DNA of 64,000 nucleotides, from assembly GCA_014377845.1 (NCBI GenBank), contig JACMOV010000150.1, forward strand, positions 18,035 through 82,034. The letters run 5' to 3'. Position numbers and translations under genes: made by a program. Source of the stretch: Herminiimonas sp. Lineage in GTDB: Bacteria > Pseudomonadota > Gammaproteobacteria > Burkholderiales > Burkholderiaceae_D. Shown here piece by piece: positions 1-64,000 of the stretch (the first letter of the stretch is position 1; each line of letters opens with the position of its first letter). The notes beneath the pieces were generated by a model. The model was not told the origin of the DNA, did not search any database, and saw nothing but the letters and a program-made list of their open reading frames with translations.

Positions 1-1
1 C

Positions 2-1120
2 GAGCGGGTCGAACAATCCGGATTCGTGTTCATCGGGCCGCGCTCGGAATCGATCCGCCTGATGGGCGACAAGGTGTCGGCGAAGCAGGCCATGATCCGT
101 GCCGGCGTGCCCTGCGTGCCCGGCTCCGAAGGCGCGCTGCCGGAAGACACCAAGGAAATCATCCGGATCGGGCGCAAGGTCGGTTATCCGGTCATCATCA
201 AGGCCGCCGGCGGTGGCGGCGGGCGCGGCATGCGGGTGGTGCATACCGAAGCCGCATTGCTCAACGCGGTGACGATGACCAGGGCCGAAGCCGGCTCCGC
301 CTTCGGTAACCCGGAAGTCTACATGGAGAAGTACCTGGAAAATCCGCGTCACGTGGAGATCCAGATCCTGGCCGACGAATTCAAGAACGCCATCTGGCTG
401 GGCGAGCGCGATTGCTCGATGCAGCGCCGGCACCAGAAAGTGATCGAGGAAGCACCGGCCGTCGGCATCCCGCGCAAGATCATCGAGCGCATCGGCGACC
501 GTTGCGCGGAAGCCTGCCGCAAGATGGGCTACCGCGGGGCCGGCACCTTCGAATTCCTGTTCGAAAACGGCGAGTTCTATTTCATCGAGATGAACACCCG
601 CGTTCAGGTCGAGCATCCGGTGACCGAGATGATCACAGGCATCGACATCGTGCAGGAACAGATCCGCATCGCCGCCGGTGAAAAACTACGCTTCCGCCAG
701 CGCGACATCGTCCTCAAGGGCCATGCGATCGAGTGCCGCATCAATGCCGAGGACCCGTTCAAGTTCACGCCCTCCCCCGGCAAGATCATTTCCTGGCACG
801 CGCCGGGCGGCCCCGGCATACGGGTCGATTCCCATGCCTACGCCGGATACTACGTGCCGCCGAATTACGATTCGATGGTCGGCAAGGTGATTGCCTACGG
901 CGCCACGCGCGAACAGGCGATCAAGCGCATGCAGATCGCCTTGTCCGAGATGGTGGTCGAAGGTATCCTCACCAACATACCGCTGCATCGCGAACTGATG
1001 GTGGATGCCCGCTTCATTGAAGGCGGCACCAACATTCATTATCTCGAACAGAAACTGGCAAATATGCCGGTGATTCCGAAAAACCCTTCCAAGTCCGGCA
1101 TCGTCACCGGTAACGAATAG
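2..1120 (+). CDS. accC: Biotin carboxylase subunit of acetyl-CoA carboxylase (5' truncated)
   Basis: This is the biotin carboxylase that uses ATP and bicarbonate to carboxylate the biotin on AccB, the first step of fatty acid synthesis in the cytosol. The reading frame is open from base 2 (ERVEQSGF...), so the gene enters from the left edge; about 75-80 N-terminal residues are missing compared with the usual ~450. Visible are the ATP-grasp glycine loop ([11 protein letters not shown]), the catalytic segment around HQKVIEEAP, the [16 protein letters not shown] metal/ATP-binding stretch, and the C-terminal domain with SPGKI and NYDSMVGK. It stops at TAG 1118-1120, three bases before prmA, so the two are probably co-transcribed. 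accB should lie just upstream. Identity is secure. Confidence 0.97.
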
Positions 1121-1123
1121 CGC

Positions 1124-2068
1124 ATGAGCTGGATCGAAATTGTCATCGAAGTACCGCGTGATCACGCCGAGGCGCTGTCGGATGCCCTGATGGAAGCCGG
1201 CGCGCTGTCGGTGTCGGTCGAAGACGCCGACGTCGGCACCGATGCCGAACGGCCGCTGTTCGGCGAACCCGGCATGGAGCCGGAACAGGCGGCATGGGAA
1301 CGCAGCCGCGTGGTCGCACTGGCCGAGACCGATGCCGACCATGCCGCAATCGTCACCGCTGCCGCCCAGGCCTGCGGCATCTACGACAGCCTCTTGGTGC
1401 ACAGCCTGCGCTGCGTGGCGGACCAGGACTGGGTTCGATTGACGCAATCCCAGTTCGAACCGATCCATGTTGGCAAGAACATCTGGGTCGTGCCGAGCTG
1501 GCATGACGCACCCGATCCGAACGCGCTGGTGCTCGAGCTCGACCCCGGCCTGGCGTTCGGCACCGGCAGTCATCCGACGACGCGGTTGTGCATGGAATGG
1601 CTGGAGGCGCACATGCCGGCCGGCGCCACGGTACTCGACTATGGCTGCGGTTCCGGCATCCTGGCGATGGTCGCCAAGAAGCTGGGCGCGGCGCAGGTGA
1701 TCGGCGTCGACATCGATCCGCAGGCGATCGTCTCGGCCCGTGAAAACAGCAGCCGCAACGCCTGCGACATCGACTACGCGCTGCCGGAAGGCTTCGGCGA
1801 ATCGGCGGCCGGAAAGCGCTTCGACGTCGTCGTCGCCAATATTCTCTCGAGCCCGTTGAAGTTGATGGCGCCGATGCTGTCTGGCCGGGTCGCACCGGGC
1901 GGGGCACTCGTGCTATCCGGTGTGCTGGCGCGCCAGGCCGAAGAAGTGTGCGCCGCCTATGCGCCGTACATTCCGATGACGGTGGCAGCCGAACGCGAAG
2001 GCTGGGTCGCCTTGCATGGCCGGCTGGCCGGGAATTCCGCCATCTTGTCGCTGGATCGCCCGGGCTGA
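1124..2068 (+). CDS. prmA: Ribosomal protein L11 methyltransferase
   Basis: PrmA trimethylates lysines and the N-terminus of ribosomal protein L11 using S-adenosylmethionine. The 314-residue protein has the family layout: an N-terminal substrate-recognition domain, then a class I methyltransferase domain. Motif I is [13 protein letters not shown] (about residues 169-181), the acidic end of strand 2 is GVDIDPQA, and the catalytic-loop region is [10 protein letters not shown]. The ATG follows the accC stop by three bases and its stop is two bases before the next gene, which points to a tightly packed operon. The accC-prmA order is common in Burkholderiales. Length is slightly above the ~295 of E. 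coli because of an insertion after residue 35. Confidence 0.95.
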
Positions 2069-2070
2069 CC

Positions 2071-3744
2071 ATGGCGCTGGCGACCCGTTGCCCGCATTGC
2101 ACGACGGCGTTCCGGGTCGCGTCGGACCAGCTGAAGCTGCGTGCAGGCCTGGTTCGCTGCGGCACCTGCAAGGAAATTTTCAACGGCATCGAAAACCTGC
2201 TGCGGCCGGACGAGGACATCGTCGCGGCGACCGCCGCGACGATGCCGCCGGAGCGCCCGATTCCCGAGGTGTCGGCGACGCTGCCGATTCCCAAGCGCGA
2301 GCGCGGCGACAACACCCGCTTCAACGATCTGATTGCCGAGGTCGATCATCCCGAAGATCTGCGCCGCGGTGCCGCGCCTGGGCCAGCGCCGGCAGCAACG
2401 CCAGCCGACCATCCTGACGCCGGTTCGCGCGGCTATGCAGTCAACTACGCGCCAGTCCGGCAGGCATCCACGCCCGCCGATTCGCGCCCTGCGATACCGG
2501 CGGCGCGCTGGCCAACCGTACCCGGCATCGTCCCCCGCCTGCAAGCGGCAAGCGGGCCGGATACCGCCCACCCCCTCCCCGATGACGATGCAGCGCAAAC
2601 GGCGACGGAACATATCGAGCACGCGGATTCGGATGACGGCTCCCGGCCAGTGATCTATCACTTCGAGGACACGCCGCCAATCGAAACATTGCCGGTGGAT
2701 GTGCAATCGTCGACCGCAACCAGTGCCGTCGCCGAACCCGACAGCGAGTCGCTGTGGGCGGCGCTGGATGATCAGGCACCGGTGGCAACGGCGGAGCCGA
2801 ATGGTTCGGATGAAACCGATTCACCGCCGTGGCCGCTTCTCGATTCGGCGCTGGAGGCCGATGCAGCGCCGACGCTCGCCGGCCGGCCGGCCGGTGACGC
2901 GCCGCAACACCTGCAGTCACACCCCGGCATGCCTGAAGCGACGCGCGATCAAGCCGGCGAGGATGCGGGCGATGCCAATGACGACGGCTGGCCGGCACTC
3001 GATGACGTAACCACGCTTGATTCAGCGATGCCGCCGTCCGGCCTGCTGCGCGCCGCGATCAACAATGACAGCGCTGCGTACAATCATGCCGAGCAGGCAT
3101 TGGAGCATGGTTCGGATCACGATCCACACGACCACGCCCTGACACCGCGGGATCCGGCGCCGGAGGCCGCGCCGGAAACTGGTTCAGGCCATGCAGTGGC
3201 GCTCGAGGACGACGATGGGCTGCCCGACTTCGTCACCCGCGAACAGCGCCGCCGCGATTCGCAGCGGTTGCTGCGGCCGCTGCTGATCGTCTGCAGCCTG
3301 CTGCTCGGGCTCGCCTTGCTGGGTCAGGCAGTGTACGCAGGCCGCACCGTGCTGGCGGCGAATTTTCCGCAGGCCCGGCCGCTGCTCGATGCTGCCTGCC
3401 TCCAGGTCGGCTGCAGCGTCGGCCTGCCGATGCAGATCGAATCCGTCTCGATCGAGTCGAGCGATTTCCAGCCGGTCGCCGGCAACCGCGATCTTTTTCA
3501 GCTGAGCGTTTTGCTGCGCAATCGCAGCAGCACCGTGCAGGCATGGCCAACGATCGAGCTGAGCCTGACCGACGCCACCGATAAGCTGGTCGGGCGCAAG
3601 GTGATTGCACCGCGCGAGTATCTGCCGGCGGGCCAGACCGCGGCCCGCGGCTTCAGCGCCGGCAGTGAGCAGTCGATCCGGCTGACCCTCGAACTGACTC
3701 GCATGAAGGCCTCCGGCTATCGCGTGTACGTGTTCTACCCTTGA
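2071..3744 (+). CDS. Zinc-ribbon and DUF3426 domain membrane protein
   Basis: Function is unknown. The 557-residue protein begins with an MJ0042-type zinc ribbon (CPHC at residues 7-10 and CGTC at 30-33). A long, low-complexity, acidic and Pro/Ala-rich region of about 350 residues follows, then one transmembrane helix (about 400-424, PLLIVCSLLLGLALLGQAV) and a C-terminal DUF3426 domain. The arrangement suggests a cytoplasmic zinc finger linked to a periplasmic domain. The ATG at 2071 is chosen because it directly precedes the zinc ribbon and follows the prmA stop by two bases. An in-frame extension to 1948 would lie inside prmA and is not used. The family travels with accC-prmA in Burkholderiales; a regulatory or membrane-stress role is only a guess. 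Confidence 0.88.
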   Translation: MALATRCPHCTTAFRVASDQLKLRAGLVRCGTCKEIFNGIENLLRPDEDIVAATAATMPPERPIPEVSATLPIPKRERGDNTRFNDLIAEVDHPEDLRRGAAPGPAPAATPADHPDAGSRGYAVNYAPVRQASTPADSRPAIPAARWPTVPGIVPRLQAASGPDTAHPLPDDDAAQTATEHIEHADSDDGSRPVIYHFEDTPPIETLPVDVQSSTATSAVAEPDSESLWAALDDQAPVATAEPNGSDETDSPPWPLLDSALEADAAPTLAGRPAGDAPQHLQSHPGMPEATRDQAGEDAGDANDDGWPALDDVTTLDSAMPPSGLLRAAINNDSAAYNHAEQALEHGSDHDPHDHALTPRDPAPEAAPETGSGHAVALEDDDGLPDFVTREQRRRDSQRLLRPLLIVCSLLLGLALLGQAVYAGRTVLAANFPQARPLLDAACLQVGCSVGLPMQIESVSIESSDFQPVAGNRDLFQLSVLLRNRSSTVQAWPTIELSLTDATDKLVGRKVIAPREYLPAGQTAARGFSAGSEQSIRLTLELTRMKASGYRVYVFYP

Positions 3745-3787
3745 TGCCGATTCTTGAACCCTAACCACCCGATAATCTACAAAACCG

Positions 3788-4720
3788 ATGACTTCACTTA
3801 TCTGCGGCTCCCTCGCCTTCGACACGATCATGTCCTTCGACGGTCGCTTTTCCGAAGCACTGCTGGCCGACCAGCTGCACAAGATCAACGTCTCGTTCCT
3901 GGTGCCGCAGATCCGGCGTGAGTTCGGCGGCTGCGCCGGCAACATCGCCTACAACCTGCAATTGCTGGGAGGCGATCCGCTGATCATGGCCGCACTCGGG
4001 CAGGATGGCACCGATTACCTGGAACGCCTGGCGGGGCTGGGAATCTCGGCCCGCTGCATCCGCACGATTGAAGGCAGCTACACGGCCCAGTGCTTCATCA
4101 CCACCGATCAGGACAGCAACCAGATCACGGCCTTCCACCCGGGCGCGATGATGCAGTCGCACCAGAACCAGGTGGCGCACGCAGGCAAGGTGCGCATCGC
4201 AATCGTGGCGCCCGACGGCCGTGACGCGATGCTGCAGCATGCACGGGATTGCGCGGCGGCCGGCATCGACCTGATCTTCGACCCGGGCCAGGGCCTGCCG
4301 ATGTTCAATGGCGCCGAGCTCAAGGACTTCATCGAGATGGCGACCCATGTCGCGGTCAACGACTATGAAGCGGAATTGCTGACCGAGCGCACCGGCCTGA
4401 GCCTCGACCAGATCGCGCAGCGGGTCGATACCTTGATCGTGACACGCGGCGAAAACGGCGCTGACATCTTCACCGGCGGCGCGACGCTGCGCATTCCGAG
4501 CGTACCGGTGGCGCAGGTGGTCGATCCGACCGGTTGCGGCGACGCGTTTCGTGCCGGCGTCCTCTATGGGCTCGGCAAAGGCATGGATTGGGAAACCACC
4601 GGCCGGCTGGCGAGCCTGATGGGCGCGATCAAGATCACCCACCAGGGCGGGCAGAATCACAAGCCATCACGGGCCGAGATCGAACAGCGCTTCGAAGACG
4701 CGTTCGGTTATCGCTGGTAG
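3788..4720 (+). CDS. PfkB-family carbohydrate/adenosine kinase
   Basis: This is a ribokinase/PfkB-fold kinase of 310 residues that phosphorylates a sugar or nucleoside. Evidence is the N-terminal GSLAFDTI, the substrate lid region GGCAGNIAYNLQLLGG (about 48-63) and the signature DPTGCGDAFRAG (about 245-256), whose Asp is the catalytic base. Close relatives in betaproteobacteria are annotated as adenosine kinase, but the substrate cannot be fixed from sequence alone. It lies 43 bp after the DUF3426 gene and converges on yggT with only 8 bp between the stops. Confidence 0.88.
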   Translation: MTSLICGSLAFDTIMSFDGRFSEALLADQLHKINVSFLVPQIRREFGGCAGNIAYNLQLLGGDPLIMAALGQDGTDYLERLAGLGISARCIRTIEGSYTAQCFITTDQDSNQITAFHPGAMMQSHQNQVAHAGKVRIAIVAPDGRDAMLQHARDCAAAGIDLIFDPGQGLPMFNGAELKDFIEMATHVAVNDYEAELLTERTGLSLDQIAQRVDTLIVTRGENGADIFTGGATLRIPSVPVAQVVDPTGCGDAFRAGVLYGLGKGMDWETTGRLASLMGAIKITHQGGQNHKPSRAEIEQRFEDAFGYRW

Positions 4721-4728
4721 CAGGTTAT

Positions 4729-5271
4729 TTAAAACAGCTGCGCGATCAGGGCGCCGATTACGCGCAGCGCGATCTGCAGCAGCACCAGCGCCACCAGCGG
4801 CGACAGATCAATGTTGCCGACCAGCGGGATGATGCGGCGCAGGGGCCGCAACAGGGGGTCGCTCAATGCGCGCACGAACGGCGCCAGCGGTGCATCCGGG
4901 TTGACCCAGCTGAACACGGCCTCGATCAGGATCAAGCCCATGAAGCCATACAGGATCCATTCCAGGATGCGCAAGAGCGACTGCATCATCAGTGCCTGTG
5001 CTGACAGCGCATTGATCAGCAACAGTTCCAGGGCCACCGCCAGCAGCACCACCACGAACGCGCCCGCCAGGCTGGCCCAATCATAACCACCCACTCCCGG
5101 AACGATTCGCCGTAGTGGCTTTACCAGCCAGTCGCTGAGTTGATATGCAAACTGCGCCACCGCGTTCGGCGGGCGTACGCGAATCATCTGCATCCAGAAG
5201 CGCAGCAGGAGCACGCCGCCAAGTACGCTGGCAGCGGTGTCGATGATGAGGATCAGGATACTGTTCAGCAC
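4729..5271 (-). CDS. YggT family integral membrane protein
   Basis: This is a small inner-membrane protein of about 180 residues with two tandem YggT repeats. Each repeat has a hydrophobic helix pair followed by a basic motif: WLVKPLRRIVPGVGG in the first copy and DPLLRPLRRIIPLVG in the second. The GTG at 5271 is chosen because a GGAG lies 7 bases upstream and the protein then starts directly with the first membrane helix (LNSILILIIDTAAS). An upstream in-frame start at 5325 would fall in the terminator hairpin. YggT proteins have no firmly established biochemical role; links to osmotic shock and to membrane proteins have been proposed. The gene converges with the PfkB kinase. Confidence 0.88.
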   Translation of the reverse strand: MLNSILILIIDTAASVLGGVLLLRFWMQMIRVRPPNAVAQFAYQLSDWLVKPLRRIVPGVGGYDWASLAGAFVVVLLAVALELLLINALSAQALMMQSLLRILEWILYGFMGLILIEAVFSWVNPDAPLAPFVRALSDPLLRPLRRIIPLVGNIDLSPLVALVLLQIALRVIGALIAQLF

Positions 5272-5282
5272 TCGGCGTCTCC

Positions 5283-5326
5283 AAAAAAATGCCCGCTGCA
5301 CCGCGCGAGGCGGTGCAGCGGGCATT
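5283..5326 (-). terminator. Rho-independent terminator after the H1-like gene
   Basis: A perfect 14-bp stem (GCCCGCTGCACCGC, 5291-5304, with its complement at 5310-5323) closes a 5-base loop, extended by A-T pairs at 5288-5290/5324-5326. On the minus strand it is followed directly by seven T (5283-5289). It separates the H1-like gene from yggT, whose Shine-Dalgarno lies just past the T-run. Confidence 0.93.
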
Positions 5327-5379
5327 GTGCCTGAACTTGATCAGGCTTCCAAGCGCGAGCCCTGACGGACCCGGTTCGA

Positions 5380-6000
5380 TTACGGGCGTGTGCCGGTCGG
5401 GAAAGGCCACGCTGCCGCAGGATTGAGCACAGTCTTGACAGCAGGCGCTGCCGCCGCTGGCTTGGCTGCAGCTTTCTTCGGTGCTGCTTTCTTCGAGGCC
5501 TCAACCTTTTTCGCTGCCGGCTTGGCAGCAGGTGCTGCAGCCTTTTTCGGCGCTGCTGCTTTTTTCGCTACCGGCTTCTTGGCGGCGACTTTTTTAGCGG
5601 CGACTTTCTTGGCTGCCGGCTTCGCTGCTTTTTTCGCTACCGGCTTCTTGGCGGCGACTTTTTTGGCGGCGACTTTCTTGGCTGCCGGCTTCGCTGCTTT
5701 TTTCGCTACCGGCTTCTTGGCGGCGACTTTTTTAGCGGCGACTTTCTTGACTGCCGGCTTCGCTGCTTTTTTCGCTACCGGTTTTTTGGCAACGACTTTT
5801 TTAGCGGCGACTTTCTTGGCTGCCGGCTTCGCTGCCTTCTTCGCTACCGGCTTTTTGGCTGCGGCTTTTTTAGGCGCTGCGGCTTTTTTCGCTACCGGTT
5901 TTTTTGCTGCTGCTGGCTTCTTGGCTGCAGTTGCTTTCTTGGCCGGAGCGGCTTTTTTTGCAGCAGGTTTCGCTGCAGCTTTCTTCGTTGCTGTTGCCAT
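5380..6000 (-). CDS. Histone H1-like Lys/Ala/Pro-rich DNA-binding protein
   Basis: The 206-residue protein is almost wholly Lys, Ala, Pro and Val, resembling the tail of eukaryotic histone H1 and bacterial AlgP/BpH-type proteins. It should bind DNA or RNA non-specifically through its charge and condense the nucleoid. Residues 49-140 are four exact-length 23-residue units beginning KKPVAKKAAKP, with a partial fifth unit. The C-terminus ends in a different, non-repetitive segment (LNPAAAWPFPTGTRP). A strong AAGGAG Shine-Dalgarno sits 8 bases before the ATG, and a strong terminator follows the gene. The repeats make its length likely to vary between strains. Confidence 0.88.
   Translation of the reverse strand: MATATKKAAAKPAAKKAAPAKKATAAKKPAAAKKPVAKKAAAPKKAAAKKPVAKKAAKPAAKKVAAKKVVAKKPVAKKAAKPAVKKVAAKKVAAKKPVAKKAAKPAAKKVAAKKVAAKKPVAKKAAKPAAKKVAAKKVAAKKPVAKKAAAPKKAAAPAAKPAAKKVEASKKAAPKKAAAKPAAAAPAVKTVLNPAAAWPFPTGTRP
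5581..5856 (-). repeat. Four tandem 69-bp coding repeats in the H1-like gene
   Basis: Four consecutive 69-bp units encode the 23-residue repeat KKPVAKKAAKPAAKKV followed by AAKKVAA. They differ by only a few bases, such as a Val for Ala change in copy 2. They are in frame, so gain or loss of a unit keeps the protein open. Confidence 0.9.
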
Positions 6001-6505
6001 TTTGTTTCTCCTTCACGTGATGGAAAAAATCAAGCTACTTTGAAATCCCCCTGCATCATCGCGATGACCCAGGTGGATTATTCATCGGCACAAGCATGTT
6101 CTCGCTTGCGCTAATGAATTCGGCACCAGCTGAACTGCTGCATCCCCTCACACATGCAGCACTTCAGCCTCTGGCCGGCCGGGTGATCCAGGCTACTGCG
6201 CCTGGCTGACCCCGCCTATGTCCGTCGACTGCAACGGCGTTTTGGCCAAAAAAATGCCGGCACACGTGCCGGCACTGGAATTCTTGTTGTCGAAAACAAA
6301 CCCGTTTTTCAAAGAAAACGCCGCCGTACCCGACAAGGTCAGGTGCAGCGGCGCGAGCAGATGAGATCGAATCGGTCTTCTACTGTTCATTAAGTTCGGG
6401 TAAAGCCTTTCGTTTTCAGGCAGCTGCTTTTCTGTTTCATCGTCAGCTGCATAACTGCTGTCTCCAACGGCCTGCCTCAATTTTGAGCAGGCGCACTTGT
6501 TCGAT
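6001..6505. other. Intergenic region between H1-like gene and nrdB (505 bp)
   Basis: This stretch holds the upstream region of the H1-like gene (right after 6000 on the minus strand) and the downstream region of nrdB, with one clear terminator at 6248-6274. A 95-codon minus-strand frame (6193-6480) runs through the terminator and has no recognisable domain, so it is not called. No other structure is supported. Confidence 0.7.
6248..6274 (-). terminator. Rho-independent terminator downstream of nrdB
   Basis: An 8-bp GC-rich stem (TGCCGGCA, 6255-6262 with 6267-6274, loop CACG) is followed on the minus strand by seven T (6248-6254). It lies about 230 bp past the nrdB stop and is the first good terminator for the nrdA-nrdB transcript. 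Confidence 0.85.
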
Positions 6506-7720
6506 TTATTCCCAGTTCAACGCGCCACCGGTTTGATACTCGATCACGCGCGTCTCGAAGAAGTTACGCTCCTTCTTCAGATCGATCATCTCGCTCATCC
6601 AAGGGAAAGGGTTTTCTTCTTGGGCGAACATGGGATCGAGACCGATCTGTTGTGCTCGCCGATTTGCGATGAACCGCAAATAGCCCTTGAACATTGGTGC
6701 ATTCAAGCCAAGCACTCCACGCGGCATTGTATCCTCTGCGTATCGATATTCCAACTCGACCGCGCTGAAAAACAACGCTTTGATTTCGTCTCTGAATTCA
6801 GGCGTCCACAAGTGCGGATTCTCCATCTTGATCGTGTTGACGAGATCGATACCGAAGTTGCAGTGCATGGACTCGTCACGCAAAATATATTGATACTGTT
6901 CTGCCGCGCCCATCATCTTGTTCTGCCGGCCGAGCGCGAGAATCTGCGTGAAGCCGACATAGAAGAACAGCCCTTCCATCAGGCAGGAATACACGATCAG
7001 CGACTTCAATAATTTCTGGTCGTTGATGGTGGTACCGGTCGTGAAGTGCGGATCGGTCAGCACGTCGATGAAGGGAATCAGGAACTCGTCCTTGTCGCGG
7101 ATCGACTTCACTTCATGGTACGCATTGAAGATTTCGGCTTCATCCAGGCCGAGTGACTCGGTGATGTACTGGTAGGCGTGCGTGTGGATCGCTTCCTCGA
7201 ATGCCTGGCGCAGGAGGTACTGGCGGCACTCCGGCGCGGTGATGTGACGATAGGTGCCGAGCACGATGTTGTTGGCGGCGAGCGAATCGGCGGTCACGAA
7301 AAAACCGAGGTTGCGCTTGACCAGACGGCGTTCGTCCTCGGTCAGGCCGTTCGGATTTTTCCACAGCTCGATGTCGCGCTGCATGTTGATCTCTTGCGGC
7401 ATCCAGTGATTGGCGCAGCCGGCCAGGTATTTGTCCCATGCCCACTTGTACTTGAACGGCACCAGCTGGTTGACGTCGGTGCTGCCGTTGATGATGCGCT
7501 TGTCGGCGGCATTCATGCGCCGGGCCGGATCGGCTTCGGGCGGCTTGGTGACCAGCGTCGGGTCGATCGCCACATCGCCATTGGCGGCAGGCGCGCGCGC
7601 CAGCGAAGCCAGCGGCGGCAAGGGTGTTTGTGCGGTCGGTGCTGACACTTGTTGAAGTGCCGGTTGTGGCACAGGGGCTGGCTTTGCGGCCGGCGTGATC
7701 TCTTCGTCCCAACTTAGCAT
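6506..7720 (-). CDS. nrdB: Class Ia ribonucleoside-diphosphate reductase, beta subunit
   Basis: NrdB carries the diiron-tyrosyl radical that drives reduction of ribonucleotides by NrdA. The 404-residue protein has all metal ligands: D145 (TADSLAANN), E176 and H179 (EEAIH), E249, E283 and H286 (RDESMH). The radical tyrosine is present as Y183, seven residues after E176 and so matching Y122 of E. coli; this is not the Tyr-less R2c type. The first ~65 residues are a Pro/Ala-rich extension absent from E. coli NrdB. It is transcribed after nrdA with a 153-bp gap and has AGGA upstream of the ATG. Confidence 0.97.
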
Positions 7721-7843
7721 GTGATTTTCCTGGTAGCGGATATTACGTGTTCATCGTGCGACTTCCAGAATGCCTATTGTGCATCCTGGCGTCGTGCTTG
7801 TTTGTTTGCTGAATCGCTTTGCCGTCGGTTTATCGACGACTTG

Positions 7844-7876
7844 CTGGCCACTTATTGGCCACTTATTGGCCACTTA
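7844..7876 (-). repeat. Three tandem 11-bp repeats over the nrdA stop codon
   Basis: On the minus strand the unit TAAGTGGCCAA occurs three times in a row (last copy ends in G), starting exactly with the nrdA TAA stop at 7876-7874. Because 11 is not a multiple of three, the three TAA triplets fall in three different frames. Confidence 0.9.
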
Positions 7877-10789
7877 CTGGCAGGCTTCGCATTCCTCGAA
7901 ACCGTCGTCGCCGGGGCGCAGCATGCAGGCCGGCCCTGCCAAGTCCTCTGCCGATGCCAGGCTCGCCGATCCCATCGCCGCACCGCCCGACAGACCGCCG
8001 TCGGCCGACACCGCATTCAATGCACCGGTGTTGGAGGTCGATTTCTCAGTGTGCGTCGCGCCCATCGTTCGCAGGTAGTAGGTGGTCTTCAGACCGCGCA
8101 GCCAGGCCAGCTTGTAGGTTTCGTCGAGCTTCTTGCCGGACGCACCCGCCATGTAGATATTGAGCGACTGGGCCTGGTCGATCCACTTCTGACGACGCGA
8201 AGCCGCTTCCACCAGCCAGGACGGCTCCACTTCGAAGGCGGTAGCGTAGATCTCGCGCAGGTCCTGCGGAATGCGGTCGATCTTGGCCAGGCTGCCGTCA
8301 AAATATTTCAGGTCCGAGATCATGACTTCATCCCACAGGCCACGTGCTTTGAGGTCGCGCACCAGATATTCATTGATCTCGGTGAATTCGCCGGACAGAT
8401 TCGACTTCACATACAGGTTCTGGTAAGTCGGCTCGATGCAGGCCGCAACCCCGATGATATTGGAAATCGTCGCCGTCGGTGCGATCGCCACGCAGTTCGA
8501 ATTGCGCATGCCGAATTCCTTGATCCGGGCCCGCAGCGGCGCCCAGTCCATCGACTCCGACATGTCGGTTTCGAGATAGCCGCCGCGCTCCTCGGCCAGC
8601 AGCTTCAGGGAATCCTGCGGCAGGATGCCGCGATCCCACAACGAGCCGCGGTACGAGCTGTAACGGCCACGCTCTTCCGCCAGCTCGGTCGAGGCCAGGT
8701 AGGCGTAGTAGCACACCGCTTCCATGGAACGATCGGCGAATTCAACGGCTGCCTTCGATGCATAGGCGGTGCGGGTCATGTGCAGGCAATCCTGGAAACC
8801 CATGATGCCCAAGCCGACCGGGCGGTGCCGCAGGTTCGAGTCACGCGCCTTCTTGACTGCGTAGTAATTGATGTCGATGACGTTGTCGAGCATGCGCATC
8901 GCGGTGCGGATCGTCGCCTGCAGCTTGACATGGTCGAGCTGTCCATCCTTCATGTGCGCCGGCAGGTTGACCGAGCCGAGGTTGCAGACCGCGATTTCGG
9001 ATTCGTTGGTGTTGAGCGTGATCTCGGTGCAGAGATTCGAGCTGTGGACCATGCCGACGTGCGATTGCGGCGAGCGGATGTTGCATGGATCTTTGAACGT
9101 GATCCATGGATGGCCGGTCTCGAACAGCATCGACAGCATCTTGCGCCACAGGTCGAGCGCCGCGATCTTCTTGAACAGGCGCAGTTCGCCGCGCGCTGCC
9201 TTGGCTTCATAGCCGGTGTACGCCGCTTCGAACGCCCGGCCGACCTTGTCATGCAGGTCAGGCACGTCGGACGGCGAGAACAGCATCCAGTCGCCCTTTT
9301 CCATCACACGCTTCATGAACAGGTCCGGAATCCAGTTCGCGGTATTCATGTCGTGCGTGCGGCGGCGGTCGTCGCCAGTGTTCTTGCGCAGGTCGAGGAA
9401 TTCCTCGATGTCCATGTGCCAGGTTTCAAGGTAGGCGCAGACCGCGCCCTTGCGCTTGCCGCCCTGGTTGACCGCGACCGCGGTGTCGTTGACCACCTTC
9501 AGGAACGGCACCACGCCTTGCGACTTGCCGTTGGTGCCCTTGATGTGGGCGCCGAGCGCGCGCACCGGGGTCCAGTCGTTGCCCAGGCCGCCGGCGAACT
9601 TGGCCAGCAGTGCGTTTTCCTTGATGGCGTCGTAGATGCCTTCGAGATCGTCGGCCACCGTCGTCAGGTAGCACGACGAGAGCTGCGAACGCTGGGTGCC
9701 GGAGTTGAACAGGGTCGGCGTCGAGCTCATGAAATCGAACGACGACAGCAGGTTGTAGAACTCGATGGCGCGCGCCTCGCGGTTGATCTCGCCCAGCGAC
9801 AGTCCCATCGCCACGCGCATGAAGAAGGCTTGCGGCATCTCGATGCGGATATCGCGGATGTGCAGGAAGTAGCGGTCGTACAGCGTCTGCAGGCCGAGGT
9901 AGCCGAACTGCAGGTCGCGCTCGGGCTTCAATGCGGCCGCCAGTTTCGCCAGGTCATACTGCGCCAGCTTGGCGTCGAGCAGGTCGGCCTCGATACCCTT
10001 CTTGATATATTTCGGGAAGTACTCGACGTATTCCGCCGGCGCGTCATCCTGCGCGACTTCCTTGCCGAAGACTTCCTTGCGTACCGTGTGCATCAACAGA
10101 CGCGCGGTGACCGTGCTGTAGGCCGGATCTTTTTCCATCAGCGCGCGCGCTGCCAGGATGGCCGACTTGTGCAGCTCTTCGACCGGTACGCCGTCGTACA
10201 GGTTCTTGACCGTTTCGGCCAGGATCGCCTCGGCGTCCACGTGTTTTTCGAGCCCGATGCAGGCCGCCGCAATCAGGTTGCGCACTTGCGCCATGTCGAG
10301 CGGACGGCGCTGGCCGTCTTCGGTCACGTGCAGTTGCGTCGAGGCGGCGGCGGGCCGCGCTGCCTGCTGCTGCGCGCGCTCTTCCATCCGCTTGGCGCGA
10401 TACAGCACGTAGGCACGCGCCACGTCATGTTCGCCGGAGCGCATCAATGCCAGTTCGACCTGGTCCTGGATATCCTCGATATGGAAGGTGCCGCCGCCCG
10501 GCTGGCGACGCACGAGGGCGTTGACCACGCTCGATGTGAGTTGCTCGACCAGCTCGCGCACCCGCGCCGATGCCGCACCTTGACCGCCATTGACCGCCAA
10601 AAACGCCTTGGTCACGGCGATCGAAATCTTCGATGGCTCAAAGCCGACCACGGCGCCATTGCGGCGAATGATCCGGTAATCGGCCAGCGTGACAGCGTGC
10701 GGGGATGGCGGGGAAGAAGGATTCGTTGCAGGAGCGACGAGACCGAATTCAGCGGGGGACTTGAGGGTTGTTTCCAGACCAGTTTGCAT
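7874..10789 (-). CDS. nrdA: Class Ia ribonucleoside-diphosphate reductase, alpha subunit
   Basis: NrdA is the catalytic subunit that turns ribonucleoside diphosphates into deoxy forms. The 971-residue protein has an N-terminal ATP-cone (about residues 38-130) for allosteric activity control. The active-site Cys lies in GTQRSQLSSCYL, and the N-L-C-T-E core motif holds the thiyl radical Cys. The C-terminal redox pair is in ECEACQ, which reloads electrons from thioredoxin or glutaredoxin. It is longer than E. coli NrdA (761) mainly through the N-terminal leader and insertions, as is common in betaproteobacteria. AGGAG lies 7 bases before the ATG, and the promoter carries two NrdR boxes. Confidence 0.97.
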   Translation of the reverse strand: MQTGLETTLKSPAEFGLVAPATNPSSPPSPHAVTLADYRIIRRNGAVVGFEPSKISIAVTKAFLAVNGGQGAASARVRELVEQLTSSVVNALVRRQPGGGTFHIEDIQDQVELALMRSGEHDVARAYVLYRAKRMEERAQQQAARPAAASTQLHVTEDGQRRPLDMAQVRNLIAAACIGLEKHVDAEAILAETVKNLYDGVPVEELHKSAILAARALMEKDPAYSTVTARLLMHTVRKEVFGKEVAQDDAPAEYVEYFPKYIKKGIEADLLDAKLAQYDLAKLAAALKPERDLQFGYLGLQTLYDRYFLHIRDIRIEMPQAFFMRVAMGLSLGEINREARAIEFYNLLSSFDFMSSTPTLFNSGTQRSQLSSCYLTTVADDLEGIYDAIKENALLAKFAGGLGNDWTPVRALGAHIKGTNGKSQGVVPFLKVVNDTAVAVNQGGKRKGAVCAYLETWHMDIEEFLDLRKNTGDDRRRTHDMNTANWIPDLFMKRVMEKGDWMLFSPSDVPDLHDKVGRAFEAAYTGYEAKAARGELRLFKKIAALDLWRKMLSMLFETGHPWITFKDPCNIRSPQSHVGMVHSSNLCTEITLNTNESEIAVCNLGSVNLPAHMKDGQLDHVKLQATIRTAMRMLDNVIDINYYAVKKARDSNLRHRPVGLGIMGFQDCLHMTRTAYASKAAVEFADRSMEAVCYYAYLASTELAEERGRYSSYRGSLWDRGILPQDSLKLLAEERGGYLETDMSESMDWAPLRARIKEFGMRNSNCVAIAPTATISNIIGVAACIEPTYQNLYVKSNLSGEFTEINEYLVRDLKARGLWDEVMISDLKYFDGSLAKIDRIPQDLREIYATAFEVEPSWLVEAASRRQKWIDQAQSLNIYMAGASGKKLDETYKLAWLRGLKTTYYLRTMGATHTEKSTSNTGALNAVSADGGLSGGAAMGSASLASAEDLAGPACMLRPGDDGFEECEACQ

Positions 10790-11097
10790 TGATGCTCCTG
10801 AGCCGGCTCACCACGGCGGGCGTGATGGACGGTGATGATTTTTGTTAGAACACGCACACCTGCGGGCGTTCACGGAAATACTGGACCGGGGACCCTTCGG
10901 CGGCGCTGCGGTGCGCTCTTGAGACGCTTGTGCAGCCGTCGACACCGATGACCCGTAACCACTAGATATAGTGTTTTCTTCAGTATTTGCACTAATTCTA
11001 GTACCGGAATGATCGTGGTGCAACTAATAAAATCGTGAATTGAGACAAAAATTCGCTTGCGTTTTCGGGGCTTTCGGCGGCTTCAACGCGCGCTGTT
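10790..11097. other. Intergenic region upstream of nrdA (308 bp)
   Basis: It contains the nrdA leader of roughly 190 nt and the promoter with NrdR boxes at 10959-11023. The last ~70 bases before the ampD stop hold no visible signal. I see no riboswitch-like structure. Confidence 0.7.
10959..11023 (-). promoter_or_regulatory. nrdAB promoter with tandem NrdR boxes
   Basis: Two 16-bp palindromes fit the NrdR consensus (acaCwAtATaTwGtgt): ACACTATATCTAGTGG on the minus strand at 10959-10974, and GTACTAGAATTAGTGC at 10989-11004. Their starts are 30 bp apart, close to three helical turns, as expected for NrdR pairs. A promoter on the same strand has -35 TTGCAC (11018-11023), a 17-bp spacer and -10 TAGAAT (10995-11000), so the second box covers the -10. 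NrdR is the Zn/ATP-cone repressor of ribonucleotide reductase genes; its gene is not in the window. Confidence 0.88.
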
Positions 11098-11769
11098 TCA
11101 GGCGCCGGAAATGCGCCCCGTGAAGCGTAGCAACGGGGCGGCCCCAGCGCTCATCGCGGCGCCCTGCACAGGCGCGCTGGCGGCCTGCAGGTACAACGCA
11201 TGATAGGCCGCCCAGTCGAAGAACGGTCCCGGGTCGGTCTTGCGACCAGGCGCGATGTGATCGTGGCCGGCGACATCACCAAAGCCATGGCGCGCCTGCA
11301 GCGCCTGCGTCAGGCCGGCGAGCGTGCGGTACTGCGCCGCTTCGAAAGCAGTCGTGTCGGTGCCCTCCATTTCGATCCCGATCGAAAAATCATTGCACTG
11401 CTCGCGTTCGCCGAAACGCGACACCCCTGCATGCCAGGCACGCTGGACGGTCGCGACGAACTGCAGCAGGCTGCCATCCCTCCTGACCAGGAAATGCGCC
11501 GACACCTGCAGTGCGCGCAACTGTTCGAAATACGGATGCGCGTCGCAGTCGAGCCGGTTACAGAACAAGTCTTCTATATAGTGGGTGCCGAATTCGCCGG
11601 GTGGCAGGCTGATGTTGTGGATGACCAGCAGGTCGACCGTCATGCCTTCGGCGCGCGGATCGCAGTTCGGCGATGGGACCCGGCGCGCGGCGGCGCACCA
11701 GCCTTCGGCATCGATGGCATAGGGCGTGGACGACGATGCCGGCGACGGCGTGGCGTCATTCGGGTTCAT
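11098..11769 (-). CDS. ampD: 1,6-anhydro-N-acetylmuramyl-L-alanine amidase
   Basis: AmpD cleaves the peptide from 1,6-anhydroMurNAc in the cytosol during peptidoglycan recycling, which keeps AmpR-type beta-lactamase induction low. The 223-residue Amidase_2 protein shows the zinc ligands in LLVIHNISLPPGEFG, GHDHIAPGRKTDPG (His and Asp), and the IEMEG strand. No signal peptide is present, consistent with a cytosolic enzyme. The ATG overlaps the end of pilR by 14 bp, so it is likely translated from the pilSR message; this pairing is common in Burkholderiales. Confidence 0.94.
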   Translation of the reverse strand: MNPNDATPSPASSSTPYAIDAEGWCAAARRVPSPNCDPRAEGMTVDLLVIHNISLPPGEFGTHYIEDLFCNRLDCDAHPYFEQLRALQVSAHFLVRRDGSLLQFVATVQRAWHAGVSRFGEREQCNDFSIGIEMEGTDTTAFEAAQYRTLAGLTQALQARHGFGDVAGHDHIAPGRKTDPGPFFDWAAYHALYLQAASAPVQGAAMSAGAAPLLRFTGRISGA

Positions 11770-13273
11770 GAATGTCCAGGCGCTGCATCCGGTAGCGCAA
11801 TTGGCGAAAGCTCAGGCCGAGCAGTTCGGCCGCTGCCGTCCGGTTGAAACGGGTCTTCATCAGCGCACGCCGGATGATCTGGCGCTCGACGTCGTCGAGA
11901 TATTCGGCCAGCGCCAGCGGCAATGCCGGCTCGGGCAGCGGCGGTTTTTCTGGCGCCGGCGCGGGCGCCTGCCCGAACAAGACCGCCTGGCCGCCATCTG
12001 CCGTCACATGGGGCGCCGTTGCCGGGAGCGGGAGCGGGAGCGGGAGCGGGAGCGGGAGCGGGAGCGGGAGCGGGAGCGGGAGCGGGAGCGGCAACGGCGC
12101 CGCGGACGACACCCGCAATGCCAGGTCGCCGACTTCGATCACGCCGTCATTGGCAAACGCCATCGCGCGCTCGAGAATGTTTTCCAGCTCGCGCACATTG
12201 CCGGGAAACGGGTGGCTGCGCAATACTGCCAGCGCCGAATCGGACAGCACGGCACGCGGACCGCTGCCAGCCAGTCGCTCCAGGATGGCCTCGGCCAACA
12301 GCCCAACGTCGTCACTGCGTTCGCGCAGCGGCGGCAGCTTCAGTTCGATCACATTGAGACGGTAGAACAGGTCTTGCCGGAACCGGCCTTGTTCGACGCA
12401 TGCGGCCAGATCCTGGTGGGTGGCGCTGATCAGGCGCACGTCGACCGGCTCTTCGGCAGTTGCGCCGACCTTGCGCACGCGCCGCTCCTGGATCGCGCGC
12501 AGCAGCTTGACCTGCATCGCCAGCGGCAGGTCTGCCACTTCGTCGAGCAGCAGGGTGCCGCCATTGGCCGCCTGAAAAAATCCATCACGGTCGTCGGCCG
12601 CACCGGTGAAGGCGCCCTTTCGATAGCCGAAAAACTCCGCTTCCATCAGCGCTTCGGGAATCGCACCGCAGTTCACGGCGATGAACGGCTTGTCGCCGCG
12701 CGCGCTCAGGGCGTGGATGTCGCGCGCGGCGAGCTCCTTGCCGCTGCCGGATTCGCCGTTGATCGCCACCGGCGCCATGCTGCGCGCGAGCCGCACGATC
12801 TGCGCGCGCAGGTCGCGCATCGCGGCCGACTCGCCACGCAGGCGCAAGGTTCCCGCCACCGGTGATTGCGCCGCTTGCCCGGCTGCCGTACCGCCGAGGC
12901 TGCCGGCGCTGGTGCGCAAGGCCGACTGCACCATGGCGCGCAACTGATCGAGCGCGACCGGCTTCGAGAGATAGTCGAATGCACCCGCCTTGAGCGCGAT
13001 GACGGCATTATCGGCGCTGCCGAATGCGGTGATCACGGCGACTGGCGTGTTCTTGTACTGCGCCGAGATCTCCTGAACCAGTTCGATCCCGAGGCCGTCT
13101 CCCAGCCGCATGTCGGTCAGCACCAGTGCATATTCACGTTGGCGAAGGTGGCGGCGCGCAGCCGCCAGCGATTCGGCGCTGTCGACATCGAGTCCCATGC
13201 GGACCAGGGTGATTTCCAGCAGTTCGCGCAGATCGGCTTCGTCGTCGACTATCAGGATGCGCGGAGAAGACAT
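11756..13273 (-). CDS. pilR: Sigma-54 response regulator of type IV pili
   Basis: PilR activates RpoN-dependent pilin transcription after phosphorylation by PilS. The 505-residue protein has a receiver domain (residues 1-120; VDDEAD acidic pocket, LTDMRLGD with the phospho-Asp, and K in SKPV). An AAA+ domain follows (about 150-380; Walker A GESGSGKE, GAFTGA loop that contacts sigma-54, Walker B GTLLLDEVADL), and a Fis-type helix-turn-helix closes the protein (FNRTAAAELLGLS). The linker before the helix-turn-helix carries about a dozen Pro-Leu pairs encoded by a hexanucleotide repeat. pilS lies upstream on the same strand across a 162-bp gap. No pilA gene is present here, so the assignment rests on the pilS pairing and the usual neighbourhood. 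Confidence 0.92.
   Translation of the reverse strand: MSSPRILIVDDEADLRELLEITLVRMGLDVDSAESLAAARRHLRQREYALVLTDMRLGDGLGIELVQEISAQYKNTPVAVITAFGSADNAVIALKAGAFDYLSKPVALDQLRAMVQSALRTSAGSLGGTAAGQAAQSPVAGTLRLRGESAAMRDLRAQIVRLARSMAPVAINGESGSGKELAARDIHALSARGDKPFIAVNCGAIPEALMEAEFFGYRKGAFTGAADDRDGFFQAANGGTLLLDEVADLPLAMQVKLLRAIQERRVRKVGATAEEPVDVRLISATHQDLAACVEQGRFRQDLFYRLNVIELKLPPLRERSDDVGLLAEAILERLAGSGPRAVLSDSALAVLRSHPFPGNVRELENILERAMAFANDGVIEVGDLALRVSSAAPLPLPLPLPLPLPLPLPLPLPLPLPATAPHVTADGGQAVLFGQAPAPAPEKPPLPEPALPLALAEYLDDVERQIIRRALMKTRFNRTAAAELLGLSFRQLRYRMQRLDIHEPE
12024..12089 (-). repeat. (GGGAGC)11 hexanucleotide repeat inside pilR
   Basis: Eleven perfect GGGAGC units (plus strand) run from 12024 to 12089 and encode the Leu-Pro repeat of the PilR linker. 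A six-base unit changes linker length by two residues per step without breaking the frame. Confidence 0.95.
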
Positions 13274-13389
13274 GGGAGGCTAGATTCCAGTTGTTTGATC
13301 GGTAAAGTATGGCATTGGATGCGGCGTGGAACGAATGCCAGTTTGCGGCTCGGTTTTGGCCCGGTTTTGGCCCGGCTTCGGCCGCAACC

Positions 13390-13413
13390 GGCTGGCTGCT
13401 GCGGCAGCCAGCC
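13390..13413. other. Perfect 10-bp hairpin between pilS and pilR
   Basis: GGCTGGCTGC (13390-13399), loop TGCG, GCAGCCAGCC (13404-13413) forms a very stable stem in the 162-bp gap between the pilS stop and the pilR start. Nearby are two 12-bp copies of GGTTTTGGCCCG (about 13352-13375). No T-run follows on the minus strand, so it is not a classical terminator; it may stabilise or attenuate the pilS message before pilR. Confidence 0.6.
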
Positions 13414-13435
13414 ATCGCCTGGTGCTCGGGTGGCG

Positions 13436-15199
13436 TCACGCCTGGCGGGCAGTGGCGAAGGTGATCACGAAGCGCCCGCTTGGCTCGGTCACTTTCACGC
13501 TGCCCGCCTGATCGGCATCATGCCATTCCTTGCCCGCATCGTCGACCATCGCCGCAAGATCGGCACGGTATTCGTAATCGAGCACGGCACCGTTGTTGAG
13601 ACACAGTTCGCGCGCCAGGTACAGACCGAGCCCGGTGCCCTTGCTCGAGGTCGTGTAGAACGGCTCGAACAGGTGGGCCCGTACCTCCTGCGTGATCGAC
13701 GCACCGTCGTCCTGCACATGCAGTTCGAGGCGCGCGCTCGAGACTGGCAGGATATCGATGCGGATGCTGCCAGGCTGCCCGCTGGCATAGCGCAGTGCAT
13801 TCGAGAGCAGGTTCAACAGTACTTCCTGCAAATGCATGCCGTCAAACCAGACCCGATACGCGCCGATCGGCGCCACCCGGATCAGCTGCTCCGGCACGCC
13901 GTGGGTCTCCACGAACTCGGCGAGAATGGCCGTCACCGCCTGCGCCAGCGCCAGGGGTTCGTCGGGCCGATGCACCTTGCGTGACAGGCGCAGGATATCC
14001 TCGATCATCCGGTTCAGGCGGGTCACGTTGTCGATCACGATGCGCAGCAGGCGGGTCTGTCCTGGCTCGACGCTTTCTTCCAGCAGCAACGAGGCTGAAT
14101 ACGAAATCGCCGACAGCGGATTGCGCACTTCATGCGCAATGCTGGCGGTCAGACGTCCCATCGAGGCCAGCTTGAGCTGCTGCGCCTGGTTGTCGATTTC
14201 GCTCACGTCCTGCATGAAGATGACGCTGCGGTCCTGCACCATGCGATCGGCCCGTACCCGTGCGAACCGCAGCTTCAGATGGGCGCTGAGTTCGCGCCGG
14301 CTGGTCCAGGCCGAGGTTGCCGGCGTCGCTGGCGTGCTGGCGACTTCGCCGAGTGGTTTGACCTGCACGAAGGTGGATGCCTGCTCGACATCAGCGCTCG
14401 AATCAGGGTGCTGCGTCCACTTGGCGAAGGCGTCGGCAATCGGCGCCAGCGTCGCATGCTCGGACAGCACCAGCCCTCGACCGCCACGCGGCAGGTTCAA
14501 TCCGAGCATCCGATCGGCAGCCGGATTGCTCGTCAGGACGGTGCCATCGCCCTGCACCACCAGGATGCCATCGCCCATGTCGGCGATGACCAGCCGGTTG
14601 ATTGATTCCTGAAGCTCCAGCTGGCGGCCCCGTTCTGCGGCCAGTTCTTCCTGCTTGATCAGGCGCGCCGCCAGCCGGTTGATTGCAAACACCGCGACGA
14701 AAAATGCCGCGCCGTACAGCCCGGCCTGGGAGACGGTGGTTTCACTGGTCGCCTCCAGCAATGCATAGCCGCTTTCGCTGAGCAGGATCAGGGTGACGAC
14801 GGCAACGAAGAAGCAGGCGACCAGCAACGGCGCAAGAATGGCGCCGCCGGCCAGCGGGAACAGATACAGGATTGCCAGCCCGCTCCTGCCGCCGCCAGCG
14901 GCGATGTAAAGGATCGAGACGACCACGATGTCGCCCGCGATCTGCGCCGTCAGCTGCGCCAGGAAACCCTTGCGGTAAAAAGTGGCGAGCGCTGCGAAGA
15001 AAAGCGACATCAGTACGTAGGCGATGCAGGTTTCCCAGTACAGCAACTGCTCGCTGTCGCCGAACGGCTTGCTGCTATTGAAGCTGAGGTAAATCAGCAG
15101 CAACAGCGCGATCAGGATACGGGTGACGGTGAATGTGGTCAGCGTCCGCCAGAACGTCTCACGGGGCAGCCTGGCGGCGTCGAACAGGACATCGTTCAT
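13436..15199 (-). CDS. pilS: Type IV pilus sensor histidine kinase
   Basis: PilS senses pilin levels in the inner membrane and phosphorylates PilR. The 587-residue protein has about six N-terminal membrane helices (residues 20-185), a PAS-like domain (about 215-330), and a kinase core with the H-box SIAHEVRNPLSA. The N-box region is LLNLLSNALRYA, the G1 box VQDDGAS and the G2 box GTGLGLYLAREL. The ATG at 15199 is chosen because it overlaps the stop of the preceding PP0621 gene as ATGA; a longer frame to 15301 has no support. It differs from NtrB-type kinases in its membrane domain. Confidence 0.92.
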   Translation of the reverse strand: MNDVLFDAARLPRETFWRTLTTFTVTRILIALLLLIYLSFNSSKPFGDSEQLLYWETCIAYVLMSLFFAALATFYRKGFLAQLTAQIAGDIVVVSILYIAAGGGRSGLAILYLFPLAGGAILAPLLVACFFVAVVTLILLSESGYALLEATSETTVSQAGLYGAAFFVAVFAINRLAARLIKQEELAAERGRQLELQESINRLVIADMGDGILVVQGDGTVLTSNPAADRMLGLNLPRGGRGLVLSEHATLAPIADAFAKWTQHPDSSADVEQASTFVQVKPLGEVASTPATPATSAWTSRRELSAHLKLRFARVRADRMVQDRSVIFMQDVSEIDNQAQQLKLASMGRLTASIAHEVRNPLSAISYSASLLLEESVEPGQTRLLRIVIDNVTRLNRMIEDILRLSRKVHRPDEPLALAQAVTAILAEFVETHGVPEQLIRVAPIGAYRVWFDGMHLQEVLLNLLSNALRYASGQPGSIRIDILPVSSARLELHVQDDGASITQEVRAHLFEPFYTTSSKGTGLGLYLARELCLNNGAVLDYEYRADLAAMVDDAGKEWHDADQAGSVKVTEPSGRFVITFATARQA

Positions 15200-15450
15200 G
15201 CGGGGGGGTGCAACCGGCGATGCGCCTCCGAGCAGAAACTCGCACCGATGCCGGACACGATCGCATCCGAAGCCGGCACGTGCAGGCCACAATGCGCGCA
15301 AGCGACCATGCGCTCGATCGCGGTGCCTGGGGATGGGGCGCCGGCAGCGTCAGCCCGCGCTTTCTCCTGCGCCCGGCGCTGCTGCTTGCGCGTACCGTTG
15401 AACCATAGCCACGCCACCACGCCAATGAAGATCCAGATGCCGAGCTTCAA
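15196..15450 (-). CDS. PP0621 family small membrane-anchored zinc-binding protein
   Basis: This is an 84-residue protein with one N-terminal membrane helix (LGIWIFIGVVAWLWF), a short basic linker (RKQQRRAQEK) and a C-terminal CAHC...FCSEAHRRLH motif that should bind one zinc. The start is a TTG at 15450: TTGA overlaps the stop of the ccsA-like gene, and the protein then begins right at the helix. It also overlaps pilS by ATGA, so three genes are chained by 4-bp overlaps. Function is unknown; the family sits next to pilSR throughout betaproteobacteria. Confidence 0.85.
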   Translation of the reverse strand: MKLGIWIFIGVVAWLWFNGTRKQQRRAQEKARADAAGAPSPGTAIERMVACAHCGLHVPASDAIVSGIGASFCSEAHRRLHPPA

Positions 15451-16256
15451 GCCAGCCCCCGGTGCAGCACCACTTCCAGCACGAACCGGCTGCCGACGTA
15501 GGCGAGAAACAGCGTGGCGAATCCGGTCAGGGTAAAGCTGAGCGCCGTCTTGCCGCGCCAGCCGCGCCACCGGCGCCCGGCCAGCAGCACGCCGAACAGC
15601 AACCACGACAACAACGTGAACACGGTCTTGTGATCCCATGTCAGCGGCTTGCCGAAAATCTGCTCGGAGAACAGGATGCCCGACGCGACCGTCAGGGTCA
15701 GCAGGAAGAAGCCGAACGCGATCAGGCGAAACAGCAGCTTTTCCATGGTGAGCAGCGCTGGCAGGCGCTCGATCGCCGCCGCCAGCCAGGTGCTGCCGGG
15801 AGCCGAAGTGCGGGCGTGCAGCCTCGACTCCTGCAGCGCCATCAGGACCGCATGAAAGGCTGCAATGGTCAATGTACTGTAGGCCAGGATGGCGATGGTG
15901 ACATGCCAGGCGAATAGCGGCGACTTGCCTTCCATCGGCACCACGCTGCCCGGAAAAAGCGGAGGCAGCAAGGTTGCCACGGCCGCCACCGGCAGCATCA
16001 GGACGCGCAAGCCATCGAGCGCAAAATTGCGGTTTTCAAGCCAGTAGGCGCCGACCGAAACCCACAGCGTGGCCGACAGAACGGTCGCAAAACCGAGCCG
16101 CAGCGAACCGGGCGCGATCATGTCCGCAGCCAGCGCCGCACCGTGGAGCAGCCACGCCAGCGCAGTGCCGCCGGCAATCACCGTGACGCGTTCCGAGGGC
16201 ATGAAGGCACACGCCAGATAGAGCAGCGAGGCGAGAATGAAAAGCGTCATTTGCAT
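15447..16256 (-). CDS. CcsA/YpjD-type cytochrome c assembly family membrane protein
   Basis: The 269-residue protein has about eight transmembrane helices and belongs to the cytochrome c assembly (CcsA/HemX/YpjD) family. The tryptophan-containing PLTWDHKTVF segment and the histidines at FAWHVTIA and SRFVLEVVLH are typical heme-handling positions of that family. A direct role in cytochrome c maturation is not proven for this YpjD-like branch. In Burkholderiales this gene is normally divergent from ffh; here an ABC importer lies between the two. Confidence 0.85.
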   Translation of the reverse strand: MQMTLFILASLLYLACAFMPSERVTVIAGGTALAWLLHGAALAADMIAPGSLRLGFATVLSATLWVSVGAYWLENRNFALDGLRVLMLPVAAVATLLPPLFPGSVVPMEGKSPLFAWHVTIAILAYSTLTIAAFHAVLMALQESRLHARTSAPGSTWLAAAIERLPALLTMEKLLFRLIAFGFFLLTLTVASGILFSEQIFGKPLTWDHKTVFTLLSWLLFGVLLAGRRWRGWRGKTALSFTLTGFATLFLAYVGSRFVLEVVLHRGLA

Positions 16257-16377
16257 GCGCCGAGTCTACACCAACTCGGCTGCCGCCCGACGGTGCACGG
16301 CTGCCGCCGCGCCGATTTTTACGACCATTGAAATGACCTGAATCGAACGCGACCTTGCCAGGCGTCGCCGATACGAA

Positions 16378-17187
16378 TCAATCGATCGCCGCCATGCGCA
16401 GTTCATCATTGTGATGCCGCTGCTGCTCTTCCATGACCAGTTGCCCGAGCTCGCGCTTCAAGGCATTGAAGTCGCTCGACGACGGATCGCGCAGGCGCGG
16501 CAGTTCGACGATGATGTCGCGCTTGACGGTGCCGGGCCGATACGTCATGACGACGATCCGGTCGGCCAGGTAGATCGCTTCCTCGATGCTGTGCGTGACG
16601 AAGAGGATGGTCTTCTTCAGCTCCGACCAGATGCGCAGCAGCTCGTCCTGCAGGTTGCGCCGGGTCAGGGCATCCAGCGCGCCGAACGGCTCGTCCATCA
16701 GCAGGATCGGTGAATCCAGCGCCAGCACGCGGGCGATCGCCACCCGCTGCCGCATGCCGCCGGACAGGTCTTTCGGAAACCGGCTGCGGAAATCGGTCAG
16801 GCCGAGTGTGCCCAGCAGCGACGCCACCCGCTGCGCGATTTGGGCCTTCGGCATGTTCTTGATCTCGAGACCGAAGCCGATGTTCTGTTCGACCGTCATC
16901 CACGGGAAAAGCGCATATTCCTGGAATACCATGCCGCGGTCCGGGCCGGGTGCAGTCACCACCTTGCCATCGGTAGTGATGGTGCCGGAGGTCGGCAGGG
17001 AAAACCCGGCAACTGCGTTGAGCAGCGTCGACTTGCCGCAACCGGACGGCCCGAGCAGGCAGACGAACTGTCCCTCCGGTATCTCCAGGTTGATGTCCTT
17101 CAAGGCCACGACTTCCTTCTCGCCGGTAGCAAAGACCTTGTTGACGCCGGTGATACGAATCTGCGAATCGCTGGTTTGGGTCGTCAA
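16378..17187 (-). CDS. Sulfonate/nitrate/taurine-type ABC importer, ATP-binding protein
   Basis: This is the cytosolic ATPase of a SsuB/TauB-type uptake system. It has Walker A GPSGCGKST, Q-loop VFQEYALFPW, signature LSGGMRQR, Walker B ILLMDEPFGALDA, and the switch His in VTHSIEEA. I place the start at TTG 17187 because GGAG lies 7 bases upstream and it follows the permease stop by one base. A GTG at 17205 overlapping the permease by 17 bases is the alternative (275 residues). The substrate cannot be read from the sequence. Confidence 0.88.
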   Translation of the reverse strand: MTTQTSDSQIRITGVNKVFATGEKEVVALKDINLEIPEGQFVCLLGPSGCGKSTLLNAVAGFSLPTSGTITTDGKVVTAPGPDRGMVFQEYALFPWMTVEQNIGFGLEIKNMPKAQIAQRVASLLGTLGLTDFRSRFPKDLSGGMRQRVAIARVLALDSPILLMDEPFGALDALTRRNLQDELLRIWSELKKTILFVTHSIEEAIYLADRIVVMTYRPGTVKRDIIVELPRLRDPSSSDFNALKRELGQLVMEEQQRHHNDELRMAAID

Positions 17188-17188
17188 G

Positions 17189-18004
17189 TCAGTTCTCCAG
17201 GCCACGGTGCCAGCGCAGCAAATGATTGTTCAGGCGGGTGACGGCGAGGTCGATCGCCAGCCCGAGCAGGCCGATGCTGATCATGCCGGCGATGATCTTG
17301 TCGGACCAAAAGTATTCGCGCGCCTCGAGGATGCGGAACCCGAGACCGTTGTTGACCGCGATCATTTCCGAGACGATGACGACGATGAAGGCGGTACCGA
17401 TGCCGATCCGCACGCCCGAGAGGATGTACGGCACGGCGGCCGGCAGCATGACCCGCATGAACATGGTGCGCTGGCTGGCGCCGAGGTTACGTGCGGCGCG
17501 CAGGTAGATGCCGTCGACATGGCGCACCCCGGCGATGGTGTTGATCAGCACCGGGAAGAACGCGCCGATGGCGATCAGGAAGATGGCCGGCGGATTGCCG
17601 AGACCGAACCACAGGATCGACAGCGGAATATAGGCAATCGGCGGAATCGGCCGCAGGACCTGGACCAGCGGATTCATCCAGGCATAGACGCGCTGGCTGG
17701 AGCCCATCGACAGGCCGAGCGGCAGGGCCAGCCCGGCGCCCACCACGAAGCCGGTCACGACCCGGTACATGCTGCCCATGGTGTCGCGGATCAGTTCCCC
17801 CGAGACCAGCCACATCAGCCAGTTGCCGCCGCCGTAGGGCTCGGTCGGCGACAGGTACTCGAACCACTTGCGCACCACCGCCAGCGGCGATGGCAGCACC
17901 AGCGGATTGACCCAGCCCATCGATGAACACAACTGCCAGACGAGAATCGCGACGACCGGGACGATCAGCCCGGTCGACATCTCGCGCCACTTCATTTTTG
18001 CCAT
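17189..18004 (-). CDS. Sulfonate/nitrate/taurine-type ABC importer, permease
   Basis: This 271-residue inner-membrane permease of the SsuC/TauC type has about six helices. The binding-protein-dependent transport motif EAA-like segment is AARNLGASQRTMFMRVMLPAAVPYI (about residues 168-192), which contacts the ATPase. It lies in one operon with the ATPase and the binding protein (30 bp gap upstream). Confidence 0.9.
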   Translation of the reverse strand: MAKMKWREMSTGLIVPVVAILVWQLCSSMGWVNPLVLPSPLAVVRKWFEYLSPTEPYGGGNWLMWLVSGELIRDTMGSMYRVVTGFVVGAGLALPLGLSMGSSQRVYAWMNPLVQVLRPIPPIAYIPLSILWFGLGNPPAIFLIAIGAFFPVLINTIAGVRHVDGIYLRAARNLGASQRTMFMRVMLPAAVPYILSGVRIGIGTAFIVVIVSEMIAVNNGLGFRILEAREYFWSDKIIAGMISIGLLGLAIDLAVTRLNNHLLRWHRGLEN

Positions 18005-18034
18005 CCCGTGCTCCTCAGTGCGTCGGTGCCGCGA

Positions 18035-19018
18035 TTATTTGACGTTCAGGCTTTTCTTGGCGGCCTCGAGCAGATCGGTCTTGACCCAGTCCTTCGCCAC
18101 CGGCGGCTTGGCCATCTTGCCGGTGCCGTACTTGGCCATGACGTCGGTGGTGACCTGGATGTGTTCCGGCGTGATGTCGTAGGAATACGGCGAGTTGCCG
18201 ATCGCATCGTTGAAGTCTTCCTTGCTGATCTGGCCCTTGAAGATGGTCTGGGTCACATATTTTTCAGCCGCGCCCTTGGTTTCGATGAAGGTGCGGGTCG
18301 CCTCGACGAAGCAACGCATGAACTTCTCCGCCAGGGGCCGCTGCTCCTTGTAGAACTTCTCGGTCATGACCAGGGTCCGGATCGGCTCGCCGATCGGGGT
18401 GTCGTATGGCTTCATCACCTCGACGCCGAAGCCCTTGTTGATCGCCTGCGAGGATTGCGGCTCGGTCTGCATGATCGCATCGAGATTCTTGCCCAGCAGC
18501 GCCTGGTTCAGGTCCGGATATGCCAGGTAGATGAGCTGCACGTCCTTGCCCGGAACGTCCGAAGACGTCACGCCGTTCTGCGCCAGCTCGGCGGCCAGCA
18601 GCACTTCCTGGATGCCGCCACGAGTCACGCCGACCTTCTTGCCCTTCAGGTCCTTGATCGACTTGATCCCGGCGTCGGGACGCGCGACCAGACGCGCACC
18701 ACCCCTGGCGAAACCGGCGACGACGTAGATCGGCGTGCCGTTGGCGCGACCGGAAATCGCCGCTTCGGAGGCGGTGGCGCCGACATCGAGCTCGCCGGCG
18801 ATGATGCCCTGCATGACATCGAGACCCTTGGCGAAGGTTTTTTCCTCGACCTTGATGCCGCACTTCGGGGCGATTTCCTTGATATAGGAGACGGCGCCGA
18901 AATGCGCCAGCTTCAGGTTACCCAGCCGGATCACGTCGTCGGCTTGCGCGGCGCTGGAGAAGGCCAGCAGGGAAGTGACCGCCAATGCGATCAGACGGCG
19001 GGAAGGTGCGTGTTTCAT
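18035..19018 (-). CDS. Sulfonate/nitrate/taurine-type ABC importer, periplasmic binding protein
   Basis: This 327-residue secreted binding protein has a Sec signal peptide (KHAPSRRLIALAVTSLLAF, cleavage after SSAAQA) and a NMT1/SsuA-like periplasmic binding fold. The start ATG at 19018 has AGGAG five bases upstream; a frame extending to 19147 is not used. Motifs such as GITRGG-like GVTRGGIQE and the repeated ligand-lobe pattern fit the family, but the ligand (sulfonate, nitrate, pyrimidine or other) is open. No sulfonatase or monooxygenase gene is nearby to settle it. Confidence 0.87.
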   Translation of the reverse strand: MKHAPSRRLIALAVTSLLAFSSAAQADDVIRLGNLKLAHFGAVSYIKEIAPKCGIKVEEKTFAKGLDVMQGIIAGELDVGATASEAAISGRANGTPIYVVAGFARGGARLVARPDAGIKSIKDLKGKKVGVTRGGIQEVLLAAELAQNGVTSSDVPGKDVQLIYLAYPDLNQALLGKNLDAIMQTEPQSSQAINKGFGVEVMKPYDTPIGEPIRTLVMTEKFYKEQRPLAEKFMRCFVEATRTFIETKGAAEKYVTQTIFKGQISKEDFNDAIGNSPYSYDITPEHIQVTTDVMAKYGTGKMAKPPVAKDWVKTDLLEAAKKSLNVK

Positions 19019-19326
19019 CGAGGTCTCCTGGAGTATGTGTGTTACGGGTGGCGTCGCGCACTGTGGTTGCAGCCGGCGAAAACATCGTATCGCATGCCAT
19101 TGGCAGCGATGGATCGCTACCGCAAACCTTCGTGCATCTGTTCGCAAAGCCCGGATCGCAATATACCTTGAACCTTGCCCGCGGCCTACCTGAATGCAGG
19201 GCCAGACCCATCGAAATCAGGCATCCATCGGTTAAAATACGGGTTATCCGCAATGCCGAATCCGCCTCGACGGTCGGTTCTTCCGCCCGGCGCAACACCC
19301 GCAATCGTTCCCCACTCCAGGATCTC
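19019..19326. other. Divergent promoter region, ABC importer / ffh (308 bp)
   Basis: It separates the importer operon (minus) from ffh (plus). Only the importer Shine-Dalgarno is clear; I cannot assign promoter boxes or an operator for either gene with confidence. Confidence 0.5.
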
Positions 19327-20691
19327 ATGCTCGACAATCTGACCCAGCGACTTGCCAAAGTCGTCAAGACCATGCGCGGCGAGGCACGCCTCACCGAAGC
19401 CAATACCGCGGAAATGCTGCGCGAAGTGCGGCTCGCCCTGCTTGAGGCCGACGTCGCCTTGCCGGCGGTGCGCGAATTCATCGGTCGCGTCAAGGAGCGC
19501 GCCCAGGGTGTCGACGTGATCGGCTCGCTCACGCCAGGCCAGGCGCTGGTCGGCGTGGTGCAGCGCGAACTGGCCGCCATCATGGGCGCGGACCTCGGTC
19601 CGGAAGCCTCGCAGCTGAGCTTCGCCACCCAGCCGCCAGCGGTGATCCTGATGGCCGGCCTGCAAGGCGCCGGCAAGACCACCACCGTCGGCAAGCTGGC
19701 CAAGTACCTGCGCGAGCAAAAGAAGAAGAAGGTGCTGACAGTCTCGGCCGACATCTACCGGCCGGCCGCAATCGGCCAGCTGGAGACGGTCACGAAGCAG
19801 GTCGGCGCCGACTTCTTCCCTTCCCTGCCGACCGACAAGCCGGTCGATATCGTGCTGGCCGCGCTCGACTACGCGAAAAAGCATTACCACGACGTGCTGA
19901 TCGTCGACACCGCTGGCCGGCTCGGCATCGACGAAGCCATGATGGCCGAGATCGCCGCCCTGCACGCCGCCCTGAAGCCGATCGAAACCCTGTTCGTGGT
20001 CGACGCCATGCTGGGCCAGGATGCGATCAACACCGCCAAGGCGTTCAACGACGCCCTGCCGCTGACCGGCATCGTGCTGACCAAGCTCGATGGCGACTCG
20101 CGCGGCGGTGCAGCCCTATCGGTTCGCCACATCACCGGCAAGCCGATCAAGTTTGCCGGCGTCGCCGAGAAGCTCGACGGCCTCGAAGCCTTCGATCCGC
20201 AGCGCATGGCTGACCGCATCCTCGGCATGGGCGACATCCTGGCGCTGGTCGAAGAAGCCCGCAAAGGGGTCGACATCGCCGCCGCGCAGGACCTCGCGCA
20301 GAAGATCAAGGGCGGCGGGAAATTCGACCTCAACGACTTCAAGGCGCAGATCTCGCAGATGAAGAAGATGGGCGGCATGGCCAGCCTGATGGACAAACTG
20401 CCGGCGCAGTTTCAGCAGGCCGCCTCTGGCGCCAACATGGGCATGGCCGACCAGCAGGTGCGCCGCATGGAGGGCATCATCAACTCGATGACGCCAGCCG
20501 AGCGCAGCAAACCCGAGCTGATCAAGGCGTCCCGCAAGCGCCGCATCGCCACCGGCGCCGGCGTCCAGGTGCAGGAAGTCAATCGTATGCTGGCGCAATT
20601 CGACCAGATGCAGTCGATGATGAAGAAGCTCAAGGGCGGCGGCCTGATGAAGATGATGCGCGGGATGAAGGGCATGATGCCGGGGATGTGA
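19327..20691 (+). CDS. ffh: Signal recognition particle protein
   Basis: Ffh with 4.5S RNA binds signal sequences on ribosomes and delivers them to FtsY. The 454-residue protein has the N domain, the GTPase domain (G1 GLQGAGKTTT, G3 DTAGRLGID, G4 TKLDGD) and the Met-rich M domain that ends in KMMRGMKGMMPGM. The ATG at 19327 gives the family N-terminus MLDNLTQRL; the frame is open further upstream but without homology. The 4.5S RNA gene is not in this window. Confidence 0.97.
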   Translation: MLDNLTQRLAKVVKTMRGEARLTEANTAEMLREVRLALLEADVALPAVREFIGRVKERAQGVDVIGSLTPGQALVGVVQRELAAIMGADLGPEASQLSFATQPPAVILMAGLQGAGKTTTVGKLAKYLREQKKKKVLTVSADIYRPAAIGQLETVTKQVGADFFPSLPTDKPVDIVLAALDYAKKHYHDVLIVDTAGRLGIDEAMMAEIAALHAALKPIETLFVVDAMLGQDAINTAKAFNDALPLTGIVLTKLDGDSRGGAALSVRHITGKPIKFAGVAEKLDGLEAFDPQRMADRILGMGDILALVEEARKGVDIAAAQDLAQKIKGGGKFDLNDFKAQISQMKKMGGMASLMDKLPAQFQQAASGANMGMADQQVRRMEGIINSMTPAERSKPELIKASRKRRIATGAGVQVQEVNRMLAQFDQMQSMMKKLKGGGLMKMMRGMKGMMPGM

Positions 20692-21013
20692 GGCGCGCTC
20701 TGCTCTGCTCTGCAGCGGTATTCTCATAGGAAGAAGGTCGTATTTCGAAGGACTACCGCGCCGCCGGCAGTGCGGTCGGATGGCCCGCTTTTCCGATCCA
20801 CGCAGTCGCAGCGCGCGGACCGATCGTTTGCCGGCCCGTCGATCGGGTCGCTGAATATCCCGATTCTCATAGGAGAAAACAGGATTTTCTGCGGCTGTGA
20901 AGAATGATGCATTTGGTGCAAAAAACACTTGCGTCCCTGGGAAAACCACACCACTATTGTCGGTGCGTGATATGGCGCAATTTCCCAACACTCTCTGTGA
21001 AGGAGGCGTAACG
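20692..21013. other. Intergenic region ffh / SWIB gene (322 bp)
   Basis: It holds two copies of ATTCTCATAGGA (20720-20731 and 20863-20874) 143 bp apart, of unknown meaning, and the strong GAAGGAGG Shine-Dalgarno of the SWIB gene. I see no RNA gene. Confidence 0.5.
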
Positions 21014-21493
21014 ATGGCAACAGCCAAAAAACCTGCAGCAGCCGTAAAAAAGCCCGCTGCAAAAAAACCGGCCGCGAAAGCTGCTCCGGCTAAAAAGGCC
21101 GCTCCGGCCAAAAAAGCCGCTGCTGCCAAACCAGCCGCAAAAAAGGTAGCAGCCAAGGCAGCGCCTGCAGCCAAAAAAGCCGCACCGGCTAAAAAAGCCG
21201 CACCGGCAGCAAAGAAAGTCGCAGTAAAATCGGCCACTCCGCGCAAACCCAACGCCGCCTTCATGAAAGCGATGACGCCATCTGCTGTCTTGGCTGCAGT
21301 CGTCGGCGCCGCTCCATTGCCACGCACGGAAGTGACGAAAAAAGTTTGGGAATACATCAAGAAGTTCAAGCTGCAGAACGAAGCCAACAAACGCATGATC
21401 GATGCAGATGAAAAACTGAAGGCTGTCTTTGGCGGCAAGAAGCAAGTGTCGATGTTCGAGATGACGAAACTGATCTCCGACCACTTGAAATAA
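21014..21493 (+). CDS. SWIB/MDM2 domain protein with H1-like basic tail
   Basis: The 159-residue protein joins an N-terminal Lys/Ala/Pro-rich tail (residues 1-75, KKPAAKKPAAKAAPAKK-like repeats) to a C-terminal SWIB/MDM2 domain (about 80-158: MKAMTPSAVLAAVVG... EVTKKVWEYIKKFKLQ... MFEMTKLISDHLK). SWIB domains in eukaryotes are chromatin-remodeller and p53-binding modules; in bacteria they occur in chlamydiae and some proteobacteria, where a chromatin-related role is suspected but unproven. The start at 21014 has GGAGG 8 bases upstream and gives the natural MATAKKPA N-terminus. A bidirectional terminator follows. Confidence 0.9.
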   Translation: MATAKKPAAAVKKPAAKKPAAKAAPAKKAAPAKKAAAAKPAAKKVAAKAAPAAKKAAPAKKAAPAAKKVAVKSATPRKPNAAFMKAMTPSAVLAAVVGAAPLPRTEVTKKVWEYIKKFKLQNEANKRMIDADEKLKAVFGGKKQVSMFEMTKLISDHLK

Positions 21494-21512
21494 TTCTTCC
21501 ACAGTGCCAAAC

Positions 21513-21541
21513 AAAAACGCCCGCAAATCGCGGGCGTTTTT
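21513..21541. terminator. Bidirectional rho-independent terminator
   Basis: ACGCCCGC (21517-21524) pairs with GCGGGCGT (21530-21537), extended by A-T pairs to 21513/21541, giving T-runs on both strands. It ends the SWIB gene on the plus strand and the proS-transglycosylase message on the minus strand. Confidence 0.93.
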
Positions 21542-21553
21542 GTATCTGTGTTT

Positions 21554-22183
21554 TCAGCTTTTGTATTCCCAGTTTTTCCAGGCGTGGAGCACCGCATTCG
21601 GATAGTCGTCCCGACCGCGGCTGCCGTTATAGCGGCCCAGCGCCAGGAACAGATCACCCCGCTCCATGTCGATGTACATGCGCAGGATCGAGCAACCATA
21701 ACGCAGGTTCGACTGCAGGTGAAACAGCTTGCTCGGTTCGCCATTGCCGATCACGCGCGTCCAGAACGGCATCACCTGCATCAAACCGCGCGCCCCGACC
21801 GGCGACAGGGCGTACTTCCGAAACGCCGACTCAACCTGGATCAAGCCCAGCACCATGCCGGGGTCAAGACCGGCACGGCGTGATTCGTACCAAACTGTCT
21901 TGAGGAACTCGGTACGGATCTGCACGTCCGGCAGCTTTTTCTTGAGCCGTTCGGACATCTCGCCGACCCAGTACAGGTATTTGATGCGTTCCTGGATGTC
22001 GGAAAAGCGTTGTACTGGCGGCCGGGCATCGGTGATGGAGCGCGCCAGCGCGATGCGTACCGAATCGGCCAGGGCTTCTTCTTTCTGGTTGCCAGCCAGC
22101 GCCAAGTCACTGAATGTGATCAGCGCAACGCACAGCAGCGCGAATGCGCCGGTACGCCGCCGCGAACCCGGCAAAAGGTTCAC
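21554..22183 (-). CDS. Lytic transglycosylase (SLT domain)
   Basis: This 209-residue secreted enzyme should cleave peptidoglycan glycan strands to 1,6-anhydro ends. It has a signal peptide ([15 protein letters not shown]) and an SLT domain with the catalytic Glu in [13 protein letters not shown], the [11 protein letters not shown] motif and the late ALGRYNGS motif. It starts with GTG at 22183, whose GTGA overlaps the proS stop, so it is translationally coupled to proS; this pairing is usual in betaproteobacteria. Confidence 0.9.
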
Positions 22184-23925
22184 GCCGCCAGTCGGCTCTG
22201 CACGAAGCCGACCATTTCGGCAATCGCCACGCCGGTGGCAGCCGCCTCGCGCCGGCCCTGGTATTCGAGCTTGCCTTCCTTGATGCTGCGTTCGCCAATG
22301 ACGACCCGGTGCGGCACGCCGATCAGTTCCCAGTCGGCGAACATGGCGCCGGGCCGCTCGCCGCGATCGTCGAGGATGACGTCGACGCCGGCCTGCTGCA
22401 ATGCGGCGTAGAGGCGGTCGGTTTCCGCCTTTACGGATTCGCTGCGGTCATAGCCCATCGGGCACAGCACCACTTCGAACGGCGCGATCGCGGTCGGCCA
22501 GACGATGCCTCGCTCGTCGAAATTCTGCTCGATCGCCGCCCCCAGGATACGTGTCACGCCGATGCCGTAGCAGCCCATCTGCAGCAATTGCGGCTTGCCG
22601 TTCTCGTCGAGATAAGTCGCCTTCATGTCTTCCGAATAACGGGTGCCAAGCTGAAATACATGACCGACCTCGATGCCACGCTGGATCGCCAGCACGCCCT
22701 GGCCATCCGGCGAAGGATCGCCGGCGACCACATTGCGCAGGTCGAAGACGGCCGGTTGCGGCAGGTCGCGCCCCCAGTTCACGCCCGTGTAGTGAAAATC
22801 GGCTTCATTGGCGCCGCAGACGAAGTCGGTCATCGCGGCGACGCTGCGATCGGCCACCACGTTGACCGGCTTGACGGTGCCGATCGGGCCCAGGTAGCCC
22901 GGCTTGGTGCCGAAGTATTCGACAATTTCGGCTTCGGTTGCGAAGCGGTAGTTCGCCAGGCCCGGTACTTTCGCAGCCTTGACTTCATTGAGGTCGTGGT
23001 CACCGCGCAGCAGCAGCAGCCAGACGGATTTCTCACCAGCGGCAGGCGCGCCGTCCTTGCCGGCTTCGGGCTCGACCGTCAGCACCAGCGACTTCACCGT
23101 CTGCGTCAGCGGCAGGCCGAGCAAGGCGGCGACATCGGCGCACGTCGACTTGCCGGGTGTCGGTGTCTTGGTCAGCGACTGCACGCCGGGCGCGCCGGCG
23201 GCCGGCGCCAGCGCTTCCGCGGCTTCCATGTTGGCAGCGTACTGCGAGGTCGGGCAAAAGACGATGCCATCCTCGCCAGTGTCGGCGAGGCCGTGGAACT
23301 CGTGCGAGCCGGACCCGCCGATGGCGCCGTTGTCGGCTGCCACGGGACGAAACTGCAGGCCGAAGCGGTTGAAGATGCGCACATAGGCGTCGTACATGAT
23401 CTGGTAGGACTGCTGAAGGCCAGCGACGTCGCGATCAAAGGAGTAGGCATCCTTCATCGTGAACTCGCGGCCGCGCATCAGGCCAAAGCGTGGCCGGCGC
23501 TCGTCACGGAACTTGGTCTGGACATGATAGAAGTTGACCGGCAGCTGGCGGTAGGAGCGCAGCTCGGTGCGGGCGATGTCGGTGATGACTTCTTCCGACG
23601 TCGGCTGGATGATGAAATCGCGCCCATGCCGATCCTTCACGCGCATCAGCTCGGCGCCGTATTTTTGCCAGCGGCCGGTCTCCTGCCAGAACTCGGCCGG
23701 CTGCACCACTGGCATCAGCAACTCGATCGCGCCGGCGCGATTCATCTCTTCGCGCACGATCGCCTCCACCTTGCGGATGACCCGCAGACCCATCGGCATG
23801 TACGTGTAAATACCCGAGCCGAGACGCTTGATCATCCCGGCCCGCATCATCAGTTTATGACTGACGATTTCGGCGTCGGAAGGGGCTTCCTTGAGGGTAG
23901 CAATAAAAAATCGTGAGGCGCGCAT
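22180..23925 (-). CDS. proS: Prolyl-tRNA synthetase
   Basis: ProS attaches proline to tRNA-Pro. The 581-residue protein is of the bacterial type, with class II motif 2 ([19 protein letters not shown]), motif 3 ([14 protein letters not shown]) and an inserted YbaK-like editing domain (about residues 240-385) that removes mischarged alanine. The C-terminal anticodon-binding domain ends in VQSRLAA. It is divergent from rppH. A tRNA-Pro gene lies 6 kb away. Confidence 0.97.
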
Positions 23926-24120
23926 GCGTAAAGTTCTTTTTAAAAAGAGAGAGTTATAATCAACCCAATTTTAAAGGATTAGCTGGCCGATGCACCCTCT
24001 CTTCGCACATTTGATTCAATCGTCACTGCAGGCGCTCCGCTCGGCCCCAATGGATTACCGGGCTCTGGCATAGCGCGTCGACTCTGGGTGCATTAGCCGC
24101 AGAAAGTTTTGGGGTACAAC

Positions 24121-24714
24121 ATGCTGGACCGTGAAGGCTTTCGCCCGAACGTCGGCATCATCCTGCTCAACACGCAGAATGAAGTATGGTGGGGCAAACG
24201 GGTGCGCGAGCACTCGTGGCAATTCCCGCAAGGCGGCATCAAATTCGGTGAAACGCCGGAGCAGGCGATGTATCGCGAGCTCGAGGAAGAAGTCGGACTG
24301 CGCGCCGAACACGTGCGCGTCATCGGCCGCACCCGCGACTGGTTGCGCTACGAAGTACCCGATCGTTTCATCAAGCGTGAAATCCGCGGCCACTACCGTG
24401 GCCAGAAGCAGATCTGGTTCCTGCTGCGGATGGTCGGGCGCGATTGCGACGTCAACCTGCGCCTGACCGAACACCCGGAATTCGACGCCTGGCGCTGGCA
24501 TGAGTACTGGGTGCCGCTGGATGTCGTGATCGAATTCAAGCGTGATGTCTACTTGCGCGCCCTGCAGGAACTGTCGCGCTTCCTGACCCGTCCGGCGCCT
24601 GCATCGGGAGCGTTACGCCATCCGGCGCGCTTCGTGCGTCAGCCGCATACGCCACACGCCCACGACGAAATACCGCCGGCCGGTGTCATCGACCCTGCCC
24701 CAAAAAATGAATGA
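24121..24714 (+). CDS. rppH: RNA pyrophosphohydrolase (Nudix)
   Basis: RppH removes pyrophosphate from the 5' end of mRNA and so starts RNase E-dependent decay. The 197-residue protein begins with the family N-terminus [17 protein letters not shown] and has the Nudix box [17 protein letters not shown] followed by EEEVGL (about 39-61). The C-terminus past residue 155 is a Pro/His-rich extension. The ATG at 24121 is chosen over an upstream TTG (24109) on homology. A TATAAT at 23955-23960 could be its -10, but no convincing -35 was seen. Confidence 0.95.
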
Positions 24715-24723
24715 AGGCTTTCG

Positions 24724-25329
24724 ATGACTTTTGAAATGCAGAATCCGGTTCTTGCCAGTTCGGCCGATCGCAGGATGCGGCTGCCGCGTGCCGGACGACG
24801 TGCGGTCACAGGCGCGGTCCTGCTGGCGCTGATGGCTGGCCTGACCGCCTGCGGCAGTACCGGGAGTCGCGCACCGGACCCGTTCGAAGACGACAACAAG
24901 ACCTGGCAGGAAATGGCATTGCAGCTTCCCGCACTGCCGCAGGACGCCAACTTGTTGCCGTTCGATGTCAGTGCGATTGCGACGCAGCGCTTTGCAATCG
25001 ATGCGAAATCCCTCAGCGTGGGCAAAGATGGCGTGGTCCGCTACACGCTGGTGAGCGTCAGTTCGTCAGGCGCGAAGAACGTCCGCTACGAAGGCATCCG
25101 CTGCGAATCGCGCGAACAGAAGATCTACGCGCTCGGCCATGCCGACGGCACCTGGTCGCAGGCCCGCAGCAGCGAATGGGAGCCGATCTTGTCCAACGGC
25201 GTGAACCGCCAGCAGGCAGCCCTCTCACGGGATTATTTTTGTGCCGGAAACAGCATCGCCGGCGATGCCGCCGAGATGCTGCGGCGGTTCCGGATGCGCC
25301 GCACATTGACCAACGACCTGATGAATTAA
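24724..25329 (+). CDS. CNP1-like family lipoprotein
   Basis: This 201-residue protein has a basic N-terminus, a hydrophobic stretch and a lipobox (LTACGS, Cys at about 44), so it should be a lipoprotein. The rest matches the CNP1-like family, named after a neisserial protein, whose function is unknown. Conserved cysteines (GIRCES and DYFCAGN) may form a disulfide. It follows rppH by 9 bp and is probably co-transcribed. M18 is a possible alternative start. Confidence 0.82.
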   Translation: MTFEMQNPVLASSADRRMRLPRAGRRAVTGAVLLALMAGLTACGSTGSRAPDPFEDDNKTWQEMALQLPALPQDANLLPFDVSAIATQRFAIDAKSLSVGKDGVVRYTLVSVSSSGAKNVRYEGIRCESREQKIYALGHADGTWSQARSSEWEPILSNGVNRQQAALSRDYFCAGNSIAGDAAEMLRRFRMRRTLTNDLMN

Positions 25330-25440
25330 CTGCGTCAATCAACACCCGGCTGGCGTCGTTGCATCGGCTTGCCGTAGCGCCGTGCTGTGTGTGCCAGCGC
25401 GCCTCGCCATTCTGGTTTCAAAAACCTGTTTCGAAATTGG

Positions 25441-26559
25441 CTACAGCAGTACCAGGTTATCGCGGTGTATCAGCTCCGGCTCTTCGACAAAACCCAGGAT
25501 CGACAGGATCTCGCTAGAAGGCCGGCGCAGGATGCGGCGCGCTTCGGAGCTGGTGTAGTTGGTGATGCCGCGTGCGATCGCAACGCCGCTCTCGCTCACG
25601 CAGGTGATGACCGCGCCACGGCCAAATTCACCGGCGACAGCGGTCACGCCGATCGGCAGCAGCGACTTTCCTTCAGCGGTCACCTTCTGCACCGCACCGG
25701 CATCCAGCACCACCCGACCAGCCGTCTGCAGGTGATCTGCCATCCATTGCTTGCGTGCGGTGAGCTGCGCCGTCTGCGCGGTCAGCATGGTGCCGATCGC
25801 CTCGCCCGCTGCCAGCCGCGTGAGCACCTCGTCTTCGCGGCCCCAAGCGATGATCGTGTGGGCGCCGGATGTCGCGGCGCGCTTGGCGGCAAGGATCTTG
25901 GTAAGCATGCCGCCACGGCCGATGGCGCTGCCGGCGCCGCCTGCCATGGCTTCCAGCGCCGGATCGCCGGCCCGCCCGACATGCACGAACTGTGCGTCGG
26001 GGTTGCTGCGGGGATCGGCGGAATACAGCCCCTTCTGATCCGTGAGGATGACCAGGGCATCGGCCTCGATCAGATTGGCCACCAGAGCGCCGAGCGTGTC
26101 GTTGTCGCCGAACTTGATCTCGTCCGTCACCACGGTGTCGTTCTCGTTGATGATCGGGACCACGCCCAGTCGCAGCAGCGTGAAAAGCGTCGAACGGGCG
26201 TTCAGGTAGCGCTCGCGGTCGGCCAGGTCGGCATGCGTGAGCAGCACCTGGGCCGTGCGCAGTGAATGCGCCGAAAAGCTGGTTTCATAGATCTGCGCCA
26301 GGCCCATCTGGCCGACCGCGGCACAGGCCTGCAATTCGTGGATGGCGGTCGGACGGCGCTCAAAGCCAAGGCGCTGCATGCCCTCGGCGATCGCGCCTGA
26401 ACTGACCAGCACCACTTCCTTGCCAAGACCACGCAAATCGGCGATCTGCGCCGCCCAGCGCGCGATCGCCGCATGATCGAGACCGCGGCCGTCATTGGTT
26501 ACCAGGGAAGAGCCGACCTTGACGATCAGGCGTATTGCTTTCTGAATCACGTCGTGCAT
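25441..26559 (-). CDS. proB: Glutamate 5-kinase
   Basis: ProB phosphorylates glutamate in the first step of proline synthesis and is feedback-inhibited by proline. The 372-residue protein has an amino acid kinase domain ([37 protein letters not shown]) and a C-terminal PUA domain (about 275-365, [13 protein letters not shown] onward). The start at 26559 gives the natural N-terminus. It is 25 bp after obgE, and the order rplU-rpmA-obgE-proB is standard for Burkholderiales. Confidence 0.96.
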
Positions 26560-26584
26560 GAAGTCGCCCGAATTCGCTAGTGTG

Positions 26585-27740
<1,156 letters not shown>

Positions 27741-27785
27741 CGATCGAAGGCTTGCGCCTTGCCTCTGTTGCCGTGCGCGTCGAGC

Positions 27786-28067
27786 TCAGGCAGTTGCTTC
27801 TGAAACGGGTGCTGCTGGAACCACCGTCACGAACTGACGTTGTGCCGCGCCCTTGACCAGGAACTGTACCTTGCCCTGGACCAGCGCAAACAACGTGTGA
27901 TCCTTGCCCATGCCGACGTTTTCGCCGGGATGGGTCTTGGTGCCGCGTTGACGGATGATGATGCCGCCAGCATTGATCGCCTGGCCGCCATACACCTTCA
28001 CGCCAAGTCGCTTTGACTCGGAATCGCGACCATTTCGCGTCGTGCCGCCGCCTTTTTTGTGTGCCAT
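27786..28067 (-). CDS. rpmA: 50S ribosomal protein L27
   Basis: L27 sits at the peptidyl transferase centre. The 93-residue protein begins [16 protein letters not shown] and has the core [22 protein letters not shown]. The N-terminus is the short gamma/beta form without the cleaved leader of Firmicutes. The C-terminus is a few residues longer than in E. coli. It lies 43 bp after rplU. Confidence 0.98.
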
Positions 28068-28110
28068 TTCAGACTCCTGGATAACTGGTTAATACAAACA
28101 GCGGCCCAAT

Positions 28111-28422
28111 CTAGCCGTTGATCGAGACGATTTGCAATTCGGTGAAGTTCTGGCGATGGCCCTGGTGTTTCTGGTAGTGCTTGCGGCGACGCATCTTGAA
28201 AATCTTGACCTTATCGTGGCGACCATGCGCCAGAACCGTAGCCAGTACCGTGGCACCTTCAACCAGTGGCGCACCAAAACGAATGGTGTCGCCCGCTCCG
28301 ACTGCGAGCACTTGATCGATGGTGATTTCGGAACCAATGTCTGCCGGTATCTGTTCTACTTTAAATTTTTCGCCAGCGACAACTTTATACTGCTTGCCAC
28401 CGGTTTTTATGACCGCGTACAT
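28111..28422 (-). CDS. rplU: 50S ribosomal protein L21
   Basis: L21 is a 50S protein bound to 23S rRNA and L20. The 103-residue protein starts [14 protein letters not shown] (ATG 28422) and ends [15 protein letters not shown], with the basic [16 protein letters not shown] motif. A longer frame to 28563 is not used. It is divergent from ispB. Confidence 0.98.
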
Positions 28423-28687
28423 GAGAAACCTCATCAATAAATTAAGGGACTTTTTCTGTCGCGAGCCGACGCGAGGACACCGCTGAGTGCTGCCGGCGCG
28501 GTGAAAAATACGTGTCGATTCGGGAAAACCCCAAATTATACATGCACTTAGGTCCCACGTCAAAATGCGATTGCGTTACCTCGGCAGGCAGCAGCCGCGT
28601 CGGCGACACGCTACGGGCGGCGCCGGGCACGGGCCTGGGGCCAGTCGTCGTATAATGCGGCCACTCCGCGACGTTTGGAGGACCTTC

Positions 28688-29677
28688 TTGTCTGTTGCAA
28701 CCATGCCCCCTACCCAGAACAGCATTGCCCTGACCATCGCCGCAGACATGCGCGAAGTCGATGCAGTCATCCGACAGCAGTTGCAGTCCGAAGTGCCGCT
28801 GGTGAACCAGATCGCCGACTACATCATCAGCGCCGGTGGCAAGCGGATCCGTCCGGTCCTGGTCCTGCTGATGGCAAACGCCTGGGGCATTCGCGGCAGC
28901 CATCACCACCAGCTCGCGGCGGTCATCGAATTCATCCACACCGCTACCCTGCTGCACGATGATGTCGTCGACGAATCCTCGCTGCGGCGCGGCCGCGAAA
29001 CGGCCAACGCCCTGTTCGGCAACGCCGCCTCGGTGCTGGTCGGCGATTTCGTCTACTCGCGCGCATTCCAGATGATGGTGGCGATCGACGACATGCGCGT
29101 TATGCGCATCCTGGCCGACGCCACCAACGTGATTGCAGAAGGCGAAGTCCTGCAGCTTCTGAACATGCACGATCCTGACGTCACCGAAGCCCGTTACCTG
29201 CAGGTGATTCGGTCGAAGACTGCAAAGCTCTTCGAAGCCGCCGCCGAGATCGGCGCCCTGATCGCTGGCGCGACTGATGCCGCCGTGGCCTCGGCCGCGG
29301 AATACGGACGCTCGATCGGCACCGCCTTCCAGCTGGTGGACGATGTGCTCGACTACTCCGGCAATGCTGCTGCAATCGGCAAGAACGTCGGCGATGATCT
29401 GCGCGAGGGCAAGCCGACCCTGCCACTGATCTATCTGATGGAGAATGGCACCGCGGCGCAGCGCAACCTGGTTCGCGGCTGCATCGAAACCGGCGATGAA
29501 CAGCATTTCGATGAAATATTGAGCTTGATCACCCGCTCAGGCGCGCTCGATTACACCAAGAATCGCGCTGAAGCTGCCGCCGCAGTTGCCCGGAAATCGC
29601 TGGCTGACGTGCCGGATGGACAGTTTAAAAATTCTTTGCTGGATTTATGTCGCTTCGCGGTCGATCGGGATCGCTAG
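28688..29677 (+). CDS. ispB: Octaprenyl diphosphate synthase (quinone side chain)
   Basis: This trans-prenyltransferase builds the isoprenoid tail of ubiquinone from isopentenyl diphosphate. The ~329-residue protein has both Asp-rich motifs, DDVVD (in LLHDDVVDESSLRRG) and DDVLD (in FQLVDDVLDYSG), plus GGKRIRP. I prefer the TTG at 28688, with GGAGG six bases upstream, over the ATG at 28703 which has no Shine-Dalgarno. A TATAAT at 28651-28656 may be the -10. Chain length (C40) is assumed from relatives. Confidence 0.92.
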   Translation: MSVATMPPTQNSIALTIAADMREVDAVIRQQLQSEVPLVNQIADYIISAGGKRIRPVLVLLMANAWGIRGSHHHQLAAVIEFIHTATLLHDDVVDESSLRRGRETANALFGNAASVLVGDFVYSRAFQMMVAIDDMRVMRILADATNVIAEGEVLQLLNMHDPDVTEARYLQVIRSKTAKLFEAAAEIGALIAGATDAAVASAAEYGRSIGTAFQLVDDVLDYSGNAAAIGKNVGDDLREGKPTLPLIYLMENGTAAQRNLVRGCIETGDEQHFDEILSLITRSGALDYTKNRAEAAAAVARKSLADVPDGQFKNSLLDLCRFAVDRDR

Positions 29678-29725
29678 AGCGGTATCAATAATCGATTCGG
29701 GGCATTGTGCCATTGTGTCGGCATA

Positions 29726-29805
<80 letters not shown>

Positions 29806-29836
29806 GCGGCATGGTGGTCTCGTTGGGGGCAAAAAG

Positions 29837-29876
29837 AAATCGCGGCACACCTTGTCGGGCGGCCGCGATTTTTTTT
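29837..29876 (+). terminator. Terminator after tRNA-Pro
   Basis: AAATCGCGGC (29837-29846) pairs with GCCGCGATTT (29862-29871), with a 15-nt loop and a run of eight T (29869-29876). Confidence 0.85.
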
Positions 29877-29936
29877 AGAGGGAACGCAATCCGATGCATG
29901 CCGCGCGCGAACCGCGGCACTGTCGAGCGGCCAAAT

Positions 29937-30713
29937 CTAGTTCGGCACCGTGAAGAAAATCGACGGAATCGTGCCGTTTCTATCGATCCGGTAGCAATCC
30001 GACTTCGTCTTGGTTCCCGTGACACCCACCGTGGTGACCACTGAGTCGATGCAGAAGATAACTGAAGTATCTGTATCCGCACTGACTTTCCATGTTTGGG
30101 TCGAGGTGGCGACGACAAAGTTCTTGGCAGCCGAATCGTAAGTCGTGGAATTATAGAAATTGCCGGTATCCCCAGGTTTGCCAGCGGGCGGCAACGCGAT
30201 CTGCGCTGACGCCACGACGTAGAAATTATTTTGACCCGGGAACGTCGTGCCGATCAATTTATACGGGGATATCTGGAAAAAATCCGTTTGCGACGATCGC
30301 GGGAGCGGCGTACCGTTTTTCGTCACGTCACGTGTAATTGCAACGGTCTTGACGGCAACACCTTCGAAGACAGTATCGGCACCCGGCGTGTAGTCAGCAA
30401 CCACGCTGTAGTTATCGCCGTTTCGGGGATCAATGTTGTTCGGTTTGTCAAAGTGGTGCGGTGTCGAGTACAAGCTGGAAATTGCGGGCTCGATCGGCAC
30501 TGTGGGGCCGCTCGAACCGGTTACTGGAATCGTTCCCGCGCCAGCGCCCGCGCCGGTACCGGCGCCGGCGCCGGTCGACCCGGATCCAGTGGTCGTACCG
30601 GATCCGCTTGACGGAGTTGCCGAGGTGGTGGTGGCGCCGCCGCCGCCGCCACCACCGCAACCGGCGAGTAACACGAGCATGGAGGCAGATATCGAGAGGA
30701 GTTTGCTGTTCAC
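29937..30713 (-). CDS. Putative lipoprotein of unknown function
   Basis: This is a 258-residue predicted lipoprotein: GTG start at 30713, then MNSKLLSISASMLVLLAGC with the lipobox LLAGC, directly followed by seven Gly and a Thr/Ser/Gly/Ala-rich linker to about residue 75. The remaining ~180 residues are hydrophilic and beta-rich with two cysteines near the C-terminus (IFCIDS and SDCYRID); I recognise no domain. A weak AAAGGG lies upstream of the GTG. A longer frame to 30950 is not supported. It is the first gene after tRNA-Pro in the accessory region. Confidence 0.75.
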   Translation of the reverse strand: MNSKLLSISASMLVLLAGCGGGGGGGATTTSATPSSGSGTTTGSGSTGAGAGTGAGAGAGTIPVTGSSGPTVPIEPAISSLYSTPHHFDKPNNIDPRNGDNYSVVADYTPGADTVFEGVAVKTVAITRDVTKNGTPLPRSSQTDFFQISPYKLIGTTFPGQNNFYVVASAQIALPPAGKPGDTGNFYNSTTYDSAAKNFVVATSTQTWKVSADTDTSVIFCIDSVVTTVGVTGTKTKSDCYRIDRNGTIPSIFFTVPN

Positions 30714-30958
30714 TGTGAGGCCCTTTACTGGATTTTGCTGCGTCTTCAAACACGCCGTTTGCGCTGAAGTGCTATCGTTTTCTGAGCCGGGAGAGCGAAG
30801 GAGGGTCCAGTAATCACTTTGGACTTGCCGCTCGCCGCTCCGGTAGCCGCCGGAATTTTCACATATGGGAGGCATAATTTGTTGCTGTAAATTAACAATT
30901 GGGTGCTGAAGCCGCCGACCGTCGAATGGATTATCTCTAGTAAACTTCACAACCTCTG

Positions 30959-30997
30959 TGCGGTCGGCAACTTAACAAATTGCAAAGACCGACCGCA
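30959..30997. repeat. 9-bp inverted repeat upstream of prsT
   Basis: TGCGGTCGG (30959-30967) and CCGACCGCA (30989-30997) are perfect inverted copies separated by 21 bp of AT-rich sequence, which itself contains TTGC/GCAA-type symmetry. There is no T-run, and it lies in a divergent promoter region, so a regulator site is more likely than a terminator. Confidence 0.7.
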
Positions 30998-31177
30998 TCG
31001 ACAATTGCTCGGCTTAAAGTAAAACACCGCATCGTCAGAAAACGTCGGCGAAATTCAGTATCGTCGAAGCATCGAGGCCTACTCGAACATTGTTAGAAGC
31101 GAACTGTTTTTAAAAGAAACATGCTGTAATCGAGAGGCAGACAACCCGCTGCGACCTTGTATTCAGCGAAACATTGT

Positions 31178-31193
31178 TGGCCTAGAACTTGCC
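31178..31193 (+). promoter_or_regulatory. Candidate sigma-54 promoter of prsT
   Basis: TGGCCTAGAACTTGCC has the invariant GG and GC ten bases apart and TTGC at -12. The predicted start at about 31204 leaves a leader of ~82 nt to the prsT ATG. The -24 half (TGGCC) is weaker than consensus TGGCA. No IHF consensus was seen nearby. Confidence 0.6.
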
Positions 31194-31285
31194 GTTTGTA
31201 GTACCCTCTAAGGACAAGAAATTGCCTGGCAGTCAACACCTTGCGGTACGCAAATTTCTGAACTGAATTCGAATATGGACTGTGA

Positions 31286-34066
31286 ATGAACCGCGCAAGA
31301 GATTTAAAGAAAGCAATCCTGCTGAACACGGCATCCGGCATTTTTCTGACCTTGTTTTTAACGGGATGCGGCAAGTCACAAGATACCGCGGCGCTCGTCG
31401 TGGAAGCCGCGCAATACCAGCAAAAGGGTGACAGCAAGGCTGCGATCATCCAGCTCAAGAACGCGCTGCAAAAAGATCCCGAAAACGGCGAGGCGCGATT
31501 TGCGCTGGGCGCTATCTACGCAGATGCAGGCGATGCTCTCGCAGCTGAAAAGGAGCTGCAAAAAGCGGCCTCGCTTGGCGTCAAGAGTGATCGCGTCACA
31601 CCGGTGCTGAGCAAAGTGCTGATGGCGCTCGGAAAATATCAGAAGGTCCTTGAACTAACCGCGCCGACAGCAGGTGTGACCGAGACAGCGGCGACCCTGG
31701 CGCTGCGCGGTGATGCGTTGCTTGCGATCGGCAAACGCGAGGAGGCAAAGGACGCCTTCCAGAAAGCGCTGGACCGGCAGCCGGATTCCAGCGCGGCGCT
31801 TGTCGGGCTGGCAAAGGTTGCCGCAGTCGGTAACGACATGCAAGGCGCGACGCGGTTCATCGACCTCGCCTTGCAGAAGAACACTGCCGATGGCGACGCC
31901 TGGATGTTCAAGGGCGATCTGATGCGCGCGAACGGGCGCCCGGACGAAGCCATCAAGGCATTCGACGAGGCCATCAAGCTGCAACCGGCGAACATCACGC
32001 CCCAGATCGCACGGGCAACGCTAAACATCACGTCAGGCAAATACGCGGAAGCAAAAACCGACATCGACGCAGCACGCAAGAAAAAACCGGCCAGTCTGCT
32101 GATTTTCTACACGCAGGCACTGCTCGACTTCAACCAGGGCAAGAACGCGGAAGCGCTGGCGGGGCTGCAGCAGGTACTGAAATCTGCCCCAGAACACATG
32201 CCGAGCCTGCTTCTGGCAGGCGCGGTGCAATACGCACTCGGCTCGACCGAACAGGCCGAGCAGAATCTGAAAAAATACCTCGCCGCGAACCCGGAAAATC
32301 TGTACGCCCGCAAGCTTTTGGCATCGACGCTTTTGAAAAACGGCAATCTCGACCGCGCCTCCACCGTGATTTCGGATGCACTGAAAGAAGCGCCCCAGGA
32401 TCCGCAACTCTTCATGATCGCGGGCGAATCGGCGCTTCAGAACCGGGACTACGCACGCGCCACGGAATACTTCGAAAAGGCAGGTGCGATCGCGCCGAAA
32501 ATGGCCATCGTGCATACTGCCCTCGGCATGAGCAAGCTCGGTCAGGGCGAGGACGCGAAGGCCGTATCGGAACTCGAACTTGCAGCCGGACTCGATGAGA
32601 AGTCGGCCAAGGCGGGCTCGTTGCTGGTGATGACCCAACTGCGCCTCAAGCAGTACGACAAGGCGTTGGAATCGGTCCTGGCGCTTGAAAAGAAGCAGCC
32701 CAACGATCCGATGGTGCAAAACCTGAAGGGCGGTGTCTACCTCGGCCTCAAGAATCTGCCGATGGCCCGCAGCAGCTTTGAAAAAGCCGTGACGATGACG
32801 CCGACTTATTTCCCCGCAATCGAAAATCTTGCGCGTCTCGATCTGCTGGACCGCCATCCTGAGGCAGCCAAGAAGCGCTTCGAGACTTTGCTGGCAATCG
32901 ACAAGAAAAACGTCGCCGCGATGACCGCTCTGGCTGAACTGGCGCAGGCAAGCGGACAGACCGTGGAAGCGACGACCTGGTTCGAAAAGGCGGCAGCAGA
33001 GAGTCCGGCGGCGTTGCCGCCTTCGCTCCGGCTTGGTACACACTATCTCAAGATCGGCGCCAAGGAAAAGGCACTCGCGCTGGCGCAAAAACTTTACGCT
33101 AGCAACGATATCAACCCGGCCGTGCTGGATTTGCTCGGCCAGAGCCAAGCGGTCAGCAACGACATGCCAGGCGCACTGGCGACGTTCAAGCGACTGGCTT
33201 CATCTGCGCCGAAATCTCCGGCGGCGCAATTGCGCATCGCATCGATTCACGCAAGCACCCAGAATTGGCCCGAGGCCATCGCCGCGCTCAATAATGCGCT
33301 CAAGCTCCAGCCCGACAATCTCGAGGCGCAAGCTGCGCTCGTCAGCGTCTACGAAACCCAGGGCGATTTCGACGCCGCATTGAAAGTGGCGCGTCAAGTA
33401 CAGAAACAACGGCCGAAACAGGCGTTCGGCTACGTGCTGGAAGGCGACATCATGATGGCGCAAAAGAAGCCTGCGCTGGCGCAAAAACCATACGAACAGG
33501 CGCTCGCTACCGGTAACGTCAACTCGGTCATGAGCAAGCTGCATACCGCCATGCTGGCAAGCGGCAAGGCAAAGGAAGCCGACGCACGGATCGCGAAGTA
33601 TCTGCTAGACACGCCTGCGGACATGCAGACGCGGGTCTACTTTGCAAGCAGCCTGTCCGCGCGGCACGATGACAAGGCGGCCATCGAACAATACGAGATC
33701 GTTGCGAAAGCAACACCGCAAAACCCGGCTGTTCTCAACAACCTGGCATACGCATATCAGCAGGAAAAAGATCCGCGGGCGCTCGATACCGCTGAGCGCG
33801 CGTTGAAGCTGGCGCCAACGAACCCGGTGATCATGGATACTCTTGGCTGGATCCTGGTGGAGAGAGGAAACGACGCCCGTGGCCTGGGTTTGCTGCAAAA
33901 AGCGAGCTCCCTGACGCCGGGAGCAAATGATCTGCATCTCCATCTCGCAATCGCCTTGATGAAGGCAGGCGACAAGGTGAATGCGCGCAAGGAGCTGGAG
34001 CAACTCGCGGATTCAAAAACGTATTCGAAGGCCGATGAAGCCCGACGCCTGCTAAAAGAACTTTGA
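31286..34066 (+). CDS. prsT: PEP-CTERM system TPR-repeat lipoprotein
   Basis: PrsT proteins accompany the XrtA/PEP-CTERM exopolysaccharide system and are thought to act as a TPR scaffold in the envelope. The 926-residue protein has a signal peptide with lipobox (LFLTGCGKS, Cys about 28) and then more than 20 TPR units over nearly its full length. Examples are GDSKAAIIQLKNALQKDPENGEARFALG-type 34-residue repeats (core GEARFALGAIYADAGD) and a last unit ending ARRLLKEL. Length and lipobox match the PEP_TPR_lipo family. It is separated from prsK/prsR by 15 kb here, and a sigma-54-like promoter precedes it. Confidence 0.9.
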   Translation: MNRARDLKKAILLNTASGIFLTLFLTGCGKSQDTAALVVEAAQYQQKGDSKAAIIQLKNALQKDPENGEARFALGAIYADAGDALAAEKELQKAASLGVKSDRVTPVLSKVLMALGKYQKVLELTAPTAGVTETAATLALRGDALLAIGKREEAKDAFQKALDRQPDSSAALVGLAKVAAVGNDMQGATRFIDLALQKNTADGDAWMFKGDLMRANGRPDEAIKAFDEAIKLQPANITPQIARATLNITSGKYAEAKTDIDAARKKKPASLLIFYTQALLDFNQGKNAEALAGLQQVLKSAPEHMPSLLLAGAVQYALGSTEQAEQNLKKYLAANPENLYARKLLASTLLKNGNLDRASTVISDALKEAPQDPQLFMIAGESALQNRDYARATEYFEKAGAIAPKMAIVHTALGMSKLGQGEDAKAVSELELAAGLDEKSAKAGSLLVMTQLRLKQYDKALESVLALEKKQPNDPMVQNLKGGVYLGLKNLPMARSSFEKAVTMTPTYFPAIENLARLDLLDRHPEAAKKRFETLLAIDKKNVAAMTALAELAQASGQTVEATTWFEKAAAESPAALPPSLRLGTHYLKIGAKEKALALAQKLYASNDINPAVLDLLGQSQAVSNDMPGALATFKRLASSAPKSPAAQLRIASIHASTQNWPEAIAALNNALKLQPDNLEAQAALVSVYETQGDFDAALKVARQVQKQRPKQAFGYVLEGDIMMAQKKPALAQKPYEQALATGNVNSVMSKLHTAMLASGKAKEADARIAKYLLDTPADMQTRVYFASSLSARHDDKAAIEQYEIVAKATPQNPAVLNNLAYAYQQEKDPRALDTAERALKLAPTNPVIMDTLGWILVERGNDARGLGLLQKASSLTPGANDLHLHLAIALMKAGDKVNARKELEQLADSKTYSKADEARRLLKEL

Positions 34067-34165
34067 GCGTCGAGACGATCCACGAAGTGACAGGGCCAAA
34101 GATCCATCCCGATCCCCAAGCCAAGTCTTTTTTTATCGAGTTTTCTGCATGAGATATCTTTCATC

Positions 34166-34921
34166 ATGAGTCCCGCGATCTTCCGGGATGAATCGACCAT
34201 CGTGTCGTTCCAGTCGCCGAACCGCGCTCGCGACCCCGCCGTTCTGATTCCACAGGAAGCAGACGATGCGGATTCGCCGTTCGATCTGCAGGAATTCAAT
34301 ATTCGGATGGCGAATTCGCAGGGAAGGCGCGAGGCAGCAACGATGCTGCTCAAGAAGATGTATTCCTGGCGCGGCTACTCGGTTGAATCACCGCCCGCAG
34401 CTCAGCCGAATGCAATCACCTTGACGGCCGATACTGCAGGAAAAACCGTCGGCACGATGACGCTGTGTTTCGACGGTGAAGACGGGTTGCCAGCCGACGC
34501 GACATTCAAACCCGAGCTCGATTCGTTGCGCGCGCAATCGCGACGACTGTGCGAGCCGTCGCGCCTGGCAATCGACAAGGACACGCCGAAGCGTGTGTTT
34601 GCGGCACTGATGCACATCTCCTATATTTATTCGCACAAGATGCATCTTTATACGGATTACGTCATCGAGGTAAATCCGCGCCATGCCGTCTTCTACAAAC
34701 GCATGCTTGGATTCGAAGATTTTGGCCCAGAGCGTCTATGCGCCCGGGTCGACGCGCCAGCAGTGCTGCTGCGCCTGGAATGCCAACACATGGCCGACCA
34801 GATCAACAAATTTGGCGGCCTGTTTGAAAATGCCAGCAAGGAACGATCGTTCTATCCTTTCTTCTTCTCCAGTCGCGATGAGATCGGTATCCACCACCGG
34901 CTCAAGACCGGCCAGCGCTGA
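34166..34921 (+). CDS. FeeM-like N-acyl amino acid synthase / PEP-CTERM-associated acyltransferase
   Basis: The 251-residue protein resembles the N-acyl amino acid synthase FeeM and the exosortase-associated acyltransferases, which have a GNAT fold related to LuxI-type autoinducer synthases. They move a long acyl chain from acyl carrier protein to an amino acid. Family-like segments are GTMTLCFDGEDGLPADATF (about 92-110), the acidic/Arg region RLCEPSRLAID, and the late VNPRHAVFYKRMLGFEDFG. The N-terminal ~45 residues are not conserved. It lies 100 bp after prsT and 84 bp before the ThiF gene on the same strand. The acyl chain and acceptor cannot be read from sequence. Confidence 0.78.
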   Translation: MSPAIFRDESTIVSFQSPNRARDPAVLIPQEADDADSPFDLQEFNIRMANSQGRREAATMLLKKMYSWRGYSVESPPAAQPNAITLTADTAGKTVGTMTLCFDGEDGLPADATFKPELDSLRAQSRRLCEPSRLAIDKDTPKRVFAALMHISYIYSHKMHLYTDYVIEVNPRHAVFYKRMLGFEDFGPERLCARVDAPAVLLRLECQHMADQINKFGGLFENASKERSFYPFFFSSRDEIGIHHRLKTGQR

Positions 34922-35004
34922 GCAGGGACGATCGTGATGCCAGCCGTTCAGTTGCTGTCTCTTGCTGACTTGCGTATTGTCTTACTGTTTCTTCCGCTAA
35001 ACCA

Positions 35005-35865
35005 ATGAGCGCGTCATATTCCTACGATGACGCGTTCTCGCGCAACATAGGCTGGGTGACTCGTGCCGAACAGGCGGCACTGCGCAACAAGCGCGTCGCC
35101 ATCGCAGGCATGGGTGGCGTCGGCGGCGTGCACCTGTTGACGCTGGTTCGTCTTGGCATTGGCGCATTCCACATTGCCGATTTCGATACCTTCGATGTCG
35201 CGAACTTCAACCGGCAGGTCGGTGCGTCGATGTCCACTATCGGCAAGCCAAAAGCCGAAGTCCTGGCCGCGATGGCGCGCGACATCAATCCCGACGTCGA
35301 TATCCGTATCTTTCCCGACGGACTGACGTCTGGAAATCTCGAGAGTTTCTTCCAGGACGTCGATCTGTATGTGGACGGCCTTGATTTTTTCGCGTTTTCG
35401 GCGCGCCGGGACGCCTTCGCCGCCTGCGCGCAAAAATCGATCCCGGCGATCACGGCGGCGCCGCTCGGCATGGGCGCAGCGCTCCTGAATTTCCTCCCTG
35501 GCAAGATGACGTTCGAAGAATATTTCCAGTGGGGCGATTTGCCGGACAATGAAAAAGCGTTGCGCTTCCTGCTCGGGCTGGCGCCGCGCGGATTGCATTT
35601 CGGCTACCTCGCTGATCCCTCGTCAGTCAGCCTTGCCGAACGCCGTGGGCCGTCGAGCATCATCGGCTGCCAGTTGTGCGCCGGCGTGGCCGCAGGCGAA
35701 GCGCTGAAGATCCTGCTTGGGCGCGGCAAGGTACTGTCGGCGCCGCACGGCCTGCAATTCGATGCATATCGCAACCGCTTCGTGCATACGTGGAGGCCCG
35801 GCGGGAACCGGCATTTTCTGCAGCGTCTTGCGCTGAAAATCGCCAGGCGCCGTCTACCGCCCTGA
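35005..35865 (+). CDS. ThiF/E1-like adenylyltransferase
   Basis: This 286-residue protein has the ThiF/MoeB/E1 fold that adenylates a C-terminal carboxylate (of a sulfur carrier, ubiquitin-like protein or peptide). The nucleotide loop is GMGGVGG (residues 35-41), the acidic strand end DFDTFDVANFNRQ carries the Asn and Arg that contact ATP, and the conserved Lys is in IGKPKAE. Only one CxxC (GCQLC) is present, so the usual zinc site of MoeB is absent and no obvious sulfur-transfer Cys is seen. No ThiS/MoaD-like partner is nearby. It is 10 bp before the nitroreductase-like gene. ThiF plus nitroreductase also occur fused in mycobacterial Rv1355c/MoeY-type proteins. Confidence 0.85.
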   Translation: MSASYSYDDAFSRNIGWVTRAEQAALRNKRVAIAGMGGVGGVHLLTLVRLGIGAFHIADFDTFDVANFNRQVGASMSTIGKPKAEVLAAMARDINPDVDIRIFPDGLTSGNLESFFQDVDLYVDGLDFFAFSARRDAFAACAQKSIPAITAAPLGMGAALLNFLPGKMTFEEYFQWGDLPDNEKALRFLLGLAPRGLHFGYLADPSSVSLAERRGPSSIIGCQLCAGVAAGEALKILLGRGKVLSAPHGLQFDAYRNRFVHTWRPGGNRHFLQRLALKIARRRLPP

Positions 35866-35875
35866 TGGGATCGCG

Positions 35876-36952
35876 ATGACAACACCTGATATCCTGCATC
35901 AGATACTGGACGCTGCGCGCTGGGCGCCCAGTGGCGACAACACTCAGCCATGGCGCTTTGAGATCGTCGATTCGCAGCATGTCGTCGTGCATGGCAGCGA
36001 TACCCGAGCCCACTGTGTATACGACCTCGATGGACATCCGAGTCAGATTGCGCTGGGAGCGCTGCTCGAAACACTCAGCATCGCCGCCACCGCATTCGGA
36101 TTGACGGCTCACGTGACACGCCGGATTGGTACGCCCGACACTGCCCCTACCTTCGACGTGCAATTCTCGCAGTCGGCGGACGTGCACCCGGACCCATTGA
36201 TTCCCTATATCCAGAGGCGAAGCGTGCAACGCCGTCCGATGCCCACACGGGCCCTGACGGCATCCGAAAAAACGGCCCTGGAGGCAGCGGTCGGCAGTGG
36301 CTATCGCATCCTGTGGCTCGAAGGGGCACGCAATCGTTTTCGGGCGGCGCGCCTGTTGTTCCGGAATGCGAAATTGCGCCTGACGCTGCCCGAGGCGTAC
36401 CGGACCCATGTCGCAGTGATCCAGTGGCACGCCAGGTTCAGCGAGGATCGAGTTCCGGACCAGGCCCTAGGCGTCGATCCGATGACCACCCGGCTGATGC
36501 AATGGATCATGCAGAGCTGGTCTCGCGTGGATTTTTTCAATCGCTATCTGGCGGGAACGGTTGTACCGCGTGTACAGATGGATTTCATACCTGCTCTTGC
36601 CTGCGCTGCACACTTCGTCATCCTGGCCGACCACCCGCCGTGCACGATCGACGACTATGTCGCCGGCGGACGGGCGACCCAGCGTTTCTGGCTGACCGCG
36701 GCCAGCCTGGAATTACAATTGCAGCCGGAATTGACTCCACTGATTTTTTCACGGTACGTCCGTATGAAGACATCGTATTCCTCGCTGCCCGACATGATCG
36801 CCAAAGGCCCGGAAGTAGCGCGGCAGCTCGAAGCCGTGATCGGCGCGCCTGCGGCCCACGCGAGCGTCTTCATGGGTCGAATCGGCGCAGGACCGGCTGC
36901 TGCGGCAAGGTCGTTGCGACGCCCCTTGTACGAACTGACGACGGTTGACTGA
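35876..36952 (+). CDS. Nitroreductase-like flavoprotein
   Basis: The 358-residue protein begins with a nitroreductase-type FMN-binding motif (AARWAPSGDNTQPWRF, residues 13-28) and has late segments that fit the fold (FWLTAASLELQLQPELTPL). It is longer than simple nitroreductases, resembling the C-terminal half of Rv1355c/MoeY-type proteins. In biosynthetic clusters such domains often oxidise heterocycles or amino-acid-derived groups. It starts 10 bp after the ThiF gene and is probably translated from the same message. The substrate is unknown. Confidence 0.78.
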   Translation: MTTPDILHQILDAARWAPSGDNTQPWRFEIVDSQHVVVHGSDTRAHCVYDLDGHPSQIALGALLETLSIAATAFGLTAHVTRRIGTPDTAPTFDVQFSQSADVHPDPLIPYIQRRSVQRRPMPTRALTASEKTALEAAVGSGYRILWLEGARNRFRAARLLFRNAKLRLTLPEAYRTHVAVIQWHARFSEDRVPDQALGVDPMTTRLMQWIMQSWSRVDFFNRYLAGTVVPRVQMDFIPALACAAHFVILADHPPCTIDDYVAGGRATQRFWLTAASLELQLQPELTPLIFSRYVRMKTSYSSLPDMIAKGPEVARQLEAVIGAPAAHASVFMGRIGAGPAAAARSLRRPLYELTTVD

Positions 36953-37015
36953 GTCAAGCACCGCATCAACAGCGCACTTTACCCAACCCATCAGGATTTT
37001 TACGAGGAAGCTGCC

Positions 37016-37684
37016 ATGCGGAAGATACGTGGACTCGAGATTTTCACGTTCATGACGATCCTGTCGATCGTGGTCGTGCTGGCGCTGCTCACTGACAGGC
37101 TCGTGCTGGGCTGGCTGCCACCGGGAGATTTCCGGGGCATCATCCTGTTTCTCGCGGGTGCTTTCCTTATCTATTGCTACGCGTTTCTCGCATACCGAAT
37201 CTTCCTGCGCAGTTATCCGTTGCGGGAAGGCGAGATCCTGCCGGGTTCGCGAGACGAATTCGGGTATCACGTCTACCTGCTGTTCTATTTGATCCTGTTC
37301 TATCCCGTGTTGCGCAGCGGCTCGGTTCCAGTGCCCCTGATGCGGCTGATTTACCAGATCCTCGGCGCCCGACTGGGCGCCAACACTTACAGCTCTGGCA
37401 TCATTCTCGATCCGCCACTGATCGAAATTGGCGCCAATTCGATTGTCGGACAGTTTGCATTGCTGGTGCCGCATGTGATCGAGGGACACAAGCTGGCACA
37501 TTACAAGATCACCATCGGAAACAACGTCACCGTGGGCGCGCATGCCGTGGTGCTGGCGGGCGTCACGATTGGCGACAACGCCATCATCGCGATGGGAGCG
37601 ATCGTCCCCAAAGGAAGTCAGATCGAACCGAATTCCGTCTGGGGCGGGGTCCCCGCCAAAAAGCTGCGCGGACCGGACGCTTGA
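37016..37684 (+). CDS. Membrane-anchored hexapeptide (LbetaH) acyltransferase
   Basis: The 222-residue protein has two or three N-terminal membrane helices (about 10-30 and 40-62, and a hydrophobic segment near 90-105) followed by left-handed beta-helix hexapeptide repeats (about 120-215: IGANSIVGQ, IGNNVTVGA, IGDNAIIAM, then GGVPAKKLRG, the usual end of the repeat). These enzymes usually acetylate or acylate sugars or lipids using acetyl-CoA. It follows the nitroreductase gene by 63 bp. No substrate is visible. Confidence 0.8.
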   Translation: MRKIRGLEIFTFMTILSIVVVLALLTDRLVLGWLPPGDFRGIILFLAGAFLIYCYAFLAYRIFLRSYPLREGEILPGSRDEFGYHVYLLFYLILFYPVLRSGSVPVPLMRLIYQILGARLGANTYSSGIILDPPLIEIGANSIVGQFALLVPHVIEGHKLAHYKITIGNNVTVGAHAVVLAGVTIGDNAIIAMGAIVPKGSQIEPNSVWGGVPAKKLRGPDA

Positions 37685-37971
37685 GTACCCAGCCAGGATA
37701 AATTGGGAAATGGATGTAGTCCTGATCAGATGCGGGGCGGGGCTAGGCGGTTGACCCGCCGCAGTGCGTGCACTGCAAGGGGAGACCAGCGCCGCAGCGC
37801 GCCCATTGGGGCCGCAGACATTCACAATTTATCTTGGGCGGGTACTTGGACCACGCAAGTTTCATCGCATTGCGCTGGCACGCCCGCCCGCGCCGTCGCG
37901 AAAAGCCTGCCATCGCGCCGGCGACATTGCTCTGCATCCTGCGATGCCGCGCGCCGTTCGTGACTTATCCT

Positions 37972-38946
37972 TTAACTCTGATTCTTCTTGCGGGAAATGC
38001 CGAACAGTCCCAGCAGGCTCAGGCCAAGTCCCAACATTGCCGATGTCGCTGGCTCAGGCACCCGGGTCGGAACGGAAATCGACTCATTTGCATCTGCCTG
38101 CAGCAGGAAATTTGCGCCACCCAGATTCAAGTCACCGTTGACGCTGCCAATCGACGTAGTTGCGTCGATGCCACCGCCAATGCTGCATTTTGACGTGTCG
38201 GTATTGACGCACTTCGATGGATTGACTTGCTTGAACGGATCCACCGCCGAGGTGTTGAAAAACGAAAAAGCAATTGCGGTTGCCAGATCGAGACTCGGGA
38301 AATAGCCGCTGTCGGCGCTATCGATCGTTACCGTCAAGTCGGTCGTGCCGGCGCCGGTCACGGTCTGCTGCGTGCCCCAGTCATTGGCGCCTGCCTGGTC
38401 GAGAAGCACAGGCGTAATGCTGCTCACCTGGAAGTTGCTGGTCGCTTCGCTCGTCACGCGGCCTGACAGAATCAATTTGCCGTCGCCGAAGCCGGCCCCG
38501 GTCAGGTTGTCGCCAGCACTGGTATTTGCGTAGATCTTGAAATAATTGACCGGGTTGGTCGTGTCAAGAGCGAAGGTGGCCGTGCCCGGATAGGGCTGGG
38601 CACTGATGACGTTCTCGCCGAACCCGGCGACGAAGGTAAAGAAATTGCCGCCCGTGCCGTTTGAAAAGAGAATGTCGCCGTTCGTGTTTTGCAGCACCTG
38701 CAGGTTCGCCTGGTAAAACAGCGTGAAGCCGGTGTTGCCAGTGCCATTGGCTGCGGCATTGATCGCGGCAGTACCGCCGAAGGCCAGCGCGCTGCCGGGC
38801 GCCTGGTCGATTGTCGAGACGCCAGAAATATTACCGCCTGCAAGGCCGGTTGGGCTGAATGTGATATCGGTTGCCTGCGCTGCAAGCGGCGCGGCGAGCA
38901 TGAGCGCGATCGCTGATGAAAGAACTGCTTTATTCCTTAATTTCAT
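37972..38946 (-). CDS. PEP-CTERM sorted secreted protein (copy 1)
   Basis: This 324-residue exported protein has a Sec signal peptide (RNKAVLSSAIALMLAAPLAA, cleavage near AQA) and a C-terminal PEP-CTERM signal: VPEPATSAM, a hydrophobic helix and SRKKNQS. Exosortase XrtA should cut at the PEP motif and release or anchor the protein outside. The mature part is Asn/Thr/Gly-rich and beta-like, with a cysteine pair (SKCVNTDTSKC, about 250-260). It has the same length as the neighbouring copy 39375-40349 and clearly shares ancestry. Expression is probably RpoN-dependent. The start has GGAG upstream. Confidence 0.9.
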   Translation of the reverse strand: MKLRNKAVLSSAIALMLAAPLAAQATDITFSPTGLAGGNISGVSTIDQAPGSALAFGGTAAINAAANGTGNTGFTLFYQANLQVLQNTNGDILFSNGTGGNFFTFVAGFGENVISAQPYPGTATFALDTTNPVNYFKIYANTSAGDNLTGAGFGDGKLILSGRVTSEATSNFQVSSITPVLLDQAGANDWGTQQTVTGAGTTDLTVTIDSADSGYFPSLDLATAIAFSFFNTSAVDPFKQVNPSKCVNTDTSKCSIGGGIDATTSIGSVNGDLNLGGANFLLQADANESISVPTRVPEPATSAMLGLGLSLLGLFGISRKKNQS

Positions 38947-39011
38947 TATGTTTCTCCGTGACTTAACGATGGGACGACGATTGAGAAGAATCCTTCTCTG
39001 ATCGCCCCTTC

Positions 39012-39116
39012 AGCAGAAAATATGCCAATCGCTATTTTCTTTTAATATCAATGAGTTAGAAGAATTTCTTATAAGAATCTATGAAAAGATCGCACACTAT
39101 GTAAAGCGCCTCGACA
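39012..39116 (-). promoter_or_regulatory. Sigma-54 promoter with IHF site and upstream dyad, PEP-CTERM copy 1
   Basis: On the minus strand TGGCATATTTTCTGCT (39012-39027) has GG and GC exactly ten bases apart. A perfect IHF consensus site (TATCAATGAGTTA on the plus strand, 39046-39058) lies 18 bp upstream. Further up is TGTAAAGCGCCTCGACA (39100-39116), an imperfect palindrome TGTnnAGnnnCTnnACA. The predicted start near 39001 leaves a ~55-nt leader. Order and spacing match copy 2. Confidence 0.8.
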
Positions 39117-39281
39117 TTCAAAATTCCTCACCAAATTACCTGCGGTCATTTTCTTGGCAATCGTCATCTTGCGGGTGAAAACAATCGTCGCGATTAAAAC
39201 GGGCATCGTCGACCGCAATTGATGTACCAGAGCCTGACAAAACGATCGATCACCCGCTCGCTGCATGTCGCAGTCGCAAAC

Positions 39282-39312
39282 AAAAAAGCGAACCGGATCA
39301 GGGTTCGCTTTT
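39282..39312 (-). terminator. Terminator of PEP-CTERM copy 2
   Basis: AAAAGCGAACC (39284-39294) pairs with GGTTCGCTTTT (39302-39312), followed on the minus strand by further T (39282-39283). Confidence 0.88.
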
Positions 39313-39374
39313 GTAGTTGGTACCGGCGCTAGCTTCCCGCCGGAACCGCACCGCTCGTAGAAGCGGCCAGGTAA

Positions 39375-40349
39375 TTACGCCTGGTTTTTCTTGCGGGAGA
39401 TACCGAATGCGCCCAGCAGTGCCAGACCAAGGCCCAGCATTGCGGTGGTTGCCGGCTCTGGCACCCGAGTCGAAAGTGCAACGGACTCGTTCGCGTCAGC
39501 TTGCAGCAGGAAATTCGCGCCGCCCAGGAACAGGTCGCCGTTCACGGTCCCGATCGAGGTCGCAGCATTGATACCGCCGCCAGCGTTACATTTCGATGTG
39601 TCGGTGTTGATGCATTGCGAAGGATCGACTTGTTTGAAAGGATCGACAGCAGACGTGTTGAAGAATGAAAAGGCAACCGAGTTGGCCAGATTGAAGTTCG
39701 GGAAGTAACCTGCGTTCACCATGTCGATCGTCACTGTCAGATCGGTCGTACCTGCACCGGTCACGGTCTTCTGACCGGACCAGTTATCCACGCCAGCCTG
39801 GTCGAGGAGTACGGGTGTGGTACTGCTCACCTGGAAGTTGCTGGTGGCTTCGTTCGTCACGCGACCGGAAAGAATCAATGTACCGACACCAAAACCCGAG
39901 CCAGTCAGGTTGTTACCGCTACTTGTGTTCGCGTAGATCTTGAAGTAGTTGACTGGGTTGGTCGCGTCAAGTGCGAACGTTGCGGTGCCTGGATATGGCT
40001 GGGCACTGACGACCTTCTCGCCGAAACCGGCGATGAAGGTAAAGTAATGGCCATCCGTACCGTTCGAAAACTGAATGCCGCCATTCGTATTTTGCAGAAC
40101 CTGCAGGTTTGCCTGGTAATACAGCGTGAAGCCGGTGTTCGTGCCGCCCGTCGCCGCCGACAGGATGGCTGCCGTACCGCCGACTGCCAATGCACTGCCA
40201 GGCGCCTGATCGATGGTCGATACACCCGTGATGTTACCGGCGGCTGTACCAGTCGGGCTGAACGTAAACTCGGTTGCCTGTGCTGCCAGTGGCGCTGCCA
40301 GCAGTGCCGAGATTGCTACTGCGAGAAATGCTTTCTTGTTCAATTTCAT
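39375..40349 (-). CDS. PEP-CTERM sorted secreted protein (copy 2)
   Basis: This 324-residue paralog of copy 1 has the same plan: signal peptide (NKKAFLAVAISALLAAPLAA), Asn/Thr-rich beta-like mature part, cysteine pair (SQCINTDTSKC), and PEP-CTERM tail VPEPATTAM, helix, SRKKNQA. By eye roughly two thirds to three quarters of residues match copy 1. Its ATG (40349) has GGAG seven bases upstream. It has its own terminator and its own sigma-54 promoter, so the two copies are separately transcribed. Function is unknown. Confidence 0.9.
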   Translation of the reverse strand: MKLNKKAFLAVAISALLAAPLAAQATEFTFSPTGTAAGNITGVSTIDQAPGSALAVGGTAAILSAATGGTNTGFTLYYQANLQVLQNTNGGIQFSNGTDGHYFTFIAGFGEKVVSAQPYPGTATFALDATNPVNYFKIYANTSSGNNLTGSGFGVGTLILSGRVTNEATSNFQVSSTTPVLLDQAGVDNWSGQKTVTGAGTTDLTVTIDMVNAGYFPNFNLANSVAFSFFNTSAVDPFKQVDPSQCINTDTSKCNAGGGINAATSIGTVNGDLFLGGANFLLQADANESVALSTRVPEPATTAMLGLGLALLGAFGISRKKNQA

Positions 40350-40417
40350 GATGTATCTCCGGGGTGTTCGATAAGACTGCGAATTCGAGAATGACTCCTT
40401 CTCAGTGCATGACATAG

Positions 40418-40523
40418 AGCATTAAGTATGCCAACGGAATTAAATTGATTAATATCAATGTGTTATGCCAAACGAAACTATGTTTTTTTAGGAAATAGCA
40501 GGATTGTGTAAAGTTTCCCGACA
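40418..40523 (-). promoter_or_regulatory. Sigma-54 promoter with IHF site and upstream dyad, PEP-CTERM copy 2
   Basis: TGGCATACTTAATGCT (minus strand, 40418-40433) has the GG-N10-GC spacing. A perfect IHF consensus (TATCAATGTGTTA, plus strand, 40453-40465) lies 19 bp upstream, and TGTAAAGTTTCCCGACA (40507-40523) is the matching dyad. The gap from sigma-54 element to dyad is 73 bp, against 72 bp in copy 1. The leader is ~57 nt. Confidence 0.8.
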
Positions 40524-40604
40524 CGTCTTATGTGCGGCACCGAACATAGGCGATGGCCAGAGCACGACGGCGCATGCACCGCTGGACGGGGGCGACCGCG
40601 GCGC

Positions 40605-41810
40605 CTATCTCGGCAATCCGTCCAAGAATCCGCCGAACGCCGCGTTGAGCGGCTTGCCCCGAATTCGCTGTCCAATGCTGCGGGCTGCCTCGCGCATCGG
40701 CGCGTCGGCGAGCATGGCCTCCACGCGGCCAGCCAACGCCGCATGATCGATACGGTCGGCCCGCAGGACGCATCCAGCGCCAGCCCGCACCACGCCTTCC
40801 ATGTTCAGGAACTGGTCCATGTTGCCGGCAATGCCGAGCACCGGGACACCCGCAGCAAGCGCCTGCTGGCTGGTGGGACTGCCGCCGTTGCAGATCACAA
40901 GTTGGGATAAAGCCACTGCAGCATTGCCAGGCACAAAGTCGGAGACGAAGATGCGGGGATGCCGTAAAGAAGGAAGCGACGCACCGGCACTTGCCACGAT
41001 CAGATTCATGCCGGCATCGGCGACGGCCTCGAGTACCTTGCGAGCCGTATCCACGGATCCCGAACTGCCCAGCGTCAGGTAAACGGTGGGCCGGCTGGCA
41101 TCGATCGCCTTCCATGCATCCGGCACAGACATCGGCGGCGACCAGAGTACCGGACCGAGATGGCAATCGGTCGCTGGCAGTCCATCTAGCGGGAACATGT
41201 CCGGATCGTCCGCGTAGAGCCTGTGGTCGGCATCGGTATAGATTTTCCGCAGGTCCGACCCGAACGAGGCCAGGCCGTTTTCCGTGCGCAGCCGGTTCAG
41301 CGGGCGGCAATGCAACGGAAACGCCAGCGGCTGGGCCATCTGGAACAGGCTGCGCGCCAGCGCCACTGGCACTACCCTGGTCATCGGCAGCACCGGCATC
41401 GGAAAGCTGCGGTGCCGGTAATGCGGACTCCAGTACGCATTCGTCACCGCGGCGTAGGGAACGCCGGCCAGGCGCGCGCCGACCGACAGCGACAGGCGGA
41501 AATCGCCGACGATCAGATCGGGTTGAATGCGGTCGATCAGGGCCAGGTCTTCCCGCAGGTAATCGCGCAGCGTCGCGAGATCGTACACCGGGCTGCCCCG
41601 TGCGAGGGACTTCAGGAACTGCGCGCTGCTGATGCTATGAAGCGGCAAGGCCTGGGTTGTGTCCGACGCCATGAAGCGGCTGTAGCGCGCGTCACATGCC
41701 AGGAAGGACACGTAGCGCTCAGGGTCGAGGGTGGCCGCCAGGGCGATCGGACGGGCGACATGGGCCAGCGTTACCGCTTCGGCGAAGAACAGGATGCGCC
41801 GTTTCGTCAT
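40605..41810 (-). CDS. GT1-type (MGT-like) glycosyltransferase
   Basis: The 401-residue protein has the two-domain GT-B layout of UDP-sugar-dependent GT1 enzymes that glycosylate lipids and small molecules (rhamnosyltransferase, CrtX, macrolide GT). The N-terminus RILFFAEAVTLAHVARPIALA is the acceptor domain. The C-terminal donor domain holds VYLTLGSSGSVD, VSDFVPGNAAVALSQ and the donor loop CNGGSPTSQQALAAGVPVLGI, a variant in which Asn-Gly-Gly-Ser replaces the usual His-Gly-Gly. The start is ATG 41810; ATG 41822 is possible. It is divergent from an ABC exporter. Acceptor and sugar are unknown. Confidence 0.83.
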   Translation of the reverse strand: MTKRRILFFAEAVTLAHVARPIALAATLDPERYVSFLACDARYSRFMASDTTQALPLHSISSAQFLKSLARGSPVYDLATLRDYLREDLALIDRIQPDLIVGDFRLSLSVGARLAGVPYAAVTNAYWSPHYRHRSFPMPVLPMTRVVPVALARSLFQMAQPLAFPLHCRPLNRLRTENGLASFGSDLRKIYTDADHRLYADDPDMFPLDGLPATDCHLGPVLWSPPMSVPDAWKAIDASRPTVYLTLGSSGSVDTARKVLEAVADAGMNLIVASAGASLPSLRHPRIFVSDFVPGNAAVALSQLVICNGGSPTSQQALAAGVPVLGIAGNMDQFLNMEGVVRAGAGCVLRADRIDHAALAGRVEAMLADAPMREAARSIGQRIRGKPLNAAFGGFLDGLPR

Positions 41811-41975
41811 GGCACCAACCATTGCTGCGTCGGCTTGCTCATCCCTTGAAACCGGAGTGGTCCGCCATAGGTTGCGCAGGGCGACGGCGCAGTGACTTTG
41901 CGGGGCAGTGTAAGATTTTCCGACATTCAATTTCGCCACAGCAGGTGGCGGGATTTCCGCATAAAGAACGATGGG

Positions 41976-42004
41976 CTCACACTGTCTCATATAATGCGTG
42001 TGAG
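41976..42004. promoter_or_regulatory. Inverted repeat around a -10 box, divergent promoter
   Basis: CTCACAC (41976-41982) and GTGTGAG (41998-42004) are perfect inverted arms with 15 bp between them. The spacer contains TATAAT at 41990-41995, a good plus-strand -10 for the ABC operon; no clear -35 was found. It looks like an operator, but the regulator is not known. Confidence 0.6.
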
Positions 42005-42045
42005 TACGATACCGATTGAAGCAAGGCATTACCGGCAAACCATCC

Positions 42046-42813
42046 ATGAGCGTGGCTCCCTCGCATATATCCGCTTCAGCATTGCCCGAAACATCGGCCA
42101 GGACGACTGAGCCGGTCATCCTCAATCATGTCAACAAGGCGTACCGACTCGACGCGGTCGACGTACCGGCACTCACGGACGTAAACGTGCTGATCCGCCC
42201 CGACCGCTTTACGGTGCTGTCCGGCCCATCCGGCAGCGGCAAGACGACCTTGCTGAACCTGATCGGCTGCATCGACCGGCCAGATACGGGCGAGATCATC
42301 GTCGCCGGCCATCCGGTCCAGGGCATGAGCGACGATGCGCTGTCGGACTTCCGCGCGCGGCACATCGGCTTCATCTTCCAGAACTTCAACCTGTTGCCGA
42401 TCCTGAACGCTTATGAAAACGTCGAGTATCCGTTGCTGATGGCGGGCATCGGCACGACTGAACGACGACAGCGGGTCGAGGGAATCCTGAAGGCGGTCGG
42501 ACTTTTCGACAGGGCACGCAACCGGCCGGGCCAGCTCTCCGGCGGCCAGCGTCAGCGGGTGGCGATCGCACGGGCGCTGGTGCGTGGGCCAAAGCTGATC
42601 CTCGCCGATGAGCCGACCGCCAATCTCGACAGCCACACCGGCGCGATGATCATCCGGCTGATGCGCAAGATGCAGAAGGCTTTCCATGCATCCTTCATTT
42701 TTTCATCGCACGACCCGATGGTGCTGGCCGAAGCCGATGATGCCGTCTTCATCAGCGATGGCCGGATCGTCTCGATCAAACGCAATGACGACGAGAGCGC
42801 CGCGCCACCATGA
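42046..42813 (+). CDS. ABC transporter ATP-binding protein (LolD/MacB-like)
   Basis: This 255-residue ATPase has Walker A GPSGSGKTT, signature LSGGQRQR, Walker B LILADEPTANLD and H-loop FSSHDP. The start ATG 42046 follows an upstream TTG that is not used. It overlaps the next gene by 4 bp (ATGA), so ATPase and permease are translated together. The pairing with an FtsX-like permease and a LolA-like protein suggests export of a lipid or lipoprotein rather than import. Confidence 0.88.
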   Translation: MSVAPSHISASALPETSARTTEPVILNHVNKAYRLDAVDVPALTDVNVLIRPDRFTVLSGPSGSGKTTLLNLIGCIDRPDTGEIIVAGHPVQGMSDDALSDFRARHIGFIFQNFNLLPILNAYENVEYPLLMAGIGTTERRQRVEGILKAVGLFDRARNRPGQLSGGQRQRVAIARALVRGPKLILADEPTANLDSHTGAMIIRLMRKMQKAFHASFIFSSHDPMVLAEADDAVFISDGRIVSIKRNDDESAAPP

Positions 42814-44225
42814 ACCGGCTCGCGCTTACCCTTTCTCTAGCGCTGCGCAATTTGCTGCGCAACCGGCGCCGCTCGCTGACGAGCCTGCTGGCGGTGATGA
42901 TCGGCGGCTTTTCGCTGCTCCTGTTCGGTGGTTACGTGCGCAACATTACCTACGGGCTGGAGACCGGCTTCGTCACACAAAGCGGACACTTCCAGATTCA
43001 GCGCAAGGACTATTTCCTGTACGGGAATGGCAATCCGGCGGCCTACGGCATCGACGATTATGATGCGCTCATCGCCGCCGTCAAGGGTGATGCCGCACTC
43101 GCGCCGCTGCTCGCGGTCGTGACGCCAACCCTGCAACTGGGCGGCATCGCCGGTAACTTCGCGGCGGCGGCGTCGCGCACCGTGGTTGGCATGGGCATCG
43201 TGGTGGATGACCAGAACCGGATGCGGCTCTGGAACGAATATGCATTTCCGGTGTTGCCTGCGCCGCTGGCACTGACCGGCACCGCAAGCGATGCGGCCGT
43301 GGTCGGCACCGGCGTGGCACGCGCGCTCGACCTGTGCGCGCCGCTCAAGGTCAGCAATTGCAAGCGCGCTGGCGAACCAGCTGCTCCAACGCCATCCGCG
43401 TCAGCCAATGACCTTTTGCCCAACGATATCGCGGCGCTTTCGGCGCAGGAAACGCCGAAAGCACCCTCCCCCAGCAAGACCCGCATCGAGTTGCTGGCGC
43501 CAAATACCCACGGCGCGCCGAACATGGCGCAGCTCAATATCGTGAAGGCCGAGGAACAAGGCGTCAAGGAGCTCGACGATATCTTCGTCGCCCTGCATCT
43601 GTCACAGGCGCAGAAACTCATCTACGGCAACGGCAAGCCGAAAGTCACGGCGATCGAGGTGCAGCTCAAGAGCACCCATGCGATGCCGGCGGCAGAGACG
43701 CTGCTGCGGGACGTGATCGCGAAGTCACCGCAGAAGGATGCGCTCACGATCCTCGATTTCCGCACGCTCAATCCGTTTTACGAACAAACGATCCGCCTGT
43801 TCGACGTGATCTTCGGCTTCATCTCGCTGTTGATCGGAACGATCGTGGTTTTCATGCTCGGCAATACGATGAGCATGGCGGTCGTCGAGCGTACGGTCGA
43901 GATCGGCACCTTGCGCGCGATCGGTCTGAAGCGGCGCGAGATCCGCAACCTGTTCGTCCTCGAGGGCTTGCTGCTGGGTCTGATCGGCGCGGTGCTCGGC
44001 ATCGTCCTGGCGATCCTGGCGGCCAACATCATCAACTGGAGCGGCCTGTCGTGGACGCCGCCGGGGCGCATCACCGAGGTGCCCCTGACGGTACGGGTCT
44101 GGGGGGAATGGACGCTGATCGGGGTCACCGGTTCCGGCCTGATCCTGATCGCCGGCTTGTCCGCATGGTGGCCGTCGCAACAGGCAGCCCGCATGAACAT
44201 CGTCGACGCCTTGCGTCACGTCTGA
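42810..44225 (+). CDS. FtsX/MacB-type ABC transporter permease
   Basis: This 471-residue permease has one N-terminal membrane helix (about 28-50), a large periplasmic domain (about 50-330), and three C-terminal helices (VIFGFISLLIGTIVVFMLG, LEGLLLGLIGAVLGIVLAIL, WTLIGVTGSGLILIAGLSAW), the classic FtsX/LolC/MacB arrangement of one plus three. The signature EIGTLRAIGLKRREIRNLF is the coupling helix. MacB-type permeases extract substrates from the periplasmic face. It overlaps the ATPase by 4 bp. Confidence 0.88.
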   Translation: MNRLALTLSLALRNLLRNRRRSLTSLLAVMIGGFSLLLFGGYVRNITYGLETGFVTQSGHFQIQRKDYFLYGNGNPAAYGIDDYDALIAAVKGDAALAPLLAVVTPTLQLGGIAGNFAAAASRTVVGMGIVVDDQNRMRLWNEYAFPVLPAPLALTGTASDAAVVGTGVARALDLCAPLKVSNCKRAGEPAAPTPSASANDLLPNDIAALSAQETPKAPSPSKTRIELLAPNTHGAPNMAQLNIVKAEEQGVKELDDIFVALHLSQAQKLIYGNGKPKVTAIEVQLKSTHAMPAAETLLRDVIAKSPQKDALTILDFRTLNPFYEQTIRLFDVIFGFISLLIGTIVVFMLGNTMSMAVVERTVEIGTLRAIGLKRREIRNLFVLEGLLLGLIGAVLGIVLAILAANIINWSGLSWTPPGRITEVPLTVRVWGEWTLIGVTGSGLILIAGLSAWWPSQQAARMNIVDALRHV

Positions 44226-44240
44226 AGGGAACACAACCTC

Positions 44241-45020
44241 ATGAGCCTTGCTTTCGCGCGCGCTGCTGCCGCCGGCTTTATCCTGGCCTGTCTTGCTGCC
44301 GCACATGCTGCGCCGAGTGCGCAGACGATCCTTGCTGCCAGCGATGCCATCCGCAATCCGGAAAAATCCTTCGGCCTGAACGCCACGCTGATCGAATATC
44401 GCAGCGGCAAGCAAACCGACACCAATACGCTGGCCATCTATTCGCGCGCGGATCCGAACGGCGGTCAGTTCCGCAGCCTGCTGCGCTTCGTCGCGCCGGC
44501 CCGCGATGCCGGCAAGCTGATGCTCAAGAACGGCAACGACCTCTGGTTCTTCGACCCCGGCAGCAAGGCCAGCATCCGGCTGTCGCCGCAACAGCGGCTG
44601 CTGGGGCAGGCGGCGAATGGCGACGTGGTGACGGTCAACCTGGCCAAGGACTATCACGCCGAACTGGCCGGCGAAGAAGACGTGGTCGATGGCGAACGCC
44701 AGAACCGCCACTGCTACAAGCTGGCGCTCGCAGCCAACACGCCGGAGGTGACGTATCACACGCTGGAGATGTGGGTCGAGCAGTCCAGCAACCGGCCGGT
44801 GAAGGCGCGGTTCTACACCGAGAGCGGGCGTCTGCTCAAGACCGTCTATTACCGCAAATACAAACCCGCGCTTGGCGTCGAACGGCCGACCGAAACCGTC
44901 ATCATCGACGGCCTCGATCCGCAATGGGTGACTGTCATGCGTTACACCGACTATGCCCTCCGCGACGTTCCCGAAGCGTGGCTGCAGCGCGATTATTTAC
45001 CACGCTTTCAACCGGAGTAA
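44241..45020 (+). CDS. LolA-like outer-membrane lipoprotein-sorting family protein
   Basis: This 259-residue secreted protein has a signal peptide (AGFILACLAAAHAAPSA) and the beta-sheet pattern of outer-membrane lipoprotein-sorting proteins: GLNATLIEYRSGKQTDTNTL, FDPGSKASIRLSPQQRL, and the C-terminal WVTVMRYTDYALRDVPE. LolA-like proteins carry lipids or lipoproteins across the periplasm. It starts 15 bp after the permease and ends 4 bp before the barrel gene. Confidence 0.83.
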   Translation: MSLAFARAAAAGFILACLAAAHAAPSAQTILAASDAIRNPEKSFGLNATLIEYRSGKQTDTNTLAIYSRADPNGGQFRSLLRFVAPARDAGKLMLKNGNDLWFFDPGSKASIRLSPQQRLLGQAANGDVVTVNLAKDYHAELAGEEDVVDGERQNRHCYKLALAANTPEVTYHTLEMWVEQSSNRPVKARFYTESGRLLKTVYYRKYKPALGVERPTETVIIDGLDPQWVTVMRYTDYALRDVPEAWLQRDYLPRFQPE

Positions 45021-45024
45021 GCCC

Positions 45025-46290
45025 GTGCGGATTCTTTCCTGCTGTTCCCTGACCCTGCTGGCGATGTGCAATGCGATCGCAGCCCCGGCACCGAACGATG
45101 CCGACGCCGATGCGCTGTCGCTGGCCGACGCCGCGCCGGTCGTCACGCAACGCACCAGCCCGTGGCGGATCTCTGCCGAAGGAAGTGTCGGCCGCAGCCG
45201 CCAGCGCTACGGCGTCGACGATTACAACACCGGCCGGCTGTCGCTGGACGTGTCTTACGATGGCGTCCTCAGCCCGGGTTGGCGGCTGGTATTCGGCGAT
45301 CGCGTCGACCGTTACGCGCAGTCTGCCGACGCCCGCAGCAACACCGTCAACACGCTGAAGGAAGCCTATGTCAGCTGGCATCCCGAGGGGAACAACATCA
45401 TCGATGCCGGCCGCATCAACGCGCGTCAGGGCGTCGGCTACGGCTACAATCCGACCGACTTCTTCCGCAGCGGTGCGATCCGTTCGGTGGTCTCGATCGA
45501 TCCCAACAGCCTCAGGGAAAACCGGCTAGGCACCGTCATGCTGCGCGGCCAGACGCTGCTGCCCGGCGGCTCGGTCACTGCGATCTATGCGCCGAAGCTT
45601 GAGCGCACGCCCAGCGATGCCTCCTTCAATCCGGATTTTGGCGCGACCAACAATCGCACCCGCTGGATGCTTTCCGCCAGTCCGCGATTTTCGGAAAATT
45701 TCAATCCGCAGTTCCTGGTCTTCGGTGGCGCAGGACAATCCGCGCAGGCCGGTGTCAACCTCACCGCCCTGCTCAATCCGGCTACGGTCGGTTATGTGGA
45801 ATGGGCCGGTGGTTTGGCACGGTCGCAGTACGACGAGGCGGTCGGCATCGACGGCAGCCAGTCCTTCCGCCAGCGTCTGGCGACGGGTCTGACATACACT
45901 ACCGCCAGCAAGATGTCGCTGACCGCCGAATACCAATACAACGGCGCTGCCCTCGGCAAGAATGCGTGGGATGCACTTGGCACGACGTCGGTCCTGAACT
46001 ACTTCCGCTATCGCAGCGATGTGCAGAACCTGTTGGAATTGCCAACTCGCAGCGCGCTGTTTTTCTTTGGTACCTGGCAGGATGCGGTTGTCGCGCATCT
46101 CGACCTGCGCGCGATGGTGCGATACAACACCGCCGACCAGAGCCGCCTGAACTGGGTCGAAGCACGCTATCACCTCACCAGCGCCGACCTGTCGGTGCAA
46201 TTGCAGCATAACGGCGGCAATTCGTTCAGCGAATACGGCGCCCTGCCGCAGCGCCAGATGGTTCAGGCAATGCTGACGTATTACTTCTAA
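45025..46290 (+). CDS. Outer-membrane beta-barrel protein of unknown function
   Basis: The 421-residue protein has a signal peptide (RILSCCSLTLLAMCNAIAA) and a chain of amphipathic strands with aromatic-rich ends, finishing with the C-terminal phenylalanine (MLTYYF) typical of barrel insertion. The GTG at 45025 is chosen because GGAG lies 7 bases upstream and the previous stop is 4 bp away. It completes an operon of ATPase, permease, periplasmic LolA-like protein and barrel, a full inner-to-outer membrane route. Confidence 0.82.
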   Translation: MRILSCCSLTLLAMCNAIAAPAPNDADADALSLADAAPVVTQRTSPWRISAEGSVGRSRQRYGVDDYNTGRLSLDVSYDGVLSPGWRLVFGDRVDRYAQSADARSNTVNTLKEAYVSWHPEGNNIIDAGRINARQGVGYGYNPTDFFRSGAIRSVVSIDPNSLRENRLGTVMLRGQTLLPGGSVTAIYAPKLERTPSDASFNPDFGATNNRTRWMLSASPRFSENFNPQFLVFGGAGQSAQAGVNLTALLNPATVGYVEWAGGLARSQYDEAVGIDGSQSFRQRLATGLTYTTASKMSLTAEYQYNGAALGKNAWDALGTTSVLNYFRYRSDVQNLLELPTRSALFFFGTWQDAVVAHLDLRAMVRYNTADQSRLNWVEARYHLTSADLSVQLQHNGGNSFSEYGALPQRQMVQAMLTYYF

Positions 46291-46306
46291 GTCGGGCTTT
46301 GAGCGG

Positions 46307-47233
46307 CTACTGTCGTGCCGCTTGACGAGACGGTACCGCCGCCTGGATCAGGCGCGATTCGTAGGGGTGCAGCGCTTTTTGATACAGCTGTGCAATGCGC
46401 TTGACGTATTTCTGGGTTTCCGGATAAGGCGGCACACCCCGGTACTTGTCGACCGTTCCCTCGCCGGCGTTATATGCCGCAGCCACCAGCGCGACGTCGC
46501 CTTTAAAGTACGCCAGCAGCCACCTCAGGTACGCGATGCCGCCCTTGATGTTTTCTTCGGGATCGAACGCATCTTTCACCCGGAAGCGCTGTGCGGTTTC
46601 CGGTATGAGCTGCATCAGTCCTTGCGCGTTTCGCGGTGACTGGGCACGCGGATTGAAGCCGGACTCCACCAGGATCACCGCCATCACCAGTTTCGGATCA
46701 ATGCCGGAGCGCAGAGCAAGCCGGTTGACGATGTTGAAGATCGGTCCCTTGAAGTACGCCTGGTCCATGCCGGGGCCGGCGATGTCCGGCGCAACCAGAG
46801 TCAGGCTCGACGGCGGGTCGGGCAGCAGGCAGGCTGGAAGCGCCGTCCCAGCGGCGGATGCGGTGAAACCACGCATCACCTTCGCTGCGGGATGGCCACG
46901 ATCGGCGGCAAGGGAAAAGATTTGCGCCGCCACCGCATCGTCGTGCGGCACACCACGTCCGTTGGCATACATCCATCCGAGCGCGTACTGTGCGTCCGCA
47001 TCGCCCAGGCGGGCCGCCTGGCAATACATCGCCGCGGCTTTCTTGTAGTCACGGGGGACGCCTTCGGCGTTTTCGTACTGCACCGCGGAGGCAATGAGGG
47101 AGCGGGTTTCGGCGCGGCCGCCCACTACCGCATCGTGCGTGTCGGCGACGGCGCAGTGCATCGAAATAACGGCCGCCATTCCGGCCGCCGTCAGCGAAAG
47201 GCGCCGGCGCAACGTCTTCCTGTTTTCAGTCAT
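46307..47233 (-). CDS. Lytic transglycosylase with Sel1 repeats
   Basis: The 308-residue secreted protein has a signal peptide (LSLTAAGMAAVISMHCAVA), two Sel1-like repeats (about 45-115; NAEGVPRDYKKAAAMYCQAA and ANGRGVPHDDAVAAQIFSLA), and an SLT domain with the catalytic Glu in AVILVESGFNPRAQS, then QGLMQLIPETAQRF and AAYNAGEGTV. AAGGAGGA precedes the ATG. It should cut peptidoglycan, perhaps for envelope assembly of the export machinery; the placement beside the prs genes is suggestive only. Confidence 0.88.
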   Translation of the reverse strand: MTENRKTLRRRLSLTAAGMAAVISMHCAVADTHDAVVGGRAETRSLIASAVQYENAEGVPRDYKKAAAMYCQAARLGDADAQYALGWMYANGRGVPHDDAVAAQIFSLAADRGHPAAKVMRGFTASAAGTALPACLLPDPPSSLTLVAPDIAGPGMDQAYFKGPIFNIVNRLALRSGIDPKLVMAVILVESGFNPRAQSPRNAQGLMQLIPETAQRFRVKDAFDPEENIKGGIAYLRWLLAYFKGDVALVAAAYNAGEGTVDKYRGVPPYPETQKYVKRIAQLYQKALHPYESRLIQAAVPSRQAARQ

Positions 47234-47387
47234 GCAGTCCTCCTTTTCGTCGTACCTGACAGCATTAAGTTTCATTAATGATAACACCACGACGCTGGCA
47301 GCCCTAGAAACGGACACGTTCGTCATCGTCGCAAGGTTGTCGAAACCCAGTTGCAATCGCCCGGATCCGACCGGCGACCGGGTCGGC

Positions 47388-48197
47388 TCAGGCCACGGGC
47401 GGCGCCCGTAAATCACCTGCGGCTTCCGTATCTTCTGCAACGTCGGCCGTATCGCGGCGCAAGCGGCGACTGTGGCGCTGCAAGTTGCCGCTCAACTGGG
47501 TGATGATCTCCGAGGCTGCGTTGATGATCTGGCGCGCACCGAAACCGGCGCGCGTCATCTCCTTGTAGAACGACTTGGCCATGATCTTGGCCACCTGATC
47601 GGGGTTTGGGAGACCGGCGGCGAGCGACTGACCGAGGCCGCGCGTCGTCTCCTGGATCACCGCCATTTGCGCGAAACGCGAATCGAGCACCGACTGCAAC
47701 TGGGACACCTGAATCGACTTTCCGATGAACAAGGCAATCATGTCCAGCAAACGCAATTCATGCCCGGCGAAAGGCCCCTCGACATGTCGGCCGCTGACAT
47801 TGACCACGCCCACCGTCGCGGCATTCACGCGAATCGGCACGCACAGCAGGCTCGGGTGCTGATCCGCGAGTTGCCGTGCGCAATCCGCAAAAGGCGACCG
47901 GCGGATATCGTCAATCATGAGCGAGTCCCCGGTGGCAAAGACATGGCCCGCGACGCCGCTTCCCGCCGCTGCCGATTCTTTCCAGGCAGCGGGCGACAGC
48001 GCGCCGGTGCAGGCCCATACGTTCAGATGCGGCACCGCATCGCTGCCCTGCTCGGCGAGCATGATGGAGCAGTTTTCCGCCAACATCATCGACGCGGTCA
48101 TGATCGCGAGTTGCTGCAGCCGCGCGTCGAGCGACCCTTGTTCGGCGAATAGCATCGGGCGCTGGAAGGAAGGCACCTCATGGTCGATCTCACTCAT
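47388..48197 (-). CDS. GAF domain protein
   Basis: The 269-residue cytosolic protein has a GAF domain (about 20-170; SIMLAEQGSDAVPHLNVWACTG, AGHVFATGDSLMIDDIRRSPFA, VPIRVNAATVGVVNVSGR). A C-terminal helical tail follows with no catalytic domain. GAF domains bind small ligands such as cyclic nucleotides or sense redox. The ATG at 48197 has GAGG upstream. It lies downstream of the prsR-protease genes in the same direction and may feed a signal into PrsK/PrsR, but this is inference. Confidence 0.82.
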   Translation of the reverse strand: MSEIDHEVPSFQRPMLFAEQGSLDARLQQLAIMTASMMLAENCSIMLAEQGSDAVPHLNVWACTGALSPAAWKESAAAGSGVAGHVFATGDSLMIDDIRRSPFADCARQLADQHPSLLCVPIRVNAATVGVVNVSGRHVEGPFAGHELRLLDMIALFIGKSIQVSQLQSVLDSRFAQMAVIQETTRGLGQSLAAGLPNPDQVAKIMAKSFYKEMTRAGFGARQIINAASEIITQLSGNLQRHSRRLRRDTADVAEDTEAAGDLRAPPVA

Positions 48198-48439
48198 GCA
48201 AATCCTCGGCGGGTGGCAAACCCTGGTCATCGGCGCCGCAGGTATGTCGCCCCTGGCAGAACCTGATTTTCACGGATAAGGCGATGGCGCCTACTGACTT
48301 TGATCACGCAAACCAGCAAGGCCGCGCGACTGTGGCATCGTATTCCGTCCGCCACTGTCATGCCAACGCGCATTCTTGGGTCGATGCGCACGTTGCCAGA
48401 CAACGATCAGGCAAGCACATCATGCCGCCATGCAACGCA

Positions 48440-49222
48440 TCACTGCGGTTTTTGATCGATCAAGGAACGGATGTGATTGCTCTGGATTGCGTACGTGATA
48501 CCACTCGGCTGACTGATCGCCGTTTCCTTCAAGCCTTTAACAAACACCATGTTGATGATGCCGTATACGACCCCGGAGTCCGTATCATATAGCGGACTGC
48601 CGCTATTTCCCGGATACGCCGTGCCATCGAGCTGAAAGACGCCATACGCGGATTTCTGCAGTTGAACGATCGATTTCGGATCGAGCCGGCTGGAATTGAG
48701 CGCCGGTTTCACAATCGGCGTGATGGATGAAATCATGCCGCGATGGGTCACTTTGGTGAATCCGAGAACCATACCCAGCGGAAAGCCGGTGAACGCCATC
48801 GATTGCCCCTCCTGCACCTGGCTCGAATCACCGATTCGAAGCACTGGCAATGGCGCCCCGGTAATCCGCAGCCGCGCAAGATCATGCTCGCGGTCGGTTG
48901 CGACCACTACGGCGGAGCGGAACTCGGTATTGCCTTCGTTGCCCACGAGAACGCCGAGCGACTCGAGTTGCTCGGTGTTGACCGGATGGGCGACCACGTG
49001 CGCGTTGGTGATGATGGTCAACCCATCATCGACGGCGAAGCCGGTGCCGAAAAAGACGACCGCAGGACTCCGCGTCTTCTGAAAGGTACCGACCGCGACG
49101 ATCGCGGGCTTGATCGCCGTAATCGTGTGCGCCAGGTCGGCGGCGACTGCCGGGACCATCAGGCATGCGGAAGACGACGCAACGGGCATCACGGCCGCAA
49201 CCCCACGGAATCTAGCGCACAT
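48440..49222 (-). CDS. Trypsin-like (S1C-type) serine protease, secreted
   Basis: The 260-residue protein has an N-terminal hydrophobic signal (about 5-28) and a chymotrypsin-fold domain with the full triad: His in ITNAHVV, Asp in REHDLARL and Ser in GNSGSPLYD. No PDZ domain follows, so it is not DegP. Its ATG overlaps the end of prsR by 11 bp, so it is likely made with the PrsK/PrsR pair. Possible roles are processing of envelope or PEP-CTERM proteins, unproven. Confidence 0.85.
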   Translation of the reverse strand: MCARFRGVAAVMPVASSSACLMVPAVAADLAHTITAIKPAIVAVGTFQKTRSPAVVFFGTGFAVDDGLTIITNAHVVAHPVNTEQLESLGVLVGNEGNTEFRSAVVVATDREHDLARLRITGAPLPVLRIGDSSQVQEGQSMAFTGFPLGMVLGFTKVTHRGMISSITPIVKPALNSSRLDPKSIVQLQKSAYGVFQLDGTAYPGNSGSPLYDTDSGVVYGIINMVFVKGLKETAISQPSGITYAIQSNHIRSLIDQKPQ

Positions 49223-50564
49223 TGTGACGCGCCATCAGATCGTATAGTGTCGGCCGGCTGATGCCGAGCAGCTCCGCCGCCTTCGCTACATTACCATCGA
49301 CCCGCGCCAGTGCCTTGACCAGCGCCCGCTGTTCAGCTTCGTCGCGGACCTGACGCAGGTTCAGCGGCTCTTCCTCGGCCGCCGCACCGCTCAAACCGAG
49401 GTCGTCGGCGCCGATTTGCGAACCATCGACCATGATCACTGCGCGCTTGATGCAGTTTTCCATTTCGCGGACGTTGCCTGGCCACTGGTGCGCTTCGATC
49501 TGGGCAAGCGCGTCGGTGCTGAAATTGAGCGCCGACCTGCCCTCTTTCTGGCTAAACTTGTTTTTGAAAAAATGCGCCAGCAAGGCAGCGTCACCAAGGC
49601 GGTCGCGTAATGGCGGGATCGAGATCACGATCTCCGAAAGCCGGTAATAAAGATCCTCACGGAACCTCCCCGCAGCCGCCAGATCCTTCAGATTCTGGTG
49701 CGTTGCGCAGACGATACGCACATCGACCGGGATCTCGGTACGGCCGCCGACCCGTTCGATCACCCGCTCCTGCAGAAAGCGCAGCAGCTTGGCCTGCAGC
49801 GCCATCGGAAGGTCACCGATTTCATCGAGGAAGAAGGTGCCGCCGCTGGCCATCTCGATCTTGCCGACCGTCTGTTTCACCGCGCCGGTGAAGGCACCTT
49901 TTTCGTAGCCGAATAATTCACTTTCGAGCAGGTTTTCAGGAATTGCCGCGCAGTTGATCGCGACAAAGCGCTTGTCGCGGCGCGGGCTGAACTGGTGCAG
50001 CGCACGGGCCAGTACTTCCTTGCCGGTGCCGCTTTCCCCCAGGAGCATGACGCTGGCTGACGACGGCGCGACCTTTTCGATGCTGCGGCAAACCTTGAGC
50101 ATGCCCGGATCGCGGCTGATCAGGCCGGCCACCGGCGAATCGGCCTGATTCTGCATCAGCTGCCGGTTCTTCATCTGCAGTGCATGCAGGTAGAACGCGC
50201 GCTGTACCACCAATGCAAGCACGTCATGGTCGAACGGCTTCTGGTGAAAGTCGTAGGCGCCGAGCCCGATCGCCTTTACGGCATTGTCGTGATCCTGGTT
50301 CCCCGTCAGCACGATGACTTTCGTATCCGGCGCCAGCGCCAGGATCTGCTGCAGCGTGGCGAGGCCTTCGGTTGCGCCATCGGGATCCGGCGGCAGACCA
50401 AGATCCATCGTGACCACTGCCGGTTCATGCCGGCGGATATGCGCCAGCGCGCTTTCGCGATCGCCTGCGACGATCACCTCGTATGAATCGAAACTCCATC
50501 GGAGCTGTTTCTGCAGTCCGGGATCATCTTCGATGATCAGTAATTTCTGTTTATCCTGGGACAC
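49212..50564 (-). CDS. prsR: PEP-CTERM system sigma-54 response regulator
   Basis: PrsR activates RpoN-dependent genes of the PEP-CTERM/exopolysaccharide system. The 450-residue protein has a receiver domain (IIEDDPG, phospho-Asp in [10 protein letters not shown], Lys in QKPFD), an AAA+ domain (Walker [15 protein letters not shown], Walker [10 protein letters not shown]) and a C-terminal Fis-like helix-turn-helix ([19 protein letters not shown]). It lies 18 bp after prsK. The window contains three sigma-54-like promoters, two of them on PEP-CTERM genes, which are its natural candidate targets. Confidence 0.93.
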
Positions 50565-50582
50565 GATATTCCTTCGATGCGG

Positions 50583-52664
50583 TCAGGCCAACTGCCCAAC
50601 CGGTTGTGCGTCGCGCAAGTGCAACGGCAGGATGATGCGAAAGGTCGTGCCGCCCGGCTGCTGGCTCTGCACCTCGATGCGTCCTCCCAATTCCTGGATG
50701 TATTCCCGGCTTTCAAAGACGCCGATTCCCATGCCGGCCGATTTGGTTGATTCGAACGGCTTGAACAGGCGCTCGCGGATGAATTCATCATCCATGCCTG
50801 CGCCGGTGTCCGAGCATTCCACCACGGCTTCGCGATGCCAGCGCAGCAAACGCACAATGACATGTCCTTCCTTCGCTGTCGCCTCGACCGCATTCTGGAT
50901 GATATGGCCGATCACCCGCTCCAGGCGCGCTGGATCGGCCACCACCATCAGATCGGCATCGATGATCTCGAGTTGCGGCTTGGGCTCGGCGCCCGACTTG
51001 ATCGCGATGGCCTGTCTCAGCAGTTTATCGATATGAAGCCGGCCTGGCGATTCGATTGCCGAGCCGCGGGCGAGCTTGTGTAGCAGCAGACGCATCTTCT
51101 GGACCGACAGATCGACCGTTTCCAGCATGTCGCGCTGAAATTCCGGGTTGTCCTTGTGCCTTTCTGCGTTGGCCACAAGCAGTGATAATTGCGAGACCAG
51201 ATTCTTCAGGTCGTGGACGATGAAGGTCGACATCCGGTTGAAGGATTCGAACTGGCGCGCCACCATCAGCGCATTGGCAGATTCCTGCTGAGCCAGATAA
51301 CTGGCGGCCTGGCTGCCGGCAATCTTGAGCAGGTCAGTGACTTCCCAGTTGAGGACGATCCGGCTGCGCGCCCGTGCCAGCACGACGAAGCCGCACAGGT
51401 CATTGCTCAGGATGAGCGGCACGACCAGCCAGGCATCGGCTACTTGTTCCAGCCAGGCCGGCAACGTCATCCCGTCGTAACGCTCGGGCGCCTCACGGTA
51501 GTCGTGCAGATCGACCACCCACTGCCGGGTTTTCAGAAAGTGACAGAAGGCAGAGTCGACCGGCTCCACGTCGTCCCCTACTTGCATGTTCCAGCGCGAT
51601 ACCAGTTCGCAATTGCCAGACTCCCGGGACAGATAGAGCACTCCCCCTGGACTTTCGACCAGGTTGGCCACCGCCTGGATGGCGCGTTCCGTAATTTGCG
51701 GACCGCCTTCGGATAACGTCTTGGTGAATCGCAGCCACTCTTCGCGATAATCGTAGTTGTAGCTGTAAAAATGTTTGCTGATGAACACCCGCAGCCACGA
51801 CCGGAACGTGCCGGAAAACAGGACGGCAAACAGCAACGCTACCGCACCGGCAAGGAAGGTGCCCTGCATGACAGCGCCCCAGGTACCGCCAAAGTAACGC
51901 AGGTAGTAGCCCGCCCCCGCCATCGCCAGCAAATAGATGGCCGAGCCGAACAGGGTCACCGAGTGGAACAGCGCCTGGCGCGACACGGAGATACCGAGCG
52001 ACCACTTGGGATTGCGGGCAGCAGACAGCGCGATCAGCGGTGCCGTCAACGCATTGATCGCGCCACGGGCGATCCAGATTTCCGGGTTCACGAGACGAAA
52101 CAGCATGGCGTCGCTGTAAAGGTAAAAATCATAGGCGAACAAGCCGCCGACGCCCATGCAGGCAAACTTGATACCCCAGCGCTCGCGAACCGGGGCGTTC
52201 CGGTAGAGTTGCTCCACCAGCAGCATGCCAACGACCGCAAGGGCCACCTTGCCCAGGATTCCAGGCACAACCACCGGAACCTCGTCGATACTGACGCCTT
52301 GCAGGTAGGCATACAAGGTTGCCGCAAACAGGGCGCCGTATAGCAGGGCAATCGCGATGACCGAGGGCTTCAGGTTGCCAATACGGGGCGGCGTATCTGT
52401 CTTGAAGGCGCCGAGCAGCTTGACCAGCAACAGCGTCCAGCCGGCATCGCGCCCAAGCTCAAGCAGTTCGCCCGCCAGCGAAATGGGGGCGCCCGAGAGG
52501 GTTTCGAAGGCGACGACTGTCGCCCATGCCGTTGTCAGTAAAGACGCGGCGGTCGTGACCTTGGCGTGCGTGTTGGATTTCCAGCGCGTCAGCAGCAGGA
52601 TCGTCAACAGCAGGAACGCTGCGGCGCAAAACGCATGGCTGTAAAACGCAATTCCGATCAACAT
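50583..52664 (-). CDS. prsK: PEP-CTERM system sensor histidine kinase
   Basis: PrsK is the partner kinase of PrsR. The 693-residue protein has an N-terminal membrane domain of about eight or nine helices (residues 1-295), a GAF-like domain (about 330-470), and a kinase core. The core shows the H-box STFIVHDLKNLVSQLS, N-box IGHIIQNAVEA, G1 DTGAGMDDEF and G2 GMGIGVFESREY. Its upstream neighbour is the priming sugar transferase, 74 bp away on the same strand. The signal is unknown. Confidence 0.93.
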   Translation of the reverse strand: MLIGIAFYSHAFCAAAFLLLTILLLTRWKSNTHAKVTTAASLLTTAWATVVAFETLSGAPISLAGELLELGRDAGWTLLLVKLLGAFKTDTPPRIGNLKPSVIAIALLYGALFAATLYAYLQGVSIDEVPVVVPGILGKVALAVVGMLLVEQLYRNAPVRERWGIKFACMGVGGLFAYDFYLYSDAMLFRLVNPEIWIARGAINALTAPLIALSAARNPKWSLGISVSRQALFHSVTLFGSAIYLLAMAGAGYYLRYFGGTWGAVMQGTFLAGAVALLFAVLFSGTFRSWLRVFISKHFYSYNYDYREEWLRFTKTLSEGGPQITERAIQAVANLVESPGGVLYLSRESGNCELVSRWNMQVGDDVEPVDSAFCHFLKTRQWVVDLHDYREAPERYDGMTLPAWLEQVADAWLVVPLILSNDLCGFVVLARARSRIVLNWEVTDLLKIAGSQAASYLAQQESANALMVARQFESFNRMSTFIVHDLKNLVSQLSLLVANAERHKDNPEFQRDMLETVDLSVQKMRLLLHKLARGSAIESPGRLHIDKLLRQAIAIKSGAEPKPQLEIIDADLMVVADPARLERVIGHIIQNAVEATAKEGHVIVRLLRWHREAVVECSDTGAGMDDEFIRERLFKPFESTKSAGMGIGVFESREYIQELGGRIEVQSQQPGGTTFRIILPLHLRDAQPVGQLA

Positions 52665-52738
52665 CGCTTCCCCTCCCGTGACCGGCAGGGGTGCCGGCTG
52701 GCGGCGCAGGAGTCAACCGGGCGAGCGCGACCCATGCG

Positions 52739-54133
52739 TTACTGTCCTTTGCCGAAGACCACGACCTGCAACGTATCAATGAGGATCAGGATGTCGAGGA
52801 ACAAGCTGTTGTTCTTGACGTAATAGAGATCGTATTGCAACTTCTGGATCGAATCTTCGACCGATGCGCCGTATTGATAGCGTACCTGCGCCAGACCGGT
52901 AATACCAGGCTTGATGCTGTGACGGGCGTTATAGAACGGGACGTCCTGGCAAAGCTGCTTGACGAAAAACGGCCGTTCCGGACGCGGCCCGACGAAACTC
53001 ATGTCGCCCTTGACGACATTGAGGATCTGCGGCAGTTCGTCGATGCGCAATTTGCGGATGATGCGCCCGACACGAGTCGTGCGCGGATCATCGGAAGAGG
53101 CCCACTGCGGCTTGCCGGCTTTCTCGGCGTCGTTGCGCATGCTGCGGAACTTGCGCACCATGAAAGGCTTCCCATTCTTGCCGACGCGTTCCTGCTGGTA
53201 GAAAATCGGCGCGCCGTCTTCCAGGTAGATCAACAGGCCCGCAATCAGCATCGCCGGCAGGCTGACGGCGAAAATCATCAGGCTGACCACCAGATCAAAG
53301 CCACGCTTGCCAACCGCGCGCACGAAGCTCTGGTCGAATCCGCCGCCAAAAACCAGCCAGCTCGGTTGCAGGGAATCGACCCGGATCTGGTTTGCCTCGC
53401 GCTCGAAAAAGGAGGCCGCATCAACGACCTTGATGCCGTTTAGCTTGCACTCGAGAAGTTCCTGGATCGGAAAGGTGCCGCCGCGCCGGTTTTGCACCGA
53501 GACGACGATCTCGCTCGCGCTGAATTTCTTTGCCAGTGACACCAGCGAGCGGTTGACTGGCAGCAACGCCGACGCAGCAACCAAGGTTTCCTCGCCAGAG
53601 ACGGGAATGAAGCCAATGATCCGGTACTTGTGATACTGCGTATTGTTCAGCGCAAGCTCGCCGCACTCGCGCGCCAGGCTACCGGCACCGAGGAAGATGA
53701 TGCGCGATTCGAGTAGCTTCGATTCGGAGGATTTGAAAAAGACGATCCGGCCGATCAGGATGCCGGCCGCGCCGACCATCACGACGATACCGAGCACACC
53801 ACGGCCGAGGTAGAGGTCCGGAATCAGGTAGAACACCAGCGTCATCATCGCGAAACTCAGGGCGCATGCGGGCATCAGGCGCAAAAACGTGTCCCGGAAG
53901 CCCTCGCGAAAGTTCAGCTTGTACATGCCCAGCGCGCTCATGCTGAATAGCGTGGCGCAGGCGTACACGCCGGCAGTCATCAAGAAATTCCGGCTCTGGT
54001 CGGCATAGGGGAACCGGCCGTCCATGAAGCGCAGGGCCGCGCCGATGTAAGTCGCCGCTAGCAAGATGATCAACTCGGCAAGCACCAGTCCCGACACCAC
54101 TTTCGACACCGAGTGATTGAAAATCCTGAACAC
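52739..54133 (-). CDS. Priming sugar transferase of the XrtA exopolysaccharide system
   Basis: This inner-membrane enzyme puts the first sugar-phosphate on undecaprenyl phosphate (WcaJ/WbaP type). The 464-residue protein has four or five N-terminal membrane helices, a CoA-binding-like middle domain (IIFLGAGSLARECGE), and the C-terminal bacterial sugar transferase domain (KRGFDLVVSL, KFRSMRNDA, LRIDELPQILNV, SFVGPRPE). The GTG at 54133 is chosen because GGAG lies 7 bases upstream and the protein then matches the family N-terminus; a frame to 54304 is not used. It heads the prsK-prsR strand. Confidence 0.88.
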   Translation of the reverse strand: MFRIFNHSVSKVVSGLVLAELIILLAATYIGAALRFMDGRFPYADQSRNFLMTAGVYACATLFSMSALGMYKLNFREGFRDTFLRLMPACALSFAMMTLVFYLIPDLYLGRGVLGIVVMVGAAGILIGRIVFFKSSESKLLESRIIFLGAGSLARECGELALNNTQYHKYRIIGFIPVSGEETLVAASALLPVNRSLVSLAKKFSASEIVVSVQNRRGGTFPIQELLECKLNGIKVVDAASFFEREANQIRVDSLQPSWLVFGGGFDQSFVRAVGKRGFDLVVSLMIFAVSLPAMLIAGLLIYLEDGAPIFYQQERVGKNGKPFMVRKFRSMRNDAEKAGKPQWASSDDPRTTRVGRIIRKLRIDELPQILNVVKGDMSFVGPRPERPFFVKQLCQDVPFYNARHSIKPGITGLAQVRYQYGASVEDSIQKLQYDLYYVKNNSLFLDILILIDTLQVVVFGKGQ

Positions 54134-54473
54134 GTTTTGACTCCAGACCTCGTTACGGCGGCACACGGGCGGACATCGCCGGTCGCGCGCGAAGGACGAT
54201 ACATTTAAAGCACTTTTCAAAAGACATGCCGCCAGCCGTTGTCCCGGCGGCAGTCTGGCCTTGCAGGCGCGACAGGACGCCGATGGCGTCGCCGCGCTGC
54301 GCAAGAGAAGGCTACATTGTACGAGGAAGAAACACTGATGGCGTCAAAGAAAAGGCCCGCGCTCGGCAATCTTTCGTCCGGGGCTGCAGGAGCACCCTTC
54401 GCCGGGCCGGCCGCGACATGCTTCGGCAGTGCAGCACGCCACCGGGCGGCACGGCGGGATTCCTGATCAAGTT
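54134..54473. other. Intergenic region sugar transferase / export gene (340 bp)
   Basis: Both flanking genes are on the minus strand. I see a GC-rich inverted segment but no T-run terminator and no recognisable promoter. Small frames here have no homology signal. Confidence 0.5.
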
Positions 54474-55106
54474 TTAAAAGAAACTTTCCGGAATGATCAG
54501 CACATCGCCTGGGCGCATTGCCGTGTTGGCCGAGATATCACCCTGTTTGATGAGGTCGCCCAACCGCACGCCATATTTCTGCTGCTTGCCGTCGACGACG
54601 CGGACAATCGTCGCCTTATTGCCAGATGCGAATTCCGTGATGCCACCCACCGCGATCATCACGTCCATGAGGGACATGTCCTGGCGATAGGGCAACGCTT
54701 GTGGCTTGGCTGCCTGTCCGATGACTCGGATCTGCTCCGTGTACGGGCCAACGAACCCGGTCACGATAACGGTTACCACGGGCTGCTGAATATATTTGCC
54801 GAGGACTTTCTCGATATCGCGTGCAAGCTGCGTCGCAGTCTTGCCGCTTGCCGGCAAGTCCTCGACCAACGGCGTGGTGATCTTGCCGTCCGGGCGTACC
54901 GGCACGGTTTGCGAAACCTCGGGATTGCGCCAGACCGTGATGTTGACGCTATCGCCTGGTCCGATCAGGTAGTCGTGCGATGGCAACTGTGCATCGGCCG
55001 ACGGCGGTGGATTCATACTGGTCGCGCAACCGGCAAGAATGACGACCGAAAAGCCGATTGCGGCGATTGCGAGGCGTTGCAGCCTGCTGAAATTCTTTAG
55101 CTTCAC
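54474..55106 (-). CDS. XrtA system polysaccharide export lipoprotein (Wza-like)
   Basis: This 210-residue lipoprotein should form the outer-membrane export channel. It has a lipobox (VILAGCATS, Cys about 27), a polysaccharide export domain (YLIGPGDSVNITVWRNPEVSQ, about 45-65) and a SLBB domain (about 120-190; FVGPYTEQIRVIGQ, MRPGDVLIIPESFF). It is of the short PEP-CTERM-system type. It points away from the chain-length gene 55558, with which it usually shares an operon. No terminator is seen on either side. Confidence 0.88.
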   Translation of the reverse strand: MKLKNFSRLQRLAIAAIGFSVVILAGCATSMNPPPSADAQLPSHDYLIGPGDSVNITVWRNPEVSQTVPVRPDGKITTPLVEDLPASGKTATQLARDIEKVLGKYIQQPVVTVIVTGFVGPYTEQIRVIGQAAKPQALPYRQDMSLMDVMIAVGGITEFASGNKATIVRVVDGKQQKYGVRLGDLIKQGDISANTAMRPGDVLIIPESFF

Positions 55107-55557
55107 TGGAGTTTCCCTTTACCGTGGTAAATCGTGGAATGTTTAAATTAACACAACAAAATGTCTTTGTATTCTAATCAATCAATTAGTATCAGAACGT
55201 AAACAAACGTGTCTTTGTCACCCCAAGGATGTTGCCCTATTTTATACTAGGCGCGCCTTTAAAAACTTGTTAAACTGACATTGCTATTTTACAAGCAAAT
55301 ATTACGTTTTGGGGCCAGTTTAGCCGGTGCAAGGTAGCTTTAACGCGCATTTGTGTGGAGAATGCAGGCCAGCCATTTAACAGTTCGCGGTGATGTTGCA
55401 AAATAGAAATAATTACTGGTGCGCTTAGCAGGTTCACCTGTTTCCGCGGCGTTGTGCGGTACAGTACATTTCTTCAGCGCCCGCATAGGGATGTTGAAAC
55501 ATCGGACATATACCTGAGCGGTACATGCCGGATTAAATTCATGGAAAGTGACACACG
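55107..55557. other. Divergent region export lipoprotein / chain-length gene (451 bp)
   Basis: This is an AT-rich divergent promoter region. It has a perfect IHF consensus site (AATCAATCAATTA, 55176-55188), two copies of TGTCTTTGT (55162-55170 and 55210-55218) on either side of it, and a weak sigma-54-like sequence with correct spacing (55309-55325). Promoter assignment is not firm. No gene is seen. Confidence 0.6.
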
Positions 55558-57093
55558 ATGGAAGAATTATTGGCTCAGCTGCTTTCTTTCATAAAAGGCA
55601 TCTGGAAGTATCGCTGGTATGCAATGGTGATCGCATGGGCGGTCCTGGCCATCGGCTTGATACGCATCTACACGCTTCCGAACAGCTATCAGACGTCGGC
55701 ACGGGTATATGTCGACACGCAGTCGATTCTGAAGCCTCTGCTCTCGAACATGACGACAATTCCGAACATCGATCAGCAGGTATCGATCATGAGCCGCACC
55801 CTGATCAGCCGGCCAAATGTCGAACGTGTGGTCCGGATGGTGGATCTGGACCTGAAAACCAATTCGGTGAAAAGCCATGACAAGCTCGTCGATGACCTGA
55901 TGAAGGACATCAAAATCACCGGCACGACGAACGACGACATTTACTCGATTTCCTACATCAGCGAGGATCCTGCCGTGGTCCGCAACGTCGTGCAGTCGCT
56001 GCTGACGATCTTTGTCGAGGGCAGCTACGGCGACAAGAAGCAGGACTCCGTGAAGGCGGTTCGCTTCATCGACGAGCAGATCAAGGATTACGAGGCGCGT
56101 CTCGTTGCTGCCGAGAATAATCTTAAGGAATTCAAGCTCAAGAACGGCGACACCATGACCCGTCCGGGCGGCGACTTCAGTACCAAGGTCGGTGAGATCC
56201 AGGATGCGCTCAGCCAGGCGCGGCTCGACCTGAACGAAGCCGTCCAGGCCCGCAATTCGATCAAGAAGCAGATTTCAGGCGAGGAGCCGTCTTTCGGCAC
56301 CGAGCAGGAACAGGCCGCCGATGTCACTGCCAACCCGGAAATCGACAACCGCATCGCTGGCCTGAACAAGAATCTCGATGCGCTGCGCCTGCAGTACACG
56401 GAAGCCCATCCGGATATCGTTTCCGCCAAACGCCTGATCGCGCAGCTCGAAGCCCGCAAGGTCGAAGAAGCCAAGACGCGCAAGCCGACCGGCGAAATCG
56501 GCCGGAAGTACACGCCGATGCTGCAGCAGTTGAAGGTTGCGCTGTCGGATGCCGAGGCACGGGTGGCGTCAATGCAGGCGCGGGTCGACGAGTATTCGAG
56601 CCGTATCGCCCGCTTGCGTGCGTCGAGCGGCGCGATCCCCGAGATCGAGTCGGAGTATTCGCGACTCAACCGCGACTACCAGATCAACAAGACGAACTAT
56701 GAAAAACTCGTGGCCAGCCGCGAAGCCGCAAAGCTTTCGGGCAACCTGACCTCGACCACCGAGATGATGAGTTTCCGCATCATTGATCCGCCTATTCTGC
56801 CGACCAAGCCGATCGGACCAAACCGGCCATTGCTGGTGTCGATTGCGTTCGTAGCCGCTCTGGTGGCTGGGCTGGCGGCCGCGCTCCTGATGAGCCAGAT
56901 CCGGCCGACATTCATGACCCAGGCCGCATTGCGGGAAGCCACCGGATTCCCGGTTTTGGGCTCGGTATCGATGAACTGGACCGACAAGGAAATCGCCCGT
57001 CGCCGGCGCAGCATGCTGGCCTTCGGGGCGGCATTTGCGGCGCTGATACTCATCTATGGCGGCACGATGGGCAAGATGCTCATGGGCGCCTGA
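55558..57093 (+). CDS. XrtA system chain-length determinant protein (Wzz/GumC-like)
   Basis: This 511-residue polysaccharide co-polymerase sets chain length and links to the export channel. It has N- and C-terminal membrane helices (about 15-37; about 425-447, with a last hydrophobic segment near 488-508), a Wzz domain and a long coiled coil (about 170-380; KDYEARLVAAENNLKEFKLK). The Pro-rich motif IIDPPILPTKPIGPNRP precedes the inner helix, as in all Wzz proteins. There is no kinase domain, so the separate CpsD-type kinase 57212-58144 supplies it. Confidence 0.92.
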   Translation: MEELLAQLLSFIKGIWKYRWYAMVIAWAVLAIGLIRIYTLPNSYQTSARVYVDTQSILKPLLSNMTTIPNIDQQVSIMSRTLISRPNVERVVRMVDLDLKTNSVKSHDKLVDDLMKDIKITGTTNDDIYSISYISEDPAVVRNVVQSLLTIFVEGSYGDKKQDSVKAVRFIDEQIKDYEARLVAAENNLKEFKLKNGDTMTRPGGDFSTKVGEIQDALSQARLDLNEAVQARNSIKKQISGEEPSFGTEQEQAADVTANPEIDNRIAGLNKNLDALRLQYTEAHPDIVSAKRLIAQLEARKVEEAKTRKPTGEIGRKYTPMLQQLKVALSDAEARVASMQARVDEYSSRIARLRASSGAIPEIESEYSRLNRDYQINKTNYEKLVASREAAKLSGNLTSTTEMMSFRIIDPPILPTKPIGPNRPLLVSIAFVAALVAGLAAALLMSQIRPTFMTQAALREATGFPVLGSVSMNWTDKEIARRRRSMLAFGAAFAALILIYGGTMGKMLMGA

Positions 57094-57211
57094 TGCGCCG
57101 TGAACAACGTGGCCCGACGCGCGATCTGGTCCACAAGCCTGACCACCACGCAATACGCAATCAACGGCGAGCCCGAAACCGGCGCGCCGCGACAATCGAA
57201 GGGGAGAACGC

Positions 57212-58144
57212 GTGAGTATTATTGAAAAGGCAGTCAGCAGGCTCGACCAGAGCAAATCCGATGCTTCGGCGAATCCTTCGGTCGCAGCCGGCCCCATCAT
57301 CGGCGACGGCAAAAACCATGACACGCTCGCGCCGGTTTCAGCGCAGACGGTAGCGCCACCAACGATCGAACCCGCCGCTGCTGAAGCGCGGCGTCCACCG
57401 GCGCGGGAGCGGCAGCACGTGGTCAAGCGAGTCGAAATCAGCATTGACCGTCTTGCCTCCAACAACATGGTGACTGCCGATGGCGGACGCAACCCGGTTG
57501 CAGAAGAGTTTCGGGCCATCAAACGGCCACTGATCGACAATGCATTCGCCAAGGACGGGCGTGCCGTCAATCGCAACAACCTGATCATGGTCACCAGCGC
57601 CTTGCCGGGTGAAGGCAAGACCTTTACCTCGATCAATCTCGCGATGTCGATTGCCATGGAGCTGGACCATACGGTATTGCTGGTCGACGCCGACGTAGCC
57701 CGCCCGTCGGTCCTGCGCACGCTCGGGCTGAAAGCGGAAGCTGGACTGATGGATGTACTGCTAGACGCCAAACTCGACATCGCCGACGTCCTCCTGAAAA
57801 CCAACATCGATACGTTGAGCATTCTGCCGGCCGGCATGCAAACGCGCCATGCGACGGAGCTTCTCGCGAGCCAGACGATGAGCAATCTGCTCGATGAAAT
57901 CGCCTCGCGCTATCCTGACCGAATCGTGATTTTCGATTCACCCCCGCTACTTTTGACGTCGGAAGCACGTGTGTTGGCGAGCAAGATGGGCCAGATCGTG
58001 GTGGTCGTCGAGGCCGAGACCACTACCATGCACGCCGTCAGGAGCGCCCTGAACCAGCTCGAGGCCTGCCCGAACATCAACCTCGTGTACAACAAGGCCA
58101 AAAGTTTTCCAGGTCAGGAAGATTATGGCTATTACTACAACTGA
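57212..58144 (+). CDS. XrtA system tyrosine autokinase (CpsD/CapB-like)
   Basis: This is a 310-residue BY-kinase. It has the Walker A segment SALPGEGKTFTSINLA, Walker A' LLVDADVARPS, and Walker B-like IVIFDSPPLLLTSEA. The C-terminus is a Tyr cluster (EDYGYYYN) that is autophosphorylated. It starts with GTG (57212) and has a ~100-residue N-terminal extension before the kinase core. It overlaps the next gene by 20 bp, so they are coupled. Confidence 0.92.
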   Translation: MSIIEKAVSRLDQSKSDASANPSVAAGPIIGDGKNHDTLAPVSAQTVAPPTIEPAAAEARRPPARERQHVVKRVEISIDRLASNNMVTADGGRNPVAEEFRAIKRPLIDNAFAKDGRAVNRNNLIMVTSALPGEGKTFTSINLAMSIAMELDHTVLLVDADVARPSVLRTLGLKAEAGLMDVLLDAKLDIADVLLKTNIDTLSILPAGMQTRHATELLASQTMSNLLDEIASRYPDRIVIFDSPPLLLTSEARVLASKMGQIVVVVEAETTTMHAVRSALNQLEACPNINLVYNKAKSFPGQEDYGYYYN

Positions 58145-59684
58145 TTATGCGCAGCAGCGCAACTGGCGACGCCACCCTCGCGTTCTGAAGCGAACAGCCA
58201 GTGCCGTCACGGCTGCATTTGCCTTCGTATTTGTTCCCGCCGCGCAGGCGTATGACTGGCGTTTCGTGCCAAATGTCAACCTGACCGAGACGCTCACCGA
58301 TAATGTCGGCCTAACGGCTGGCAATTCAAAGGAAGGCGATCTGGTGACCCAGGTCTCGCCCGGTTTCACGCTCAGCACCGATGGCCCCCGTATCAAGGCG
58401 CGCATCAATTATGCGCTGCAGGCAACGCTTTATGCGACCAGCGACCGCGGCACGCGCTTGTCGAACCAGCTCAACGCCGGCGGCACCGCCACCTTGATTC
58501 GCGACATGCTATACGTAGACGCGACCGCTTTCGCCAGCGAACAAAGCATTTCCGCCTTCGGTCCGCAATCGTTCAACAACGTCAACGACACCGGCAACCG
58601 AGCCAAGGTGCACAGCTACACCATCAGTCCGTATCTGTTCAACCGCTACGGCAGCTTCGCAACGTCGCAGGTGCGCTTCACGCATGAAGCCGTGGGCGCC
58701 AACAGCACGCTCCTGTCGAACACCAACACCGATCGCATCCAGGCGCTCGTCTCCAGCGGACCGCAGTACATCCGCGGAAACTGGGGACTGCAGGCATCGA
58801 CGGAAAAAAAGCGATACAGCGACATCGACAGCGTCGATCAGAGTTCGATCAGCGCCAATGCGGGTTACTCGATCGTCCCCACCATCCGGCTGACTGCCAC
58901 CGGCGGGTACGAAAAAAACACCTATGTGACGCTTGGCGACAAACCACAGGGTAAGTTTTACACTGCCGGATTCATCTGGACGCCGACCTCGCGTACCAAT
59001 CTCACGGTCAACGCAGGGCGGCGTTACTTCGGGAACACCTATTTCCTTGCGGCCAACCACCGCGCACGCAACACCGTTTTCAGCCTGAATTATTCCGAGG
59101 ACATCACCAGCACGCAAGGTCAGTTCGTCACGACCGCTGTAATCGACACGTCGTCACAGCTCAATCTGCTTTATACGCCGCAGATTGCCGATCCCGCGGC
59201 GCGTCAGCAGTTTGTCGATTTGCTGATTCGCCAGTTCGGCCTTGCGCCAGCTCTTGCGGTACCGGTCAACTCGCTGACCAATCGCTATTTCCTGCAGAAG
59301 AGTCTACAGGGCTCGGTCGCCGTCAGCGGCGCGCATAGCACCGTGATCGGCACGCTGTTCGACACGCGCCGCGAGGCGCAGTCGCAGCAGCTGACCGTGC
59401 CGGGTCTCGACGACAGCACCAAGCAGATCGGCGCAAGTGCTGGCTGGAATCTGCAGCTGTCACCGCGCAGCAGTGCGCTCGCCAATATCAGCTACGCACG
59501 CAGCACCTCCCTCGTGACCGATCTGCAGACGACTTACAAGATTGCCCGCATCGGCATGAGCACCACATTCCAGCCCAAGCTCAACGGCACGCTCGAACTG
59601 CGGCACACGCAGCAGGCATCCGGGTCTTTCGGTGGCGACATCCGCGAAAACGCGATCACCGCATCCGTCTTCGCGCAGTTCTAG
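58125..59684 (+). CDS. XrtA system outer-membrane protein (TIGR03016-like)
   Basis: This 519-residue exported protein has a signal region (SAVTAAFAFVFVPAAQAY) and a repetitive beta-strand pattern ending in FAQF, typical of an outer-membrane barrel. The N-terminal mature segment DWRFVPNVNLTETLTDNVGL is characteristic of the PEP-CTERM-linked outer-membrane family. Its exact role (polysaccharide or protein passage) is unknown. It overlaps the kinase gene by 20 bp and is followed by the ATPase 15 bp later. Confidence 0.88.
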   Translation: MAITTTDYAQQRNWRRHPRVLKRTASAVTAAFAFVFVPAAQAYDWRFVPNVNLTETLTDNVGLTAGNSKEGDLVTQVSPGFTLSTDGPRIKARINYALQATLYATSDRGTRLSNQLNAGGTATLIRDMLYVDATAFASEQSISAFGPQSFNNVNDTGNRAKVHSYTISPYLFNRYGSFATSQVRFTHEAVGANSTLLSNTNTDRIQALVSSGPQYIRGNWGLQASTEKKRYSDIDSVDQSSISANAGYSIVPTIRLTATGGYEKNTYVTLGDKPQGKFYTAGFIWTPTSRTNLTVNAGRRYFGNTYFLAANHRARNTVFSLNYSEDITSTQGQFVTTAVIDTSSQLNLLYTPQIADPAARQQFVDLLIRQFGLAPALAVPVNSLTNRYFLQKSLQGSVAVSGAHSTVIGTLFDTRREAQSQQLTVPGLDDSTKQIGASAGWNLQLSPRSSALANISYARSTSLVTDLQTTYKIARIGMSTTFQPKLNGTLELRHTQQASGSFGGDIRENAITASVFAQF

Positions 59685-59699
59685 AGGAATTCCGCCGCA

Positions 59700-60728
59700 A
59701 TGTATGAATCATTCTATGGCTTGACCGCCAAACCATTTCAGCTCAAACCCGACCCTTCCTTCTACTTCGGCAGCAAGGGTCACAAGCGGGCCATGGCGTA
59801 CCTCGAATACGGCCTGTCGCAGGGCGAAGGCTTCATCGTCATCACCGGCGAGGTCGGCGCCGGCAAGACGACCCTGGTGCGCAACCTGTTTCGCCAGCTT
59901 GACTCGCAAAAGATCCTGGCAGCGCAAATCGTCAATACGCACCTGAATTCGGACGACACGCTGCGCATGGTGGCGGGCGCTTTTGGCCTGGCATTCGAGG
60001 GCGCCAGCAAGGCGACGCTTCTGACCCGCATCGAGCAGTTCCTGCGCCAGTGCGATGAGCGTGGGCAGCGTGCATTGCTGGTGGTGGACGAAGCGCAGAA
60101 CCTGAGTCCGCAGACGGTTGAAGAATTGCGCATGCTGTCGAATTTCCAGACCGACGACAAATCGCTGCTGCAGACGTTCCTGCTCGGTCAGCCAGAGTTT
60201 CGCAAGACGCTCCTGAGCCCCGAGATGCTGCAACTGCGCCAGCGGGTGATTGCGACCTACCACCTGGGCCCAATGGATGCCAGCGAAACCCGGACCTACA
60301 TCGAGCACCGGTTGCAGACAGTCGGCTGGAAAGGCGATCCGTCGATCGACGATGCGGCGTTCGCCGACATCCATGCCTTCACGGGTGGCATTCCGCGCAA
60401 GATCAACACCCTGTGCGATCGCCTGCTGCTGATGGGCTACCTGGAAGAGCTGCATGCATTTTCAGTGCCGCAGATTCAGGAAGTCATCGGCGACATCCAA
60501 CAGGAATTCGAAGTGCCGGGCGAAACCGCCGATGAAGGCGATGGTGGCCAAGGCGCGCTGACAATGGCATCGCTTGGCCTGGCCGAGCGCAGCCGCGCTG
60601 ACGTCGATCTCGATCTCATGGATGAACGGCTCTCGCGCATTGAACGCTCGGTGGTCTCGGTACTGGATGCGCTGAAAAAAATCCTGTCCTCGCCCCGCCT
60701 CAAGAATCTCCCCAACGAGCCGCACTGA
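59700..60728 (+). CDS. XrtA-associated AAA ATPase (ExeA-like)
   Basis: This 342-residue ATPase of the ExeA/GspA type has Walker A GEVGAGKTTLVRN (about 45-57) and Walker B LLVVDEAQNL (about 127-136), then a C-terminal helical region. ExeA-type proteins remodel peptidoglycan-linked assemblies in secretion systems; here it belongs to the exosortase set. It lies 4 bp before wecB. Confidence 0.9.
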   Translation: MYESFYGLTAKPFQLKPDPSFYFGSKGHKRAMAYLEYGLSQGEGFIVITGEVGAGKTTLVRNLFRQLDSQKILAAQIVNTHLNSDDTLRMVAGAFGLAFEGASKATLLTRIEQFLRQCDERGQRALLVVDEAQNLSPQTVEELRMLSNFQTDDKSLLQTFLLGQPEFRKTLLSPEMLQLRQRVIATYHLGPMDASETRTYIEHRLQTVGWKGDPSIDDAAFADIHAFTGGIPRKINTLCDRLLLMGYLEELHAFSVPQIQEVIGDIQQEFEVPGETADEGDGGQGALTMASLGLAERSRADVDLDLMDERLSRIERSVVSVLDALKKILSSPRLKNLPNEPH

Positions 60729-60732
60729 CGCA

Positions 60733-61890
60733 ATGATCACCACTTCCACGCCTGCCCCGTTCAGCATCCTCTGCGTCGTCGGCGCCCGTCCGAATTTCAT
60801 GAAAATGGCGCCCATCATGGCGGCGCTGTCGGCGATCGAACCGAAGATCGATGTGCGCCTGGTGCATACCGGCCAGCATTACGACGTCGCGATGAATCAC
60901 CAGTATTTCGAAGCGCTCGGTATTCCAAGCCCCGACATCAATCTGGAAGTCGGTTCCGGCAGCCACGCGATCCAGACTGCGGACGTAATGCGCCGTTTCG
61001 AGCCGGCCCTGGATGAGGTCGCGCCGACCGCTGTGCTGGTTGTCGGGGATGTCAACTCGACCATCGCCTGCGCCCTGGTGGCGACCAAGAAAGGCATTCC
61101 GGTGATTCATGTCGAAGCCGGCCTGCGCAGCTTCGATCGCGCCATGCCGGAAGAGATCAACCGGGTGCTGACCGACCAGATGTCGGACCTCTTGTTTACG
61201 ACCGAAGAAAGCGGCCGCGCCAACCTGCTGCGCGAAGGGGTTGCCGATAGCCGCATTCATTTCGTCGGCAACGTGATGATCGATACGCTGCGCCGCAATC
61301 TCGAGCGTGCCGTGCCGACCGCGACCATCGTCGCCGATGCCGGCCGGCCGGATTTTCTTTCAGGCGGACGCCCGTATGCGATTCTGACCCTGCACCGCCC
61401 GTCGAACGTGGACGACCGCGAGACGCTCAAGGCGCTGCTCGAGACAGCGGTACGGATCAGTGCGCGCACGCCGGTGATCTTTCCGCTGCATCCGCGTACC
61501 CGGGCCACGATCGAAAAATTCGGTCTCGATGGGCTGCTGGACACGCCGGATATCTTGCTGCTGCCGCCGATGGGCTACCTCGAAATGCTCGGCCTGATGA
61601 AGGATGCGCGCGTCGTGCTGACTGATTCCGGCGGCATCCAGGAAGAGACCACCGCGCTCGGCGTGCCGTGCATCACGCTGCGCAACAATACCGAGCGCCC
61701 GATCACGGTCGACGAAGGCACCAACACCGTTGCCGGACAAGACCCCGCGAAGATCATGGCGATCTACGAAGAGCTGCTGCAAGGTGGCGGCAAGGCCGGC
61801 CGCGTGCCGCAATTCTGGGATGGCAAGGCGGCAGTCCGAATCGCCGACACGATTCACGCCTGGATGCAGAATGGATGCACGACAATATGA
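60733..61890 (+). CDS. wecB: UDP-N-acetylglucosamine 2-epimerase
   Basis: WecB turns UDP-GlcNAc into UDP-ManNAc, a sugar for the polysaccharide. The 385-residue protein has the family segments GARPNFMKMAPIM, HTGQHYDVAMNHQYFEALGI, HVEAGLRSFDRAMPEEINR and DSGGIQEETTALGVPCITLR. It follows the ATPase by 4 bp and overlaps the deacetylase gene by ATGA. Confidence 0.95.
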   Translation: MITTSTPAPFSILCVVGARPNFMKMAPIMAALSAIEPKIDVRLVHTGQHYDVAMNHQYFEALGIPSPDINLEVGSGSHAIQTADVMRRFEPALDEVAPTAVLVVGDVNSTIACALVATKKGIPVIHVEAGLRSFDRAMPEEINRVLTDQMSDLLFTTEESGRANLLREGVADSRIHFVGNVMIDTLRRNLERAVPTATIVADAGRPDFLSGGRPYAILTLHRPSNVDDRETLKALLETAVRISARTPVIFPLHPRTRATIEKFGLDGLLDTPDILLLPPMGYLEMLGLMKDARVVLTDSGGIQEETTALGVPCITLRNNTERPITVDEGTNTVAGQDPAKIMAIYEELLQGGGKAGRVPQFWDGKAAVRIADTIHAWMQNGCTTI

Positions 61891-62807
61891 CAACGCTCGC
61901 CCCCAATCGCAGCAATGCCACCGGCGCCAGAAACGGTCCCGGCGCTGGCACCGGCACCGCCACGGCTGCACGCATCCGCAACGCCATGACGATCGACGTC
62001 GAAGATTATTTCCAGGTGTCCGCATTTGCGCCGCATATCGCGCGCGACACTTGGCCTGACCGCGAATGCCGGGTAGAAGCCAATATCGATCGTATCCTTG
62101 CCATTCTTGCCGACGGCAATGTGGTGGCCACTTTCTTTACGCTCGGCTGGATTGCGGAACGCTACCCGGCCATGGTGCGCCGTATCGTCGCCGGCGGGCA
62201 TGAACTCGCCAGTCACGGCTACGGCCACCTGCGCGCATCGGACCAGGATCGCGCCGAATTCAGCGACGACATCACGCGCAGCAAGGCGCTCCTGGAAGAC
62301 ATCGGCGGCCATGCCGTGCTGGGCTACCGCGCACCCAGTTTTTCGATCGGCGCCCGCAATCTCTGGACGCTCGATTCCCTGCTCGAAGCCGGCTACCGCT
62401 ACAGTTCCAGCATCTACCCGATCCAGCACGACCACTACGGCATGCCGGATGCGCCGCGCTTTGCGTTCTATCCGAATGGCGAGCAAGGCCTGCTCGAAAT
62501 TCCAATCACGACGGTGCGTCTGATGGAGCGCAACCTGCCGGCAGGCGGCGGCGGTTACTTTCGATTGCTGCCGTATGCCGCTTCGCGCTGGCTGATGCGA
62601 CAGGTTAACAACACCGACCGGCAGTCGGCGATCTTCTATTTCCATCCCTGGGAAATCGATCCGGGGCAGCCGCGCCAGCCTGGCGTCGGAATGAAGACGC
62701 GCTTCCGCCATTACGTCAACCTGGCGCGCATGGAAGGCCGGATCAAGGCGCTCACCCGCGATTTCGAATGGGACCGCATGGACCGGATCTTCCTGGGCCA
62801 TGCATGA
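61887..62807 (+). CDS. XrtA system polysaccharide deacetylase (NodB-type, DUF3473)
   Basis: This 306-residue enzyme should remove acetyl groups from the polysaccharide. The NodB domain has catalytic Asp residues in MTIDVEDYFQV and the zinc motif H-x3-H in ELASHGYGHL, followed by the DUF3473 part (IFYFHPWEIDPGQPRQPG). The ATG at 61887 overlaps the wecB stop (ATGA); ATG 61875 is a longer alternative. It also overlaps the FemAB gene by ATGA. Confidence 0.9.
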   Translation: MTTLAPNRSNATGARNGPGAGTGTATAARIRNAMTIDVEDYFQVSAFAPHIARDTWPDRECRVEANIDRILAILADGNVVATFFTLGWIAERYPAMVRRIVAGGHELASHGYGHLRASDQDRAEFSDDITRSKALLEDIGGHAVLGYRAPSFSIGARNLWTLDSLLEAGYRYSSSIYPIQHDHYGMPDAPRFAFYPNGEQGLLEIPITTVRLMERNLPAGGGGYFRLLPYAASRWLMRQVNNTDRQSAIFYFHPWEIDPGQPRQPGVGMKTRFRHYVNLARMEGRIKALTRDFEWDRMDRIFLGHA

Positions 62808-62839
62808 GTGCGGTGAGTGCGATGAGTGCGATGAGTGCG
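62804..62839 (+). repeat. Four 9-bp repeats at the FemAB start
   Basis: The repeat reads ATGAGTGCG, GTGAGTGCG, ATGAGTGCG, ATGAGTGCG in frame, so each unit offers a start codon (ATG, GTG, ATG, ATG) followed by Ser-Ala. Confidence 0.92.
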
Positions 62840-63916
62840 TCGCTGCCTGACCAGACCGTCCCTATCGCTGCCTCTGACGGAACACCCACGGTTCGACTGA
62901 TGCGCCCAGCCGACATGGCCCGCTGGGATGCCTTCGTGCAGACCTGCCCGGACGCGACCTTCTTTCACCGCGCCGGATGGCAACCGGTGATCGAACGTGC
63001 CTTCGGCCACAAGACCTGGTTCTACATGGCGGAAATCGATGGCGCGATTCAGGGCGTGCTGTCGCTGTGCCAGATCAAGAGCCGGCTGTTCGGTCATTCG
63101 TTAAGCTCCCTGCCGTTCTGCGTGTATGGCGGCGTGGCGGCAGTCTCGGACCAGGCCCGCACCGTGCTCGACGATGCCGCCCAGAAGCTCGCCAGGTCGC
63201 TCCATGCCGGCCATCTCGAATACCGCACGATCCTGCCTGCGCATCCGGATGATCCGGCCTGGCATGGCAAGGACCTGTACGTCACCTTCCGCAAGGCGGT
63301 CACCGGTGACGACGAAGCCAACATGAATGCAATTCCCCGCAAGCAGCGGGCGATGGTCCGCAAAGGCATCAAGGCGGGCCTGACGGGTGAGATCGACCAG
63401 ACCGTCGACCGCTTCTTTACCGCCTATTCGACCAGCGTGCACCGGCTCGGCACACCGGTATTTTCAAAAAAATATTTCCGCATCTTGAAGGAAGTCTTTG
63501 CCGACGACTGCGAGATCCGCACCATCGTCAAGGACCGGCAGATCGTCGCTGCGGTGATGAGCTTTTTCTTCCGCGATGAAGTCATCCCCTACTACGGCGG
63601 CGGCATGCCTGCCGCGCGCGAATTCGCGGGCAACGATTTCATGTACTGGAACCTGATGCAGGCCGCGGCGGCCAAAGGCTGCCGTGTGTTCGATTTCGGC
63701 CGCAGCAAGCTCGGCACCGGGGCGTACGATTTCAAGAAGAACTGGGGCTTCGAAGCGCAGCCGCTGGCATATGAATACCGCCTGTTCGCCTCCACCGCCG
63801 TGCCCGACAACAATCCGCTCAATCCGAAATACCAGATGTTCATCAAGCTCTGGCGCAAGATGCCGTTGCCGCTCGCCAATTTGATCGGCCCGCACATCGT
63901 CAAGGACCTGGGCTAG
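62804..63916 (+). CDS. XrtA system FemAB-like amino acid transferase family protein
   Basis: This 370-residue GNAT-fold FemAB-like protein belongs to the exosortase set (FemAB relatives add amino acids to peptidoglycan or sugars). Fold segments include [34 protein letters not shown] and [20 protein letters not shown]. The ATG overlaps the deacetylase stop (ATGA). The N-terminus is encoded by four 9-bp repeats, each of which starts with a possible start codon. The acceptor is unknown. Confidence 0.87.
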
Positions 63917-63920
63917 TCGC

Positions 63921-64000
63921 GTGGACAACCTGCTGCTGCTGATCCACCGCATGCCGTATCCTCCAAACAAGGGCGACAAGATCCGTTCGTACCATCTGCT
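63921..64000 (+). CDS. XrtA system glycosyltransferase (3' truncated)
   Basis: A GTG at 63921, 4 bp after the FemAB stop, opens a frame [20 protein letters not shown] continuing IRSYHL and leaving the window. This N-terminus fits the exosortase-associated sugar transferases (Stp1-like family). Only 26 codons are seen. Confidence 0.75.

Follow-up and report, generated by a model that had tools for sequence, protein, structure and literature searches.

The window considered here, a 64,000-nt stretch of a Herminiimonas sp. genome, codes for two PEP-CTERM proteins (PEP1 and PEP2), each preceded by a compound upstream region, together with the PrsK, PrsR and PrsT proteins, EpsB2 (TIGR03013) and an exopolysaccharide export protein. 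The features that bear on the argument are:

31286..34066, plus strand: PrsT, a TPR protein (TIGR02917, 888.8 bits, cut-off 312.2)
37972..38946, minus strand: PEP1, PEP-CTERM protein of 324 aa, paralog of PEP2 (TIGR02595, 22.3 bits, cut-off 16)
39012..39027, minus strand: sigma-54 -24/-12 element of PEP1, GG-N10-GC, TGGCATATTTTCTGCT, also given as TGGCATATTTTCTGC
39046..39058, minus strand: IHF consensus site of PEP1, exact, TAACTCATTGATA on the minus strand, centre 25 bp upstream of TGGC
39100..39116, minus strand: predicted PrsR box (motif 1 of Haft et al.) of PEP1, TGTCGAGGCGCTTTACA
39284..39312, minus strand: intrinsic-terminator-like hairpin between PEP2 and the PEP1 promoter
39375..40349, minus strand: PEP2, PEP-CTERM protein of 324 aa (TIGR02595, 23.4 bits, cut-off 16)
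40418..40433, minus strand: sigma-54 -24/-12 element of PEP2, GG-N10-GC, TGGCATACTTAATGCT, also given as TGGCATACTTAATGC
40453..40465, minus strand: IHF consensus site of PEP2, exact, TAACACATTGATA on the minus strand, centre 26 bp upstream of TGGC
40507..40523, minus strand: predicted PrsR box (motif 1 of Haft et al.) of PEP2, 17 nt ending TTTACA, TGTCGGGAAACTTTACA
49212..50564, minus strand: PrsR, NtrC-type response regulator, the predicted box binder (TIGR02915, 768 bits, cut-off 502.6)
50583..52664, minus strand: PrsK sensor histidine kinase (TIGR02916, 838.7 bits, cut-off 300)
55106-54474, minus strand: XrtA-system exopolysaccharide export gene (TIGR03027, 244 bits)

In both promoters the elements follow each other from 5' to 3' as a 17-bp box, an exact IHF consensus (pattern used: WATCAANNNNTTR) and a sigma-54 site, with 72 bp (PEP1) and 73 bp (PEP2) between box and sigma-54 site and 18 bp and 19 bp, respectively, between IHF site and sigma-54 site. 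An earlier note on this DNA had placed the sigma-54 sites, the IHF sites and the dyads at these positions, all on the minus strand, and proves correct to the base; its placing of a PrsR gene in the same window is likewise borne out by the TIGR02915 score given above. RpoN, IhfA and IhfB are encoded elsewhere in the genome. The hairpin between PEP2 and the PEP1 promoter fits a terminator by position and is weak on statistics, the terminator-like sites in the scanned region being not above chance (2 versus 3.5 in shuffles).

The pairing of box and sigma-54 site is already published as motif 1 and motif 2 of Haft et al. 2006 (PMC1569441). According to the available part of that paper, motif 1 comprises 17 nt ending in TTTACA and is followed by a spacer (mean 62.8, SD 10.6, range 32–92) and then by the sigma-54 motif 2; the pair precedes 99 of 167 proteobacterial PEP-CTERM genes, and PrsR was proposed as the binder of motif 1 from phylogenetic profiles matching PrsR, PrsK and PrsT. 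The window promoters are alike in these respects: a 17-nt box ending TTTACA (length and ending being compared with the text description), gaps of 72 and 73 within 32–92 nt, a GG/GC sigma-54 motif thereafter, and a location before PEP-CTERM genes with long upstream non-coding DNA (by ORF coordinates 428 nt for PEP1 and about 255 nt for PEP2), in a genome that codes for PrsK, PrsR and PrsT, all above curated cut-offs. The candidate PrsR site of the earlier note is a rediscovery, the pair not having been identified there as the published motif.

Within its own genome the arrangement is rare. The dyad pattern (TGTNNNGNNNNTTTACA) has exactly two matches in the 3.36-Mb draft, both at these promoters (reversed control, 1). 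In the window, the exact IHF consensus occurs four times against 0.73 expected, and the sigma-54 pattern four times against 1.55 expected, which is weak alone; two of the four are in each case those of the PEP1 and PEP2 promoters. A search of the genome with the box allowed three mismatches gave 308 matches versus 304 for the reversed control and is uninformative as a count.

The layout recurs well outside this genome. Other promoters were gathered with a strict box and a strict sigma-54 pattern, weak boxes lying outside the scope of the set, and with gaps of 48–78 allowed in the scans of the window's family and of a genome collection and 42–72 in the class scan. The family scan gave 40 matches in 37 of 393 genomes (two of the matches and one of the genomes being the window's own; reversed-pattern control, 2), the class scan found the pattern in 8 of 369 genomes, its own included (control, 0), and the collection scan yielded at least 118 loci. 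The retrieved loci hold 157 matches, which reduce to 139 non-redundant promoters once 18 near-duplicates are removed. Clade labels were assigned from record titles, given for 80 of the 118 collection loci listed, and 38 non-redundant sites, from untitled collection loci and the class scan, are unlabelled. Two same-family genomes have exactly the promoter sequences of Massilia sp. ZL223 (L070/L075) and Noviherbaspirillum soli (L048/L119), and the window's family is thus taken as the one holding these genera. A PEP-CTERM-like tail is found in the gene behind 77 of the 139 non-redundant sites, as against 1 of 78 in an antisense control confined to loci with more than 1500 nt; the tail rule found no such gene at 62 of the 139, some loci being truncated. 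The earlier note had named absence of the dyad before the PEP-CTERM genes of close relatives as evidence against its proposal; at the family level and beyond, the box is present before such genes. The closest relatives give no test, since the congeners G004 and G047 have neither a strict promoter nor a homolog of the window genes at E<=1e-20, and a protein ortholog search over 61 genomes (own included) returned just the two window genes.

Across the 139 promoters the gap between box and promoter is quantised near 52, 63 and 74 bp. In a stricter set of 120 the means are 52.0 (SD 1.3, n=23), 63.4 (SD 1.2, n=79) and 74.2 (SD 1.1, n=17), with one gap at 82; by bins chosen after the data were seen, 111 of these gaps lie in peaks, one in troughs and eight between. 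With a period of 11 bp the set of 139 has a resultant length of 0.76, whereas 20,000 draws of either null never exceeded 0.29. The window promoters (72 and 73 bp) fall in the 74 group. Of the 40 family matches, ten lack a separate locus; one of these, from the window, is covered by L043, and for the other nine, left unretrieved under those entries, the coordinates give gaps of 62–63, in phase. A whole-turn rule predicts the next step near 85, and a search of gaps 79–108 made afterwards as a test, in 62 genomes of one genus, returned four matches at 84, 84, 84 and 85, two of the four being apparently homologous; no match with a gap of 18–47 turned up in 62 genomes. The polarity of the box also appears fixed: a mirrored box occurs in 0 of 62 genomes of one genus, as against 16 family-scan matches to the forward box in the same genus; 14 of these match with the strictness used for the mirrored pattern, and some come from near relatives. 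Box-to-promoter distance in whole helical turns is a geometry apparently undescribed in print and was tested in this comparison. The available text of Haft et al. (logos apart) contains none of 'ihf', 'phase', 'periodic' or 'turn of', and has 'helical' and 'bend' in reference titles alone; among titles and abstracts of the open-licence literature, no paper was found on the geometry of promoters with a PrsR box and a sigma-54 site. The gap of 82 comes from a locus (L158) in which a single promoter is preceded by a tandem pair of PrsR boxes, at 82 and 50 bp from TGGC; the pair resembles the repeated motif 1 noted by Haft et al. in R. rubrum (PMC1569441).

The spacers of this set are enriched in the IHF consensus. 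Leaving aside the window promoters (137 spacers, either strand counted), the exact consensus is present in 26, as compared with 0.72 in shuffles and 2 in equal lengths upstream of the box, and a match with at most one mismatch in 61, as compared with 12.3 in shuffles, 13 in the upstream control and 25 for the best of 150 permuted consensus strings. By group, such matches with at most one mismatch are found in 21 of 23 same-family PEP-CTERM promoters (11 exact; shuffles 2.2, upstream control 0), in 20 of 52 PEP-CTERM promoters outside the family (shuffles 5.6, upstream control 5) and in 18 of 59 other promoters outside the family (shuffles 4.3, upstream control 8). Outside the family, then, the consensus is above chance and present in a minority of promoters; it is far from universal, and IHF may be optional or replaced by other bends. 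The position of the consensus is biased as well: of the 56 matches with at most one mismatch in the main orientation (YAANNNNTTGATW), 35, among them the window's two, have their centre 25–26 bp upstream of TGGC, and 21 lie elsewhere. The 25–26 position is kept in all three gap classes, which ties the site to the promoter and not to the box. A further 27 matches are in the opposite orientation, 15 of these at 13–15, and among the four promoters with gaps of 84–85 bp the site stands in the main orientation at 36–37 in two and reversed at 24 in one, and is absent in one. In the 63-bp class most of the informative spacer columns (-31, -30, -24, -23, -21 and -20) fall on specified bases of a consensus site centred at 25 or 26. 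An extra GT in the spacer element (AAGTNN) was also considered and is unsupported by column information.

Taken together, we put at roughly 0.8 the probability that both promoters are sigma-54-dependent members of the PrsK-PrsR regulon, combining a PrsR box, an IHF bend and RpoN, as judged from predicted sites. In such a system PrsK would phosphorylate PrsR, and the phosphorylated regulator would bind the asymmetric 17-bp box with one set polarity, from a single face of the helix. IHF, bound at a set place between box and promoter, would bend the DNA and let the PrsR ATPase touch the RpoN-polymerase at -24/-12, whereupon PrsR would melt the promoter and each PEP-CTERM gene would be transcribed. 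Occupancy of the predicted sites by PrsR and IHF in this organism, and a need for bending, we infer from the sequence; earlier work on other organisms supports both the dependence on RpoN and the binding of a PrsR-type regulator to PEP-CTERM targets. Rajeev et al. 2011 (PMC3333781) report that the five PEP-CTERM targets predicted for DVUA0057 of D. vulgaris were enriched in DAP-chip, a regulon like the present one in that its regulator was predicted to control PEP-CTERM genes; the available part of that study differs in having neither a validated binding-site motif nor a spacing analysis. In Zoogloea, RpoN and PrsK-PrsR control a PEP-CTERM gene (as cited in PMC9012009). In Aquincola tertiaricarbonis the PEP-CTERM gene pepA depends on RpoN1; its start is mapped, and it has TGGCAC/CTGCTT elements and, upstream of them, the predicted enhancer (PMC9850573). 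It differs from the window promoters in gene and organism, and 'IHF' is absent from the available text. These studies of Desulfovibrio, Zoogloea and Aquincola agree with control by PrsR and RpoN.

Several alternatives have to be set against this. The likeness of the two promoters might be a mere leftover of tandem duplication, with the sigma-54 site alone mattering. PEP1 and PEP2 are indeed paralogs with 79% protein identity, and common descent contributes; the pair is old, to judge from the 54% identity at third codon positions, and between box and promoter 30 of 31 element columns are identical against 40 of 84 other columns (gaps counted as differences). The assertion of the earlier note that the conservation is not mere copy identity thus holds, and with the same layout recurring in other genomes over different spacers, duplication is a very improbable explanation. 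Equally far-fetched is the idea that ordinary sigma-70 promoters drive the two genes: the one match, of 9/12 at 39105-39076 on the minus strand and overlapping the PEP1 box, compares with 1.6 expected, and there is none before PEP2.

More weight attaches to the proposal that box and sigma-54 site act as described and that the TTGATW element between them is bound by some protein other than IHF or is simply an intrinsic bend. Among non-family promoters a minority have the element, informative spacer columns also lie outside the IHF core (-16 and -9), and the spacers are richer in AT (0.55) than the upstream DNA (0.45), though little above the downstream DNA (0.52). Against this, most of the informative columns of the 63-bp class coincide with specified bases of the consensus, permuted strings reach at most 25 matches versus 61 for the true one, and both IHF subunits are encoded; we regard a binder or bend other than IHF as unlikely, albeit a serious contender. 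The box might also be bound by an NtrC-type activator other than PrsR, the binding of PrsR to it here being a prediction from sequence; a few of the DVUA0057 targets in D. vulgaris are also targets of two other regulators (PMC3333781). The phylogenetic profile of the motif described by Haft et al. nevertheless matches PrsR, PrsK and PrsT, and prsR mutants of Zoogloea lose flocculation (as cited in PMC9012009), which makes another activator distinctly improbable. An RpoN promoter with an IHF bend and a PrsR box, as the earlier note had read the locus, hence stands as the best-supported reading, its idea of a PrsR box being prior art (PMC1569441). A parallel might be struck with the IHF-assisted sigma-54 promoters reviewed in PMC7057263, such as the NifA-activated operons and Pu of P. 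putida, which likewise have an activator upstream, IHF-helped looping and sigma-54 downstream; both window promoters have the exact IHF consensus between activator box and -24. What sets the present promoters apart is that one layout is repeated throughout a regulon, in which the IHF site has a favoured position and the activator site lies whole helical turns away.

At Erythrobacter- and Porphyrobacter-type loci, and at some untitled ones, a promoter with PrsR box and sigma-54 site (gap 63–65) stands before some 110 nt of conserved sequence containing two hairpins, a terminator and repeated TGGTC (e.g., L106:1350-1479, minus strand, plus 15 other loci); two or more TGGTC in the first 160 nt are found behind 16 of the 157 matches (near-duplicates kept). 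In 15 aligned sequences of this candidate small RNA, 7 of 30 predicted pairs show pair-keeping changes on both sides, six of them in the terminator stem; some covarying pairs rest on one poorly aligned row (L096), and the firmest rest on four and seven sequences. The best match of one member in an Rfam scan is ar14 at 30.9 bits, below the cut-off of 58.8, and no paper on a sphingomonad small RNA with sigma-54 or PEP-CTERM was found in the open-licence literature. Of the 16 loci, 14 have a convergent ORF with a glutaredoxin motif at 157–405 nt behind the promoter, the other two being short on sequence, and both of the two such ORFs that were tested are of the Grx4 type, above cut-off (TIGR00365).

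These patterns lead us to favour, with some reserve, a joint reading in which a rule holds across Proteobacteria: an asymmetric box of fixed polarity lies 52, 63, 74 or 84 bp from the -24 element, the activator thus being set off in whole turns only; an IHF bend is preferred 25–26 bp upstream, most strongly in the Massilia/Noviherbaspirillum family; and in some Alphaproteobacteria the regulon also drives a conserved small RNA that ends in a terminator and converges on the gene of a Grx4-type glutaredoxin. If this is true, the PrsR regulon reaches past PEP-CTERM genes, the gathered sites including non-PEP-CTERM targets, one of them the candidate small RNA. Whole-turn quantisation in four steps across diverse genomes may be seen as a natural experiment on the short-range access of a sigma-54 activator to polymerase, and box, permitted gap, IHF site and GG-N10-GC together offer a sharper rule for searching PrsR regulons. 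Since activated-sludge bacteria require PEP-CTERM proteins to form flocs (PMC9850573, PMC9012009), the promoter switch is also of practical interest.

Elsewhere in the Herminiimonas sp. genome, a pattern with gap 40–70, which misses the window promoters because their gaps are 72–73, gave eight matches (reversed control, 7). Among them is a promoter on C137 (L015, 1517-1422, minus strand) with one mismatch in the box, a gap of 63, the element TGGCGTAAAAATTGCA and an IHF site with one mismatch at 26; it stands close to a tRNA-Pro gene and ahead of an 84-aa ORF that lacks a PEP-CTERM tail. TIGR02595 is over its cut-off at four places in the genome, barely so at the fourth (C121, 17.1 bits), before which inspection by eye found no clear PrsR-type promoter. 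The remaining candidate, on C162, has a degraded box (four mismatches), a gap of 61 and AGGCACATTTTTTGC, with an IHF-like site of two mismatches at 25 and a better match at 8. In the window, a weak box-like match (55142-55158) and an exact IHF match (55176-55188) lie just upstream of the exopolysaccharide export gene; the region 55142-55188 was set aside, inspection by eye having revealed no convincing sigma-54 site there. A shared hairpin in the 5' leaders with GGA in its loop, a possible CsrA site, was likewise rejected, the PEP1 leader folding well (z -4.1) and that of PEP2 not (z +1.3). The leaders of PEP1 and PEP2 do share GAGAAGGA near the expected RNA start (38998-38983 and 40403-40387, minus strand).
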